NCBI GenBank assembly: GCA_947631325.1
Contig: CANRKX010000009.1
Span: 1-47,315, forward strand
Direction: 5' to 3'
Length of the DNA: 47,315 bases
From: an uncultured Clostridia bacterium
GTDB taxonomy: Bacteria > Bacillota > Clostridia > Christensenellales > Borkfalkiaceae
Under the pieces are notes generated by a model, which worked only from the letters and a program-made list of their open reading frames with translations, was not told the origin of the DNA and made no database searches. Positions 1-47,315 of the stretch are shown piece by piece (within the stretch, counting starts at the first letter, position 1; the number at the start of each line of letters is the position of its first letter). A program made the translations under genes and the position numbers.

Positions 1-1074
1 CTCCTCCTCCGTTAACGCACGCTCGCGGTCGGCGACGGCGAGAGCCTCCACCATCTCATCCAGATCGCCCAACATGAAGGAGGGGAGATTGAAGAGGGAT
101 AAGCCTATCCTGTGGTCGGTGACGCGGCCTTGAGGGAAGTTGTAGGTGCGAATTCTCTCGCTTCTGTCGCCCGTGCCGACGAGACTCTTCCTGTGGGCGT
201 CGTACTCCGACCTGTTTTTGGACTGATAATAGTCGTAAAGGCGGGAACGCAATACCTTGAAAGCCTTGTCCTTGTTTTTGAGCTGGCTGCGCTCGTCCTG
301 ACAGGTGACCACTATACCCGTGGGGAAGTGGGTCAGGCGGATTGCCGTCTCCGTCTTATTTACCTTTTGCCCGCCCGCGCCCGAGGAACGATAGACGTCC
401 ACCCGAACGTCCTCGTCGCGAATCTCCACCTCGACGTCCTCGGCTTCGGGAAGGACGGCAACGGTTGCCGTTGAGGTGTGTATTCTGCCCTGCGACTCCG
501 TTTCGGGCACGCGCTGAACGCGATGGACGCCGCTCTCGTACTTCAAGAGCTTGTAGGCGTTTTTGCCCGTTATGCGGAGGACGGCTTCCTTTACCCCGCC
601 GAGTTCGGTGGAGTTTACGTCCACCTCCTCCACCTTTAAGCGGTGGCGTTCGCAATAGTTCAAATACATTCTGTACAGTTCGCCCGCAAAGAGGGCGGCT
701 TCGTCGCCGCCCGCGCCGCCGCGGATTTCGAGAATACAGTTCCTTACGTCGTTTTTGTCGGCGGGAACGAGCAATATCTTCAACTCTTCATACAGAGCGG
801 CTTTTTTTTCGGAGAGAGACTTTTCCTCCTCGGCAAAGAGGGCGCGCATTTCGGGGTCGGTCTCCCTTTCGCCCGCCGCGCGAGCGGCGGTCAACGCCCT
901 TTCGCACTCGCCGTATTCGCGATACTTTAATACCGTGGGGGCAAGTTCGGCTTCAGCCTTGGCGAGCTTTGCATATTCCGCGGGGTCGCCCGCCCCGTCA
1001 AACGAGGAGAGGGACTTTGAAATTTGGTCGTAACGGGCGCATATATCCCCCAATTTTGCCAGCATTTTATCCAT
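1..1074 (-). CDS. prfA: Peptide chain release factor 1 (3' end outside window)
   Basis: RF1 recognises UAA/UAG in the ribosomal A site and triggers release of the finished peptide. The frame is open for 358 codons from the ATG at 1074 to the window edge, so only the last few residues and the stop are missing (family about 355-360 aa). The translation shows GGAGGDEAALFAGEL, the tripeptide anticodon PxT as PET within VQRVPETESQGRIHTS, and the catalytic loop SSGAGGQKVNKTE with the GGQ glutamine. It starts 11 nt after the prmC fusion gene, with AAAGGG as SD site. Placement next to prmC fits, because PrmC methylates this glutamine. Confidence 0.97.
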   Translation of the reverse strand, partial: MDKMLAKLGDICARYDQISKSLSSFDGAGDPAEYAKLAKAEAELAPTVLKYREYGECERALTAARAAGERETDPEMRALFAEEEKSLSEKKAALYEELKILLVPADKNDVRNCILEIRGGAGGDEAALFAGELYRMYLNYCERHRLKVEEVDVNSTELGGVKEAVLRITGKNAYKLLKYESGVHRVQRVPETESQGRIHTSTATVAVLPEAEDVEVEIRDEDVRVDVYRSSGAGGQKVNKTETAIRLTHFPTGIVVTCQDERSQLKNKDKAFKVLRSRLYDYYQSKNRSEYDAHRKSLVGTGDRSERIRTYNFPQGRVTDHRIGLSLFNLPSFMLGDLDEMVEALAVADRERALTEEE

Positions 1075-1085
1075 TTTTACACCCT

Positions 1086-2921
1086 TTAAAAGGCTATTTT
1101 GAGGAATCTGTCGACGCCCGCGAGGTCCTTTAAGACCATTGCGTACTGCCGCTTGGGGAAGAGCTTCAAGATGGCGTCAACCTGACCCTCGCCGCACTCG
1201 AAGATGAGCACCCCGTCCTTGGCGAGATAGCTCTTTACCTCGCGCGACATGCGCCTGTAAAATTCCAGCCCGTCCTCGCCGCCGTCGAGGGCGACGCGGG
1301 GCTCATACTCGCGCACTTCCCTTTGGATTTTGGGGATATCGCCGCTCTTTATATAGGGGGGATTGCAGACGATTATGTTATATCTGCCGTGAATACTCTG
1401 AAACAGGTCGCCCACGGTGAAGGTGACGTTGACGCCGTTTAATTTGGCGTTCTCCTTGGCGAGCATAATAGCCGCGTCCGACACGTCGGAGGCGAACACC
1501 GTCGCCTTGCCCTTGCACGCCTTGGCGACGGCGATGGCTATACAGCCCGAACCCGTGCACATATCGAGCACCTTATCGCCCTGCTCCACCGTCTTTATGA
1601 CGGCGTCTGCCAAGAGCTCGGTTTCGGGGCGAGGGATGAGAACGCGCTCGTCCACCTTTATCTTTACGCCGCAAAAGTCGGTGTCGCCCACGATATACCA
1701 AAGGGGTCTGCCCGTCATTCGCTTGGTGACGAGCTCGTCAATCTTCTTGCTCTCGGAGGGTCTTACCGTGCGCTCCTTTGTCAGCTCGCTGCGCTTTATG
1801 CCGAGGGAGAGACAATATATCCACTCGGCGTCGCTCTCGTCGATGCCCTTTTCCTTGAACTTCTTCTTGGTGTCGGCGAGCATTTTGGAGAGAATTCCGC
1901 CCGTGACGAAGGAAGTTTCGGGGACGGTGGGGTCGGCGTCCATTTCGAGCACCTTGTTGAAGGCGGCTATGGCGACCTCAATCATGCCCTCGTCGGGCTC
2001 GCGCGTGGTCAAGCCCTTTTGAAGAAGCATGCCGGGAATTTTGAATATATTCACAAATTTATTGTCGAATTTTGCGAGGAATTTCAATACCTCATACGAA
2101 AAGCCCGCGATGACGGGCAACAATACGATTTCCACCCCCAATTGGGCGAGAAAACGCAATACGCCGTTGGGAATATTGGCGGAAGTGACGCCCAAACCCC
2201 AAGTGACGAGCGAGATGACGAGGACGTTGATCAATACAACTATAAACAGGAAAGACGTGCCGCACCTGTCGTGTATGCGGGAGGCGTTTTTGACGCTTTC
2301 GGGGGTTAAGGGCATGCCGTGCTCATAGGCGTTTATCGTCTTGTGCTCGGCGCCGTGATACATATACAGTCGCCTTATATCCTTTAAAAGGAGAATTAAG
2401 GCGAGATAGCCCAAAAAGATGAAGAACTTGAAGGCGCCCCAGAGGACATAGGTAAAGACGCCGCCGTAAGCCGAGTCTATGACGGGGAAGGCCTTTATGA
2501 GAAGGTTGGTAAACAGGCGGGGCAGAATGATAAAGAGCCCCACCGCAAGGACGACGCCCAAGACCACCGAGACGGCGGCGACGACGTCCATAATGCCCAC
2601 TTTGAACTTTTCGGCGAGCCACTTTTCGACCTTGCCGCCCTCCTCGTCGTCCTCGCCGTATACGGCAGCCGAGCGCATTATCGCCTTTGTGCCGCGGACG
2701 AGGGAGGAAAAGAGGTTGACCGTGCCGCGGACGAAGGGGATTTTGGAGGCGCGTTTAACCCAATTTTTGGAGTTGTTGCGCTTTGCCTCTATCTGTATCT
2801 TGCCCTCGGGGTCGCGGACGGCGGAAGCCGTGCAGGTCTTGCCGACCATCATCACGCCCTCTAAAATAGCCTGACCGCCTATATAGGTTCCGCACTTCTT
2901 TTTCTTGTCTTTTTTTGCCAT
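1086..2921 (-). CDS. prmC: Fusion of DUF1385 membrane protein with release-factor glutamine methyltransferase PrmC
   Basis: A 611-residue protein with two parts. Residues about 1-310 match the DUF1385 (YqhQ-like) membrane family: GGQAILEGVMMVG near the start, hydrophobic segments around 110-135, 160-180, 222-245 and 262-280, and the hallmark YHGAEHKTINAYE at 188-200. Residues about 312-611 are PrmC/HemK, which methylates the GGQ glutamine of release factors: the S-adenosylmethionine motif DMCTGSGC (453-460) and the catalytic NPPY (520-523). I see no stop or frame change between the parts. In many Clostridia these are separate adjacent genes, so this looks like a gene fusion that would tether PrmC to the membrane. 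The role of DUF1385 is unknown. Downstream prfA encodes the PrmC substrate. Confidence 0.93.
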   Translation of the reverse strand: MAKKDKKKKCGTYIGGQAILEGVMMVGKTCTASAVRDPEGKIQIEAKRNNSKNWVKRASKIPFVRGTVNLFSSLVRGTKAIMRSAAVYGEDDEEGGKVEKWLAEKFKVGIMDVVAAVSVVLGVVLAVGLFIILPRLFTNLLIKAFPVIDSAYGGVFTYVLWGAFKFFIFLGYLALILLLKDIRRLYMYHGAEHKTINAYEHGMPLTPESVKNASRIHDRCGTSFLFIVVLINVLVISLVTWGLGVTSANIPNGVLRFLAQLGVEIVLLPVIAGFSYEVLKFLAKFDNKFVNIFKIPGMLLQKGLTTREPDEGMIEVAIAAFNKVLEMDADPTVPETSFVTGGILSKMLADTKKKFKEKGIDESDAEWIYCLSLGIKRSELTKERTVRPSESKKIDELVTKRMTGRPLWYIVGDTDFCGVKIKVDERVLIPRPETELLADAVIKTVEQGDKVLDMCTGSGCIAIAVAKACKGKATVFASDVSDAAIMLAKENAKLNGVNVTFTVGDLFQSIHGRYNIIVCNPPYIKSGDIPKIQREVREYEPRVALDGGEDGLEFYRRMSREVKSYLAKDGVLIFECGEGQVDAILKLFPKRQYAMVLKDLAGVDRFLKIAF

Positions 2922-2975
2922 AAAATTAAAGTTCCGCCCTTATTCGTCTGCGCGCCCTAAAATTTTGGCGCGCCT

Positions 2976-3013
2976 AAAAAAATATCGGCTTCCCGAGGGA
3001 GCCGTATTTTTTC
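2976..3013 (-). terminator. Intrinsic terminator after rpmE
   Basis: Hairpin pairing CGGCTCCC with GGGAAGCCG (one bulged base) followed on the minus strand by a run of eight T. It starts at the rpmE stop codon, so rpmE transcripts probably end here in part and the prmC-prfA genes are expressed by read-through or from another promoter. A second inverted repeat, GCGCGCC / GGCGCGC, lies just beyond it at 2951-2973 without a T run. Confidence 0.75.
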
Positions 3014-3215
3014 AGATATTATAACGCTTTTTGAACTTATCCACACGGCCGCCTGTGTCAACGAGCTTTTGCTTACCGGTAAAGAAGGGATGGCATTTGT
3101 TGCAGATATCCACTTTGAGGACGTCACCCTTCTTGGTCGTGCCGGTGGTAAAAGTCGCGCCGCAAGCACATACTACCGTTACCTCGTGATATTCGGGATG
3201 TATTTCGGGCTTCAT
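3012..3215 (-). CDS. rpmE: 50S ribosomal protein L31, zinc-binding type
   Basis: L31 bridges the large and small ribosomal subunits. The protein from the ATG at 3215 is 67 aa and begins [12 protein letters not shown], the normal L31 start; an in-frame ATG five codons upstream is less likely because AGGTG sits correctly spaced before 3215. The pairs CAC and CNKC give the four cysteines of the zinc-binding (C+) form, which is replaced by a zinc-free paralogue under zinc limitation in some bacteria. It has its own strong promoter and a terminator right at its stop. Confidence 0.96.
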
Positions 3216-3249
3216 TATTTCACCTCGCAATTTTTTCTGATGCTAACCC

Positions 3250-3278
3250 ATTATATATAATTTGCGGCGTTTAGTCAA
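3250..3278 (-). promoter_or_regulatory. rpmE promoter
   Basis: Minus strand TTGACT, 17 bases, TATAAT, followed 35 bases later by the rpmE start with its SD site. Both boxes are near consensus for the housekeeping sigma factor. Confidence 0.85.
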
Positions 3279-3354
3279 TTGATTTTAAGCCTTAAATAAA
3301 ATTTGCCGCTCTTTTGTGATAAAAAGTTTCATAAAGATTTTTGGGGGAATTTAG

Positions 3355-3383
3355 TTGCAAATATCTTCGCAATGTCGTATAAT
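3355..3383 (+). promoter_or_regulatory. Promoter of the dehydrogenase-like gene, nearly leaderless
   Basis: TTGCAA, 17 bases, TATAAT. The expected transcription start (about 3390) lies only about six bases before the ATG at 3396, leaving no room for a SD site. The spacing is ideal, so the message is predicted to be near-leaderless. Confidence 0.8.
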
Positions 3384-3395
3384 GAGCATTAAGTT

Positions 3396-4415
3396 ATGGA
3401 TAATTGGTTACTGAAAGGTCCAAAGACCCTCGTCAACGAACCGACGGGGCAAAATATCGAGTCCCCCACCCAGGTGAAGGTCAAGGTTTCGCACTTGCTC
3501 GTCACAGACTTCGACGCGCAGGTGTTTTCGGGCGATATACCCGTTACCTACCCCCGCGTTTTGGGGCGCGCCGCCGTGGGCATAGTCACCGAGGCGGGCG
3601 AGGGGTGCTACGGCGTGGAGAAGAACGCGAGAGTGTACTTTGAGCCCACGCGCTCGTGCGGGAAGTGCCTTGCATGCAGGAGCGGAAAGCCCAAGGAGTG
3701 CACGAACGTAATTTCCGCGGGGAGCGACTTCGACGGGTTCATGCGCGATTTTGCGGTGTGCGAATACCGCGACGTCGCCGCGCTGCCCGATTCGGTGGAC
3801 GATATACACGCCCTCTGCATAGAACCCGTGGGAATTGCCGAAAATATCTACGACAAACTCAATCTTTCCGCAGGGCAGAGAGTAGCCGTCGTGGGGGCGG
3901 ACATAACGGGCAATATAATTGCGCAGGTGCTGCAATACCATAAGGTTATACCCATAGTCATAGACAACAACCCCGCCAACCTCGAAAGGGCGAGAAATTG
4001 CGGCATATATTACACTTTTGCCGCCGACGACGAGCTTGACGAGAGGGTCAAGGACGCGACGGGCGGGCACTTCTGCGACGCAGCCGTGTACTGCTCCAAC
4101 TCGCGTCTCCCCATATCCATTTCGACAAGGCTCGTGGGCAACGGCAAGAAGGTAGTTCTATGCAGTCCTTCGCCGCACAACGCTACGATGGACATAAGCG
4201 ACGTGCTTGAAAAGAATTTGACGGTGTTCGGGGTCTCGAACGCGTACGACTACACAGACGCCGTCATCAACATGTTCATTCACGGGGCGGTCAACCTCGA
4301 CGTGTTTGAAAAGGAGATATTGACCGAATACAACCCCGTTGAGATATTGAAGCAGAAGTGCGTTGCCACCAACTCCAAGACGGGCAAGATGACGGTTTTG
4401 AAGATGATACTCTGA
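3396..4415 (+). CDS. Zinc-type alcohol dehydrogenase (MDR) homologue with lost catalytic zinc ligands
   Basis: A 339-aa protein of the medium-chain dehydrogenase/reductase superfamily. The structural zinc lobe is intact: C88, C91, C94 and C102 in CGKCLACRSGKPKEC. The catalytic zinc site is not. The usual Cys in the GxCGxD stretch is Leu35 (HLLVTD), and the GHE motif reads GRA (57-59); only the later Glu (EPVG, E143) remains. The nucleotide-binding GxGxxG reads GADITG (167-172). It is therefore probably not a normal zinc-dependent alcohol dehydrogenase; it could bind a nucleotide, act without zinc, or be regulatory. The N-terminus WLLKGPKTL aligns with family starts, which supports the ATG at 3396 despite no SD site. 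The phospholipase D gene follows 23 nt later. Confidence 0.85.
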   Translation: MDNWLLKGPKTLVNEPTGQNIESPTQVKVKVSHLLVTDFDAQVFSGDIPVTYPRVLGRAAVGIVTEAGEGCYGVEKNARVYFEPTRSCGKCLACRSGKPKECTNVISAGSDFDGFMRDFAVCEYRDVAALPDSVDDIHALCIEPVGIAENIYDKLNLSAGQRVAVVGADITGNIIAQVLQYHKVIPIVIDNNPANLERARNCGIYYTFAADDELDERVKDATGGHFCDAAVYCSNSRLPISISTRLVGNGKKVVLCSPSPHNATMDISDVLEKNLTVFGVSNAYDYTDAVINMFIHGAVNLDVFEKEILTEYNPVEILKQKCVATNSKTGKMTVLKMIL

Positions 4416-4438
4416 CCCCTGCGCAAAACGACCGTTAT

Positions 4439-5848
4439 ATGCGCAACCTAAAAGATATAATATTTTCGTTGAATTTTTTATACATCGTGCTTATTGCGGC
4501 GGAGATCGCCGCAATAATTTTTTTATGCGTTCTCGTTCCCGCCGCCCTCCCCCTTGCCGCGGCTGCTTCGGGGGCGTGGTTTTTATCGCTCGTAACCGCC
4601 GCCGTGATAGTCGTGCGAGGGGGCGCGGAAGAGAGCCAAGGCGCCCTCTTTTTGGTCTGCGCTCTGCCCGTTTTGGGAGCGGCGATATACCTGATTTTAT
4701 CTTCGGGAAAGAAGAGACGGGGGATTTTGAAGGTTGAGGGAGAGGCCGACTCCCCCCTCTCCCGCCTCGCAAAAGAGACGTGCGGCACGGTGCAGTGCGG
4801 ATATGACGGGGCAAAATACTTTAAATCGGGGGCGGAGTGCTTTGACAGCATGTTCTTAGATATCGCACAGGCGAGAGAGAGCGTTTATGCAGAGTTCTTC
4901 ATCGCGGCGGGCGGGAAGGTGTTCGATACATTTTTGAAAGCCGCGGAAAGCGCGATAGAAAAAGGAGCTAAGGTCAAGGTGCTTTTGGACGGCGTGGGTT
5001 GTGCCTTTAAGCTGAAAAGGCGGGATATAAAGAGGCTGAAAGCGACGGGCGCAGAGGTTAAAATTTTCGGAAAAATCACGCCGCTGCCGAGGGCGAGGCT
5101 AAACTTGCGCGACCATAGGAAGATTGTGGCGATTGACGGGAAGATTGCATATATCGGCGGGATAAACCTTGCAGACGAGTATGCGGGGCTGTATACCCCT
5201 TACGGATACTGGAAGGACAACGCCGTAAAAATTTGGGGCGGGGCGGCGAAGATATTCGAGGGAATGTTCCTCTCCATGTGGGAGGGAAAATACGAGACGG
5301 ACGCGCCCGAGGGCGGAAAATACGAGTGCCTGCCCTTCGGCGACGGCGGAAAAAAGGCGAGATTTGCCGAGAGCGCGTTTTTACACGCCATATACTCGGC
5401 GAAAGAGAGGGTGCACATACTCACCCCATACTTCTGCGCGGGCGGGGACTTGAACGGCGCGCTGAAGTGCGCCGCGCTGCGCGGGGTTGACGTGAAGATA
5501 ATACTTCCCCATATCCCCGATAAAAAGTACGCCTTCGAGCTCTCAAAGGCGACCGCCGAGGAGCTTGCGCCCTTCGGGGTGCAGTTCTTCGAGTTCTCTC
5601 CGGGGTTCATGCATGCCAAGGCGGTTATCTGCGACGATTTGGTCTTTTTGGGGAGCTATAACTTTGACTTCCGATCCACCCGAACCAACTTCGAGTGCGG
5701 GGCGGCGTTTGCGGGAGAGATATGCGAGCAAGTAGAGCGGGACTTTTGCGGGTGCCTTGCACTATCCCAAAAGATGAATGAGGGAAAACTTTCGCCCGCA
5801 AAGAGATTTTCAAGGCTCATTATAAAGCTGATTGCGCCGCTCATATAG
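4439..5848 (+). CDS. Cardiolipin synthase-like phospholipase D family membrane protein
   Basis: Predicted 469-aa inner-membrane enzyme that joins two phosphatidylglycerol molecules into cardiolipin, or a close relative. Two or three hydrophobic segments occupy residues about 9-90. Two HKD catalytic motifs follow: H226-K228-D233 in HRKIVAIDGKIAYIGG and H392-K394-D399 in HAKAVICDDLVFLGS. This is the ClsA layout and length. The frame is open from 4358, but the ATG at 4439 puts the first hydrophobic helix at the N-terminus and avoids overlap with the upstream gene. No clear SD site precedes it, so translation may depend on the upstream gene. Confidence 0.9.
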   Translation: MRNLKDIIFSLNFLYIVLIAAEIAAIIFLCVLVPAALPLAAAASGAWFLSLVTAAVIVVRGGAEESQGALFLVCALPVLGAAIYLILSSGKKRRGILKVEGEADSPLSRLAKETCGTVQCGYDGAKYFKSGAECFDSMFLDIAQARESVYAEFFIAAGGKVFDTFLKAAESAIEKGAKVKVLLDGVGCAFKLKRRDIKRLKATGAEVKIFGKITPLPRARLNLRDHRKIVAIDGKIAYIGGINLADEYAGLYTPYGYWKDNAVKIWGGAAKIFEGMFLSMWEGKYETDAPEGGKYECLPFGDGGKKARFAESAFLHAIYSAKERVHILTPYFCAGGDLNGALKCAALRGVDVKIILPHIPDKKYAFELSKATAEELAPFGVQFFEFSPGFMHAKAVICDDLVFLGSYNFDFRSTRTNFECGAAFAGEICEQVERDFCGCLALSQKMNEGKLSPAKRFSRLIIKLIAPLI

Positions 5849-5857
5849 CGGGAATTT

Positions 5858-5886
5858 CAGGGGCTTACAGCGAGTTTGCGCCCCTG
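5858..5886. promoter_or_regulatory. Inverted repeat upstream of the HAD gene promoter
   Basis: CAGGGGC (5858-5864) and GCCCCTG (5880-5886) form a perfect 7-bp inverted repeat with a 15-base spacer, ending just before the TTGACA box. There is no T run, so it is a weak terminator at best for the preceding gene. It may be an operator. The function is not shown by the sequence. Confidence 0.35.
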
Positions 5887-5889
5887 CGC

Positions 5890-5918
5890 TTGACAAATTG
5901 CGGCGGGAATATTATGAT
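5890..5918 (+). promoter_or_regulatory. Promoter of the HAD phosphatase gene, leaderless
   Basis: TTGACA, 17 bases, TATGAT. The predicted transcription start is at about 5925, which is the A of the ATG itself. No SD sequence is present. This is the clearest leaderless candidate of the window. Confidence 0.8.
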
Positions 5919-5924
5919 TATATT

Positions 5925-6713
5925 ATGATTAAACTCGTGGCGAGCGATTTGGACGGCACCCTTCTTTTGCCCGGGGGCGTGATGCCCGAAGAGATTTTCG
6001 GGATAATAGAAGAGCTGTATAAAAAGGGAATAATATTCGTGCCCGCAAGCGGCAGGCAGCTGCCCAATTTAAAGGAGCTGTTCAAGCCCGTGCTCGATAA
6101 GATTGCGATAATCGCCGAGAACGGCGGGCTTGCCTATTGGAACGGGGAAATCGTATACCTAAATCCCACTTCCTCGGAACAGGTCAAGAGGGCGTTGAGG
6201 ATTATCGAGAAAGTCGAGGGGCTGCACCCCCTGCTGTCCTGCGCAGACTGCGCATACTACTCGGACGGGTTTGCGCCCTTTATAGACAAGGTGCACGCCT
6301 CGTACTCGGCGACCGAGAGAGTGGAAAACCTGTACGACGCGGCGGACGGGAAAATCGTTTTGAAGATCTCCGTCTGGGACGAAAGCGTGCCCTGTGCCGA
6401 GCACGGGGGAAAGATATTGCCGCCGCTCATTTGGGGGGCGAGGACGATGGTGTCGGGGAGGGATTGGTTAGACGTCTCCTGCCCCTCCGCCAATAAGGGC
6501 GAGGCGTTGAAGGCGCTGTGCGGCGTTCTTAATATAAAAAAGCGGCAGACAATGGGCTTCGGCGACCATATGAACGACCTGGAGATGCTTGAAGCGTGCG
6601 GAAAGGCATATGTTACCGCCAACGCATTTGCGGGATTGAAGGCAAAGATAAAGAGAGAAGTGCCCTCAAACGCCGAGAGGGGAGTTATAACCAAATTAAA
6701 GGAGCTGATATGA
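5925..6713 (+). CDS. HAD-superfamily phosphatase, Cof type
   Basis: Predicted 262-aa cytoplasmic Mg-dependent sugar-phosphate phosphatase of the Cof (class IIB) branch of the haloacid dehalogenase superfamily. Motif I is DLDGTLL at residues 8-14 (nucleophile D8), an early SGRQ follows the cap boundary, and the late GFGDHMNDLEML carries the metal-binding acidic residues. The frame is open from 5832, but the ATG at 5925 places motif I at the usual distance from the N-terminus. The substrate cannot be read from the sequence. The last codon overlaps the start of the yfcE-like gene (ATGA), so the two are co-translated. Confidence 0.92.
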   Translation: MIKLVASDLDGTLLLPGGVMPEEIFGIIEELYKKGIIFVPASGRQLPNLKELFKPVLDKIAIIAENGGLAYWNGEIVYLNPTSSEQVKRALRIIEKVEGLHPLLSCADCAYYSDGFAPFIDKVHASYSATERVENLYDAADGKIVLKISVWDESVPCAEHGGKILPPLIWGARTMVSGRDWLDVSCPSANKGEALKALCGVLNIKKRQTMGFGDHMNDLEMLEACGKAYVTANAFAGLKAKIKREVPSNAERGVITKLKELI

Positions 6714-7240
6714 AGATAATGATAGCTTCCGACCTGCACGGGTCGGCAAAATACACAAAATCGCTTTTGGACTGCTTTGAAAGCGAGGGCGCGGAAAAGC
6801 TGATTCTGTTGGGAGACGTACTCTATCACGGTCCCCGTAACCCGCTGCCCGAGGAGTATGCGCCCGCGCAAGTTGCGGGCATGCTTGCAAATATAAAACA
6901 AAAAATTATCTGCGTTCGGGGCAACTGCGACAGCGAAGTCGACCAGATGGTGCTGCCCTTCCCCATTATGGCGGAGTACGGCGTGGTGTTTGCCGACGGG
7001 CGGGAGATACACCTCTCCCACGGGCACAGGCAGACGCCGCCCTTGAAGGAGAGCGACGTTTACATAACGGGGCACACCCATCTGCCGCAAAACGATAAGA
7101 GCGAGGGCTTTTTGCACCTCAACCCCGGCTCGGTAGCCCTGCCCAAGGACGAGAGACAGACGAGGGGATATATCTTGTTTGAGGACGGCGAGTTTTTGTT
7201 CAAGACGCTGGACGGAAAGATTTACGACAGGGCAAAATAA
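6710..7240 (+). CDS. yfcE: YfcE-family metal-dependent phosphodiesterase
   Basis: A 176-aa calcineurin-like phosphoesterase. Motifs in order: SDLHG (7-11), LLGDVLYHGPRNPLP (characteristic YfcE wording), GNCD, LSHGH and GHTH, supplying the two-metal site. E. coli YfcE hydrolyses phosphodiester substrates in vitro; its physiological substrate is unclear. The frame is open from 6596, but the ATG at 6710 begins MKIMIASDLHG as in the family and overlaps the HAD stop by four bases. Transcription probably ends at the hairpin at 7312. Confidence 0.95.
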   Translation: MKIMIASDLHGSAKYTKSLLDCFESEGAEKLILLGDVLYHGPRNPLPEEYAPAQVAGMLANIKQKIICVRGNCDSEVDQMVLPFPIMAEYGVVFADGREIHLSHGHRQTPPLKESDVYITGHTHLPQNDKSEGFLHLNPGSVALPKDERQTRGYILFEDGEFLFKTLDGKIYDRAK

Positions 7241-7311
7241 AAGCCCCGTCCGATATGCGGGCGAAATATATATAATATAATAGCCCGCCTTATGAGAGGG
7301 GCGAATATAGT

Positions 7312-7345
7312 AAAACCCCGTCCGCAGATATGCGGACGGGGTTTT
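7312..7345. terminator. Bidirectional intrinsic terminator
   Basis: Perfect 15-bp stem AAAACCCCGTCCGCA / TGCGGACGGGGTTTT with a 4-base loop. T runs on both strands allow it to serve yfcE (plus) and the 74-aa membrane protein gene (minus). A partial copy of the same stem (CCCCGTCCG, ATATGCGG) lies at 7244-7262. Confidence 0.9.
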
Positions 7346-7355
7346 AAAGTTGTGC

Positions 7356-7580
7356 TTACTCGAGAATGAGTTTGTTGAAAACAAGAGTCCAGATAGCGTC
7401 GAGCCAGCCGATGACAACGCCGACGAAAGTTACGACGAGCGCAACAACGACCCTGATGACGCCGCCCTTCTTAAGCACCGCAGACCATCTTACGAGGATC
7501 TCGACTATCCAGTTTACAACGGGGATAAGAAGCAGAAGAACCTGAATAAGCTTGTTCTGTTTGTGGAACCATGCATCCAT
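7356..7580 (-). CDS. Small two-helix membrane protein (paralogue 1)
   Basis: A 74-aa protein that I cannot assign to a named family. A short amphipathic start (MDAWFHKQNKL) is followed by one hydrophobic helix at about 11-33, a basic loop (R, KK) and a second helix at about 40-68. The pattern LLLLIPVV...VR...GWLDAI recurs in the next gene at 7714-7953 (LLLCIPMV...CR...WAVDLV), so the two are paralogues. It has a good SD site (GGAG), its own promoter and the shared terminator at 7312. Size and shape recall small envelope proteins, but the role is unknown. Confidence 0.8.
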   Translation of the reverse strand: MDAWFHKQNKLIQVLLLLIPVVNWIVEILVRWSAVLKKGGVIRVVVALVVTFVGVVIGWLDAIWTLVFNKLILE

Positions 7581-7615
7581 TGTTTGAAGTCTCCTTTATT
7601 TTTTTATTTAACAAT

Positions 7616-7643
7616 ATTATATCACTTTGTCGGAATATGTCAA
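7616..7643 (-). promoter_or_regulatory. Promoter of small membrane protein 1
   Basis: Minus strand TTGACA, 16 bases, TATAAT. The bases just after the -35 box (TAT) and before the -10 box (GTGA) are identical to those in the promoter of the paralogous gene at 7986-8013, so promoter and gene were duplicated together or are kept alike. Confidence 0.88.
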
Positions 7644-7677
7644 TCTTCTGATTGAAATTTTCACCGACTAAAAGCGC

Positions 7678-7705
7678 AAAAACCGCGGAAATTTTTCCGC
7701 GGTTT
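7678..7705 (-). terminator. Intrinsic terminator of small membrane protein 2
   Basis: Perfect stem AAACCGCGGAAA / TTTCCGCGGTTT with a two-base centre, followed on the minus strand by TTTTT. It lies 9 bases after the stop of the 79-aa gene. Confidence 0.88.
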
Positions 7706-7713
7706 AAAGCTTT

Positions 7714-7953
7714 TTAACCAAGAAGGAAAGCATGCCCGTTCATAAGCACGCATACGAGGTCAACAGCCCACATGAAGAACGCGCCGGGGATAACCGTGAG
7801 GATTGCAAGAACAAGATAGAGCGCGTCAACGGGTTGCTTGGTTGCCTGATTGATTATCCTGCATATGCCATAGAAAATCTCGACCATGGGGATGCACAGA
7901 AGCAACTTCACAATGAGGGGGAATTCGTTGACTTGTTTGATGAAATCGTTCAT
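7714..7953 (-). CDS. Small two-helix membrane protein (paralogue 2)
   Basis: A 79-aa protein beginning MNDFIKQVNEFPLIVK, then hydrophobic segments at about 14-32 and 45-70 separated by a polar loop (NQATKQPVD). It resembles the neighbouring 74-aa protein in the first helix (LLLCIPMV), the following Arg and the second helix (WAVDLV), which argues for tandem duplication. SD site AGGAG, own promoter, own terminator: each member is a single-gene unit. I do not recognise a family with known function. Confidence 0.8.
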   Translation of the reverse strand: MNDFIKQVNEFPLIVKLLLCIPMVEIFYGICRIINQATKQPVDALYLVLAILTVIPGAFFMWAVDLVCVLMNGHAFLLG

Positions 7954-7985
7954 TTTTTTCTCCTTTTCGTTTTATAATTAAGTAT

Positions 7986-8013
7986 ATTATATCACCCGAT
8001 AAAAATATGTCAA
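7986..8013 (-). promoter_or_regulatory. Promoter of small membrane protein 2
   Basis: Minus strand TTGACA, 16 bases, TATAAT, with the same flanking TAT and GTGA bases and the same unusual 16-base spacer as the promoter at 7616-7643. Confidence 0.88.
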
Positions 8014-8046
8014 ATGACGTATATGAAAAATTTAAAAAAATTTTTT

Positions 8047-8486
8047 CGGGGGGGGGATTATTGGGGGCGTTGGCGAAAGGACGGGGAACCTTCTCTCCCC
8101 CGAACCTTTGGGTTCGGGTACTCTCCCCCGCAAGCGGGGGAAAGTTATAATGAGGTGAGATTATTAGAAGTAGTCGCCGAGACCACGAGGGGGTCCCTCC
8201 ACTCAATCGAACCCGCTATCGCGGGATTCTTATTCGGTCGGGATGACAGCTCTTTAATTTCTAAAATAATAATAAATACAATATGACCAAGCTCGACGGG
8301 AAGCGGTGCGGAGATGCGAGCAGAACAAGAAATAATAAGGAAAAATAATTAGAAATAGGCACCGAGACCACGAGGGGATCCCTCGACTCTATCGAACTCG
8401 CTTCGCGAGGTTCTTAATCGCTCGGGATGACAGGTTGGGACGAGCCGCAACACAGTTATGCGACGCATATACGCGGCGCGCTCGCA
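8047..8486 (+). repeat. Mosaic repeat block A
   Basis: A gene-free stretch starting with a run of nine G. Modules in order: two G/C-rich hairpins (CCCGAACC / GGTTCGGG; CCCCCGC / GCGGGGG), a TTATAATGAGGTGAG segment, the CCGAGACCACGAGGGG module ending in GGGATGACAG (present twice, at about 8177-8250 and 8358-8432), and the end palindrome CACAGTTATGCGACGCATA at 8449-8467 with its partner arm. The CGGGATGACA part belongs to the widespread interspersed repeats that give spurious peptides of the CHPERSEG kind. The block ends three bases before the rplQ terminator. Confidence 0.75.
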
Positions 8487-8488
8487 TT

Positions 8489-8522
8489 AAAAAAGCGGAC
8501 ATTTGAAAATGTCCGCTTTTTT
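8489..8522 (-). terminator. Terminator of the ribosomal superoperon
   Basis: Perfect hairpin AAAAAAGCGGACATTT / AAATGTCCGCTTTTTT, two bases after the rplQ stop. T runs are present on both strands. Confidence 0.95.
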
Positions 8523-8524
8523 AA

Positions 8525-9031
8525 TTAAACGAGCTCGATGATAGCTTCTTCGGCGGCGTCGCCGCGACGGGAACCCACAAGATAAATCCTCGTATATCCG
8601 CCGCCCTGACCCAACTCTTCCTTTCTCTGCGCGTACTTGGGCGCGATTTCGTTGAAGAGCTTTTCCATGAGGGGGTGCTTTATATCCGCAGTCCTCGCCT
8701 TGAAGTCCGACTTCTTTTCCGCGAAGGGCTTTACTTCCTGCACGTCGCGGAGTTTGCCCATGAGTTCGCGGCGGACGGCAAGCTTTTTGGGGCTGTCCTT
8801 GACGTTCTTTACAGTCACTTCCTTGCCCTTTTTGTCCGTCGTGGTTACGTCGAACTCCACGTTGTCGTCATACACCTTGATAGCCTTGGTGATTATCTTC
8901 TCAACATAGGGCTGAAGCTCCTTTGCCTTTGCCGCGGTGGTGGTTATCTTGCCATACCACAGAAGATCGGAAGCCTGATTTCTCAAAAGAGCCATTCTCT
9001 GTTCAGCCGTTCTGCCTAATTTGCCAGCCAT
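8525..9031 (-). CDS. rplQ: 50S ribosomal protein L17, with an internal insertion
   Basis: L17 is a large-subunit protein near the exit tunnel. At 168 aa it is about 45-50 residues longer than typical bacterial L17. The conserved parts are the start GKLGRTAEQRMALLRNQ, KHPLMEKLFNEIAPKYAQR and GGGYTRIYLVGSRRGDAA. The extra residues lie between them, roughly 53-110 (KVYDDNVEFDVTTTDKKGKE and beyond), and are rich in charged residues. It is the last gene of the superoperon, three bases after rpoA. Confidence 0.96.
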   Translation of the reverse strand: MAGKLGRTAEQRMALLRNQASDLLWYGKITTTAAKAKELQPYVEKIITKAIKVYDDNVEFDVTTTDKKGKEVTVKNVKDSPKKLAVRRELMGKLRDVQEVKPFAEKKSDFKARTADIKHPLMEKLFNEIAPKYAQRKEELGQGGGYTRIYLVGSRRGDAAEEAIIELV

Positions 9032-9034
9032 GAT

Positions 9035-9988
9035 TTAGTCCTCCTTGTTTGAAAGTGAAAGCCCGTAAGACTGGAGTTTGTTTATAACCTCGTCCAAAGA
9101 CTTCCTGCCGAGGTTCCTCACCTTCAACATTTCGTCCTCAGTCTTTTTGGTCAGGTCTTCCACCGTGTGAATGTTTGCGCGCTTTAAGCAATTGTAGGAG
9201 CGGACGGATAAGTCCATGTCCTCAATAGCCATAGCGAGTATTTTTGCCTGTTTGTCGTCCTCGTTCTTGACGAGAATGTCCATGCCCTTGATGGTCTCGG
9301 AAAGGTCGACGAAGAGCGAGATATGGTCCTGCATTATCTTGGCGGCGAGGGAGACGATCTCCTTTGCGCCGAACGCGCCGTTCGTCCATACCTCCAAGGT
9401 GAGCTTGTCAAAGTCGGTATTCTGACCTACGCGGGTGTTTTCGACCGAGTAGTTGACCTTTTTGACGGGCGTGTAGATACTGTCGATGGGGATATAATCT
9501 ATAAGTTCCGTCCTCGTGTGGTCGGCGCCCTTATAGCCCCTGCCGCGGCCGATGGTTATCTCCATGTCAATCTTGCCGCCCTCGTCCACCGTGCAGATGT
9601 GCTGGTCGCCGTTGATGATTTCTATCTCGGCGTCCTCGGCGATGTCGCTCGCCTTGACTTCGCAGGGACCCTCTTTATAGAGGTGGACGACCTTTTTGTA
9701 GTCCTTATCGGTGACCGTCGTCTTTATGGCAAGCGTCTTTAAGTTGAGGATTATTTCGGTTACGTCCTCCTTGACGCCCGCGACAGCGGAAAATTCGTGC
9801 TTCACGCTTCCGTCGAGAAATCTTATTCCCTGAGCAGCCGCACCGGGCAGCGCCGACAGAAGTATACGCCTAAGGCAGTTGCCTATCGTAAGACCGAAGC
9901 CCTTTTCGAGGGGTTCGACGACGACCTTTGCATAGGATTGGTCCTCGCTCTCTTCCACGTCGATTTTGGGCATATCCATTTCGATCAT
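9035..9988 (-). CDS. rpoA: RNA polymerase alpha subunit
   Basis: The alpha subunit nucleates RNA polymerase assembly and its C-terminal domain contacts promoter UP elements and activators. 317 aa, normal length. The N-terminal dimerisation domain carries [20 protein letters not shown] (about 31-50). The C-terminal domain (about 240-310) carries [18 protein letters not shown] and [13 protein letters not shown]. It lies between rpsD and rplQ, the usual Firmicutes order. Confidence 0.98.
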
Positions 9989-10015
9989 ATAACTTCCTCC
10001 TATCTACTATGTTTA

Positions 10016-10639
10016 TTACTTGGAGTACAGCTCGACAATCATATGCTCTGCAATCTGACTGTCTATATCGTCCCTTGCGGGAAGGGAGAGAATTTTACCT
10101 TCTAATTTGGCGGGGTCGAATTCCAGCCACTTGGGGCTGTTCGCCGCCTTCATCGTCTTGACTTCCCCGAAGAACTTGTTGGAGCTCTTGCTCTCCTTTA
10201 CGGTGATAACGTCGCCCACCTTGACTATATAGGAGGGGATATTTACCTTTTTGCCGTTGACGAGGAAATGTCCGTGGTTGACAAGCTGCCTTGACTGGGC
10301 GCGGCTTGCGCCTATACCCATGCGGAAAATCACGTTGTCCAGCCTGCGCTCCAAGAGCGAGAGCATGTTTTCGCCCGTGATGCCCTTCATGGCGTCTGCC
10401 TTTTCGTAATATGCGCGGAACTGACCTTCCTGTACGCCGTAAATGCGCTTAACCTTTTGCTTTTCGCGGAGCTGCTGACCGTACTCGGAGACCTTTTTCC
10501 TGCCTGCGCCGTGTGCGCCGGGGGCAACGGGCCTCTTCTCGAACGGGCACTTGCCCGAATAACACTTGTCGCCCTTCAAAAAGAGCTTTCCGCCCTCCCT
10601 TCTGCAAAGGCGGCATTTCGCTTCCCTGTAAGTTGCCAT
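10016..10639 (-). CDS. rpsD: 30S ribosomal protein S4, zinc-binding form
   Basis: S4 starts 30S assembly by binding the 5' domain of 16S rRNA. 207 aa. The N-terminus holds C9, C12, C26 and C31 (CRLC, CYSGKC), so this is the zinc-binding C+ form. The S4 RNA-binding domain is visible as [11 protein letters not shown] followed by [20 protein letters not shown]. In Bacillus S4 lies elsewhere; its place here in the alpha operon matches Clostridia. Confidence 0.98.
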
Positions 10640-10654
10640 ATTTCAAATACCTCC

Positions 10655-11056
10655 TTATACTCTGCGGCGCTTGGGCGGTCTGCATCCGTTGTGCGCGATG
10701 GGCGAGACGTCGGAGATGAGAGTTATCTCCACTTCGCATGCGCCTATCGCCCTTATAGCCGATTCCCTGCCCGCGCCGGGGCCCTTTACATATACTTCAA
10801 CCGACCTTAAACCGTGGTCCTTTGCTGCCTTTACAGCCGTCTCGGTAGCCATCTGCGCGGCAAACGGCGTGCCCTTACGGGAGCCCTTGAAGCCGAGGCT
10901 GCCCGCCGACGACCAGCTTATGGCGTTGCCCTGAAGGTCGGTTACGGTGACGAGAGTGTTGTTGAAAGAGGATTGGATATGCACCTGACCCTTATCAACC
11001 TTTTTAAGCTCTCTGCGCTTTCTGGTTACAGTCTGTTTTTTCTGTTGCTGTGCCAT
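10655..11056 (-). CDS. rpsK: 30S ribosomal protein S11
   Basis: S11 forms part of the mRNA platform near the Shine-Dalgarno helix. 133 aa, usual length. Diagnostic segments are [39 protein letters not shown] and the basic C-terminus [12 protein letters not shown] site GGAGGG precedes the ATG. Positioned between rpsM and rpsD as expected. Confidence 0.98.
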
Positions 11057-11070
11057 TTATCTCGCCCTCC

Positions 11071-11445
11071 TTACTTCGCGCCCTTCTTCTTCGCGACCGT
11101 GCGGCGGGGACCCTTTCTCGTCCTCGCGTTGGTCTTGGTGGACTGTCCGCGGACGGGCAAGCCCTTTCTGTGCCTTATACCGCGATAACAGCCTATTTCC
11201 ATAAGTCTTTTTATGTTGAGCGAGACTTCGGTGCGAAGTTCGCCCTCGACCCTGACGTTGTGGTCGATGTACTCTCTCAATTTGGATACGGTGGACTCGT
11301 CGAGGTCCTTGACACGGGTGTCGGGATCGACGCCCGTTGCCGCAAGAATTTTCTGCGACGTTTTAAGTCCTATACCGTAAATGTAGGTGAGCCCTATTTC
11401 TACTCTCTTTTCTCTGGGTAGATCCACACCGGCAATACGTGCCAT
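11071..11445 (-). CDS. rpsM: 30S ribosomal protein S13
   Basis: S13 contacts the P-site tRNA and forms a bridge to the large subunit. The protein from the ATG at 11445 is 124 aa and starts [20 protein letters not shown] as in the family; the frame is open 21 codons further but that extension is not conserved. AGGAGA lies about 12 nt upstream. The C-terminus ([15 protein letters not shown]) is the usual basic tail. A 161-base gap separates it from rpmJ. Confidence 0.97.
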
Positions 11446-11606
11446 AGTAAATAAATTTCTCCTTGAATTTTGATTTTTGTATGTGAACCGCATACCCCTT
11501 TCGCCCAAAAATTCGGAATGTCGGGCGGGCGGGGAGTGCGAAATTATTTTCTATGTCAGACAGCTTTTATATTTTCAAGGCGCGAAATGACTGCGCCCGA
11601 CCTATT

Positions 11607-11723
11607 TCAGCCCTGACGCTGTTTGTGGCTCTTGTTTTTAGAGCATATTATCATAACTTTGCCGTTTCTTTTGATGACTTTGCACTTGTCGCACATGGGT
11701 TTTACGGAAGGTCTTACTTTCAT
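11607..11723 (-). CDS. rpmJ: 50S ribosomal protein L36
   Basis: A 38-aa protein, too short for many gene finders: it begins [19 protein letters not shown] and ends HKQRQG. C11, C14, C27 and H33 give the zinc site of the C+ form. SD site AGGAGA lies 7-12 nt before the ATG. L36 sits between infA and rpsM in the standard order. Normal length is 37-38 aa. Confidence 0.96.
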
Positions 11724-11751
11724 AATAATATTTCTCCTTGTTTTTATCGGC

Positions 11752-11973
11752 TCAGTTCTTGCTGCGCCACGTTATTCTGCCTTTTGTCAAATCGTAGGGG
11801 CTGATTTCGAGCTTGACGTTATCGCCCTCGATAATCCTTATATAGTTGAGGCGGAGCTTGCCCGATATATACGCCGTGATGATGTGACCGTTGGTGAGCC
11901 GCACCTTGAAGGTGGCGTTGGGCAGGCACTCGATTACCTTTCCCTCTGTTTCGATTACGTCGTCCTTGGACAT
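11752..11973 (-). CDS. infA: Translation initiation factor IF-1
   Basis: IF-1 binds the ribosomal A site during initiation. 73 aa, one OB-fold of the S1 type, starting [19 protein letters not shown] and containing [17 protein letters not shown] and [15 protein letters not shown]. Length and sequence are standard. It lies three bases after the KOW protein gene. Confidence 0.98.
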
Positions 11974-11976
11974 TGT

Positions 11977-12264
11977 TTACTCCTCGCCGCTCGGGGCGTT
12001 ATATGGTCTTAACAACGAAAATATTTCGGTGTCGAATACCTGCTTGCCTTCGGAAAGCTTTGACGCTATCGCCTCCGACCTGTCGGGGAGAAGGTCGACA
12101 TGCCTTAAATTCTTTCTCTTGGGCGAGCAGAGTTTTTTGAAGTTGCCGTCCACGAGCATCAAAGCGCCGTCGCTTTCTATACTCTTAATCAGGTAGTATC
12201 TGCCTTTGTCCCTGCCCTGTTTGCTTCGGCATATGCTGCCGACGAGGGGCGTCTGAACCTTCAT
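11977..12264 (-). CDS. KOW-domain RNA-binding protein (L14e-like)
   Basis: A 95-aa protein found between map and infA in many Clostridia. The N-terminal part (about 1-55) reads GSICRSKQGRDKGRYYLIKSI, a KOW-type RNA-binding motif like that of archaeal/eukaryotic L14e, followed by NFKKLCSPKRKNLRHVDLLP, which is basic. The exact role is not known; presence inside the ribosomal operon suggests ribosome assembly or RNA binding. Confidence 0.88.
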   Translation of the reverse strand: MKVQTPLVGSICRSKQGRDKGRYYLIKSIESDGALMLVDGNFKKLCSPKRKNLRHVDLLPDRSEAIASKLSEGKQVFDTEIFSLLRPYNAPSGEE

Positions 12265-12272
12265 ATTTCTCC

Positions 12273-13019
12273 TTACAGGGTGAGAATTTCCACCCCGTCG
12301 TCCGTTATGAGAACGGTGTTCTCATAGTGCGCCGAGGGTTTGCCGTCCGCCGTGGTGACCGTCCAGCCGTCTTCCCTGCTGAAATTTACTTTATGGGTGC
12401 CCATGTTTATCATGGGCTCTATACATATGGTCATTCCCGCCTTTAAGCGTATGCCCGTACCCTTCTTGCCGTAATTGGGGACGGAGGGGTCTTCGTGCAT
12501 CTCCCTGCCTATCCCGTGACCGACGAGGGCGCGGACGACGCCGTAGCCGTGGCTTTCGGCATACGTCTGCACGGTGTAACCTATGTCGTAAAGGGGAACG
12601 CCCGCCTTCAATCCCTCGACTGCCTTGAAAAAGCACTCCTTGGTGACTTCGACAAGTTCGCGCTTCTCCTTGGAGACGTTGCCGATTAAAAAGGTCCTTG
12701 CCGCGTCGCCGTTGAAGCCGTTCTTTTCGGCGGTTATGTCGACGCTGACGATATCGCCGTCGACGAGCACCCTATCGGAGGGAATTCCGTGGACGACCAC
12801 CTCGTTGACCGAGACGCAGGAGCTGGCGGGATAGCCGCAGTAGCCGAGACTCGAAGGGGTCGCGCCGCAGGAAGTTATATATCTGTATACGAGTTCGTCC
12901 ACCTCTTTGGTGGTCATGCCCGCTTGTATGTGCCTTTCGACGAATCGGAGGGTTTCCTTGACTATACGGCAGCTCTCCCTCATCAATTGTATCTCGGCAG
13001 GCGTCTTAACGTGAATCAT
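12273..13019 (-). CDS. map: Methionine aminopeptidase, type I
   Basis: Removes the initiator methionine from nascent proteins. 248 aa with all five metal ligands visible: D94 (SVDIT), D105 (NGDAARTF), H168 (VGHGIG), E201 (IEPM) and E233 (YENTV). No zinc-finger or SH3-type N-terminal extension is present, so it is the short type Ia form. It follows adk by three bases. Confidence 0.98.
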   Translation of the reverse strand: MIHVKTPAEIQLMRESCRIVKETLRFVERHIQAGMTTKEVDELVYRYITSCGATPSSLGYCGYPASSCVSVNEVVVHGIPSDRVLVDGDIVSVDITAEKNGFNGDAARTFLIGNVSKEKRELVEVTKECFFKAVEGLKAGVPLYDIGYTVQTYAESHGYGVVRALVGHGIGREMHEDPSVPNYGKKGTGIRLKAGMTICIEPMINMGTHKVNFSREDGWTVTTADGKPSAHYENTVLITDDGVEILTL

Positions 13020-13022
13020 AAT

Positions 13023-13643
13023 TTATCCGAGACGGGCGCAAATCTGCGCAAATACTTCGTCGGGCGAGCCCTTGCCGCCGTGAACGGTGACGAGCTTGGA
13101 CTGTGCCCTGTAATACTCTATTAAAGGCGCCGTCTGCTCCTCGTACGTGTCGAGACGGGCTTGCACCGTTTGGGGATTGTCGTCCTCGCGCCTATACAAA
13201 GGCTTGCCGCACTTTGCGCAGGTGGTTGAGCCGTTTAAGGTGGAGATATGATAGCTTTCGCCGCATACGCACACCCTCCTGCCGCAAATTCTGTCGAGAA
13301 GAAGAGCCTTGTCGACGTCGATATTTATACATATATCTATATTTGCGAACTTGTCGAGCTCGCCCGCCTGATAGAGATTGCGGGGGAAGCCGTCGAGCAT
13401 ATAGCCCCCTTTTACGTCGTCTTCCGCGAGTCTGTTTTTGACAATCTCGCAGGTGACTTCGTCGGGGACGAGCTTGCCCGCGTCGATATACGACTTGGCT
13501 ATCTTGCCGATAGGCGTTCCGCCCTTTATGTTGGCGCGGAATATGTCGCCCGTGGAGATGTGGACGAGCCCGTACTTTTGGGATATCTTGCTTGCCTGCG
13601 TTCCCTTGCCTGCGCCCGGGGCGCCGAGAAGAACTATATTCAT
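13023..13643 (-). CDS. adk: Adenylate kinase with Cys-containing lid
   Basis: Catalyses ATP + AMP to 2 ADP. 206 aa. P-loop GAPGAGKGT at 7-15, AMP-site TGDIFR and the DGFPRN segment are intact. The lid has four cysteines, C125, C127, C142 and C145, as expected for a zinc-stabilised lid, but the first pair is spaced CxC instead of the usual CxxC and the lid is slightly short. The SecY-Adk-Map order is standard for the spc operon. Confidence 0.97.
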   Translation of the reverse strand: MNIVLLGAPGAGKGTQASKISQKYGLVHISTGDIFRANIKGGTPIGKIAKSYIDAGKLVPDEVTCEIVKNRLAEDDVKGGYMLDGFPRNLYQAGELDKFANIDICINIDVDKALLLDRICGRRVCVCGESYHISTLNGSTTCAKCGKPLYRREDDNPQTVQARLDTYEEQTAPLIEYYRAQSKLVTVHGGKGSPDEVFAQICARLG

Positions 13644-13661
13644 AAATTCATATCCCCCTGA

Positions 13662-15014
13662 TTATTTGAGGAAGCCCTTGTAGTTCTTCATCATGAGCTG
13701 AGACTCGAGCTGTTTGTCGAGTTCGAGCGCGACGGAGACGACAATCAATATACCCGTCGTGGAGAATACCGAAAGCAAATCGGTGCTGCTCGCTATATTC
13801 AGACTGGTTAAAACCATACCCAAAATTGAGGGAATGAATGCGACGAGAGAGAGATATATCGCCCCGAACAGGGTTATGCGGTTGGATATCTTTTTGAGAT
13901 AGTCGGCTGTGGGACGACCCGGTCTTATACCCTGAATGAATCCGCCGTTCTGCTGGATTGTCTTGGAGACGTCCTCGGGGTTGAACTGCATGGACTGATA
14001 GAAGAATGCGAACGCGAAGATGAGAACGCAGAGCGCAATCATATATATGAACTGCCCGTACCAATGACCCGAAGAGCCCGAGAACCAGTCGGTTATTCCC
14101 GCTTCGGCATTACTGCCCGGCCAGAAAAGGCTGATTATCATCTGGGGGAAGGTGATGAGGGCGAAGGCGAAGATGAGGGGCATGACGCCCGAACCCGAAA
14201 TTCTTATGGGAATCACGGACGACTGACCGCCGTACATTCTTCTGCCCTTAACCTGCTTTGCATACTGCACGGGGATGCGCCTTTCGGACAGATCGACCGT
14301 GACGATTGCGGCAAACTCGACAATTGTGAGGAGCACGAAGCCCAAAACTTCCCAAAGGACTTCGGGAGAGCCCGTGAACGCCTGCTGGAACTTGTTGACG
14401 ACGGTGAGACCCGCCGTGGAAAGTATGCCGATAAAGATGATGAGCGAGATGCCGTTGGATATGCCGTACTCCGTTATCCTTTCGCCTATCCACATGACGA
14501 GCATTGCGCCCGCGGTGTAGACGACGGTGAGGAAGATGCCCGCTATCCACTTGGCGCCCGTATCGCTTATGAATCCGCCGCCGAAGATTTCAAGGCGAAG
14601 AGCGTCGCCCTGTATGCCGAAGTTGACGATAATGCCTATCGCCTGCGCGACGGCGAGAAGGATGGTGACGTATCTCGTTATCTGCGCTATCTTCTTCCTG
14701 CCCTCTTCGCCCTGCTTGGAAAGGCGTTCGAGAGCGGGGATTCCGACGGTCAGAAGCTGGATAATGATGGACGCGTTGATATAGGGGCTTATGCCGAGGG
14801 CGAACAGCGTTGCGTTGGCGAGCGAGCCGCCCGTGATGGACGACAATACGTTCAGAAAGCTGCTGCCCGTAATCTCGGCGCTGAAAGTTTCGGGGTCTAT
14901 CCCGGGGACGGGAATGTAGCACCCAAGGCGGAAGATGAGAAGAAGGAGGAGAGTTATCCAAATCTTCTTCCTTATCTCCTTGACCTTAAAACAATTCTTT
15001 ATTGTTTCAAACAT
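13662..15014 (-). CDS. secY: Protein translocase subunit SecY
   Basis: The channel-forming subunit of the Sec translocon. 450 aa with about ten hydrophobic segments; recognisable parts are LLLLIFRLGCYIPVPGID at the first helix, LGISPYINASIIIQLL in the plug/second-helix region, and the cytoplasmic loop QGIRPGRPTADYLKKI near the C-terminus. Placed between rplO and adk. Confidence 0.98.
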   Translation of the reverse strand: MFETIKNCFKVKEIRKKIWITLLLLLIFRLGCYIPVPGIDPETFSAEITGSSFLNVLSSITGGSLANATLFALGISPYINASIIIQLLTVGIPALERLSKQGEEGRKKIAQITRYVTILLAVAQAIGIIVNFGIQGDALRLEIFGGGFISDTGAKWIAGIFLTVVYTAGAMLVMWIGERITEYGISNGISLIIFIGILSTAGLTVVNKFQQAFTGSPEVLWEVLGFVLLTIVEFAAIVTVDLSERRIPVQYAKQVKGRRMYGGQSSVIPIRISGSGVMPLIFAFALITFPQMIISLFWPGSNAEAGITDWFSGSSGHWYGQFIYMIALCVLIFAFAFFYQSMQFNPEDVSKTIQQNGGFIQGIRPGRPTADYLKKISNRITLFGAIYLSLVAFIPSILGMVLTSLNIASSTDLLSVFSTTGILIVVSVALELDKQLESQLMMKNYKGFLK

Positions 15015-15049
15015 TTTTTACCTCTTATTTGCCGAGGGGAGCGCGGGGA

Positions 15050-15496
15050 TTATTCGACCTCCGCTTTTCCGCCGACCTTTTCTATGGCAGCCTTTGCGCT
15101 TTCGGAGAACTTTGCGGCCTTAACCGTGAGCGCGGCGGTCAATTCGCCAGAACCCAATACTTTGAGCCCTGCGGAATTTTTGACTTCCTTGGCAAGCTTA
15201 TGGTCGCTGACGTACTCGAAGTCGACAACGGTGCCCGCGGGAACGTCCTTGAGCTGACCGAGGTTGACGATAGTGTACTCAACAGCCCACTTGTTGTGGA
15301 AGCCGCGCTTGGGAACGCGCCTGTGCATGGGCATCTGACCGCCTTCGAAACCGGGACGTACTCCGCCGCCCGAACGCGCCCATTGACCCTTGTGTCCCTT
15401 GCCCGAGGTCTTGCCGAGCCCCGAACCTATGCCGCGTCCGAGTCTCTTGGGGGAGATATTTGCGCCCTCTGCGGGCGATAACGTATCAATTCTCAT
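15050..15496 (-). CDS. rplO: 50S ribosomal protein L15
   Basis: A late-assembling large-subunit protein. 148 aa, with the glycine-rich basic N-terminal extension KRLGRGIGSGLGKTSGKGHK and the globular part from about residue 70. Standard length. It begins three bases after the rpmD stop. Confidence 0.98.
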   Translation of the reverse strand: MRIDTLSPAEGANISPKRLGRGIGSGLGKTSGKGHKGQWARSGGGVRPGFEGGQMPMHRRVPKRGFHNKWAVEYTIVNLGQLKDVPAGTVVDFEYVSDHKLAKEVKNSAGLKVLGSGELTAALTVKAAKFSESAKAAIEKVGGKAEVE

Positions 15497-15499
15497 ATA

Positions 15500-15679
15500 T
15501 TACTCCTCCGCCTTCTCTACCTTGAGAAGATATGCAACCTTTGCAACCTGTCCGAGGTTGGCGGGCGTCTCCTCAAGCAACTTGCTCTGACGAATTTTTC
15601 TGAGCCCGAGAGCCGTCACGGTCGCCTTGACCGACTTGACTTCGTTGGAGGGGCTCTTTACCAATGTCACTTTTATCAT
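15500..15679 (-). CDS. rpmD: 50S ribosomal protein L30
   Basis: A 59-aa protein read directly from the minus strand: it begins MIKVTLVKSPSNEVKSVKAT and continues with TALGLRKIRQSKLLEETPAN, the family signature. SD site GGAGG lies 5-9 bases before the ATG. L30 is normally found between rpsE and rplO, as here. Confidence 0.96.
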   Translation of the reverse strand: MIKVTLVKSPSNEVKSVKATVTALGLRKIRQSKLLEETPANLGQVAKVAYLLKVEKAEE

Positions 15680-15690
15680 GATTGCCTCCG

Positions 15691-16224
15691 TTAAGCTTTG
15701 AGATCGTCAACGCTCTTGCCGCGAGCCGCCGCTATCTCTTCGGGGGATTTGAGGTCTCTCAGTCCCGCGATGGCTGCCTTTACGCAGTTGATGGGGTTGG
15801 ATGTGCCGTGGGATTTGGTTCTGACGTCCTTGACGCCCGCAGCTTCCATTACCGCACGGACGGGGCCGCCCGCTATAACGCCCGTACCTTCGGCGGCGGG
15901 CATCATGAGGACGGAACCTCTGCCGAATACGCCGAGAACGGTGTGGGGAATGGACGTGCCCTGTAAGCTGACCTTCCTCATGTTCTTTTTAGCCTGTGCG
16001 TTTGCCTTTTCGATGGCTTCGGGGACTTCCTTGCTCTTGCCCATGCCGTATCCGACAGAGCCCTTGCCGTCGCCGACGACAACGAGCGCGGCAAAGCGCA
16101 TGTTTCTGCCGCCCTTGACGGTCTTCTGTACCCTGTTTACCTGTATGAGCTTTTTGACGAGCCCGTCGTCCTCCTGCCTTCTTCTCTGATCTCTTCTTGC
16201 AGGTCTTTCTTTTTTCTCTTCCAT
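15691..16224 (-). CDS. rpsE: 30S ribosomal protein S5
   Basis: S5 helps decoding accuracy and mRNA unwinding at the entry channel. 177 aa. The N-terminus ([20 protein letters not shown]) is a charged extension; the double-stranded-RNA-binding-like domain begins at [20 protein letters not shown]. The segment [20 protein letters not shown] and [19 protein letters not shown] are conserved. Confidence 0.98.
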
Positions 16225-16234
16225 ATTGAGCTCC

Positions 16235-16603
16235 TTACAATTTGAGTCCGGCTTCCCTTGCGCCGTCTGCGACCGCCTGTACGCGGCCCGTGTAGAGATA
16301 GCCGCCCCTGTCGAAAACGACGGTCTCTATTTTGAGGGCTTTGGCCTTTTCGCCGACAACCTGACCTACGACCTTAGCCGCGTCCGTCTTGGAAAGACCC
16401 GCTATCTTGTCCTTTACCTGCTTTTCCATGGTCGAAGCCGAGCAGAGGGTTACCCCCTTCACGTCGTCGATGACCTGTACGTATATGTGATTGAGACTGC
16501 GGAAAACGCTCATTCTCGGCGTCTCTGCCGTGCCCGAAATCTTTTTGCGGACGCGCGCGTGACGGCGGAGCCTTTCCTCGTTTTTATCTATCTTATTGAT
16601 CAT
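16235..16603 (-). CDS. rplR: 50S ribosomal protein L18
   Basis: L18 carries 5S rRNA onto the large subunit. The protein from the ATG at 16603 is 122 aa and begins [20 protein letters not shown]. The frame is open ten codons further, but AAAGGAG is placed for 16603. Conserved parts are [20 protein letters not shown] and [20 protein letters not shown]. Confidence 0.96.
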
Positions 16604-16658
16604 AATTTCTCCTTTGGGGCAATCAGCCTTCAAACGGTTTAAGCCGCTTTTTTAAGGC

Positions 16659-17207
16659 TTACTTCTTGCCCTTGCCTCCCGTCTTGCCTTCCTTGCGCTC
16701 TATCACTTCGTCCTTGTAGGCGATGCCGTAGCCGTGGTAGGGTTCGGGGATTCTGACCTTGCGGATATTCGCCGCAGTCTGTCCGACGACCGTCTTATCT
16801 ATACCCGAAACGGTGATCTCGTTGGGGGTGGGGCAGGCGAAGGTCACGCCCGCGGGCTCGACGAACTCGACGGGGTGCGAAAAGCCGACGTTCAAGACTA
16901 TCTTGTTGCCGCTCTTTGCCACCTTCCAGCCGACGCCGTTGACGACGAGGGTCTTCGTGTAGCCCTCGGTGACGCCCACGACCATGTTGTGGAGAAGCGC
17001 CCTGTAGAGCCCGTGCTTTGCGTCGGTGCCCTCGGTCTCGGCAGTCTTCAATACGTGCGCTTCCGCGCCATCCACTTTGACCTCTATATCGCCGACAATC
17101 TGCTGCGTCAAGACGCCCTTTGCGCCCTTTACGGTAAGAAGTCCGTTTTCAAACGTCACGCTCACTCCCGCAGGAATGGCGACGGGTAATTTACCAATTC
17201 TCGACAT
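16659..17207 (-). CDS. rplF: 50S ribosomal protein L6
   Basis: L6 sits near the GTPase-associated region of the large subunit. 182 aa with two similar domains; MSRIGKLPVAIPAGVSV begins the first and the C-terminal signature PEPYHGYGIAYKDEVIERKE lies in the second. Ends with a Lys/Gly-rich tail (GKTGGKGKK). Confidence 0.98.
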   Translation of the reverse strand: MSRIGKLPVAIPAGVSVTFENGLLTVKGAKGVLTQQIVGDIEVKVDGAEAHVLKTAETEGTDAKHGLYRALLHNMVVGVTEGYTKTLVVNGVGWKVAKSGNKIVLNVGFSHPVEFVEPAGVTFACPTPNEITVSGIDKTVVGQTAANIRKVRIPEPYHGYGIAYKDEVIERKEGKTGGKGKK

Positions 17208-17220
17208 ATTGAATTCCTCC

Positions 17221-17613
17221 TTACCAGATGTAGCACAGCACTTCGCCGCCGACGTTCTGCGCCTTTGCCTGTCTGTCGGTCATAATACCCTTGTTGGTGG
17301 ACAGAACGGCGACGCCTAATCCGTCCATTACCTTGGGCATGTTTTCAACGCCCGCATACGTGCGCAAGCCGGGCTTGGAGACCCTTTTAAGACCGTTGAT
17401 GACGTTCTTCTGCTTGCCGACATACTTCAAGGTGATGAGTATCTTGCCGTTGTAGCCGTCCTCGACTACCTTTACGCCGGAGACGTAGCCTTCCTCGAGC
17501 ATGATGTCGGCTATCGCCTTCTTCATGTTGGACGAGGGGATTTCGACCGTCTCCTTATTTGCCCTTATCGCGTTCCTCACGCGTGTCAACATATCTGCTA
17601 TGGGATCTGTCAT
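17221..17613 (-). CDS. rpsH: 30S ribosomal protein S8
   Basis: S8 binds the central domain of 16S rRNA and, in E. coli, represses the spc operon. 130 aa: [16 protein letters not shown] at the start and [20 protein letters not shown] plus GEVLCYIW at the end are diagnostic. Located between rpsN and rplF. Confidence 0.98.
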
Positions 17614-17626
17614 TTTAAACTCCTTT

Positions 17627-17812
17627 TTACCAGCTCGACTTCTTTACGCCGGGGATCTGCCCCTTGTAAGCGAGATTGCGGAAGCATATACGGCAAACTC
17701 CGTACTTCCTCAAAACGGCGTGCGGTCTGCCGCAGATGGAACACCTGGTGTACGCTCTCGTCGAGTATTTTGCAGGTCTCTGCTGCTTGTTTATCATTGA
17801 TTTCTTTGCCAT
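17627..17812 (-). CDS. rpsN: 30S ribosomal protein S14, zinc-binding type Z
   Basis: 61 aa, the short zinc-binding form of S14. The two pairs CSIC and CRIC (in [19 protein letters not shown] and [12 protein letters not shown]) bind zinc. The C-terminus [11 protein letters not shown] is the family ending. Being the C+ form, it would be a target of zinc-dependent replacement if the genome also has a C- paralogue. Confidence 0.97.
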
Positions 17813-17824
17813 ATCTCACTCCTT

Positions 17825-18409
17825 TTACTTCTTGAAGGGCATTCCGAGCGCCCTTAAGAGTTCTCTTGCTTCCTCGTCGGTCTTTGCCGTCGTGACTATG
17901 CAGATATCCATGCCCCTTATCTTTTCGACCTGATCGTACTGGATTTCGGGGAATATGAGCTGTTCCTTGACGCCCATACAGTAGTTGCCCTTGCCGTCAA
18001 AACTCTCGGAAGGGACGCCGCGGAAGTCGCGCACCCTCGGCAGGGCGATGGAGACGAGCTTATCGTAAAAGTCGTACATCATCTTGCCGCGGAGAGTTAC
18101 CTTTATGCCGACGTTCATGCCCTCGCGCACCTTGAAGTTCGCAACCGACTTCTTTGCCTTGGTGAGGATGGGCTGCTGCCCGCATATCTGCTTTATCTCG
18201 TTCTGCGCCGTCTGTATGGATTTTGCGTTGTCCTTTATATCTCCCAAGCCCGAGCTTATGACTATCTTGACGAGTTTGGGGACCTGCATGGGGTTGGTGT
18301 AGCCGAATTTTGCGGTGAGCGCGGGTACGGCTTGCTTGTCATAGAGTTCCAAAACCCTCGACTTATACGTCTTTTCCGCGTTTTGCGCGGTCTTTTTAGC
18401 GGTAGCCAT
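17825..18409 (-). CDS. rplE: 50S ribosomal protein L5
   Basis: L5 binds 5S rRNA and contacts the P-site tRNA. 194 aa, slightly longer than the usual 180 owing to an N-terminal Ala/Lys-rich extension ([14 protein letters not shown]). Conserved parts are [34 protein letters not shown], and the [19 protein letters not shown] terminus. Confidence 0.97.
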
Positions 18410-18420
18410 CGTGCGCCTCC

Positions 18421-18846
18421 TTATTCAGCCTTGTCGCCGTCGGTCGACGCCGCGGCTTCTTCTTTCTTGGCGCGCTTTCTGACGCGCTTCTTGGGTTCTT
18501 CCTTCTTGGCGTTCTTTGCCGCCTTGCCCGAATATGCCTTGTCGAGCACGGCGCCGCACTTGGGGCAGACGCGCACCTTTTTGCCGTCCGTCACAAGATG
18601 CTTGACCCTAACGGGCTTGTCGCACGAGCCGCATACGACCATTACGTTGGAGACGTCGATGGGGGCGGGAATCTCGACAATTTCGGAGACTTCGTTCGCC
18701 TTTCTCGCCTTCTTGGATTTCTTGTGGATATTCACTCCCTCGACGGTTACGGTATTGTTCTTGGGAGAAGTGGATATTACCTTGCCCTGTTTGCCCGCGT
18801 ACTTTCCCGTAATGACGAGCACGTTATCGTTCAATTTTACGTTCAT
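18421..18846 (-). CDS. rplX: 50S ribosomal protein L24 with zinc-ribbon and basic tail
   Basis: L24 initiates large-subunit assembly. 141 aa. The KOW domain is at 1-50 ([20 protein letters not shown]). A four-Cys ribbon follows (CGSC and CPKC, about 68-98), seen in some Firmicutes L24. The last 30 residues are a low-complexity Lys/Glu/Ala tail ([20 protein letters not shown]) not typical of the family, which makes the protein longer than the usual 100-110 aa. Confidence 0.96.
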
Positions 18847-18862
18847 GGCAGTTCTCCTTTAA

Positions 18863-19231
18863 TCACAATACCTCGGGGGCGAGCGAGATTATCTTCATGT
18901 AGTTCTTCTCGCGAAGTTCCCTTGCTATCGGTCCGAAAATGCGCGTTCCGCGCGGGTCTTTGTTTGCGTTTATTATTACTGCGGCGTTGTCGTCGAAGGT
19001 GATATACGTTCCGTCGTCACGCCTGATGCCCTTGGTGCTGCGGACGATTACCGCCTTGACGACCTCGCCCTTCTTTACGGCGCCGCCGGGGGCTGCCGTC
19101 TTTACAGAACATACGATGACGTCGCCGATGTTGGCGTACTTTCTCCACGAACCGCCGAGCACCTTGATGCACATGAGCTCTTTCGCGCCGCTGTTGTCTG
19201 CCGCCTTGAGCCTTGTCTGTGGCTGTATCAT
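18863..19231 (-). CDS. rplN: 50S ribosomal protein L14
   Basis: L14 forms an intersubunit bridge and is where ribosomal silencing factor docks. 122 aa, textbook sequence: [19 protein letters not shown] at the start, [17 protein letters not shown], and the end [19 protein letters not shown] 146-base gap separates it from rpsQ upstream. Confidence 0.98.
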
Positions 19232-19266
19232 AAATCTAACTCCTTTTTGATTTGAACTTACAACTT

Positions 19267-19282
19267 TGCGCCCTTGGGCGCA
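19267..19282 (-). promoter_or_regulatory. Perfect inverted repeat in the rpsQ-rplN gap
   Basis: TGCGCCC-TT-GGGCGCA, a perfect 7-bp inverted repeat with almost no loop, in the 146-base spacer between rpsQ and rplN. Most other spacers of this operon are below 20 bases. No T run follows. It may be an RNA-processing or protein-binding hairpin; the role is not evident. Confidence 0.35.
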
Positions 19283-19377
19283 CGTTCAGAGGATTGCGCC
19301 GACCGCACATAAACCGGGTGGGTCGCCCGATTCTCCTTTGCGATCGATTTGCAATCATGACGTCTTGATATGGGCGA

Positions 19378-19635
19378 TTACTTCGCCTTTTCGATTATCT
19401 CGGCAACGCGCCAATTTTTGGACTTGGAAAACTTCCTCGTCTCGACGATGCGGACGGTATCGCCCTCGCCGCACTCGTTCTTTTCGTCGTGCGCCTTGAA
19501 TTTGGTGGTCTTTGTTATGGTCTTTTTGTAGAGGGGATGCTTGGATTTTTCGGTGACGGCGACGACGACGGTCTTATCCATCTTGTCGGACACTACTATT
19601 CCCACTCTTTCCTTGCGTAAGGTAGTTCTTTCCAT
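19378..19635 (-). CDS. rpsQ: 30S ribosomal protein S17
   Basis: S17 binds the 5' domain of 16S rRNA through an OB-fold. 85 aa: [20 protein letters not shown] at the N-terminus, [20 protein letters not shown] and [20 protein letters not shown] are diagnostic. Follows rpmC. Confidence 0.97.
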
Positions 19636-19648
19636 TTCTTTGCTCCTT

Positions 19649-19843
19649 TTACGACTTCAACTCGCGTGCGCGGATGACTGTGTTCACCCTTGCGATATCC
19701 TTCTTGACGAGGTTTATCGACAGGGGGTTATCGAGCTGCCCGCTCGCGTGGCGGAAGCGGAGGTTGAAGAGCTCCGTCTTGAGCTCCTGAAGCTTCTTCA
19801 AAAGCTCTTCGTCGGATAAATTGACAATTTCTTTAGCCTTCAT
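19649..19843 (-). CDS. rpmC: 50S ribosomal protein L29
   Basis: L29 lies at the exit tunnel near the trigger-factor docking site. The ATG at 19843 gives 64 aa beginning [18 protein letters not shown], with the signature [21 protein letters not shown] three codons upstream would add MRQ, but the purine-rich AAGGTGAGG stretch fits as SD site only for the ATG. The start overlaps the rplP stop by 11 bases. Confidence 0.94.
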
Positions 19844-20264
19844 TTGCCTCACCTTCTTCTTCTTTCTTGACGAAACGGCACTTTATGGGGAGTTTGTGGC
19901 TTGCAAGACGCATTGCCTCCCTCGCGACGTCCTCGGGGACGCCCGCCATTTCAAACATTACCCTGCCGGGCTTTACAGTTGCAACCCAATACTCTACCGA
20001 GCCCTTGCCCGAGCCCATACGGGCTTCGGCGGGGTGACGGGTGATGGGCTTGTGCGGGAATATGTCTATCCATACCTGACCGCCGCGCTTTATAAATCTC
20101 GTCATTGCGATACGCGCCGCCTCTATCTGGTTGGACTTTATCCAGCCGCACTCTTCGGCGACGAGTCCGTATTCGCCGTAGGCAACCTTGTTGCCCTTCT
20201 GCGCAGCGCCGTGCAACTTGCCGCGGTGCTGCTTTCTTCTTTTAACTCTCTTGGGCATCAACAT
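19833..20264 (-). CDS. rplP: 50S ribosomal protein L16
   Basis: L16 organises the A-site region of the large subunit. 143 aa: [16 protein letters not shown] at the start, [20 protein letters not shown] and [20 protein letters not shown] are diagnostic. A Glu-rich end (EEEGEANEG) is specific to this copy. It starts three bases after rpsC; a GGAGG lies about 15 bases upstream, rather far. Confidence 0.97.
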
Positions 20265-20267
20265 GGT

Positions 20268-20939
20268 TTATTCTTCGCCTCCCTCGGAAATGATGAGCTT
20301 TTTAGCCCTGTCGAGCACTTCGCCCTTGTATATCCAGCACTTGACGCCGAGTACGCCGAAAGTGGTGTGCGCTTCCGCAAAGCCGTAATCGATGTCCGCG
20401 CGGATGGTCTGAAGGGGAATGGAGCCCTCGTGATAGCTTTCGCATCCCGCGATTTCCCTGCCGTCGAGCCTGCCGCCGACGGTTATCTTGACGCCCTTGA
20501 CGCCCGTCTTGGATACCTTTGCTATCTGCTGCTTTACAGCCCTTCTGTAGGACACGCGCTTTTCGAGTTGAGCCGCAACCGACTCGGCGACGAGCTGCGC
20601 GTCCTGATCTATCTTGTCTATCTTTCTTACGTTGATGATGATAACCTTGCCCTTGGTGAGCTTCGCAAGAGACTTCTTTATCACCTCTATCTCGCTGCCC
20701 GCCTTGCCGATGAGAACGCCGGGACGACCGGTGTATATTCCCACCTCAATCTTGTTTGCGGCGCGGACGATGGTTATCTTGCTTATAGCCGCGTCATAGT
20801 ACTTCTTTTTAAGGAAAGCGCGGATGTCGGCGTCCTCTTTGAGGTGCGCGGAAAAGTCCTTTTTGTCAGCGTACCACTGGGTGTCCCATGCGGAAATTAT
20901 GCCGACCCTTAAACCGTGAGGATTAACTTTTTGTCCCAT
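20268..20939 (-). CDS. rpsC: 30S ribosomal protein S3
   Basis: S3 lines the mRNA entry tunnel. The protein from the ATG at 20939 is 223 aa and starts MGQKVNPHGLRVGIISAWDT, the standard start; the much longer open frame to 21176 is a read-through of antisense-like codons within rplV and is rejected. KH domain with GRPGVLIGKAGSEIEVIKK, C-terminal part with GGRLDGREIAGCESYHEG. Confidence 0.97.
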   Translation of the reverse strand: MGQKVNPHGLRVGIISAWDTQWYADKKDFSAHLKEDADIRAFLKKKYYDAAISKITIVRAANKIEVGIYTGRPGVLIGKAGSEIEVIKKSLAKLTKGKVIIINVRKIDKIDQDAQLVAESVAAQLEKRVSYRRAVKQQIAKVSKTGVKGVKITVGGRLDGREIAGCESYHEGSIPLQTIRADIDYGFAEAHTTFGVLGVKCWIYKGEVLDRAKKLIISEGGEE

Positions 20940-20950
20940 ATGTTCTCTCC

Positions 20951-21340
20951 TTAAATCTTCTTCGCGTCGAGTATGACGGTGACGTGACTCGTTCTCTTCA
21001 AAATGGCGTGACCGCGGCCCTTGGATACGGGCTGCATCCTCTTTAAATGGGGACCGCCGTCCGCAAAGGCTTCGGCGACGATGAGGTCGCCCCTGTCCAT
21101 GCCGTTGTTGTGTTCGGCGTTCGCAGCCGCGCTCAAAAGCACCTTTTTGACTTCGTCGCTGCCGCCCTTGTCGCAATAGGTGAGAATGGCTTCGGCCTCC
21201 TCGACGCTCTTGCCCCTTATGAGGGCGAGGACTGTTCTTATCTTGTAGGGGGATATCCTCAGATACTTTGCGGTGGCATAAGGACGCTTGTCTTTATTTG
21301 CGGCAATCTTTTCTGCCTTTTTATTCATATTGCTTGCCAT
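20951..21340 (-). CDS. rplV: 50S ribosomal protein L22
   Basis: L22 forms the constriction of the exit tunnel. 129 aa, with a 17-residue Lys/Ala-rich N-terminal addition before ATAKYLRISPYKIRTVLALI. The tunnel loop and end read RMQPVSKGRGHAILKRTSHV. Macrolide-resistance-associated loop residues look ordinary. Confidence 0.97.
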   Translation of the reverse strand: MASNMNKKAEKIAANKDKRPYATAKYLRISPYKIRTVLALIRGKSVEEAEAILTYCDKGGSDEVKKVLLSAAANAEHNNGMDRGDLIVAEAFADGGPHLKRMQPVSKGRGHAILKRTSHVTVILDAKKI

Positions 21341-21350
21341 ATGTCCCTCC

Positions 21351-21626
21351 TTACTTCTTAGCCGCAGTCTTTGCCGCGTGACCCTTGAAGGTGCGCGTGG
21401 GGGCGAATTCGCCCAACTTGCAGCCGACCATGTCTTCGGTGATGTATACGGGCACGTGCTTTCTGCCGTCGTATACGGCGATAGTGTGACCCACCATCTG
21501 GGGGAATATTGTAGACGCGCGCGACCAGGTCTTGACGACCTTCTTTTCGCCGGCAGCGTTCATTGCCTCTATCCTTGCCATAAGTCTTTCTTCGGCGTAA
21601 GGACCTTTTTTAACGCTTCTTGACAT
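21351..21626 (-). CDS. rpsS: 30S ribosomal protein S19
   Basis: S19 contacts the A-site finger with S13. 91 aa: [40 protein letters not shown] and [19 protein letters not shown] are diagnostic. Located between rplB and rplV. Confidence 0.98.
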
Positions 21627-21639
21627 CTTCTATTCCTCC

Positions 21640-22467
21640 TTAATTGATTCTCTTCAAAATGAACTTGGAAGTGGGATTCTTCTTCTTTCTCGTCTTATAG
21701 CCGAGAGCGGGCTTGCCCCAAGGGGTCATAGGACCTGCGTGACCTACGGGGCTCTTGCCTTCGCCGCCGCCGTGAGGGTGGTCGTTGGGGTTCATGACCG
21801 AACCGCGGACGGTGGGACGGGTGCCGAGATATCTCGTTTTGCCCGCCTTGCCGAGCTTGATTATCTCATGCTCGACGTTGCTGACCTGACCTACCGTTGC
21901 CCTGCACTTCAAGGAGACGAGACGCATTTCGCCCGAGGGCATTCTGAGCGTCGCATAGTCGCCCTCCTTTGCCATTATCTGCGCCGCGATGCCCGCAGAC
22001 CTTGCAATCTGCGCGCCCCTGCCGGGCTTGAGCTCTATGCAGTGGACGACCGTGCCGACGGGGATATCGGAGAGGGGAAGGCTGTTGCCCGCCTTTATGT
22101 CCGCGCCCGCGCCCGAGACCACTTTGTCGCCGACGTTCAAGCCGACGGGAGCGAGGATATACCTCTTTTCGCCGTCCGCATACGCAAGGAGAGCGATGTG
22201 AGCCGAACGGTTGGGGTCGTACTGAATGGACTTGACCGTTGCGGGAACTCCGTCCTTATTGCGCTTGAAATCTATAATTCTGTACTTTATTCTGTTGCCG
22301 CCGCCGATGTGACGAACGGTTATCTTGCCCTGATTGTTCCTGCCGCCCGTCTTGCGCTTGTCGTGTAAAAGCGCCCTCTCGGGCTTGTCGCCCGAAAGCT
22401 CGGTATAAGCGCTGACCGTCATGAAACGGCGTGCGGCGGAAGTGGGTTTATATCTTTTGACTGCCAT
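21640..22467 (-). CDS. rplB: 50S ribosomal protein L2
   Basis: L2 is needed for subunit association and peptidyl-transferase function. 275 aa, standard. Diagnostic are [18 protein letters not shown], the rRNA-contact loop [20 protein letters not shown] with the essential histidine (HPHGGG), and [20 protein letters not shown]. Confidence 0.98.
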
Positions 22468-22481
22468 CTTCTTGCGCCTCC

Positions 22482-22772
22482 TTATGATAACGAATCGAAG
22501 TATTCAATCGTCTTGGAGTCAGCCGTAAGCTGTACGATCGCCTTCTTGTAGTCGGGGGTGTAGCCCTCGTTTCTGCCCATTCTCTTCAACTTGCCCTTGC
22601 AGTTGACGGTGTTGACGCTTTCAACGCTGACGTTGAAGAGCTTTTCAACCGCCGCCTTAATCTGCCCTTTATTCGCCGACTTTTTGACGATGAACGTGTA
22701 CTTCTTGTCGGCAATTCCGTCGTAACCCTTTTCGGTCAAGAGGGGTTTTATAATTATATCTTCGGCAAACAT
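22482..22772 (-). CDS. rplW: 50S ribosomal protein L23
   Basis: L23 is the main docking site of trigger factor and SRP at the exit tunnel. 96 aa: [40 protein letters not shown] and [20 protein letters not shown]. Its ATG shares one base with the rplD stop (TAATG), so the two are translationally coupled. Confidence 0.97.
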
Positions 22773-23398
22773 TATTCTCCGTAGACCTCCTCTATTTTCT
22801 GTGCCGCAGCCTTTGTGAGAACGACTTTGGCGTTTGCGACCACTTCATACGTGGATATCTGCGCGACGGGAAGGGTGGATATCTTTTCGAGGTTGCGCGC
22901 GGCGAGAATGACCTTCTCGTCGGCGTTATCCATTACGAACACCGCGCTCTTTAAAAGTCCGAGAGCGGAAGCTATCTTTGCCATCTCCTTTGTCTTGCCG
23001 CTCTCTACCTCGAGCTTTTCGACAATGACGAGCTCGCCGTCGGCGACCTTCTTGGAGAGGGCGGATTTAAGCGCCTCAGCCTTGGCTTTCTTATTCATGG
23101 ATTTGGAGAAATCGCGGCTCTTGGGGGCGAAAACCACGCCGCCCTTGACCCACTGGGGAGCCCTTATGGAACCCTGACGGGCGTTGCCCGTACCCTTCTG
23201 TCTCCACGGCTTTCTGCCGCCGCCCCTTACTTCCGTGCGGGTGAGGGTGGACTTGGTGCCCTGCCTTTCGTTGGCAAGACGGGTCACGATCGCCTGATGG
23301 ATCAAGGGCTCGTTGTATTCAGCGCCGAATACGCTGTCGCTCAATTTCATTTCGCCGGCTTCGCTGCCGTCGAGCTTATATACTTTTACGTTAGGCAT
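22772..23398 (-). CDS. rplD: 50S ribosomal protein L4
   Basis: L4 lines the exit tunnel and in E. coli represses its own S10 operon. 208 aa. The tunnel loop is readable as [20 protein letters not shown] followed by [20 protein letters not shown]. Since the S10 leader here has an internal terminator, L4 is a reasonable candidate autoregulator, by analogy only. Confidence 0.97.
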
Positions 23399-23409
23399 AA
23401 TTTCTCTCC

Positions 23410-24039
23410 TTATTTGACGGTGTCGTTTATGGTTACGACCGCGCCGTCGGGTCCCGGAACAGAGCCCTTTATAAGCAGGCAGTTCCTTGCGACGTCAACC
23501 CTGACGACCTCGAGGTTCTGTATGGTGACGTTTTCGACGCCGTACTGACCTGCGAGACGCTTGTTCTTAAACACCCTCGAGGGCGAGCTGTTCGCGCCCA
23601 TGGAACCCGGCTCCCTGTGTACGGGGCCTACGCCGTGAGTTTCCTTCAAGCGGTGCTGGTTCCACCTTTTGATGACGCCCGAAAAGCCGTGACCTTTGGA
23701 GACGCCGTGGACGTCAACCCTGTCGCCTGCGGCGAATACGTCCGCCTTGATTTCCTTGCCCACCTCGTATTCGGACGCGTTGTCCACACGGAATTCCTTG
23801 AGGACTTTGCAGGGCTTGACGCCCGCCTTTTTGAACTGTCCGAGTTCGGGCTTGGAAAGAGCCTTTTCCTTTGCTTCGTCAAAACCGAGCTTTAAGGCGG
23901 AATAACCGTCCTTTTCAACAGTCTTGATCTGCACTACGGGGCAGGGTCCCGCTTCGATGACGGTGACGGGTATTACCTTGCCCTCTGCCGTAAACACCTG
24001 CGTCATGCCTGCTTTACGGCCGATGATTGCTTTATTCAT
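23410..24039 (-). CDS. rplC: 50S ribosomal protein L3
   Basis: L3 is one of the first proteins to bind 23S rRNA and reaches the peptidyl-transferase centre. 209 aa: [40 protein letters not shown] and [20 protein letters not shown] are diagnostic. A strong SD site (GGAGGA) precedes the start. It is separated from rpsJ by 500 bases, filled by repeat block B, instead of the usual few bases. Confidence 0.97.
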
Positions 24040-24160
24040 CAGATAAAGTTCCTCCGTTTTAATTTATTTTCAGATACCGCGCCCCGCCGTTCCGCCGCAT
24101 TTTATCGTCGTCTGCGTTCGGTAGAGTATCATTTTGACGTTTATTATTATATATGGTATT

Positions 24161-24536
24161 GGGGGGGATTGTTTTGAATTGCCAACCGCATACCCGATGG
24201 GATATTTCGTCGTACCGCTGCGACAGCAGACTGCGCTCGACTTAGAAGTCTCGCTCCGCTCTGCCGTTTCCCAAAGGGAACCCTCGGCAGGGCAGCGGGC
24301 TTACGCCCTCGCGCAATATGACAGGTTGGGAGAAGCCGCTCTCCACTCTGCCAATCCTAAGCCGCGGTTCGGAGAAACGAGCGAGACAAGAAAAGCGAGC
24401 ATTGACAAGGGGAGTTTACTAAAACGTAAATGACCCGAAGGCAAGCGGAGCTTGACACAGTATCGCGACGTTTATACGAAGCGCGAAAGCGGGAGCGCGA
24501 CACAGTTATGCGACGCATATATGCGGCGCGCTCGGT
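24161..24536 (+). repeat. Mosaic repeat block B between rpsJ and rplC
   Basis: Starts with seven G, then the modules CCGCATACCCGATGGGATAT, CGCTCGACTTAGAAGTCTCG, a CTGCCGTTTCCCAAAGGGAA hairpin, GCGCAATATGACAGG, the AAGCCGCGGTTCGGAGAAAC module, the small stem-loop at 24415-24430, and two end palindromes in tandem (CACAGTATCGCGACGTTTAT at about 24457; CACAGTTATGCGACGCATAT at 24511). The last palindrome ends about four bases before the rpsJ stop codon. Orientation is the same as the other blocks. It interrupts the most conserved operon of the genome. Confidence 0.78.
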
Positions 24537-24539
24537 AGG

Positions 24540-24839
24540 TCAGAGCTTGATTTTAATATCAACCCCCGCAGGCAAATGGACGGTGTCCAAGAGCTTTGCA
24601 TTGGGCGTATATATATCGATAATCCTTTTATAGGTTCTCTGCTCGAACTGCTCGCGGCTGTCCTTATCTTTATGGGGCGAGCGGAGGATGGTGACTATCT
24701 CCCTCTCGGTGGGAAGGGGAATGGGTCCCGAAATCTTCGCGCCGCTCTTCTTCATCGTCTCGACAATTCTCTGTGCGGCGAGGTCGACGAGTTCGTGGTC
24801 GTATGCCGCCAATTTGATTCTGATTTTCTGTCCTGCCAT
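24540..24839 (-). CDS. rpsJ: 30S ribosomal protein S10
   Basis: S10 is a 30S head protein and, as NusE, a transcription antitermination factor. 99 aa: [40 protein letters not shown] and [14 protein letters not shown] are diagnostic; the end [13 protein letters not shown] matches the family. It is the first gene of the superoperon, 231 bases after the predicted transcription start, with SD site AAGGAG. Confidence 0.98.
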
Positions 24840-24902
24840 GGTTTCTCCTTTTTATACTAACTGAAAAATTATTTGCGTCAACTTATCCGTGTGTATCGCG
24901 GC

Positions 24903-25040
24903 TTCGGGCACTAAAAAAACACCGAAAAGGTGTTCAAAGTTCAAAAGCCACGGTTAGTCGCCCGGGTCATGCCCGAACATTTGTCAGCGTAAATTATCTG
25001 TTCCGCAGCTTTTTTGCGGGGTTTTGCAGTAACTTTACGC
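24903..25040 (-). ncRNA. Structured leader with internal terminator upstream of rpsJ (candidate attenuator)
   Basis: In the roughly 230-base rpsJ leader, reading along the minus strand: GCGTAAA (25040-25034) pairs with TTTACGC (24993-24987) and encloses a hairpin CCGCA / TGCGG. Then TTCGGGCA (24977-24970) can pair with TGCCCGAA (24910-24903), or instead fold locally as CGGG-CATGA-CCCG. Between these arms lies an intrinsic terminator, AACACC / GGTGTT with a 5-base loop and seven T (24913-24934). Competing pairings plus a terminator are the signs of a transcription attenuator. The ligand may be a ribosomal protein such as L4; this is inference. I cannot match it to a known ribosomal leader family by eye. 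Confidence 0.6.
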
Positions 25041-25076
25041 CTCAACCCATACGCACTTTTTCAAACACGCTTGACT

Positions 25077-25105
25077 ATTATATAAAATAAAAATTGCTCT
25101 GTCAA
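25077..25105 (-). promoter_or_regulatory. Promoter of the S10-spc-alpha superoperon
   Basis: Minus strand TTGACA, 17 bases, TATAAT, a full consensus. Predicted start is about 25070, giving a leader of about 230 bases before rpsJ. Confidence 0.92.
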
Positions 25106-25420
25106 ATGTTTTTAAGGGGTTTTTGGGGCTTTTTCGGTCATTTTTCGGCGATTTTTATCCACTTTTGCCCTATCTTTCGCCCTTCGACAGAAATTGTGCC
25201 GTTTTTTTGAAATCCGACACAAGATATTGGTCTTTTGAGCCGACGTTCGGGGCTTGCGGGGACGCTGTAATCCCCCAAAAAAATATCTATTAAATTTTCT
25301 TATGGACTTTTTGAAATGAAATATAACAGGCTTTTTTGAAAATATTTTACATTATTTTGGGTGAACAGGAGTGAAAATTTGTGAATTTTGCATTTTCCGA
25401 AAAAAATTTTTTTAAAGGGC

Positions 25421-25576
25421 AAAAAAAATGTGCTTTCAAACCGAAAGCACACTTGCCACTGTACTTCCGATTTGTCACCACACAAATTTTCGGATTAAAA
25501 CGTATTCTACGCGAAAAAAGTACACGAAGCCAAAATATAGCTGTCGCGAATAATACGTCTTAAATTTGTGTGGTGC
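25421..25576 (-). ncRNA. Candidate free-standing structured small RNA
   Basis: A minus-strand unit of about 155 bases with its own promoter (25581-25609) and terminator (25421-25451: 9-bp stem TGTGCTTTC / GAAAGCACA and eight T). The 5' half folds into one long hairpin: CACCACACAAATTT with AAATTTGTGTGGTG (14 bp), an asymmetric internal loop, ACGTATT with AATACGT (7 bp), then CGCGA with TCGCG (5 bp) and a large apical loop. The apical loop has TGTACTT, complementary to AAGTACA in the single-stranded tail (25466-25460), allowing a 7-bp pseudoknot. No coding frame with a start and SD site was found along it. No gene follows on the same strand before the S10 promoter, so it is not a simple riboswitch. 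I do not recognise the conserved cores of 6S, SRP, tmRNA or RNase P RNA. Confidence 0.72.
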
Positions 25577-25580
25577 TTAA

Positions 25581-25609
25581 TTTATAACATAAAAATATAC
25601 AAAAGTCAA
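25581..25609 (-). promoter_or_regulatory. Promoter of the candidate small RNA
   Basis: Minus strand TTGACT, 17 bases, TATAAA. The predicted transcription start (about 25574) coincides with the first bases of the long closing stem, as expected if the RNA begins with that stem. Confidence 0.8.
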
Positions 25610-25636
25610 CTTATATAAAAAATTTTTCAATTGCTA

Positions 25637-25665
25637 TTGAAAAAAGCGGGGGAATGATTTATAAT
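25637..25665 (+). promoter_or_regulatory. Promoter of the EF-G-like gene
   Basis: TTGAAA, 17 bases, TATAAT on the plus strand, about 33 bases of leader, then AAGGTGG as SD site and the ATG at 25705. Confidence 0.85.
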
Positions 25666-25704
25666 GATGGAAATAACTGCTTTTGCAGGATAAGGTGGAA
25701 AAAT

Positions 25705-27759
25705 ATGATTTTAGACTCGCGGAACATAAGAAATATCGCCGTCATCGGGCACAGCGGCGAGGGGAAAACCACCCTTTGCGAAGCCATGCTGTTCAACGGC
25801 GGGGCCATAGACAGAATGGGCTCGGTTGCGGCGGGAACGACCGTCACGGACTTCGACGATATCGAAAAACAAAAGGGGCTGTCAATTTACACGGCGGCGG
25901 CGTATTTAATATGGAAAGAAGTGAAAATCAACCTTCTGGACTGCCCCGGGTTTTACGACTTCGAGGGCGAGAGATACGAGGCGTTGGCGGCTTGCGGCGG
26001 CGCGGTCGTCGTGGTGGGCGCCAACGGAGCGCTGCCCATAGGCTGCGAGAGCGTGATAGATTACTGTCTAAAACTCAAAAAGCCGCTCGTCATATTCATA
26101 AACGGCATGGACAAGCCCAACGCCGACTATGCGGGGACGGTGAAAGCCATTGCCGAGAAGTACGCGGGCAAGATTGCGCCCATACAGATACCCATAATGC
26201 AGGACGGCAAGATGACGGGATACGTCAACTCCATTCAGGAGAGGGCTTATAAATTTTCCTCGACGGGGCGGACGGAGACAGATATACCCGAAAACCTAAA
26301 AGAACAGATGGCGGAGATGCAGGCAAAGCTGATGGAGACAGCCGCGGAGAACGACGATAGACTCCTTGACATATACTTCGAAGAGGGGAAGCTATCCAAA
26401 GACGACACCGTGCACGGAATAAGGAAGGGCATTGCCACGGGAACGGTCATTCCCGTCATGGCGGGCAGCGCGCTGTGCAACAGGGGAGTTATCAATCTTT
26501 TGGACGAGATAGTTCGCTATATGCCCACCGCAAACGAGAGACAGAACGTATACGCGACGGACGAGAACGCCGACGAACTCATAAATATAATATGTGAAGA
26601 GGACGCACCGCTTGCGGCGCAGGTCTTCAAGACGGCTTCCGACCCCTACACGGGCAAACTCAACTATATAAAGATATTCAGGGGGAGCATTAAGTCGGGC
26701 ATGACCGTCTACAACTCCTCGAAGGGACGCGAGGAGAGAATCGGGCAGATCTTCGTCATGCGCGGCAAGAAAGCCGAGCTTGTGAACGAGCTGACGGCGG
26801 GCGACATAGGCGCAGTAAACAAGCTTGCCGCAACCGACACGAACGACACGCTGTGCGCCGTGGGGACAAAGATTGTATTCGACCCCATACGCTTCCCCCG
26901 CCCCTCCCTTTCGCTTGCCGTCAACGCGGTGACAAAGGGCGACGAGGAGAAGATATTTGCGGGGCTTTCGAAGATGTGCGAGGAGGACTACACCTTCTCC
27001 GTCGAAAAGCGCGCCGAGACGGGCGAGATGATAATGAGCGGGCAGGGCGAGACCCATCTTGAAATACTCGCGAAAAAATTAAAGGCGAGATACGGAGTGG
27101 AAGTTTGCCTTTCAGAACCCGCCATACCCTACCGCGAGACGATACGCGCCGTGGCGAACGCCGAGGGCAAGCACAAGAAGCAGACGGGCGGACACGGGCA
27201 ATACGGACATTGCAAGGTGCGCTTCGAGCCGACGGAGCAGGAGTTTGAGTTCGTGGACGAAGTCGTCGGCGGCGCGGTGCCCAAACAGTATATACCCGCC
27301 GTCGAAAAGGGACTTAAAGAGTGCATGGTGCGGGGAGTTTTGGCGGGATATCCCGTGACGGGAGTCAAAGCCGTGCTGTACGACGGGAGCTATCATGACG
27401 TGGATTCGTCGGAGATGGCGTTCAAGGCGGCGGCGGCGCTCGCCTTCCGCGAGGGCATGAAGAACGCAAAACCCGTGCTTTTGGAGCCCGTTTTAAAGCT
27501 TAAAGCGGCGGTGCCCAACGAGTACCTCGGCGCGGTTATGGGAGATATTTCGAAGAGGCGCGGAAGAATTTCGGAGAGCCAGACAGAGGGCGAGACGACG
27601 ACGGTGATTGCCGAAGTGCCCCTTGCGGAGACGGCTAAATACGCCACCGATCTGCGCGCGATGACCCGCGGACAGGGCAAGTTCTCGACTGAGTTTTTAA
27701 GATACGAGGAAGTGCCGCCCCAGCTCGCGGAGAAGATAATAGCAAGCGCGAACCAATAA
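25705..27759 (+). CDS. EF-G-like translational GTPase (EF-G paralogue)
   Basis: 684-aa protein with the five-domain EF-G layout. The P-loop reads GHSGEGKTT (15-23) instead of the AHIDAGKTT of canonical EF-G, G3 is DCPG (79-82), and G4 reads NGMD (133-136) instead of NKMD, a substitution at the Lys that stacks on guanine. Later regions are conserved: KQTGGHGQYGHCKVRFEPTE and GGAVPKQYIPAVEKGLKE, and the domain IV-V end. It belongs to the EF-G-like group next to FusA rather than canonical FusA, and its function there is unsettled (some relatives act in recycling, in ribosome protection, or remain uncharacterised). The start at 25705 is chosen for its SD site; the frame is open from 25654. Terminator at 27851. 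Confidence 0.88.
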   Translation: MILDSRNIRNIAVIGHSGEGKTTLCEAMLFNGGAIDRMGSVAAGTTVTDFDDIEKQKGLSIYTAAAYLIWKEVKINLLDCPGFYDFEGERYEALAACGGAVVVVGANGALPIGCESVIDYCLKLKKPLVIFINGMDKPNADYAGTVKAIAEKYAGKIAPIQIPIMQDGKMTGYVNSIQERAYKFSSTGRTETDIPENLKEQMAEMQAKLMETAAENDDRLLDIYFEEGKLSKDDTVHGIRKGIATGTVIPVMAGSALCNRGVINLLDEIVRYMPTANERQNVYATDENADELINIICEEDAPLAAQVFKTASDPYTGKLNYIKIFRGSIKSGMTVYNSSKGREERIGQIFVMRGKKAELVNELTAGDIGAVNKLAATDTNDTLCAVGTKIVFDPIRFPRPSLSLAVNAVTKGDEEKIFAGLSKMCEEDYTFSVEKRAETGEMIMSGQGETHLEILAKKLKARYGVEVCLSEPAIPYRETIRAVANAEGKHKKQTGGHGQYGHCKVRFEPTEQEFEFVDEVVGGAVPKQYIPAVEKGLKECMVRGVLAGYPVTGVKAVLYDGSYHDVDSSEMAFKAAAALAFREGMKNAKPVLLEPVLKLKAAVPNEYLGAVMGDISKRRGRISESQTEGETTTVIAEVPLAETAKYATDLRAMTRGQGKFSTEFLRYEEVPPQLAEKIIASANQ

Positions 27760-27850
27760 CATAAAATAAAAAAATACCCGATAGTATTGCGGGCAAAGAA
27801 CTTAAAACCCGCAAAAAAATAAAGACGTTGCGGGTGACAAGATAATTTTA

Positions 27851-27888
27851 AAACCCGCAGGGCGGAAACTTACGCCCTGCGGGTTTTT
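27851..27888. terminator. Bidirectional terminator between the EF-G-like gene and the lipoprotein gene
   Basis: AAACCCGCAGGGCG / CGCCCTGCGGGTTTTT, 14-bp stem with an 8-base loop and T runs on both sides. Two weaker CCCG...GCGGG repeats (27777-27793 and 27808-27834) precede it, as if the stem had been partly copied. Confidence 0.9.
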
Positions 27889-27909
27889 CATTAAAAATTT
27901 AAATATATA

Positions 27910-28848
27910 TTAATATTTTGTAATCTTAACCGACCTTATCACTATCGCCGCCTTGGGCATGTGGAAGGTGGTCTCTATATCCTTATCCGCAGTCTCGGAA
28001 GAGAAGCTCTCGCGGCTGTCGACCGTGGCGGAGACGGAATAGGTCTGATCGGTGGTCGAGGTGCCGAAGTTTGTGGTCAGATAATCGCTGACGTCCTCAA
28101 CAAGTCTGTCGAGTTCGGAGACGTCGGACATCTTGCCGAATGTGCTGTACTTTTCGGAGCCTATACCCGAGGACTGGGAAATCTGAAGGGCGAGCACCGA
28201 GGTCGCGCAGTTGTACTTATAGTCGGCGTTAATTATCTGGTCGGAAGTCGGGGTGACATAGACCTTGTTCTTGCCGCTCTTGGCATAATAATAATATTTC
28301 AAAGTGCCATAGTCGGCGGAGAGCGCGCCGCTCGTTATTTCCTGCGAGATGTTGCTGTAAAATTCGCCCATCAAGGTTGGAAGAGCGTACTCCGAAGAGG
28401 TGACTTCCTCGTCCTTCTTCTCGTCGTAACCCAAGCGGCTGTACACCGACGGGGTGAGCTTGCCTGCGCTGAATAAATCGTAATATGCCGATTCCTTGGA
28501 AGTATCTTCGAGATACTGCGAGAAACTCTCGGTATTGGAGGATGAGCCGTATGCTTCGCCGTTGTAGGCGTACGCGCCCGAATACCAATCTGTGGTCGTG
28601 TAGTCGTGGACGATCATGTCGTCATAGAAGCCGCCGTCGGCAAGTTCGATGAAGTGGCGCACGGAATTGGGATACATATTCCTGTACAGGGTGTAGTCGA
28701 GCTCGTAAGTTTGGGAGTTGAACTCAACCGTTATCCTCGCCGAGGGGTGCGCCGTCTCTATCGTGCAGGCGGCGGAAAATGCCGTTGCCGCGACGACGCC
28801 CGCGAGAGCCGCGCCGAATATTAATTTTTTAAAGACGTTTTTTATCAT
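27910..28848 (-). CDS. Lipoprotein with divergent cyclophilin-like domain
   Basis: 312-aa exported lipoprotein. Signal peptide residues 1-28 end in a lipobox, AFSAAC, with Cys28 as lipidation site. Residues about 37-90 resemble the start of a cyclophilin-type peptidyl-prolyl isomerase: ITVEFNSQTYELDYTLYRN, then PNSVRHFIELADGGFYDDMI. The catalytic HRV of cyclophilins is replaced by HDY, and the later FxMQGGD-type stretch is not visible, so isomerase activity is doubtful. The remainder is Ser/Thr/Tyr-rich. Possible roles are extracytoplasmic folding or binding; not determined. Single-gene unit with own promoter and terminator. Confidence 0.75.
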   Translation of the reverse strand: MIKNVFKKLIFGAALAGVVAATAFSAACTIETAHPSARITVEFNSQTYELDYTLYRNMYPNSVRHFIELADGGFYDDMIVHDYTTTDWYSGAYAYNGEAYGSSSNTESFSQYLEDTSKESAYYDLFSAGKLTPSVYSRLGYDEKKDEEVTSSEYALPTLMGEFYSNISQEITSGALSADYGTLKYYYYAKSGKNKVYVTPTSDQIINADYKYNCATSVLALQISQSSGIGSEKYSTFGKMSDVSELDRLVEDVSDYLTTNFGTSTTDQTYSVSATVDSRESFSSETADKDIETTFHMPKAAIVIRSVKITKY

Positions 28849-28880
28849 TTTTATACTTTCCGTGATAATTATACCACCTT

Positions 28881-28909
28881 ATTTTACTTTTAATTGTGCC
28901 CGCCGTCAA
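28881..28909 (-). promoter_or_regulatory. Promoter of the cyclophilin-like lipoprotein gene
   Basis: Minus strand TTGACG, 17 bases, TAAAAT, about 33 bases upstream of the ATG. A TATAAT further downstream lacks a -35 box at proper distance. Confidence 0.6.
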
Positions 28910-28969
28910 GCGATTTAAAAGCAATTTCACGAAAATTTAGAGGGGCTATCCCTCATCGGGCATATACGA

Positions 28970-29494
28970 TCATAAGAGGGTGAGGGCGAGGGTGGCGGAG
29001 AGGGCGGCGAGAAGAACCAGCCAAAAGACCACTGTCAGGGCTATATATGCCCTTCTTCTCGACTTCGCCTTGGGCTCTTTAACCCAGCCGCAGCCGCTCT
29101 CCTCGACGGGAACGTTGCAATACATCGTGACGCCGCGGGCGGCGCTCTTGGGGTTTGAGGGGGACAGTACTTCGAGGACGAAGGTCTCGTCCTTTTCTAT
29201 TTTTGCCCTTGCCGTGTAGTTGAGGGAATAATACACCTTGGAATATCCCGGTGAGAACAGCCCGAAAAAGCCCGCTAACCAAAACGCCAAAGCGTACAAA
29301 AAGGCGTGCTTGAATATAAGGGGCGGGATATAGCAGGCGGAAATTTCCACCTCTCCCTCCGTCTCTATGCGGGCGACTTTGTTTGAAGGCTCGCCGAGTT
29401 GCGGGCGGGAACGCCTTTCAAACAGCGTCCTTTTGCCGTTGACATATACGTACATATCCTTAATATTTCCGCGAAGATAGAGCGTCAAAGTCAT
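28970..29494 (-). CDS. Membrane protein of unknown function
   Basis: 174 aa, start ATG at 29494 overlapping the previous gene's stop by four bases (ATGA). The first third is soluble and basic (LRGNIKDMYVYVNGKRTLF), then a hydrophobic segment at about 64-85, a polar stretch with several Ser/Pro and one TMYCNVPVEESGCGWV, a basic cluster (KEPKAKSRRR) and a C-terminal helix. The larger open frame reaching 29977 is rejected because it runs out of phase through the upstream gene. I do not recognise the family. Probably translated with the upstream gene. Confidence 0.75.
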   Translation of the reverse strand: MTLTLYLRGNIKDMYVYVNGKRTLFERRSRPQLGEPSNKVARIETEGEVEISACYIPPLIFKHAFLYALAFWLAGFFGLFSPGYSKVYYSLNYTARAKIEKDETFVLEVLSPSNPKSAARGVTMYCNVPVEESGCGWVKEPKAKSRRRAYIALTVVFWLVLLAALSATLALTLL

Positions 29495-29970
29495 GCCGCA
29501 CCCCCCGTTGCCATAACTATATATGCAATCAGCCCCGCCAACGATATGGCGAGAATTACGGAGCCCTTGACTATCGACGCCGTGCCGCCGTCGCGCTTGC
29601 CCGCGCGGATGCCCATAAAGAGGGTGAGGGCGCCGAAAACAAACGCCAGAGTCGCCGCGAAGGGCATGATGTAGACATATATCTTGACTATGCTGTCGGC
29701 GACGCCCGTCATGGTCTCGCCGAAGCCCGCCGCGGAGCCGAAGAAGTTGCGGACGCCCGGCGACAGCAATAAGAGTCCCAAGCTTGCGAGGACGAGGGCG
29801 CCCATAATGATGATGGCGAGCACCGAGCCGAGGGCTGAAGCCACCGCGATAACCGAGGCAAACGCGGGCACGAGGACGACCACCGTGAAGAGCACCGCCA
29901 GCTTGAAGTAGAGACGGGCTCTGCGCGACCTCAACAAATCTTTTTGATATATACTCGTTATATCCGACAT
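29491..29970 (-). CDS. Multi-helix membrane protein of unknown function
   Basis: 159 aa with a 20-residue polar N-terminus (MSDITSIYQKDLLRSRRARL) and about four hydrophobic helices: roughly 22-45, 48-68, 98-118 and 135-153. SD site GGGAGGTG precedes the ATG. It forms a two-gene unit with the 174-aa gene by ATGA overlap. A G/C-rich inverted repeat (CGGGCG / CGCCCG) lies just upstream at about 30005-30025. No known family was recognised. Confidence 0.78.
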   Translation of the reverse strand: MSDITSIYQKDLLRSRRARLYFKLAVLFTVVVLVPAFASVIAVASALGSVLAIIIMGALVLASLGLLLLSPGVRNFFGSAAGFGETMTGVADSIVKIYVYIMPFAATLAFVFGALTLFMGIRAGKRDGGTASIVKGSVILAISLAGLIAYIVMATGGAA

Positions 29971-30129
29971 GGCGCACCTCCCACTATTATTTTTATCGTT
30001 CGGCGGGCGGGTTATTCCGCCCGTGTAATATTATATATATCGCGATATATTTCGCAAAAACGCGCCCCGTATTTTTCGCGCGGCGGGGTTGACCGCAAAG
30101 GCTATACACCCCAAAAATATCAATATATA

Positions 30130-30639
30130 TTAAATTTCTATCAAAAAGCCGCGTTCCCTAAGCTTATTTTCTATCTCGTCGAGGGCGGCTTCGCTCTCTG
30201 CGGAGACGGTGTGATAGTGATAGCCGTCGGTGACGCTCATCAAGGGTTTGGACGCGCCCGACACGAGCGAGCGATATAATTCCTCGACGTGGGTCATGGT
30301 GATGAGGTCGAGCCGCGCCGAAATTCTGCCGTACACGCGGTGGTTGACGAAGATATCCTCCACCTTTCCGCCCGATTGGATTATTATTGCGCCCTCGTCG
30401 ACAATCTCCTCAAAGGAGTGGCGGCACTTGAACACGCGCTCGGCGCGCGTCTTTGCGCTCAATACGTACCCGCGGTTGGTGGCGGTGACGGCATAGCCGC
30501 GCGCCCTTAAAATGGCTATATCCTGCACGATCACCTGACGGGAGACGCCGAATCTGTCGGCGAGGATATTTGCGGGAAGGGGTGTGCGGGTGTTGCCCAT
30601 GAGACTCAAGATCTCTTCGCGACGCTTTTCTGCCTTCAT
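30130..30639 (-). CDS. niaR: NiaR-type niacin-responsive transcriptional repressor
   Basis: 169-aa regulator with an N-terminal winged helix (about 5-60: EEILSLMGNTRTPLPANILA, GVSRQVIVQDIAILR) and a C-terminal 3H domain. Metal-binding histidines of 3H proteins are seen as H74 (CRHSFEE), H141 and H143 (GYHYH), with E82 eight residues after H74 as in the structurally known Thermotoga relative. Members of this family repress NAD biosynthesis and niacin uptake genes when nicotinic acid is present. It is the third gene of the nadB-nadC-niaR operon; start overlaps the nadC stop (ATGA), which favours the ATG at 30639 over the longer frame. It probably regulates its own operon. Confidence 0.92.
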   Translation of the reverse strand: MKAEKRREEILSLMGNTRTPLPANILADRFGVSRQVIVQDIAILRARGYAVTATNRGYVLSAKTRAERVFKCRHSFEEIVDEGAIIIQSGGKVEDIFVNHRVYGRISARLDLITMTHVEELYRSLVSGASKPLMSVTDGYHYHTVSAESEAALDEIENKLRERGFLIEI

Positions 30640-31502
30640 TCTTCCTCCGACAGGGGGCGGAGATTTTTCAAGGAGAGGTCGAGAATGGGCGCGGAATGGG
30701 TGAGCGCGCCGCTCGACACGAAGTCTACGCCCGTATCGATAATTTCGGATATATTGTCCTTGGTGACGTTGCCCGAGCACTCGGTCAAAGCCCTGCCGTC
30801 TATGATTTTCACGGCTTCGCGCATGTCCTCTTTGGACATGTTGTCGAGCATTATTATATCAGCCCCAGCCTCCACCGCTTCAACGACCTGGTCGAGGTTC
30901 TCCACCTCGATCTCTATCTTGCGGACGAAAGAGGCGTACTTTTTCGCCATTGCGACGGCGTTGCCCACCCCGCCCGCCGCGCCGATATGGTTATCCTTTA
31001 AGAGTATGCCGTCGGAGAGGTTATAGCGGTGGTTATCGCCCCCGCCGCACTTGACGGCGTATTTTTCGAAGATGCGCATGTTGGGCGTCGTCTTGCGGGT
31101 GTCGAGAAGGCGGGTTTTGGAGCCCTCGAGCAATTTTACCGTCTCGTGGGTGTAGGTGGCGATGCCGCTCATGCGCTGCAAATAGTTCAAGGCGACGCGC
31201 TCGCCCGAGAGGAGAACGCGGATATCGCCCACGACGTCGGCGAGCAATTCGCCCTTTTTTACCTCGTCGCCGTCCTTTACGTAGGCTTTGACCCACGTGC
31301 GGGCGTCGAGTATTTTGAAAGTCCTCTCGAACACTTCCAATCCGCAGATTATTCCGTCCTGTTTGCAGATGAGTTGGACGGTGCCCTTTCTGAAATCGGG
31401 CATGACGGCGTTGGTGCTGACGTCCTCGTTTGAGATATCTTCCTTCAAGGCGAGCTTTATGAGCTCGTCCGCGTTAAGTACTGCCGAAATGGGGTTTAAC
31501 AT
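30636..31502 (-). CDS. nadC: Nicotinate-nucleotide pyrophosphorylase (quinolinate phosphoribosyltransferase)
   Basis: Converts quinolinate and PRPP into nicotinate mononucleotide in NAD synthesis. 288 aa. Active-site stretches: LSGERVALNYLQRMSGIAT, DTRKTTPNMRIFEKYAVKCG, HRYNLSDGILLKDNHI and DIIMLDNM, with the conserved Arg/Lys/His phosphate binders. SD site AAAGGAGG. It overlaps the end of nadB by 29 bases. Confidence 0.97.
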   Translation of the reverse strand: MLNPISAVLNADELIKLALKEDISNEDVSTNAVMPDFRKGTVQLICKQDGIICGLEVFERTFKILDARTWVKAYVKDGDEVKKGELLADVVGDIRVLLSGERVALNYLQRMSGIATYTHETVKLLEGSKTRLLDTRKTTPNMRIFEKYAVKCGGGDNHRYNLSDGILLKDNHIGAAGGVGNAVAMAKKYASFVRKIEIEVENLDQVVEAVEAGADIIMLDNMSKEDMREAVKIIDGRALTECSGNVTKDNISEIIDTGVDFVSSGALTHSAPILDLSLKNLRPLSEEE

Positions 31503-32805
31503 TTTCCGCCTCCTTTATGGCTTTTTTCACAGTCTGTTTGTACTCTTCCAACAGCTGTTTGTAGTCTGAATATTTTGAAAAATCGAGCTTACTTGCGGCA
31601 TATTCCGCGTCCTTTTTATCAATTGGCGACCAAATCTTCGCCATGTCGAGGGCGGCGCGCTTGGAAAAGAGAAGGCTCTCTAAAAGCGAATTTGACGCAA
31701 GCCTGTTGGCGCCGTGAACGCCGTTACAGCACGTTTCGCCCACGGCGTACAGACGGCTCATCGTCGTTCTGCCGTCGAGGTCGCTCCTTATCCCGCCCAT
31801 GAAATAGTGCTGGGCGGGGACGACGGGGATGGGCTCTTTCAAGGGGTCGTACCCCTCCTCGCGGCACTTTTCGAGAATTGAGGGGAAGTGCTCCTCTATC
31901 TCCTCTTTGGGAATGGGGCGCATATCCAACCATACGAAATCGGTGCCGTCCTTCTGCATCTGCTTGTATATCGCCGCCGTCACGACGTCGCGGGGCTGCA
32001 ATTCGTCGGTGAAGCGGTGGAAATTCTTGTCGAGAAGGACCGCCCCCTCTCCCCTCACAGATTCCGAAATCAAAAAGCTTCTGCCCGCCTGATTCTTTGT
32101 GTACAGCGTGGTCGGGTGAATCTGGACGTAATTTATGTTGTCGACGGCGACGCCGTGGTTGAGACATATCGCTATACCGTCGCCCGTTAAAAGTCTGAAA
32201 TTGGTGGAATGGCTGAATATTCCGCCTATGCCGCCGCATGCCATGACGACGTAATTTGCGTAAATTGCCGCCGTCTCGCCCGAAAGGTTGTCGCGGGCGA
32301 TGATGCCATAGCAACAGTTGCCGCTCTCCACTATGTCGAGCATGGTGATTTGGGGGACGATGCGGACGTTTTCAAGTTCGGTGACCCTCTTTAAGAGGGT
32401 GGCGGTTATCTCCTTGCCCGTGCAGTCCTCGTGAAAGCAGATGCGGTTTTTAGAGTGACCGCCCTCGCGCGTGGTGGCAAGCGAGCCGTCGGGATTGCGC
32501 GCGAAGTCCACGCCGAGAGAGACGAGTTCGTCGACAATCTCTTCGGACGACTCTATCATGCAGCGAACGGCGGCGGGGTTGTTTTCGGAATGACCCGCGC
32601 GCATAGTGTCGGAAAAGTAGCTGTCGAAATCGTCTCTGCCCTGAAGCCTGCATATGCCGCCCTGTGCGAGATAGCTGTCGCTCTTGTCGGGCATGTCCTT
32701 GCAGATGATGAGGACGCGCCTATTTTTGGGGAGGTGCAGGGCGCAGTTGAGACCTGCCACGCCCGCGCCGACGATTAAGACGTCATAGTTGTTTTCAATT
32801 CGCAT
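31474..32805 (-). CDS. nadB: L-aspartate oxidase
   Basis: Flavoenzyme that oxidises L-aspartate to iminoaspartate, the substrate of quinolinate synthase. 443 aa. The N-terminal FAD motif is VLIVGAGVAGLNCALHL; active-site segments are YVQIHPTTLY and SVRGEGAVLLD, and GETCCNGVHGANRLASNSLL near the C-terminus. It is about 70-90 residues shorter than the E. coli enzyme, lacking much of the helical C-terminal domain, which is common in Firmicutes. A weak SD site (AGG at -12) precedes the ATG. The usual partner nadA is not in the window. Confidence 0.95.
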   Translation of the reverse strand: MRIENNYDVLIVGAGVAGLNCALHLPKNRRVLIICKDMPDKSDSYLAQGGICRLQGRDDFDSYFSDTMRAGHSENNPAAVRCMIESSEEIVDELVSLGVDFARNPDGSLATTREGGHSKNRICFHEDCTGKEITATLLKRVTELENVRIVPQITMLDIVESGNCCYGIIARDNLSGETAAIYANYVVMACGGIGGIFSHSTNFRLLTGDGIAICLNHGVAVDNINYVQIHPTTLYTKNQAGRSFLISESVRGEGAVLLDKNFHRFTDELQPRDVVTAAIYKQMQKDGTDFVWLDMRPIPKEEIEEHFPSILEKCREEGYDPLKEPIPVVPAQHYFMGGIRSDLDGRTTMSRLYAVGETCCNGVHGANRLASNSLLESLLFSKRAALDMAKIWSPIDKKDAEYAASKLDFSKYSDYKQLLEEYKQTVKKAIKEAENVKPHFGST

Positions 32806-32818
32806 ATATCTTTACCTA

Positions 32819-32835
32819 TCCGCGCTTTAAGCGCG
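32819..32835. promoter_or_regulatory. Palindrome next to the nadB start
   Basis: CCGCGCTT-T-AAGCGCGG, a near-perfect palindrome with one central base, 14 bases upstream of the nadB ATG. It is followed by seven T on the plus strand, so it resembles an intrinsic terminator for plus-strand (antisense) transcription; on the sense strand it is a stable hairpin in the 5' leader. Confidence 0.45.
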
Positions 32836-32848
32836 GGATTTTTTTGTT

Positions 32849-33137
32849 TGGGGGGGTATAATGTGGTGGGAATGTTAGAAGTGCAGACCGCATACCCTGT
32901 GGGATCCTTCGACTGCGCTCGACTTAAAAGTCTCGCTCCGCTCAGGATGACAGGTTGGGACGGGTGCGGTTTTTTGCTCATCACGTGCCGTTGCCCATCA
33001 TAAGCCGCGGCGCAGAGATGCGAGCAGAACAAGAAGCGCGAGGAAAACTTGAAGGAGTTTACAATGAAGTAAATGACTGAAAGTTGCCGCAGCGCGACAC
33101 AGTTATGCGACGCAGATATGCGGCGCGTTTGCGGTAG
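32849..33137 (+). repeat. Mosaic repeat block C upstream of nadB
   Basis: Begins with seven G, then TATAATGTGGTGGGAATG, CCGCATACCCTGTGGGATCC, CGACTTAAAAGTCTCGCTCC, GCTCAGGATGACAGGTTGGG, AAGCCGCGGCGCAGAGATGC, the stem-loop at 33058-33073 and the end palindrome CACAGTTATGCGACGCAGAT. On the minus strand the GGATGACA part encodes the spurious peptide CHPERSE known from interspersed repeats of many bacteria. The block lies inside the 5' leader of the nad operon if the promoter at 33142 is used. Confidence 0.78.
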
Positions 33138-33141
33138 CTTT

Positions 33142-33170
33142 ATTGTACACATTTCCTTTACACCTGTCAA
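33142..33170 (-). promoter_or_regulatory. Promoter of the nadB-nadC-niaR operon, with overlapping direct repeat
   Basis: Minus strand TTGACA, 17 bases, TACAAT. The -35 box is part of a direct repeat with 12-base period, TTGACAGATGAC then TTGACAGGTGTA (33182-33159). A repeated element over the -35 box next to an operon encoding NiaR is a candidate NiaR operator. The transcript would begin near 33135 and carry a leader of about 330 bases. Confidence 0.65.
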
Positions 33171-33401
33171 GTCATCTGTCAACTTTTTATAAGAAATAAG
33201 GCTATCCGCGAGAGAGAACGGCAAAAAAGACGGATGAAACGGGCAAAGTTTGGGAAGCGTGCGGGGTTGCGAAAGAAGGCGTAAAGGATGCGATCGACCG
33301 TTTTAAAAAAAATTGAAAGGGGTTTTCGACAAATTAACAGAAAAAGTATGCGAAATTCGGAAAGGGGTGCGCCATATCATAGAGCGTAAGGAGTTTTTTT
33401 T

Positions 33402-33911
33402 ATGAAAGTTTCCGAATTGTACGGCAAAAAGGCGGTAAGCACCGACGGAAAAAGGGGCTATGTGCTGTCACTGAACGCGGCGGGCGGCAAGATTGAGAGC
33501 ATTGTGTTAGCCGACGAGAACGAGAGGGAATTTACGGTGGACGTGCAGAATATTTTAAGCGTCGGCGAGGAGATTGTGTTCGAGGACAGGGAGAGCGCGC
33601 AGAGAGCCGCGAAGCCCATAAGATTGGGGCGGGCGGGCTTTGACGAGAGAGGGAAGTTTTTGGGGTTTTTGGAAGAGCTGACGTTGAAGGGGTTCAAGCT
33701 TTCGAAGGCGAAGATAGGCAAAAAAAATTACCCCGCGGACGGGGTTGTCTGGGGGGATGTGATAATCGTCGGGCGGACGAGGATGTTGAAGTGCGACGTT
33801 TTGAAGGACGGGAAGGTAATTTTGAAAAAGGGCACCGTGATAGACGAGGAGACGATGAGCGCCGCGCTTGAGGCGGGGGAATACGTGCAGACGACGTTGA
33901 AATCGCTGTGA
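33402..33911 (+). CDS. PRC-barrel domain protein
   Basis: 169 aa with two PRC-barrel-like units. The first (about 1-75) reads MKVSELYGKKAVSTDGKRGY and IVLADENEREFTVDVQNILS; the second (about 80-130) begins GRAGFDERGKFLGFLEELTL. PRC-barrel proteins bind RNA or other macromolecules in RimM and occur in photosynthetic reaction centres and in sporulation-related YlmC/YmxH proteins. The function of this one is not known. SD site AAGGAG precedes the ATG. Single gene, no confident promoter or terminator. Confidence 0.8.
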   Translation: MKVSELYGKKAVSTDGKRGYVLSLNAAGGKIESIVLADENEREFTVDVQNILSVGEEIVFEDRESAQRAAKPIRLGRAGFDERGKFLGFLEELTLKGFKLSKAKIGKKNYPADGVVWGDVIIVGRTRMLKCDVLKDGKVILKKGTVIDEETMSAALEAGEYVQTTLKSL

Positions 33912-33957
33912 GGGAAAAGGCGTTGGGCGTTAGCGGCAGAAACGGCGTTAGCGGCAG

Positions 33958-34429
33958 AGACGGGCAACCTTCATCCGTCTTTTTCTCGCTTTGCTACGAA
34001 AAAGACACCTTCCCCCTTTGAAATGGGGAAGGTTATAATGAGGTGGGATTATTAGAAATAATAACCGAGACCACGGTGGGATTCTTCCACTCAATCGAAC
34101 CTGCTTCGCGAGGTTCTTAATCGCTCTGCCGTTTCCCAAAGGGAACCCTCGGTAGGGCGTCGCTTCGCTCGCGCGGGATGATAACATAGGACGGGCGCGG
34201 TTATTATTGTAAATCATAAGCCGTGCCCATAGAAAGCCGCGGTTCGGAGAAACGAGTTATGCAAGGAGAGCGCGGATTGACCCGACGGGAGCGTACAATG
34301 AAGTACGTGACCGAGGGCAAACGCAAGCGCGCGCGAGGGCGTTAGCCCGACGCTTTGTAGAAAAATTTTTCGCTGTATAGAGAAAAATTTTTCACAAACA
34401 CAGTTATGCGACGCATATATGCGGCGCGA
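33958..34429 (+). repeat. Mosaic repeat block D
   Basis: Contains the left module GTCTTTTTC / GAAAAAGAC (hairpin), CCTTCCCC / GGGGAAGG (hairpin) with TTATAATGAGGTGGGATTAT, the CCGAGACCACGGTGGG and GCTTCGCGAGGTTCTTAATC modules, CTGCCGTTTCCCAAAGGGAA, the AAGCCGCGGTTCGGAGAAAC module, the stem-loop at 34291-34308, two copies of GAAAAATTTTTC (34360 and 34382) and the end palindrome. It ends about three bases before the stop of the minus-strand gene at 34433. A 14-base direct repeat, GCGTTAGCGGCAGA, lies just left of the block. Confidence 0.78.
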
Positions 34430-34432
34430 AAG

Positions 34433-35050
34433 TTATATATTGTACTTTGCCATTAATTTCAATATAGTATTGAAATTTTCGTTCAGAATTTCATTCTCCG
34501 CAGGGGAAAGATCGCCCTTGACGCGGAGGACGGCGAGGGTGTTTTTGAGCTTTTCAAGCTCCATTCTGTCCGTCTTGCCGAGGTCGCGGCTTAATAGCCT
34601 GTCGGTCACGGCAATCGCATGTTCGAGGCGGACGTTGGGTTGGGGCGCGTTCCTCGGCGGCTGGGGTCGGGGACGGGGACGGGGCGAGGTGACAGCCGCA
34701 TCCTGCACTCTCACCGATCTGACGGGCTGAGGTTTTAAAGAAAGCCTTCGGCATAAAAATACCAATATACCGTATAGAAGATAGCCCGCCGCCCAGAAGA
34801 GAGCCGCCGAAAAGAGAGCGGACGGTATACTTGAAAAAATCGAAAAGGCAGCCAAGGTGAGCCCCGAATAGATATTGACGAGGCACAAAAAGGGGGTTTT
34901 GGAAGCCCGCCTTATTGAGGGCAAGCCGAGGGCGAGGACAAATACAATTAAGGCTATCGCGCCGAAACTGCCCCATACTATCCACAAGATCGTGTCGGGC
35001 GAAAGGGCGTTGAGACCATTTACAAGGCTGTCGAAAAAGGCATAAATCAT
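34433..35050 (-). CDS. Membrane protein with Pro/Arg-rich linker, unknown function
   Basis: 205 aa. Three hydrophobic helices at about 20-42, 52-75 and 77-100, then a Pro/Arg-rich linker (SPRPRPRPQPPRNAPQP, about 121-137) and a charged C-terminal helical part (TDRMELEKLKNTLAVLR). No recognised family. The message probably ends in repeat block D, whose palindrome is only bases away from the stop. The minus-strand terminator of addA lies upstream at 35083. Confidence 0.75.
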   Translation of the reverse strand: MIYAFFDSLVNGLNALSPDTILWIVWGSFGAIALIVFVLALGLPSIRRASKTPFLCLVNIYSGLTLAAFSIFSSIPSALFSAALFWAAGYLLYGILVFLCRRLSLKPQPVRSVRVQDAAVTSPRPRPRPQPPRNAPQPNVRLEHAIAVTDRLLSRDLGKTDRMELEKLKNTLAVLRVKGDLSPAENEILNENFNTILKLMAKYNI

Positions 35051-35082
35051 AACGGTTTGATTATAGCCGCGGCAAAATAAAA

Positions 35083-35117
35083 AAGAGAGGATTTTTTATC
35101 GGAAATCCTCCCTTTTT
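35083..35117. terminator. Terminator after addA
   Basis: GAGGATTT / AAATCCTC with an 8-base loop, followed by TC and six T on the minus strand; the plus strand also has CC and five T. It lies directly after the addA stop (35119). Confidence 0.85.
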
Positions 35118-35118
35118 G

Positions 35119-38100
35119 TCATAAGGCGATGACCCGCCTCAACCTTAAGTTGACGATGTATGCCGAGACGTCGCTTTCGGATATCTTCTTTATTACCGAG
35201 ACTGCCTTTTTGTAGAGGGTGAGCTGGGGCGAGTAGCTCTCCTTTATGCCCTCGTCGGACTTGGAAGAATACTTATAGTCGATGATGACAGCCTTATCGC
35301 CATATAGAGACAGAAGGTCGATGGCGCCCTGAACGAGGACTTTTTCGTCGGAGTCGGCGCCGAGGACGTCGCGCGCGCTCAACATACACAAGAACTCCTG
35401 CTCCCTCAAGATCTCCCCTTTATCGTCTGCGAGGGCGGAAAAGACGGGCATATTCAAAATCTCTTTAAGCTCGCCGATATCCAATAAATCGCACTGCTCC
35501 TTGGGCATTTCGCCGCGGGATATGAAGGCTTGAAGCTCTTCTTCTATCCCCCCGCTATCCTTTATGGAGAAGTCGCAGAGCTCCAAAAATCTGTGATATG
35601 CCGTGCCGCGCTCGGCGTAACTTTCGGCGTCCTGCGGGAAGAGCTGCTTTTCGGCGAAATAGGGCTCCTCCTCGCCGCGCGATTTCAAGATTGCCGAAGC
35701 CGAGCTCTTGACGGGAAGGTCTATGCCCGACGATAAAGTGTACGGTCTTTCAAAGCGGGAGTTGATGCTTGCGAAGGTGTCGGGGTCGGCGGGGGCGGAG
35801 ATATATATCTTTCTGTCGGTTATACCCGAGAATTCGTCGGCGGGCGGGAAGTCGCGGATCTCGACCGAGTGCATGTCGAAGAGGTCGCAATACCTCTTTG
35901 CGCCCAAGGCGTCGGCGGGGGAATAGTCGGTCTCCCCCTCCGCCATTATATGTAAGGAGTACTCGGCGCGGGTGCAGGCGACATAGAATAGGTTCAATTC
36001 GTTGACGAGCTCCTCGCGGTCGGAACGCATCTTTACAAGCCGCCTTAAGAGGGTGGGATAGACGCACATGCTATCCTCATCGAAACTGCGGGGGGCGAAG
36101 CCGTAGACGTCGTCGAAAGGCAATTCCTCGAACTCCCTGCCCTTGAAAGTGCGGCATACGTCGGCGATAATGACGACGGGGAACTCCAAGCCCTTTGCGG
36201 CGTGCATGCTCATGACCGTTATGCCCTCGCCCGAGGGGGAAGCCGCCGCAGCGCCCAAGCCCGTCGCCGCCCTGTTGAGAAAGTCCTGAAGGGGAAGGTG
36301 CGCCTTCGAGGAGAGGGCAAGGACGTTTGAGAGGGCGGAGCCGTCGCCCGAGCAGAGACGGGCTTCCATGCCGCCGTATGAGAGAATTTTATCTATGAGC
36401 TCGTCGGCATAAGCCACTTCGGAGAAGTCGCAAAGTTCCTTTAATATTTTATAGAAGGCTGCCAATTTGCGGGAGAGGGGGTCGCGCCATTCGTTAAAAT
36501 AGCGTTCGCAACACTGATAAAAGGAGAGTTTTTGCTTGCCGCCCTTATACTTTATCCTTATCCTTGCGAGCTCGTCCTCGGAGAAGTCGCCCAAGGGCGA
36601 GAGCATGGCGGAGACGAGGGGGATATCCTGCGCGGAGTTGGCGATAAGAGAGAGGATATCGAGAATTGTCTTTACCTCGGGGCAATCGGTTAAGTTGCCC
36701 TCGTGCACGCCCGAAACGCGATAGCCTGCGTCGGTGAGGGCGCGGATTATTCCGTCGGTGGAGTCGCCCCTGTTCTTGCGGGTCAGAATACATATATCGC
36801 CCACCGAAATGGGCACATATGCGCCCGTTTTAGGGTCATAGCGGCTGCTTTGAAGCTCCTCTTCCACCGCCTTCAGGACGGCGAGACCCTCGCGGGTGTG
36901 GGTTATCTTTCTGCCGTCCGCCGCCACCGAATATACACCCAGCTGACGTTCCTCGCGCTCGTCCTTGCCGAAGATATCTATCTCGGCTTTGCCCGCGTCC
37001 TCGGGATAGGGCGCGCCCGAGCGCATTAAAGAAGTGGCCTTGAAGTCGAAGCCGCAGGTGTTCTCTGTCATAGCCGAAGAGAAGAGGGCGTTAACGAAGT
37101 CGATGACCCTTTTACAGCTGCGGAAGTTGTCGGAGAGCTTCAAAGCCGTGCCCTCTCCCCCCTCGTACCTCTCGTACTTCTGGGCGAAGAAGAGCGATTT
37201 GCTGCCGCGGAAGCCGTATATCGCCTGCTTGACGTCGCCGACGAGAAAACTTTCGCCGCCGAAGGCGGAGATAATCTCTTCCTGCACGGGGTTGACGTCC
37301 TGATACTCGTCAACGAATACGTATTTGAAGCGGGAAGTTATCTCGTCTTTGACCTCGCTGTCCGACAGAAGTTGAAGGGTTAAATGCTCGAGGTCGTTGT
37401 AGTCGAGCTTGTTCTCGTCGCGCTTGATTTGGGCATATATGCCGTCGAATTGCATTAAAAGGCGGGAAAAGGCGACAGCCGATCTGCCGCTCTCGAAAAA
37501 GCGGGCGCGCTCGGTTTCATAGTCGCATATATCCCCGCGCACGGCCGAATACTTCTTGGCGATATCGGCGCGGAAGGACTTATATCTTTCGTCTTCGTCG
37601 CCGACGACGCCGCTCTTTTTGCGGGGCTTGGGCGTCGTGGAGAGGGGCGGAAGGGTGCAGAATATTCCACCCTCCGCCGCGGTGGACAGGGCGTCTGTCA
37701 TCTCGCGGAATATCGCCGCATAGGTTTCGCCGTCGGAAGCGGGATTGAAGGTGTTTGCGAAGGCGACGACGGCGTCATACAGCGCGCCGTACTTTTGGGC
37801 GGCAACCATATCGAGGGCGGAGACTATGCCGTCGAAGCCCTCCTGCGTGTACAAATTTTCGCACTCCGAGAGCATTTCGCCGTACCTCGCCACCGTGCGG
37901 ACGCGCGAATAGCCGTCGAGGACGAGTTTTTTTAGGGAGGCGTCGCTCCTCTTCTTCGAATACCTCTTCAATAAATAGTAAAAGTCGGCGTTCTCCTCTT
38001 CATACAGCCTGTCGAAGAGTTCGTCGAGCGCCCTTTCGGTGAGCTCGCGCTCGGTCGAGTCGTCGCCCGACATTATCTCAAATCCGCCGTCTATGCCCAA

Positions 38101-38436
38101 TCTGTAAAAATAGGTCCTTAAAAGCCTTGCGCATAGGGAGTGAATGGTGGAGATATCGGCGGAAGATATCTTGGAGAGCTGAAGCTTTATCCTCTCCCTA
38201 TCGTCGGAAGTCGCGAGCTTGGAGATGAGGGCGGAGCGCAGCCTTTCCTTCATCTGCGCCGCCGCCTTTTTGGTGAAGGTCACGGCGAGCACGTCGTCGA
38301 GGTCCGCCCCCTCCTCCACCGCTTTGACGAGCTTTTCGATCATGACGAAGGTCTTGCCGCTGCCCGCCGAAGCCGATACTATTACCCTGCCGCGGCTTTC
38401 CACCGCGGCGCGCTGTTCTGCGGTCATCTCACTCAT
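35119..38436 (-). CDS. addA: ATP-dependent helicase/nuclease subunit AddA
   Basis: 1105-aa motor and nuclease subunit of AddAB, which resects double-strand breaks and loads RecA. Motifs in order: Walker A SASAGSGKT (21-29), superfamily I helicase motif II VDEYQDVNPVQ, motifs of the UvrD C-terminal half (VMSMHAAKGLEFPVVIIADV), and a C-terminal RecB-type nuclease with VIIDYKYSSKSDEG. Slightly shorter than Bacillus AddA (about 1230). The start overlaps the addB stop by eight bases; SD site GGAG. Downstream terminator at 35083. Confidence 0.97.
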   Translation of the reverse strand: MSEMTAEQRAAVESRGRVIVSASAGSGKTFVMIEKLVKAVEEGADLDDVLAVTFTKKAAAQMKERLRSALISKLATSDDRERIKLQLSKISSADISTIHSLCARLLRTYFYRLGIDGGFEIMSGDDSTERELTERALDELFDRLYEEENADFYYLLKRYSKKRSDASLKKLVLDGYSRVRTVARYGEMLSECENLYTQEGFDGIVSALDMVAAQKYGALYDAVVAFANTFNPASDGETYAAIFREMTDALSTAAEGGIFCTLPPLSTTPKPRKKSGVVGDEDERYKSFRADIAKKYSAVRGDICDYETERARFFESGRSAVAFSRLLMQFDGIYAQIKRDENKLDYNDLEHLTLQLLSDSEVKDEITSRFKYVFVDEYQDVNPVQEEIISAFGGESFLVGDVKQAIYGFRGSKSLFFAQKYERYEGGEGTALKLSDNFRSCKRVIDFVNALFSSAMTENTCGFDFKATSLMRSGAPYPEDAGKAEIDIFGKDEREERQLGVYSVAADGRKITHTREGLAVLKAVEEELQSSRYDPKTGAYVPISVGDICILTRKNRGDSTDGIIRALTDAGYRVSGVHEGNLTDCPEVKTILDILSLIANSAQDIPLVSAMLSPLGDFSEDELARIRIKYKGGKQKLSFYQCCERYFNEWRDPLSRKLAAFYKILKELCDFSEVAYADELIDKILSYGGMEARLCSGDGSALSNVLALSSKAHLPLQDFLNRAATGLGAAAASPSGEGITVMSMHAAKGLEFPVVIIADVCRTFKGREFEELPFDDVYGFAPRSFDEDSMCVYPTLLRRLVKMRSDREELVNELNLFYVACTRAEYSLHIMAEGETDYSPADALGAKRYCDLFDMHSVEIRDFPPADEFSGITDRKIYISAPADPDTFASINSRFERPYTLSSGIDLPVKSSASAILKSRGEEEPYFAEKQLFPQDAESYAERGTAYHRFLELCDFSIKDSGGIEEELQAFISRGEMPKEQCDLLDIGELKEILNMPVFSALADDKGEILREQEFLCMLSARDVLGADSDEKVLVQGAIDLLSLYGDKAVIIDYKYSSKSDEGIKESYSPQLTLYKKAVSVIKKISESDVSAYIVNLRLRRVIAL

Positions 38437-41400
38437 CGCCCTTTTCTCCTTTGACTATCGACGCAATCTGAGAGCACTTGACCGCCCCCGTCTTTCTCTC
38501 GCCGCCGTCCCTGCCCGCAAGGAAGCCGCAACTGCCGCCCATCTTGCAATAGGCGCACGCGCCCTCGGCAGGGGAGGGCTTCACGTTGCCCGAAATCATC
38601 TCCTTTACGCCGCCGTCGGCGACGAGAAGGGAATAGCCGAGGAAGTAGTTGAAGCTCTCGCTGTCCATGGCGCTGTCAATCTTTCTGCCCTTCAAATAGG
38701 CGTCGAAATACTCCGACTTCGCCCCCTCCTTTACGGTGTTGTCAGAAGCCCAGACGACGTCGTCGCCGCCGTCCATGAACCCCTCGAGGCGGAAGGTGCG
38801 GGCGGGCTTGTCGCCGAACTCGACCGAGGCGGGGAAATAATACGCCCCGACGGGTCTTCTGCCCTTGGACGCCGCGAGAAGATAGAGGGGAAGCTGGAGC
38901 TTGCGCCCCAAGTAATACTTGGCGGGAGAACAGTCGACAGCCCCCGTCTTGTAGTCGATTATCCGCACCATATCCCCGCACGAATCCACTCTGTCGGTCT
39001 TGCCGTATATATTTATTCCGCCGCTTAAGGGGATTTTCAATTCCAACTCCGCGTCCTCGACGCCGAAGGACGAGACGGCTAACTGACGGTACATTCCCGC
39101 CGCGATTTCCTTGGCTTCGTCCACCAATCTTGCGGCGGTGAACTTGCCGCTCTTTAAATCGGCAAGCGACGAATAGGGGGGCTCGCCCAGCTTTTTTAAG
39201 GCGAGTTTTTGGGCGCGGAGGGCGAACTCGTCCTCATTGGGAACGGACGCCGCCATGGGCGCGAGTTCCTGCAATACGCTGTGGATAAAGTTGCCCGTAT
39301 CCACGGGGCGGACGGCTCCCTCTTCCCTTTCGCCCACCTTTAAGCCCTGCTTCATAAAGCCCATAAAGGGGCAGGAGAAATAGCTTTCGAGGGCGGTGGG
39401 CGTGACGCTGCCGTAATTTATATACAGCTCTTTTCCGCAGGTGAGGTTTTCCCTCTTTCTGCCCGCCATAGCCGCGTCCGCCTCCTCCTTTAAGCCGTGG
39501 GCGCACAGAGTTTTATAGACGGCGGCGAGGGCTTGGGGACCCGCGCCCGTCCTGAAAAGCTGTTTTAAGGCGGGGGTGCGCTCGCTGCAAAAGTAGGGAA
39601 GCGCCCTGCCCGTGCGCGAAATTCTGCGCATATCCACGGGCACGAGGGGAGCGCCCGACGGCGATAGGAAGAGAGCGCGGGCATAGGAGATAATCTCGCT
39701 CGGGGCGCACTCTCCGCCGTCGCCCTGTAAGGGATAGGAGAGATATAGTTTTTGTGAAAAGGCGCAGACGTTCAAGGCGGCGGTCTCCCTGCACCTCAAA
39801 TTGACCTGACGGATTTTGGGGGAGACGTCGACGCCCGTCCTCATCAGAAAATCCATCTCCCTGTCTGTTATCAGGGCGGTGTCGTCGCCCGAACGGGGGG
39901 CGTCTTCCGTAAGGCGGGCCGCGAATACGATTTTAGAGCCCGTGTTCGCCGTGGCGCAGAGGTCGCCCACGAACACGGCGTCCGCCTTGGGGGGGATGAG
40001 CGATATCTTCATTGCGGCGAAGCCGCTCTTTAAAATCTTTATTACAGTCTTTAAATCCAGCCCCGCGCAGAGTTCGGCGGCTTCGTCGACGACCGAAAAG
40101 ACGGCGTCGAGGGCGCGCGCGCCGAATGCGGCGTGGACGGGATAGCAATCGGCATATCTGTTTGACATGTCCTTTAACTTTTCGCCGACGGCGAAATCGT
40201 TCAAAAGCTGCTTGATACCGCCGAATATATCCGAATTTTCGCCCTTTGCGCCCGAGACGAGGGTCAATCCGCCGAGGAATTTCGTGCGCACCCTCTCTAT
40301 GGCTTCGGCGTCCTTTGAAAACTTTGCGAGCAACTCACTATCGGGCTGTTTTCTCACCCCGCCGCGATAGCTTGCGAACCTTAAAAGATAGTTGCCGAAC
40401 TCCTCCTTATCATTTTTCTCCGCACCAAAATAGGGCGAAAAGACGACGGCTTCGACGTCGCGGCGGCAGCCCGTCAGAACGCAGGTTAAATACGAGAGAA
40501 TGAACGAACAGAGGGGATGCTCGGCAAGGGGGATGCGCCTGTCGGCATAGTAGGGGATTTTATAGCCCGCGAACACGCGGGAGAGCTTGCGCTCGGAGTC
40601 GTCTATATCGGGGAGCATTACGGAGATGTCGCCGTACTTTATGCCGTCGTCGAGCACGTGTTTTTTGATATTTGCAGCTATATATTCAAATTCTTCAATC
40701 TCGTCGGCCGCCGAGAAGAGATAGACGTTGCCCGTGGGCATGGGGGAGCCGTAAAAGCCCGAAGGATCGTACAGCCCCGTGCGGAGCTTTTCGGCTTCGG
40801 GGCACATGTTGCTCGGAAGGGTAAATACCTTGGCGCCGCCGAAGTCCCCGGAAGCCTTCAAAAAGGATGTCTCGGCTTCGTTGACGTATATATCCTCATT
40901 GCCGCCGATAAATATGCCCGAGACGTCGTCTGCAACCGACATCGTGGCGGAAATACAGCCGCGGGTCGCCGAGGTGAATGCCTGAAAAGCGAAAAATATT
41001 ACGCTTGCGCCCTTTAAAAGCTTGCTGTTTTGGGCGGCGGGGGCGAGATTCAAAAGATAGCCGTTCCTATCGGTTTTTCCGCTCTTTTCTATAAAGGCGA
41101 GATATTCTGAATAGATTAAGGAGAGGTCCTTTAACTTTCCGCCCAAAAGTCCGCCCGCCTTTGCCGCGCCCGCGACCTCTTCGGGGGAGACGCCCGAGGA
41201 CAGCAATAAGGCGATGGTGTCATAGACCGATTGGGCGGCGTCGGAGGCGTTCATACACTTGAATACCGTCAAGTCCCCCGACCTCTCCTCCATTATCCGC
41301 CTTACCGCCATGGCGGAGCCCTGCGCGCTCAAAATTGCGGCGGGCTTGCCCTTTTCGACGGCGAGGAAGCGCGGGAAGGTGTATACGGAAGCCGTGAAGC

Positions 41401-41560
41401 TCCCCCCCACCGCCGCGCACACCGTGCGCTCTGCGGCGAGAGACAGCCTGTCCTCGCAGAATATTACCGTTCTCTTACCCGAACTCTCGTTGAGGGCGAC
41501 GCATTCTTTTAGTTGTGTGAGCGCCGACGGAAGCGACGGGCACCTGTAGAGGGATATCAT
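38429..41560 (-). CDS. addB: ATP-dependent nuclease subunit AddB
   Basis: Partner of AddA; it recognises Chi and cuts the other strand. 1043 aa from the ATG at 41560 (MISLYRCPSLPS). The C-terminal nuclease has DRVDSCGDMVRIIDYKTG with the catalytic Asp/Lys. The iron-sulfur cluster cysteines are seen as C in SCPFMGF and as CAYCKMGGSC (C-x2-C-x5-C). The N-terminal Walker A found in Bacillus AddB is absent here, as in the RexB group. The frame is open 17 codons further, but no SD site exists and the -10 box overlaps that region, so the later ATG is preferred. Confidence 0.93.
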   Translation of the reverse strand: MISLYRCPSLPSALTQLKECVALNESSGKRTVIFCEDRLSLAAERTVCAAVGGSFTASVYTFPRFLAVEKGKPAAILSAQGSAMAVRRIMEERSGDLTVFKCMNASDAAQSVYDTIALLLSSGVSPEEVAGAAKAGGLLGGKLKDLSLIYSEYLAFIEKSGKTDRNGYLLNLAPAAQNSKLLKGASVIFFAFQAFTSATRGCISATMSVADDVSGIFIGGNEDIYVNEAETSFLKASGDFGGAKVFTLPSNMCPEAEKLRTGLYDPSGFYGSPMPTGNVYLFSAADEIEEFEYIAANIKKHVLDDGIKYGDISVMLPDIDDSERKLSRVFAGYKIPYYADRRIPLAEHPLCSFILSYLTCVLTGCRRDVEAVVFSPYFGAEKNDKEEFGNYLLRFASYRGGVRKQPDSELLAKFSKDAEAIERVRTKFLGGLTLVSGAKGENSDIFGGIKQLLNDFAVGEKLKDMSNRYADCYPVHAAFGARALDAVFSVVDEAAELCAGLDLKTVIKILKSGFAAMKISLIPPKADAVFVGDLCATANTGSKIVFAARLTEDAPRSGDDTALITDREMDFLMRTGVDVSPKIRQVNLRCRETAALNVCAFSQKLYLSYPLQGDGGECAPSEIISYARALFLSPSGAPLVPVDMRRISRTGRALPYFCSERTPALKQLFRTGAGPQALAAVYKTLCAHGLKEEADAAMAGRKRENLTCGKELYINYGSVTPTALESYFSCPFMGFMKQGLKVGEREEGAVRPVDTGNFIHSVLQELAPMAASVPNEDEFALRAQKLALKKLGEPPYSSLADLKSGKFTAARLVDEAKEIAAGMYRQLAVSSFGVEDAELELKIPLSGGINIYGKTDRVDSCGDMVRIIDYKTGAVDCSPAKYYLGRKLQLPLYLLAASKGRRPVGAYYFPASVEFGDKPARTFRLEGFMDGGDDVVWASDNTVKEGAKSEYFDAYLKGRKIDSAMDSESFNYFLGYSLLVADGGVKEMISGNVKPSPAEGACAYCKMGGSCGFLAGRDGGERKTGAVKCSQIASIVKGEKGDE

Positions 41561-41569
41561 AATACACAT

Positions 41570-41575
41570 ATTATA
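41570..41575 (-). promoter_or_regulatory. Minus-10 box of the addBA operon, nearly leaderless
   Basis: TATAAT on the minus strand. The predicted start lies about three bases before the addB ATG. The -35 region (TTTAAT at 18-base spacing) is poor. There is no SD site, which agrees with leaderless initiation. Confidence 0.5.
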
Positions 41576-41618
41576 ACATAACCTCGGGCTAAAATTAAAT
41601 ATTTTGGGCATAAAAGTT

Positions 41619-41647
41619 TTTACAATTGAGAAAAACTATGATATAAT
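41619..41647 (+). promoter_or_regulatory. Promoter of the 381-aa lipoprotein gene
   Basis: TTTACA, 17 bases, TATAAT on the plus strand, about 26 bases of leader before the ATG at 41680; divergent from the addB promoter. Confidence 0.8.
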
Positions 41648-41679
41648 ACCCACTGAAAGACAAATTTTGCGGGAATTAT

Positions 41680-42825
41680 ATGAAGAAATCTTTTAAAATT
41701 GCGGCTGTGATACTCTCCGCCGCCACAATAACCGCCGCGCTTGCGGGCTGCGGCTCGGGCTGTAACTCCTGTAACGGGCAGACGAGAAATCTCGCCTCGC
41801 TCCGCTCCAACTGGTATGCCGACACGACGTTCAAGAATATTCAACCCACCTTTATAGACGACGGAACGGGCGCGGGGGCGGAAAGGCTTGTGTACTCGGT
41901 GGAAAAGACGGGGGGCACGAACGCCACCTATTCCATAGACTATGCGGGCGGGAAGTACGAGACGTATTTTGCCGCCAAAACGTTCGACGACAGCCTTATA
42001 GACCAAGCCTTTAAGGACGGATACACGACGGCGGGAAATATAACGGCGTACTACTATAAGAGCGAGCTGTCGTTTGAGAGCGTTACATTTACCGTGGGCG
42101 AGACGAAGAAGGAGATAAAGGGCGACAGCGCGGTGACGGAGTGTTACTTTATGCCCGTCGGCGAGCATTTGAGACCCCTTTACGCCAAGTATTCGGTGAA
42201 GAGCGCGACGCCCACCAACTTAAACGTCAACTCCTTGGAGGGGGCGTACGTCGAGGTGGACTATTCGAGGGAGAGCTTCTATTCCTTCGACGGGGACTCC
42301 GTTATAACGAGGACGAAGGACAATATCGCCGATACAGCGGACACGGTGAGGGCGGACGGGCTCAATTCATACGCCGATTCGGTGTTCGACGTGGTGCAGC
42401 TGCCCATAGCGTTGAGGGCGATGAACGTGTTCTCATCCGCTCTTAACCAAAAGGTTGGGCTGTACACGGGCAACGGGATTGCGGCGTACAACTTCGTCGG
42501 GTCTACCTCTCCCCTTATCTCGGGAGACAACGACAAGAACGCGGCGCAGCTTGCGGCGGTGCAGAACGTATTGCAGAGCGCGGGGCTGTTTACGCCCGTT
42601 GCAACCGACGACGGGGTGAGCGCCCTTTCGACGGTGGCGATGAGCGTTTCGGGCGACGGGAAGATGCCCGGGGTGAGCCAGAAATACTGGTTTGCCGCCA
42701 TTTTGAACGACAGGAACAACGAGGGCAGGGCGACGATGGTGAAAAAATCCGAACCTTTGCCGTATAACCTCGGCTCGCTCGAGTACGTGTTGACCGAAGT
42801 CGGGTCGACGCTGTGGAACGGGTAA
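41680..42825 (+). CDS. Lipoprotein of unknown function
   Basis: 381 aa. Signal peptide 1-22 with lipobox LAGC (Cys24), followed by a Cys-rich stretch CGSGCNSCNGQ, then a long soluble part without a family I recognise. Many Tyr, Ser and Thr residues and alternating hydrophobic pattern suggest beta-rich extracellular structure. Weak SD site (GGGA). Own promoter and terminator: a single-gene unit. Confidence 0.78.
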   Translation: MKKSFKIAAVILSAATITAALAGCGSGCNSCNGQTRNLASLRSNWYADTTFKNIQPTFIDDGTGAGAERLVYSVEKTGGTNATYSIDYAGGKYETYFAAKTFDDSLIDQAFKDGYTTAGNITAYYYKSELSFESVTFTVGETKKEIKGDSAVTECYFMPVGEHLRPLYAKYSVKSATPTNLNVNSLEGAYVEVDYSRESFYSFDGDSVITRTKDNIADTADTVRADGLNSYADSVFDVVQLPIALRAMNVFSSALNQKVGLYTGNGIAAYNFVGSTSPLISGDNDKNAAQLAAVQNVLQSAGLFTPVATDDGVSALSTVAMSVSGDGKMPGVSQKYWFAAILNDRNNEGRATMVKKSEPLPYNLGSLEYVLTEVGSTLWNG

Positions 42826-42859
42826 AGGAAAAGTTCGGGAAAGCGATAGGCTGAAGGGG

Positions 42860-42903
42860 TCCCCCTGCGGCGCTTTGGGAAAAGCGCCGCAGGGGGATTT
42901 TTG
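42860..42903 (+). terminator. Terminator of the 381-aa lipoprotein gene
   Basis: CCCCCTGCGGCGCTT / AAGCGCCGCAGGGGG with a small loop and five T; a very stable 15-bp stem. Confidence 0.92.
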
Positions 42904-42912
42904 TGGGGAAAG

Positions 42913-43256
42913 ACGGGCAACCTTCATCCGTCTTTTTCTCGCTTTCGCTACGAAAAAGACACCTGTCTCGACGGCTGTAAGGTGTTTGACAGCCGTCTCG
43001 GGCACCGTGCGCGCGGACGTATGCGCGCACTCTTCTCACACAAAAAAACAGCGGGTGTCCGCTGTTTTAAGAATTTTGTGTTCGTCCCTTTGAAATGGGG
43101 AAGGTTATAATGAGGTGGGATTATTAGAAATGCCAACCGAGACCACGAGGGGGCCCCTCGACAGGCGCGCGGCGGTCAACGCCGCGCGCCGCGCAGGATG
43201 ACAACTCTAACGAGCGGGTATTATTGATAATGGGAAAACGCGAAAGCGGGAGCGAG
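42913..43256 (+). repeat. Mosaic repeat block E, with an inserted three-hairpin element
   Basis: Left module GTCTTTTTC / GAAAAAGAC at 42930-42960, then an insertion (42964-43086) in place of the left arm of the CCTTCCCC / GGGGAAGG hairpin, whose right arm continues at 43096. Then TTATAATGAGGTGGGATTAT, CCGAGACCACGAGGGGG, a perfect hairpin GGCGCGCGGCG / CGCCGCGCGCC, and GCAGGATGACAACTC. The usual right-end palindrome is missing. Orientation as in the other blocks. Confidence 0.72.
42964..43086 (+). repeat. Three-hairpin insertion within block E
   Basis: Three perfect inverted repeats in a row: GACGGCTGT / ACAGCCGTC (42970-42997), GTGCGCGC / GCGCGCAC (43007-43030) and AAAACAGCGG / CCGCTGTTTT (43045-43068). 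The third is flanked by ACACAAA / TTTTGTGT, extending the pairing. The flanking repeat modules are continuous in blocks D and F, so the element seems inserted. No coding frame. Confidence 0.6.
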
Positions 43257-43284
43257 AAAATTGATAATTTTTTTAATTTGGGTA

Positions 43285-43313
43285 TGTACAAACCCGAAAA
43301 TAGATGTTATAAT
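43285..43313 (+). promoter_or_regulatory. Promoter of the sugar kinase gene
   Basis: TGTACA, 17 bases, TATAAT; the -35 box is imperfect. The leader is about 26 bases, with GGGGGA as SD site. Confidence 0.6.
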
Positions 43314-43345
43314 ATATTGGATAAAAATTTCGGGGGAAAATTAAT

Positions 43346-44383
43346 ATGTCTAAAGACGTAAAAGACGTTAAATTCATAACCATGGGCGAACTGCTGTTGA
43401 GACTTTCGCCCCCCAACTACGAAAAAATACGCACCACCGACGAGTTCAAGGTGACTTACGGCGGCGCGGAAGCCAACGTTGCGGCGGCGCTTTCAAACCT
43501 CGGCGTGGACGCTTCATACTTCACCGTCGTACCCGAATCTTCCATAGGCAAGGCGGCGATAAGATATCTGCGCTCCAACGACGTGCACTGCTCGCCCTGC
43601 ATATATTCGGACAAGGGCAGAATGGGCATATACTTCCTCGAAGAGGGGTTCGGCGTGCGCTCTTCAAAGGTGACATACGACAGAAAGGATTCGTCGTTCG
43701 CGACATACGACTTCTCCACCGTGGACTTCGAGAAGAAGCTTGAGGGGTTCACCTGGCTGCACCTGTCGGGGATAACGCCCGCGCTATCCCAAAACTGCCG
43801 CGACCTTATAATGTACGCCATAAAAGCGGCGAAGAAGTTGGGAATAACCATAAGCTTTGACTGCAACTTCCGCTCGGCGCTGTGGGGCTGGCAGGAGGCG
43901 CGCGACTGCATTACGGAATATCTGCCCTATGTAGACGTGCTTTTCGGCATCGAGCCGCTCAATCTTCCGGGGCCCGACGGCAAGGACTTGAAGGACGGGC
44001 TTTCGATGAATCCCTCATACAAGGAACAGGACAGGATATTCAGGGAGATTTCAAAGAGATTCGACATAAAGGCGATAGGAAGGCACGTCAGATACGTGCA
44101 CTCGGGCAGTGAAAACAGCCTTAAAGCCTTCCTTTGGTATGACGGCGAGACGTACGAGAGCCGCACCTTCCGCTTCAACATTCTCGACAGAGTGGGCGGC
44201 GGCGACGCCTTTGCGAGCGGAATGATATACGCCATTATGCGCGATATGGAGCCCGACGAGATAGTCAACTTTGCCGTCGCTTCGTCGGTAATAAAGCACA
44301 CCATGCACGGCGACTTCAACATAACCGACGACGAAGAGTCGATAATAAAGCTGATGAACCAGGAATACGATATAAGAAGATAA
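43346..44383 (+). CDS. kdgK: PfkB-family sugar kinase, likely 2-keto-3-deoxygluconate kinase
   Basis: 345 aa, ribokinase fold. N-terminal MGELLLRLSPP and YGGAEANVAAALSNLG form the substrate side; DCNFRSALWGW is typical for KDG kinases; the C-terminal anion-hole motif is DRVGGGDAFASGM with the catalytic Asp. KDG kinase phosphorylates 2-keto-3-deoxygluconate from pectin or uronate breakdown for splitting by KDPG aldolase, but no aldolase or uronate genes are present nearby, so substrate assignment is by similarity only. Single-gene unit with terminator at 44403. Confidence 0.88.
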   Translation: MSKDVKDVKFITMGELLLRLSPPNYEKIRTTDEFKVTYGGAEANVAAALSNLGVDASYFTVVPESSIGKAAIRYLRSNDVHCSPCIYSDKGRMGIYFLEEGFGVRSSKVTYDRKDSSFATYDFSTVDFEKKLEGFTWLHLSGITPALSQNCRDLIMYAIKAAKKLGITISFDCNFRSALWGWQEARDCITEYLPYVDVLFGIEPLNLPGPDGKDLKDGLSMNPSYKEQDRIFREISKRFDIKAIGRHVRYVHSGSENSLKAFLWYDGETYESRTFRFNILDRVGGGDAFASGMIYAIMRDMEPDEIVNFAVASSVIKHTMHGDFNITDDEESIIKLMNQEYDIRR

Positions 44384-44402
44384 TTGATTTTAAAAAAGTT
44401 AA

Positions 44403-44430
44403 GCCGCCCGCAGAGAGTTCTGCGGGCGGC
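44403..44430. terminator. Bidirectional terminator between the kinase and lipoprotein genes
   Basis: GCCGCCCGCAGA / TCTGCGGGCGGC, 12-bp stem with a 4-base loop; on the minus strand TTAAC and six T follow, on the plus strand a weaker GATTGGTTTT. Confidence 0.85.
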
Positions 44431-44453
44431 GATTGGTTTTGCCCAAATTGTTA

Positions 44454-46232
44454 TTACTTGATGATGTAGTAGACGGTCTTGTCGTTTTCAACGCCCTTTA
44501 TAACGTACGAGTTGCCGATTTTTGTGGGCGAGCCCGCGGACGTGCTTACGGTCATATCGCCGATCTTTACGCCGTCAAGGGTGTATGCCGTAACGGTTGC
44601 GATCTGCGTTTCCATGTCGGGTTGTTCCATTTTCACTATGAAGCCGTCCAAATATTGAACATGCTCATTCTCGTTCGCTTCCTTTACGATTTCGGTTACG
44701 AGTTTGCCGTTGGGATTCTTCTTGCTGTAAATAACATCTGTATTACCGCTATATCCGGACGAAATAGTCATAACTATTGCTGTATCGTAGACATTAACTT
44801 TATATCCGCTGGGGCTATATAAATTAGGCAAATTCATTGCAATCTTGCCGTCAAAATCTATTGCGATAGTGTTATTGCCGTCTTGGGCGACAAGCAAGGA
44901 CTGTTCTTCCCACAGATCGACATTGTTATATGGAATTGTTGCAAGAGTTGCAAGATTTTTATCAACTATACTTCTGCCTGCGAGGAAAGTACTGTCGGAG
45001 AGTTTGTATATATCAAAGACGTTAGCATTGCCCTTTACCTGCGACTGAACTTCACCGTTCTCGTCTATTATATAGTACATTGTGGGATTGTCCTGAACAT
45101 ATACGCCGTTGGTCTTCTGACCGACTTCAACCAGAAGGCTATCAAACTTATTGGTCGAATAGTTGTAGTATGCGCGTGAAATGGCATCAGATACAACGAC
45201 ATAATCAACGTCGAGCTTTTCGGGGTCTCCTCCCTCCACTACGTTGTAGCGATAGAGTTCGCTGTACGCCTTTCTCGTCATAGGAATTCCGCTTACACCT
45301 ACTTCATAATTGTATCCGCTCGTCGCGTCGGATGAGACATAGGTCAACTGAGTATAGAACAGATAGTCGCCGACATAGCCCAACCTTTCTGCGCCGTTAA
45401 GCGTTATGGTATTGGCAACTTGACCGTTCTTGTAATAGGTAAGCGTTTCGGAACTTGAAGTAGTATCACTTACATATTCATAGTCCTTGAGGGAGCTCGT
45501 GTTGTCGGGATAGAGTTCGCTATTGTAAATTTCTTCCGCGGGCGAGAGCGATTCGCCTATATCATAGGGATATTCGGGCTCGGGAACTTCGGAGAGAGAC
45601 TTCCAGGTGTAGACGCCCTTGGTATGATTATAGGCAAAGAGCTTTTCCACTTCCTTTTCGTCCTTGGTGTAGGTAAGGCTGAGAACAGTGTACGTAACTT
45701 CGTCCTCGGTGTAAGTCTGACGGGTGTTGGTGAGGGTATAATGGTCTTCCAATGTAAGACCGCTGTCAATTACCTTGCCGTCATAGCCGACGAGACTGTA
45801 AGTCTGCACTTCGTCCTTGGTTTCGCCGAGATAATATACATAGACATCTTCCCCATCGACGTTGCACGAGTTTCCGATACTCAACGAAGTCAAGCCCTTG
45901 TAAAGTTCCTTGTCGTTCTCGATATCATAGAGAATGGCTGAACCGTCATCCAAAACTACCTTGACGAAAGGTCCGCGCAACTCAACGACTTCCCTATAAG
46001 ACTTTTTCACAATCTTGGAAGGAGCGACGGCGTCGTTCTGAATGCGGGTGAGCTTTTCCTTGGCATACGCAGAATCGAGGGGATGAGCGTAATTGGTTAC
46101 GTCGAACGCTTCATAAGAGGTAGGCGTTGACGCGTTGTTGTCATTGTTGTCCTTCTTTGCGCAGGCTGCGAACGTGGACAGCCCGATTGCCGCAGCCGCA
46201 AGCACAGCGACGGCAGGTGCGAGTTTTTTCAT
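44454..46232 (-). CDS. Large Tyr/Asp-rich lipoprotein, unknown function
   Basis: 592 aa. Signal peptide 1-22 with lipobox FAAC (Cys24), then an Asn/Asp-rich linker (KKDNNDNNASTPTS). The rest is a long series of short strand-like units with YxxGK or YDGKV turns (LVGYDGKVIDSGL, DFDGKIAMNL, YTLDGVKIGD), resembling a beta-propeller or WG-repeat-like extracellular protein. I do not assign a family. It has SD GGAG, a consensus promoter and a terminator. Codon choice is more AT-rich than in the neighbouring genes. Confidence 0.8.
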   Translation of the reverse strand: MKKLAPAVAVLAAAAIGLSTFAACAKKDNNDNNASTPTSYEAFDVTNYAHPLDSAYAKEKLTRIQNDAVAPSKIVKKSYREVVELRGPFVKVVLDDGSAILYDIENDKELYKGLTSLSIGNSCNVDGEDVYVYYLGETKDEVQTYSLVGYDGKVIDSGLTLEDHYTLTNTRQTYTEDEVTYTVLSLTYTKDEKEVEKLFAYNHTKGVYTWKSLSEVPEPEYPYDIGESLSPAEEIYNSELYPDNTSSLKDYEYVSDTTSSSETLTYYKNGQVANTITLNGAERLGYVGDYLFYTQLTYVSSDATSGYNYEVGVSGIPMTRKAYSELYRYNVVEGGDPEKLDVDYVVVSDAISRAYYNYSTNKFDSLLVEVGQKTNGVYVQDNPTMYYIIDENGEVQSQVKGNANVFDIYKLSDSTFLAGRSIVDKNLATLATIPYNNVDLWEEQSLLVAQDGNNTIAIDFDGKIAMNLPNLYSPSGYKVNVYDTAIVMTISSGYSGNTDVIYSKKNPNGKLVTEIVKEANENEHVQYLDGFIVKMEQPDMETQIATVTAYTLDGVKIGDMTVSTSAGSPTKIGNSYVIKGVENDKTVYYIIK

Positions 46233-46265
46233 TAATTTTTTTCTCCTTATTGAAAAATCACGGAT

Positions 46266-46294
46266 ATTATACTACCTTGGGGAGGTTTTGTCAA
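46266..46294 (-). promoter_or_regulatory. Promoter of the 592-aa lipoprotein gene
   Basis: Minus strand TTGACA, 17 bases, TATAAT, full consensus, about 25 bases before the SD-preceded ATG. Confidence 0.9.
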
Positions 46295-46365
46295 TAGTAA
46301 TAACTATAATTTTAGCTATAAATATCTTCTTTTTTAGTTATAGGTGTAATAAGATAGTGGGGAGA

Positions 46366-46949
46366 GAGACGGGCGGACTGCCGAAATGACCTTCATCCGT
46401 CTTTTTCTCGCTTCGTTACGAAAAAGACACCTTCCCCCTTTGGAATGGGGAAGGTCATAATGTGGTAATAATAATTTAGAAAAGCAGACAGCATACCCTG
46501 TGGGATTCTTCGACAGGCGCGCGGCACTCCGCTCTGCCGTTTCCCGCAAGCGGGAACCCTCGGCAGGGCAGCGGGCTTACGCCCTCGCGCAATATGACAG
46601 CATAGGACGGGCGGTCTCCCGAAACAACCTTCTCTCCCCCGAACCTTGGGGTTCGGGTACTCTCCCCCTTTGTAAGTGGGAAAGTTATATTAAGGTGGGA
46701 TTATTAGAAGTAGTCGCCGCATACCCGATGGGATATTTCGACTTCGACGCGTTCCGCGTCTCCGCTCAATATGACAACAGGGAACGAGCTCGGATATTAT
46801 TGTAAATAGGAAGCCGCGGTTCGGAGAAACGAGCGAGACAAGGCGAACGAGCGACGACCGCAGGGAGTGTACAATGAAGTACACGACCAAGGCGGAGTGA
46901 AGTTCAACACAGTATCGCGAAGTTTATACGAAGCGCGCTCGGTTGGAGC
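46366..46949 (+). repeat. Mosaic repeat block F
   Basis: The longest block. It contains GTCTTTTTC / GAAAAAGAC and CCTTCCCC / GGGGAAGG hairpins, GTGGGATTCTTCGACAGG, CTGCCGTTTCCCGCAAGCGG with GCAGCGGGCTTACGCCCTCG (shared with block B), the CCCCCGAACC / GGTTCGGG hairpin (shared with block A), CCGCATACCCGATGGGATAT (shared with B), AAGCCGCGGTTCGGAGAAAC, the stem-loop at 46867-46884 and CACAGTATCGCGAAGTTTAT. It is thus a mosaic of modules otherwise spread over several blocks, with the first half arranged as in D and the second as in A and B. Confidence 0.78.
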
Positions 46950-46977
46950 GGGGAACGGGGTAAAGGATATATATACA

Positions 46978-47301
46978 ATGAATGTTGATTATAAAGCAAT
47001 AGGCAGAAAAATTCAGGCGCGGAGAAAGGCGCGGGGGCTGACTCAAGAGGTGCTGGCGGAAAAGTTGGACGTGACTATAGGATACGTAAGTCAGGTCGAG
47101 AGGGGAATAACCAAGATAAGCCTTGATTTGCTTGCCGCCGTCTCTGCCGTGCTCGACTGCGATATCTGCGATTTGGTTGCCGACTGCGCGACGGGGAACA
47201 GATATCTCAATAACGAGGCGGCGGAAAAATTCGCGCTTTTATCGCCAAAAGAGAAGCGGCTGGTGAACGAATTCATGGCTCTCATCATTCAAAACAGATA
47301 A
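46978..47301 (+). CDS. XRE-family transcriptional regulator
   Basis: 107 aa with a Cro/CI-type helix-turn-helix at about 8-65: IGRKIQARRKARGLTQEVLA followed by VTIGYVSQVERGITKISLDL. The C-terminal 40 residues (EAAEKFALLSPKEKRLVNEF) are charged helix without a ligand domain. AAAGGA lies about 11 bases before the ATG at 46978; the open frame to 46867 lies in the repeat block and is rejected. The target genes are unknown; the gene directly follows block F and nothing follows it in the window. Confidence 0.85.
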   Translation: MNVDYKAIGRKIQARRKARGLTQEVLAEKLDVTIGYVSQVERGITKISLDLLAAVSAVLDCDICDLVADCATGNRYLNNEAAEKFALLSPKEKRLVNEFMALIIQNR

Positions 47302-47315
47302 TATAATAAAAAAAG

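Follow-up and report, generated by a model that had tools for sequence, protein, structure and literature searches.

T-box leaders are multi-copy regulatory RNAs that choose between a terminator and an antiterminator, as the RNA class described here is predicted to do. A second point of comparison is provided by the c-di-GMP-I and c-di-GMP-II riboswitches of C. difficile. According to passages of PMC6366702, these act by terminator control, occur in several copies per genome and have surface adhesins among their targets. Parts of PMC10043782 put the number of orphan riboswitch candidates at about 100.

We studied a 47,315-nt stretch of DNA from an uncultured Clostridia bacterium of the family Borkfalkiaceae (hereafter the window), which carries a structured element on its minus strand. 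This element very probably belongs to a new class of cis-acting, riboswitch-like transcription attenuators that control mainly surface-protein genes, with the window copy having been orphaned.

Structure of the window copy

The promoter (TTGACT-17-TATAAA) matches the consensus at 10/12 positions, in agreement with the near-consensus promoter and 17-base spacing noted in an earlier sequence-only reading of this DNA. It is absent from our consensus scan because the scan requires a final T in the −10 box. Transcription is predicted to start at the foot of the closing stem P1, as was also proposed in that reading. Of the 14 bp ascribed to this stem, the minimum free energy (MFE) fold contains 13, and the remaining pair (25562 with 25489) can form as well. 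P2 is interrupted by a 3×3 internal loop. The pairing between loop and tail, described earlier as a 7-bp pseudoknot option, amounts here to 8 pairs, two of them G-U. The strong intrinsic terminator was recovered as well, as a hairpin with a U-tract.

The earlier reading lacked a competing antiterminator of 15 pairs, which is present in the MFE fold in place of the terminator. In the folding model, terminator and antiterminator are two mutually exclusive 3′ structures of the window RNA. The fold energy of this RNA is −58.6 kcal/mol, compared with −32.6 ± 3.7 for 200 shuffled sequences (z = −7.05, 0/200 as low). Covariance models of the class (see below) match positions 25576-25417 with 126.5 bits (R1) and 89 bits (R2). 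We found no convincing ORF in the element, in line with the earlier statement that neither strand offers one. In general, the computations confirmed that the promoter, closing stem, pseudoknot and terminator on the minus strand are real, and the description of a complete structured transcription unit without a gene stands.

Table 1. Positions of the element's parts and of the adjoining gene-less segment in the window
Feature	Position	Strand	Details
Promoter	25581..25609	-	−35 TTGACT (25609-25604), spacer 17 nt, −10 TATAAA (25586-25581)
Attenuator RNA	25421..25576	-	predicted transcript from about 25574 to U-tract 25428-25421
P1 5′ strand	25563..25575	-	MFE fold: 13 pairs with 25476-25488
P1 3′ strand	25476..25488	-	MFE fold
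P2 5′ strand	25544..25562	-	25562-25552 and 25548-25544, MFE fold
P2 3′ strand	25496..25514	-	25514-25510 and 25506-25496, MFE fold
Pseudoknot 5′ strand GUACUUUU	25516..25523	-	internal loop between P3 and P2; unpaired in MFE fold
Pseudoknot 3′ strand GGAAGUAC	25461..25468	-	tail 3′ of P1; also within antiterminator 5′ strand
Antiterminator 5′ strand	25460..25474	-	pairs with 25437-25451 (terminator 5′ arm and loop), −21.1 kcal/mol
Intrinsic terminator hairpin	25426..25454	-	followed by U-tract 25428-25421
Presumed deletion site	25326..25420	.	gene-less; genome G080 has an 800-aa lipoprotein gene there

Spread, covariation and predicted switching of the class

A DNA search of the genus returned a nearly full-length relative in genome G080, 80% identical to the window copy over 152 bases, and seven matches to the 3′ part, which turned out to be full-length on inspection. 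Covariance model R1 was built from nine sequences (the window copy, the G080 element and seven further genus relatives) and model R2 from 53. Scoring covered the best few candidates per genome, which makes the genome counts lower bounds. R1 (E ≤ 0.01) matched at least 48/93 genus genomes, with up to 9 matches per genome. R2 matched at least 190/301 family genomes in 13/18 genera (E ≤ 0.001) and at least 57/247 order genomes in 25/107 genera (E ≤ 1e-5). Of these 57, 41 lie outside the family, and by our own tally at least 14 families were matched.

Among the best few candidates per genome in a 249-genome sample of the phylum, no match was found beyond the window's own genome. A pattern scan of named genomes yielded 76 stretches titled uncultured Clostridia, Clostridia, Bacillota or Eubacteriales, most of them from the 'Lapin' series; R2 was run on 57 of the 76 and matched every one (57/57). 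Viral contigs gave one pattern match, which the covariance model did not confirm, and the reversed control pattern gave 0. The order and phylum counts suggest that the class is restricted to the order, which may be Christensenellales. Antisense model matches on several members (at most 43 bits) were discarded as products of the long palindromic stem.

The covariation check on relatives supports both the helices and the pseudoknot proposed earlier. In alignment A4 (53 sequences), 93.7% of cells are paired. Double changes occupy 490 cells, against 141 ± 12 after shuffling (0/500 shuffles as high), and slid controls do not exceed 109. Pairs changed on both sides number 13/15 in P1, 8/8 in P2 (that is, the modelled P2 pairs), 5/6 in P3, 3/8 in the pseudoknot and 8/9 in the terminator; A4 and A6 were fitted to the nested stems of the models, so these counts lean towards nested stems. 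The pseudoknot lies outside the structure of R1 and R2, and its helix is paired in 98.3% of A4 cells, with compensatory changes. Alignment A6, in which 58/83 rows come from loci chosen with a search pattern in which the pseudoknot is fixed, gave a similar result (683 double-change cells versus 203 in controls).

Compensating pseudoknot variants include GTATCTCT/AGAGATAC, GTACCTC/GAGGTAC, GTACTTTT/GGAAGTAC, GTATCTTC/GAAGATAC and GTATCCTT/GGGATAC, as well as GTGTTTC/GAAACAC in L083, judged by eye and one alignment column off. At least 7/8 pseudoknot pairs fall in the model columns for 83/93 copies of the genus alignment A5, and for 76/76 in A6, which come mostly from pattern-picked loci. The remaining 10/93 A5 copies have no pseudoknot in the model columns; some pair one or two columns off, and three (L130, L131, L142) show none even with shifted columns included. 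L130 and L131 may not be members of the class. In 20 chosen copies of other families, core and tail are again matched within each member: they pair with a mean of −18.1 kcal/mol, compared with −12.9 for swapped partners, and the longest exact match reaches at least 6 nt in 12/20 versus 23% of swaps. A lenient pseudoknot count (152/157, with its 146/152) was dropped, as the same search succeeds on 121/157 shuffled cores. We also rejected an outer stem over the U-tract (GTGCGG...CCGCAC) as a class feature: it is present in some copies, but over the class its mean length of 4.6 nt is little above the 4.0 in swapped and 3.7 in shuffled sequences.

Removing 17 rows with identical RNA from 176 match rows left 159 distinct copies, and two more without a parsable terminator were taken out to give 157. 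A promoter with at least 9/12 consensus matches precedes 125/157 copies, against 4.8% of shuffled sequences. Of these 125, 117 have the same distance of exactly 4 nt between the end of the −10 box and the model start. This fixed distance places the predicted transcription start at the base of P1.

The tail strand of the pseudoknot is also part of the antiterminator in 80/81 tested A5 copies and in 73/75 of A6. The coupling of terminator/antiterminator exclusivity to a pseudoknot strand that is expected of a riboswitch was found, then, in 80/81 A5 copies. With the terminator arm extended by 3 nt, the mean antiterminator energy is −18.0 kcal/mol versus −9.8 with shuffled tails; with the shorter arm it is −13.8, compared with −11.2 for swapped and −8.5 for shuffled tails. 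The terminator averages −15.9 kcal/mol (−15.8 in the shorter-arm set), and a rough search gave a mean of −8.5 for the pseudoknot. With the longer arm, the antiterminator is ahead of the terminator alone by 2.2 kcal/mol, and pseudoknot plus terminator are ahead of the antiterminator by 6.3 kcal/mol, all these energies ignoring the loop costs of the pseudoknot. With the shorter arm, the terminator alone would beat the antiterminator. In isolated segments of tail and terminator, the MFE structure is the antiterminator in 123/157 copies and the terminator in 34/157. The window copy is in close balance (pseudoknot −6.1 and terminator −14.3 versus antiterminator −21.1 kcal/mol).

These results allow us to propose the following mechanism. 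Transcription would begin at the base of P1, and P1, P2 and P3 would fold and leave exposed a conserved single strand, which is GUAUCUCUUUU in most copies. This strand could pair with the tail behind P1, making the tail unavailable as antiterminator. As long as the pseudoknot is held, the terminator would form and the downstream gene would be off. Where the pseudoknot is absent or lost, the tail would pair with the 5′ arm of the terminator, and read-through would switch on a gene that mostly encodes a surface protein. As pseudoknot and terminator together are favoured over the antiterminator, any factor stabilising the pseudoknot would turn the gene off, a direction that we infer from the modelled energies. 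The putative input that tunes the pseudoknot might be a small molecule, an ion or a protein.

The class has few conserved unpaired bases, chiefly GGCA and a U-run; many metabolite aptamers have more of them. This scarcity is consistent with control by an RNA-binding protein, such as an antiterminator protein or an envelope-stress regulator, in place of a small ligand. A general regulator of this kind would also fit unrelated genes that share mainly their surface location. We nevertheless regard protein control as rather unlikely, since the logic of pseudoknot and antiterminator is complete without a protein.

Downstream genes and the orphaned copy

We looked within 220 nt for downstream ORFs that have a Shine-Dalgarno-like motif and encode at least 40 aa. 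Such an ORF follows 147/159 distinct copies and is missing by this rule from 12/159. The element stands directly before an ORF in 8/8 of the nearest relatives, which speaks against its earlier description as a free-standing small RNA. For the class, position and covariation thus suggest a 5′ leader of controlled mRNAs, as in riboswitches, a placement that the window copy lacks.

A simple in-house rule for signal peptides or lipoboxes found signal-like N-termini in 114/147 downstream ORFs, compared with 58/310 control ORFs from the same loci, the controls being held to a longer minimum (at least 150 aa) and an ATG start. A suggested link to ribosome function does not agree with this predominance of exported proteins. 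Among the 33/147 ORFs without such an N-terminus, zinc-ribbon proteins account for 12 by eye; they are the largest non-signal target group (L076, L159, L164, L187, L193, L198, L203, L208 and others). Zinc or the condition of the envelope would be a conceivable common signal. A Pfam scan of 111 of 132 prepared proteins, over their first 330 residues at most, gave BspA-type LRR_5 repeats in 30, zinc-ribbon 1 in 10 and the Listeria-Bacteroides repeat in 6; nine proteins were omitted as seemingly short or wrongly started, and this set leans to clear genes. Of the 20 copies of other families, 10 lie before a lipoprotein-like start, 3 before a gene for a membrane protein, 1 before one for a zinc-ribbon protein and 4 before other genes; the remaining 2 have no ORF (one copy judged by eye).

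Tandem pairs of attenuators within 600 nt were seen in six cases (L092, L094, L099, L158, L160, L173), 33 to 312 nt apart. In L092 each copy has its own promoter, which suggests combined control. In L106 the lipoprotein-like ORF after the element is, by eye, broken by an early stop in the signal-peptide region, and may be a second orphaned or decaying target.

The window's own genome contains six copies by R2. Five of the six precede an exported-protein start (C60 and C42 before long ORFs, C20 before an ORF cut by the contig end, C1 and C48 as judged by eye); no such start follows the window copy. Between the S10 operon and the EF-G paralogue, G080 has an 800-aa lipoprotein gene and then the element. 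In the same interval, G072 has a lipoprotein gene of 1,223 aa, with no R1 match there among those listed. Window segments 25287-25325 and 25423-25574 align to sites about 2.6 kb apart in G080. The simplest reading of this synteny is that a lipoprotein gene between the terminator and the S10 promoter was lost and the switch kept, and we infer a loss in the window rather than a gain elsewhere. A tblastn search with 490 residues of the G080 protein (from L010) against window positions 18001-28000 revealed no credible relic of the gene, its one match (E 0.5) lying elsewhere. An approximately 40 bp block upstream of the S10 promoter (window 25287-25329) is conserved in G080 (85%) and G072 (93%) and adjoins the presumed deletion site.

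The window copy thus appears to be an orphan. We lean slightly towards regarding it as a decaying remnant with no present function, given that the gene that follows the element in G080 is missing here. Against this, its promoter, pseudoknot, antiterminator and terminator are intact and it is 80% identical to the G080 element over 152 bases, although such intactness would also fit a recent gene loss.

Within one sub-group, to which the window copy is related, the tail and the 3′ side of P1 are complementary to the first codons of the gene behind them. The match reaches at least 10 nt in 10/145 members, where swapped pairs lead one to expect 2.1, and it shows matched variants on both sides (GTGAC/GTCAC, GTAAC/GTTAC, GCGTGG/CCACGC). 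In L269, from another family, the leader complement covers, by eye, the stretch from the ribosome-binding site to the start codon. Such complementarity could act as a second lock on translation, as a feature of the sub-group and not of the whole class.

The same complementarity and its compensatory variants, the L269 case and the intact, gene-less state of the window copy could also be taken to mean that this copy is a free-standing, trans-acting sRNA, originally or since the gene loss, that pairs with mRNAs through its tail. We consider this improbable. The complement of the 13-mer ATTTGTCACCACA occurs exactly in the genome only at its own locus and once with 1 mismatch; sites with up to 2 mismatches number 20, near the 14 of the control, for the one 13-mer used. 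Additionally, the relatives are leaders of downstream genes and are not conserved as stand-alone RNAs. An orphaned cis-acting attenuator remains our preferred reading of the window copy.

The place between the S10 operon and the EF-G paralogue would then be the former place of the lipoprotein gene, and adjacency to translation genes is therefore probably incidental. The EF-G paralogue lies beside the element in the window and in G080 and about 21 kb away in G066. We rejected an autoregulatory ribosomal-protein leader: rpsJ lies about 580 nt beyond the element's terminator and has a consensus promoter of its own, and the class relatives precede other genes.

Three side observations concern the neighbouring genes. 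The S10 operon promoter is perfect (TTGACA-17-TATAAT, 25105-25077, minus strand). Its leader of about 240 nt (window 24840-25110, minus strand) looks conserved by eye in L033, L037, L045 and L048 and has no Rfam match in the window; it is possibly a ribosomal-protein autoregulatory leader. The EF-G-like protein (25654-27759) scores above the NCBIfam PRK12740.1-5 cut-off and just below the TIGR00484 EF-G cut-off, and a search with it matched 293/301 family genomes, ordinary EF-G included.

Comparison with known RNA classes

At the gathering threshold, Rfam 15 placed no family at the element in the window and 20 member loci; the sole match among the member loci was a 5S rRNA in L090, outside the element. 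Permissive searches gave weak matches far below threshold. Neither Rfam nor ARAGORN, run for tmRNA, supported 6S RNA, SRP RNA, RNase P RNA or tmRNA, which agrees with the absence of these cores in the sequence-only reading. The lysM-TM7 RNA (RF03005) resembles the class in being cis-regulatory and in a weak end-to-end match to L083 (24.2 bits). However, its threshold is 61.5, and L083 aligns mainly by the closing stem. A microRNA model scores nearly as well on L083, and we rejected this identity.

The topology and core of c-di-GMP riboswitches differ from those of the class. The two are alike, as far as passages of PMC6366702 describe the C. difficile riboswitches, in leader position, terminator control, multiple copies and surface-protein genes. 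This likeness of regulon and control is the argument for the class being a c-di-GMP riboswitch variant. It is very improbable all the same: no aptamer model of Rfam matched at the element, and by our own tally 26/48 RNA-bearing genus genomes have no GGDEF match, 19 of these 26 having a completeness of 90% or more and a contamination of 5% or less. Conversely, 18/45 genus genomes without an RNA match have GGDEF, by the same tally. Overall, c-di-GMP is an unlikely ligand.

The predicted architecture is that of a riboswitch with a putative input, and membership among riboswitches would depend on a ligand. Tentatively, and with somewhat less than even confidence, we propose a new riboswitch class that would tune, across the order, the surface proteome of uncultured gut Clostridia (lipoproteins, BspA-type repeat proteins and zinc-ribbon proteins) in response to a signal other than c-di-GMP. 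Part of it would carry a second lock, on translation, with a leader that complements either the ribosome-binding site or the beginning of the coding sequence. The genes share mainly their surface location, which suggests a signal that coordinates presentation to host and neighbours. What we describe is a multi-copy RNA class with strong covariation, including that of a pseudoknot, in a lineage known here from metagenome-assembled genomes alone. The RNA is short, carries a promoter of its own and would make a clear decision between read-through and stop, so the ligand question is directly testable.

The class is apparently an unrecorded one. We found no description of it in titles and abstracts of the open-access literature, a scope that leaves many RNA-discovery papers outside, and a word search of PMC2864571 returned no surface-protein terms. 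T-box leaders differ from the class, which has no Rfam match to them and whose first 25 downstream Pfam families include none related to tRNA. From the orphan riboswitch candidates the class differs in its lack of an Rfam 15 match and in preceding mostly exported-protein genes, with no recognisable metabolic pathway. What it shares with these candidates, as parts of PMC10043782 describe them, is a conserved structured leader with an expression platform and the lack of an assigned ligand.
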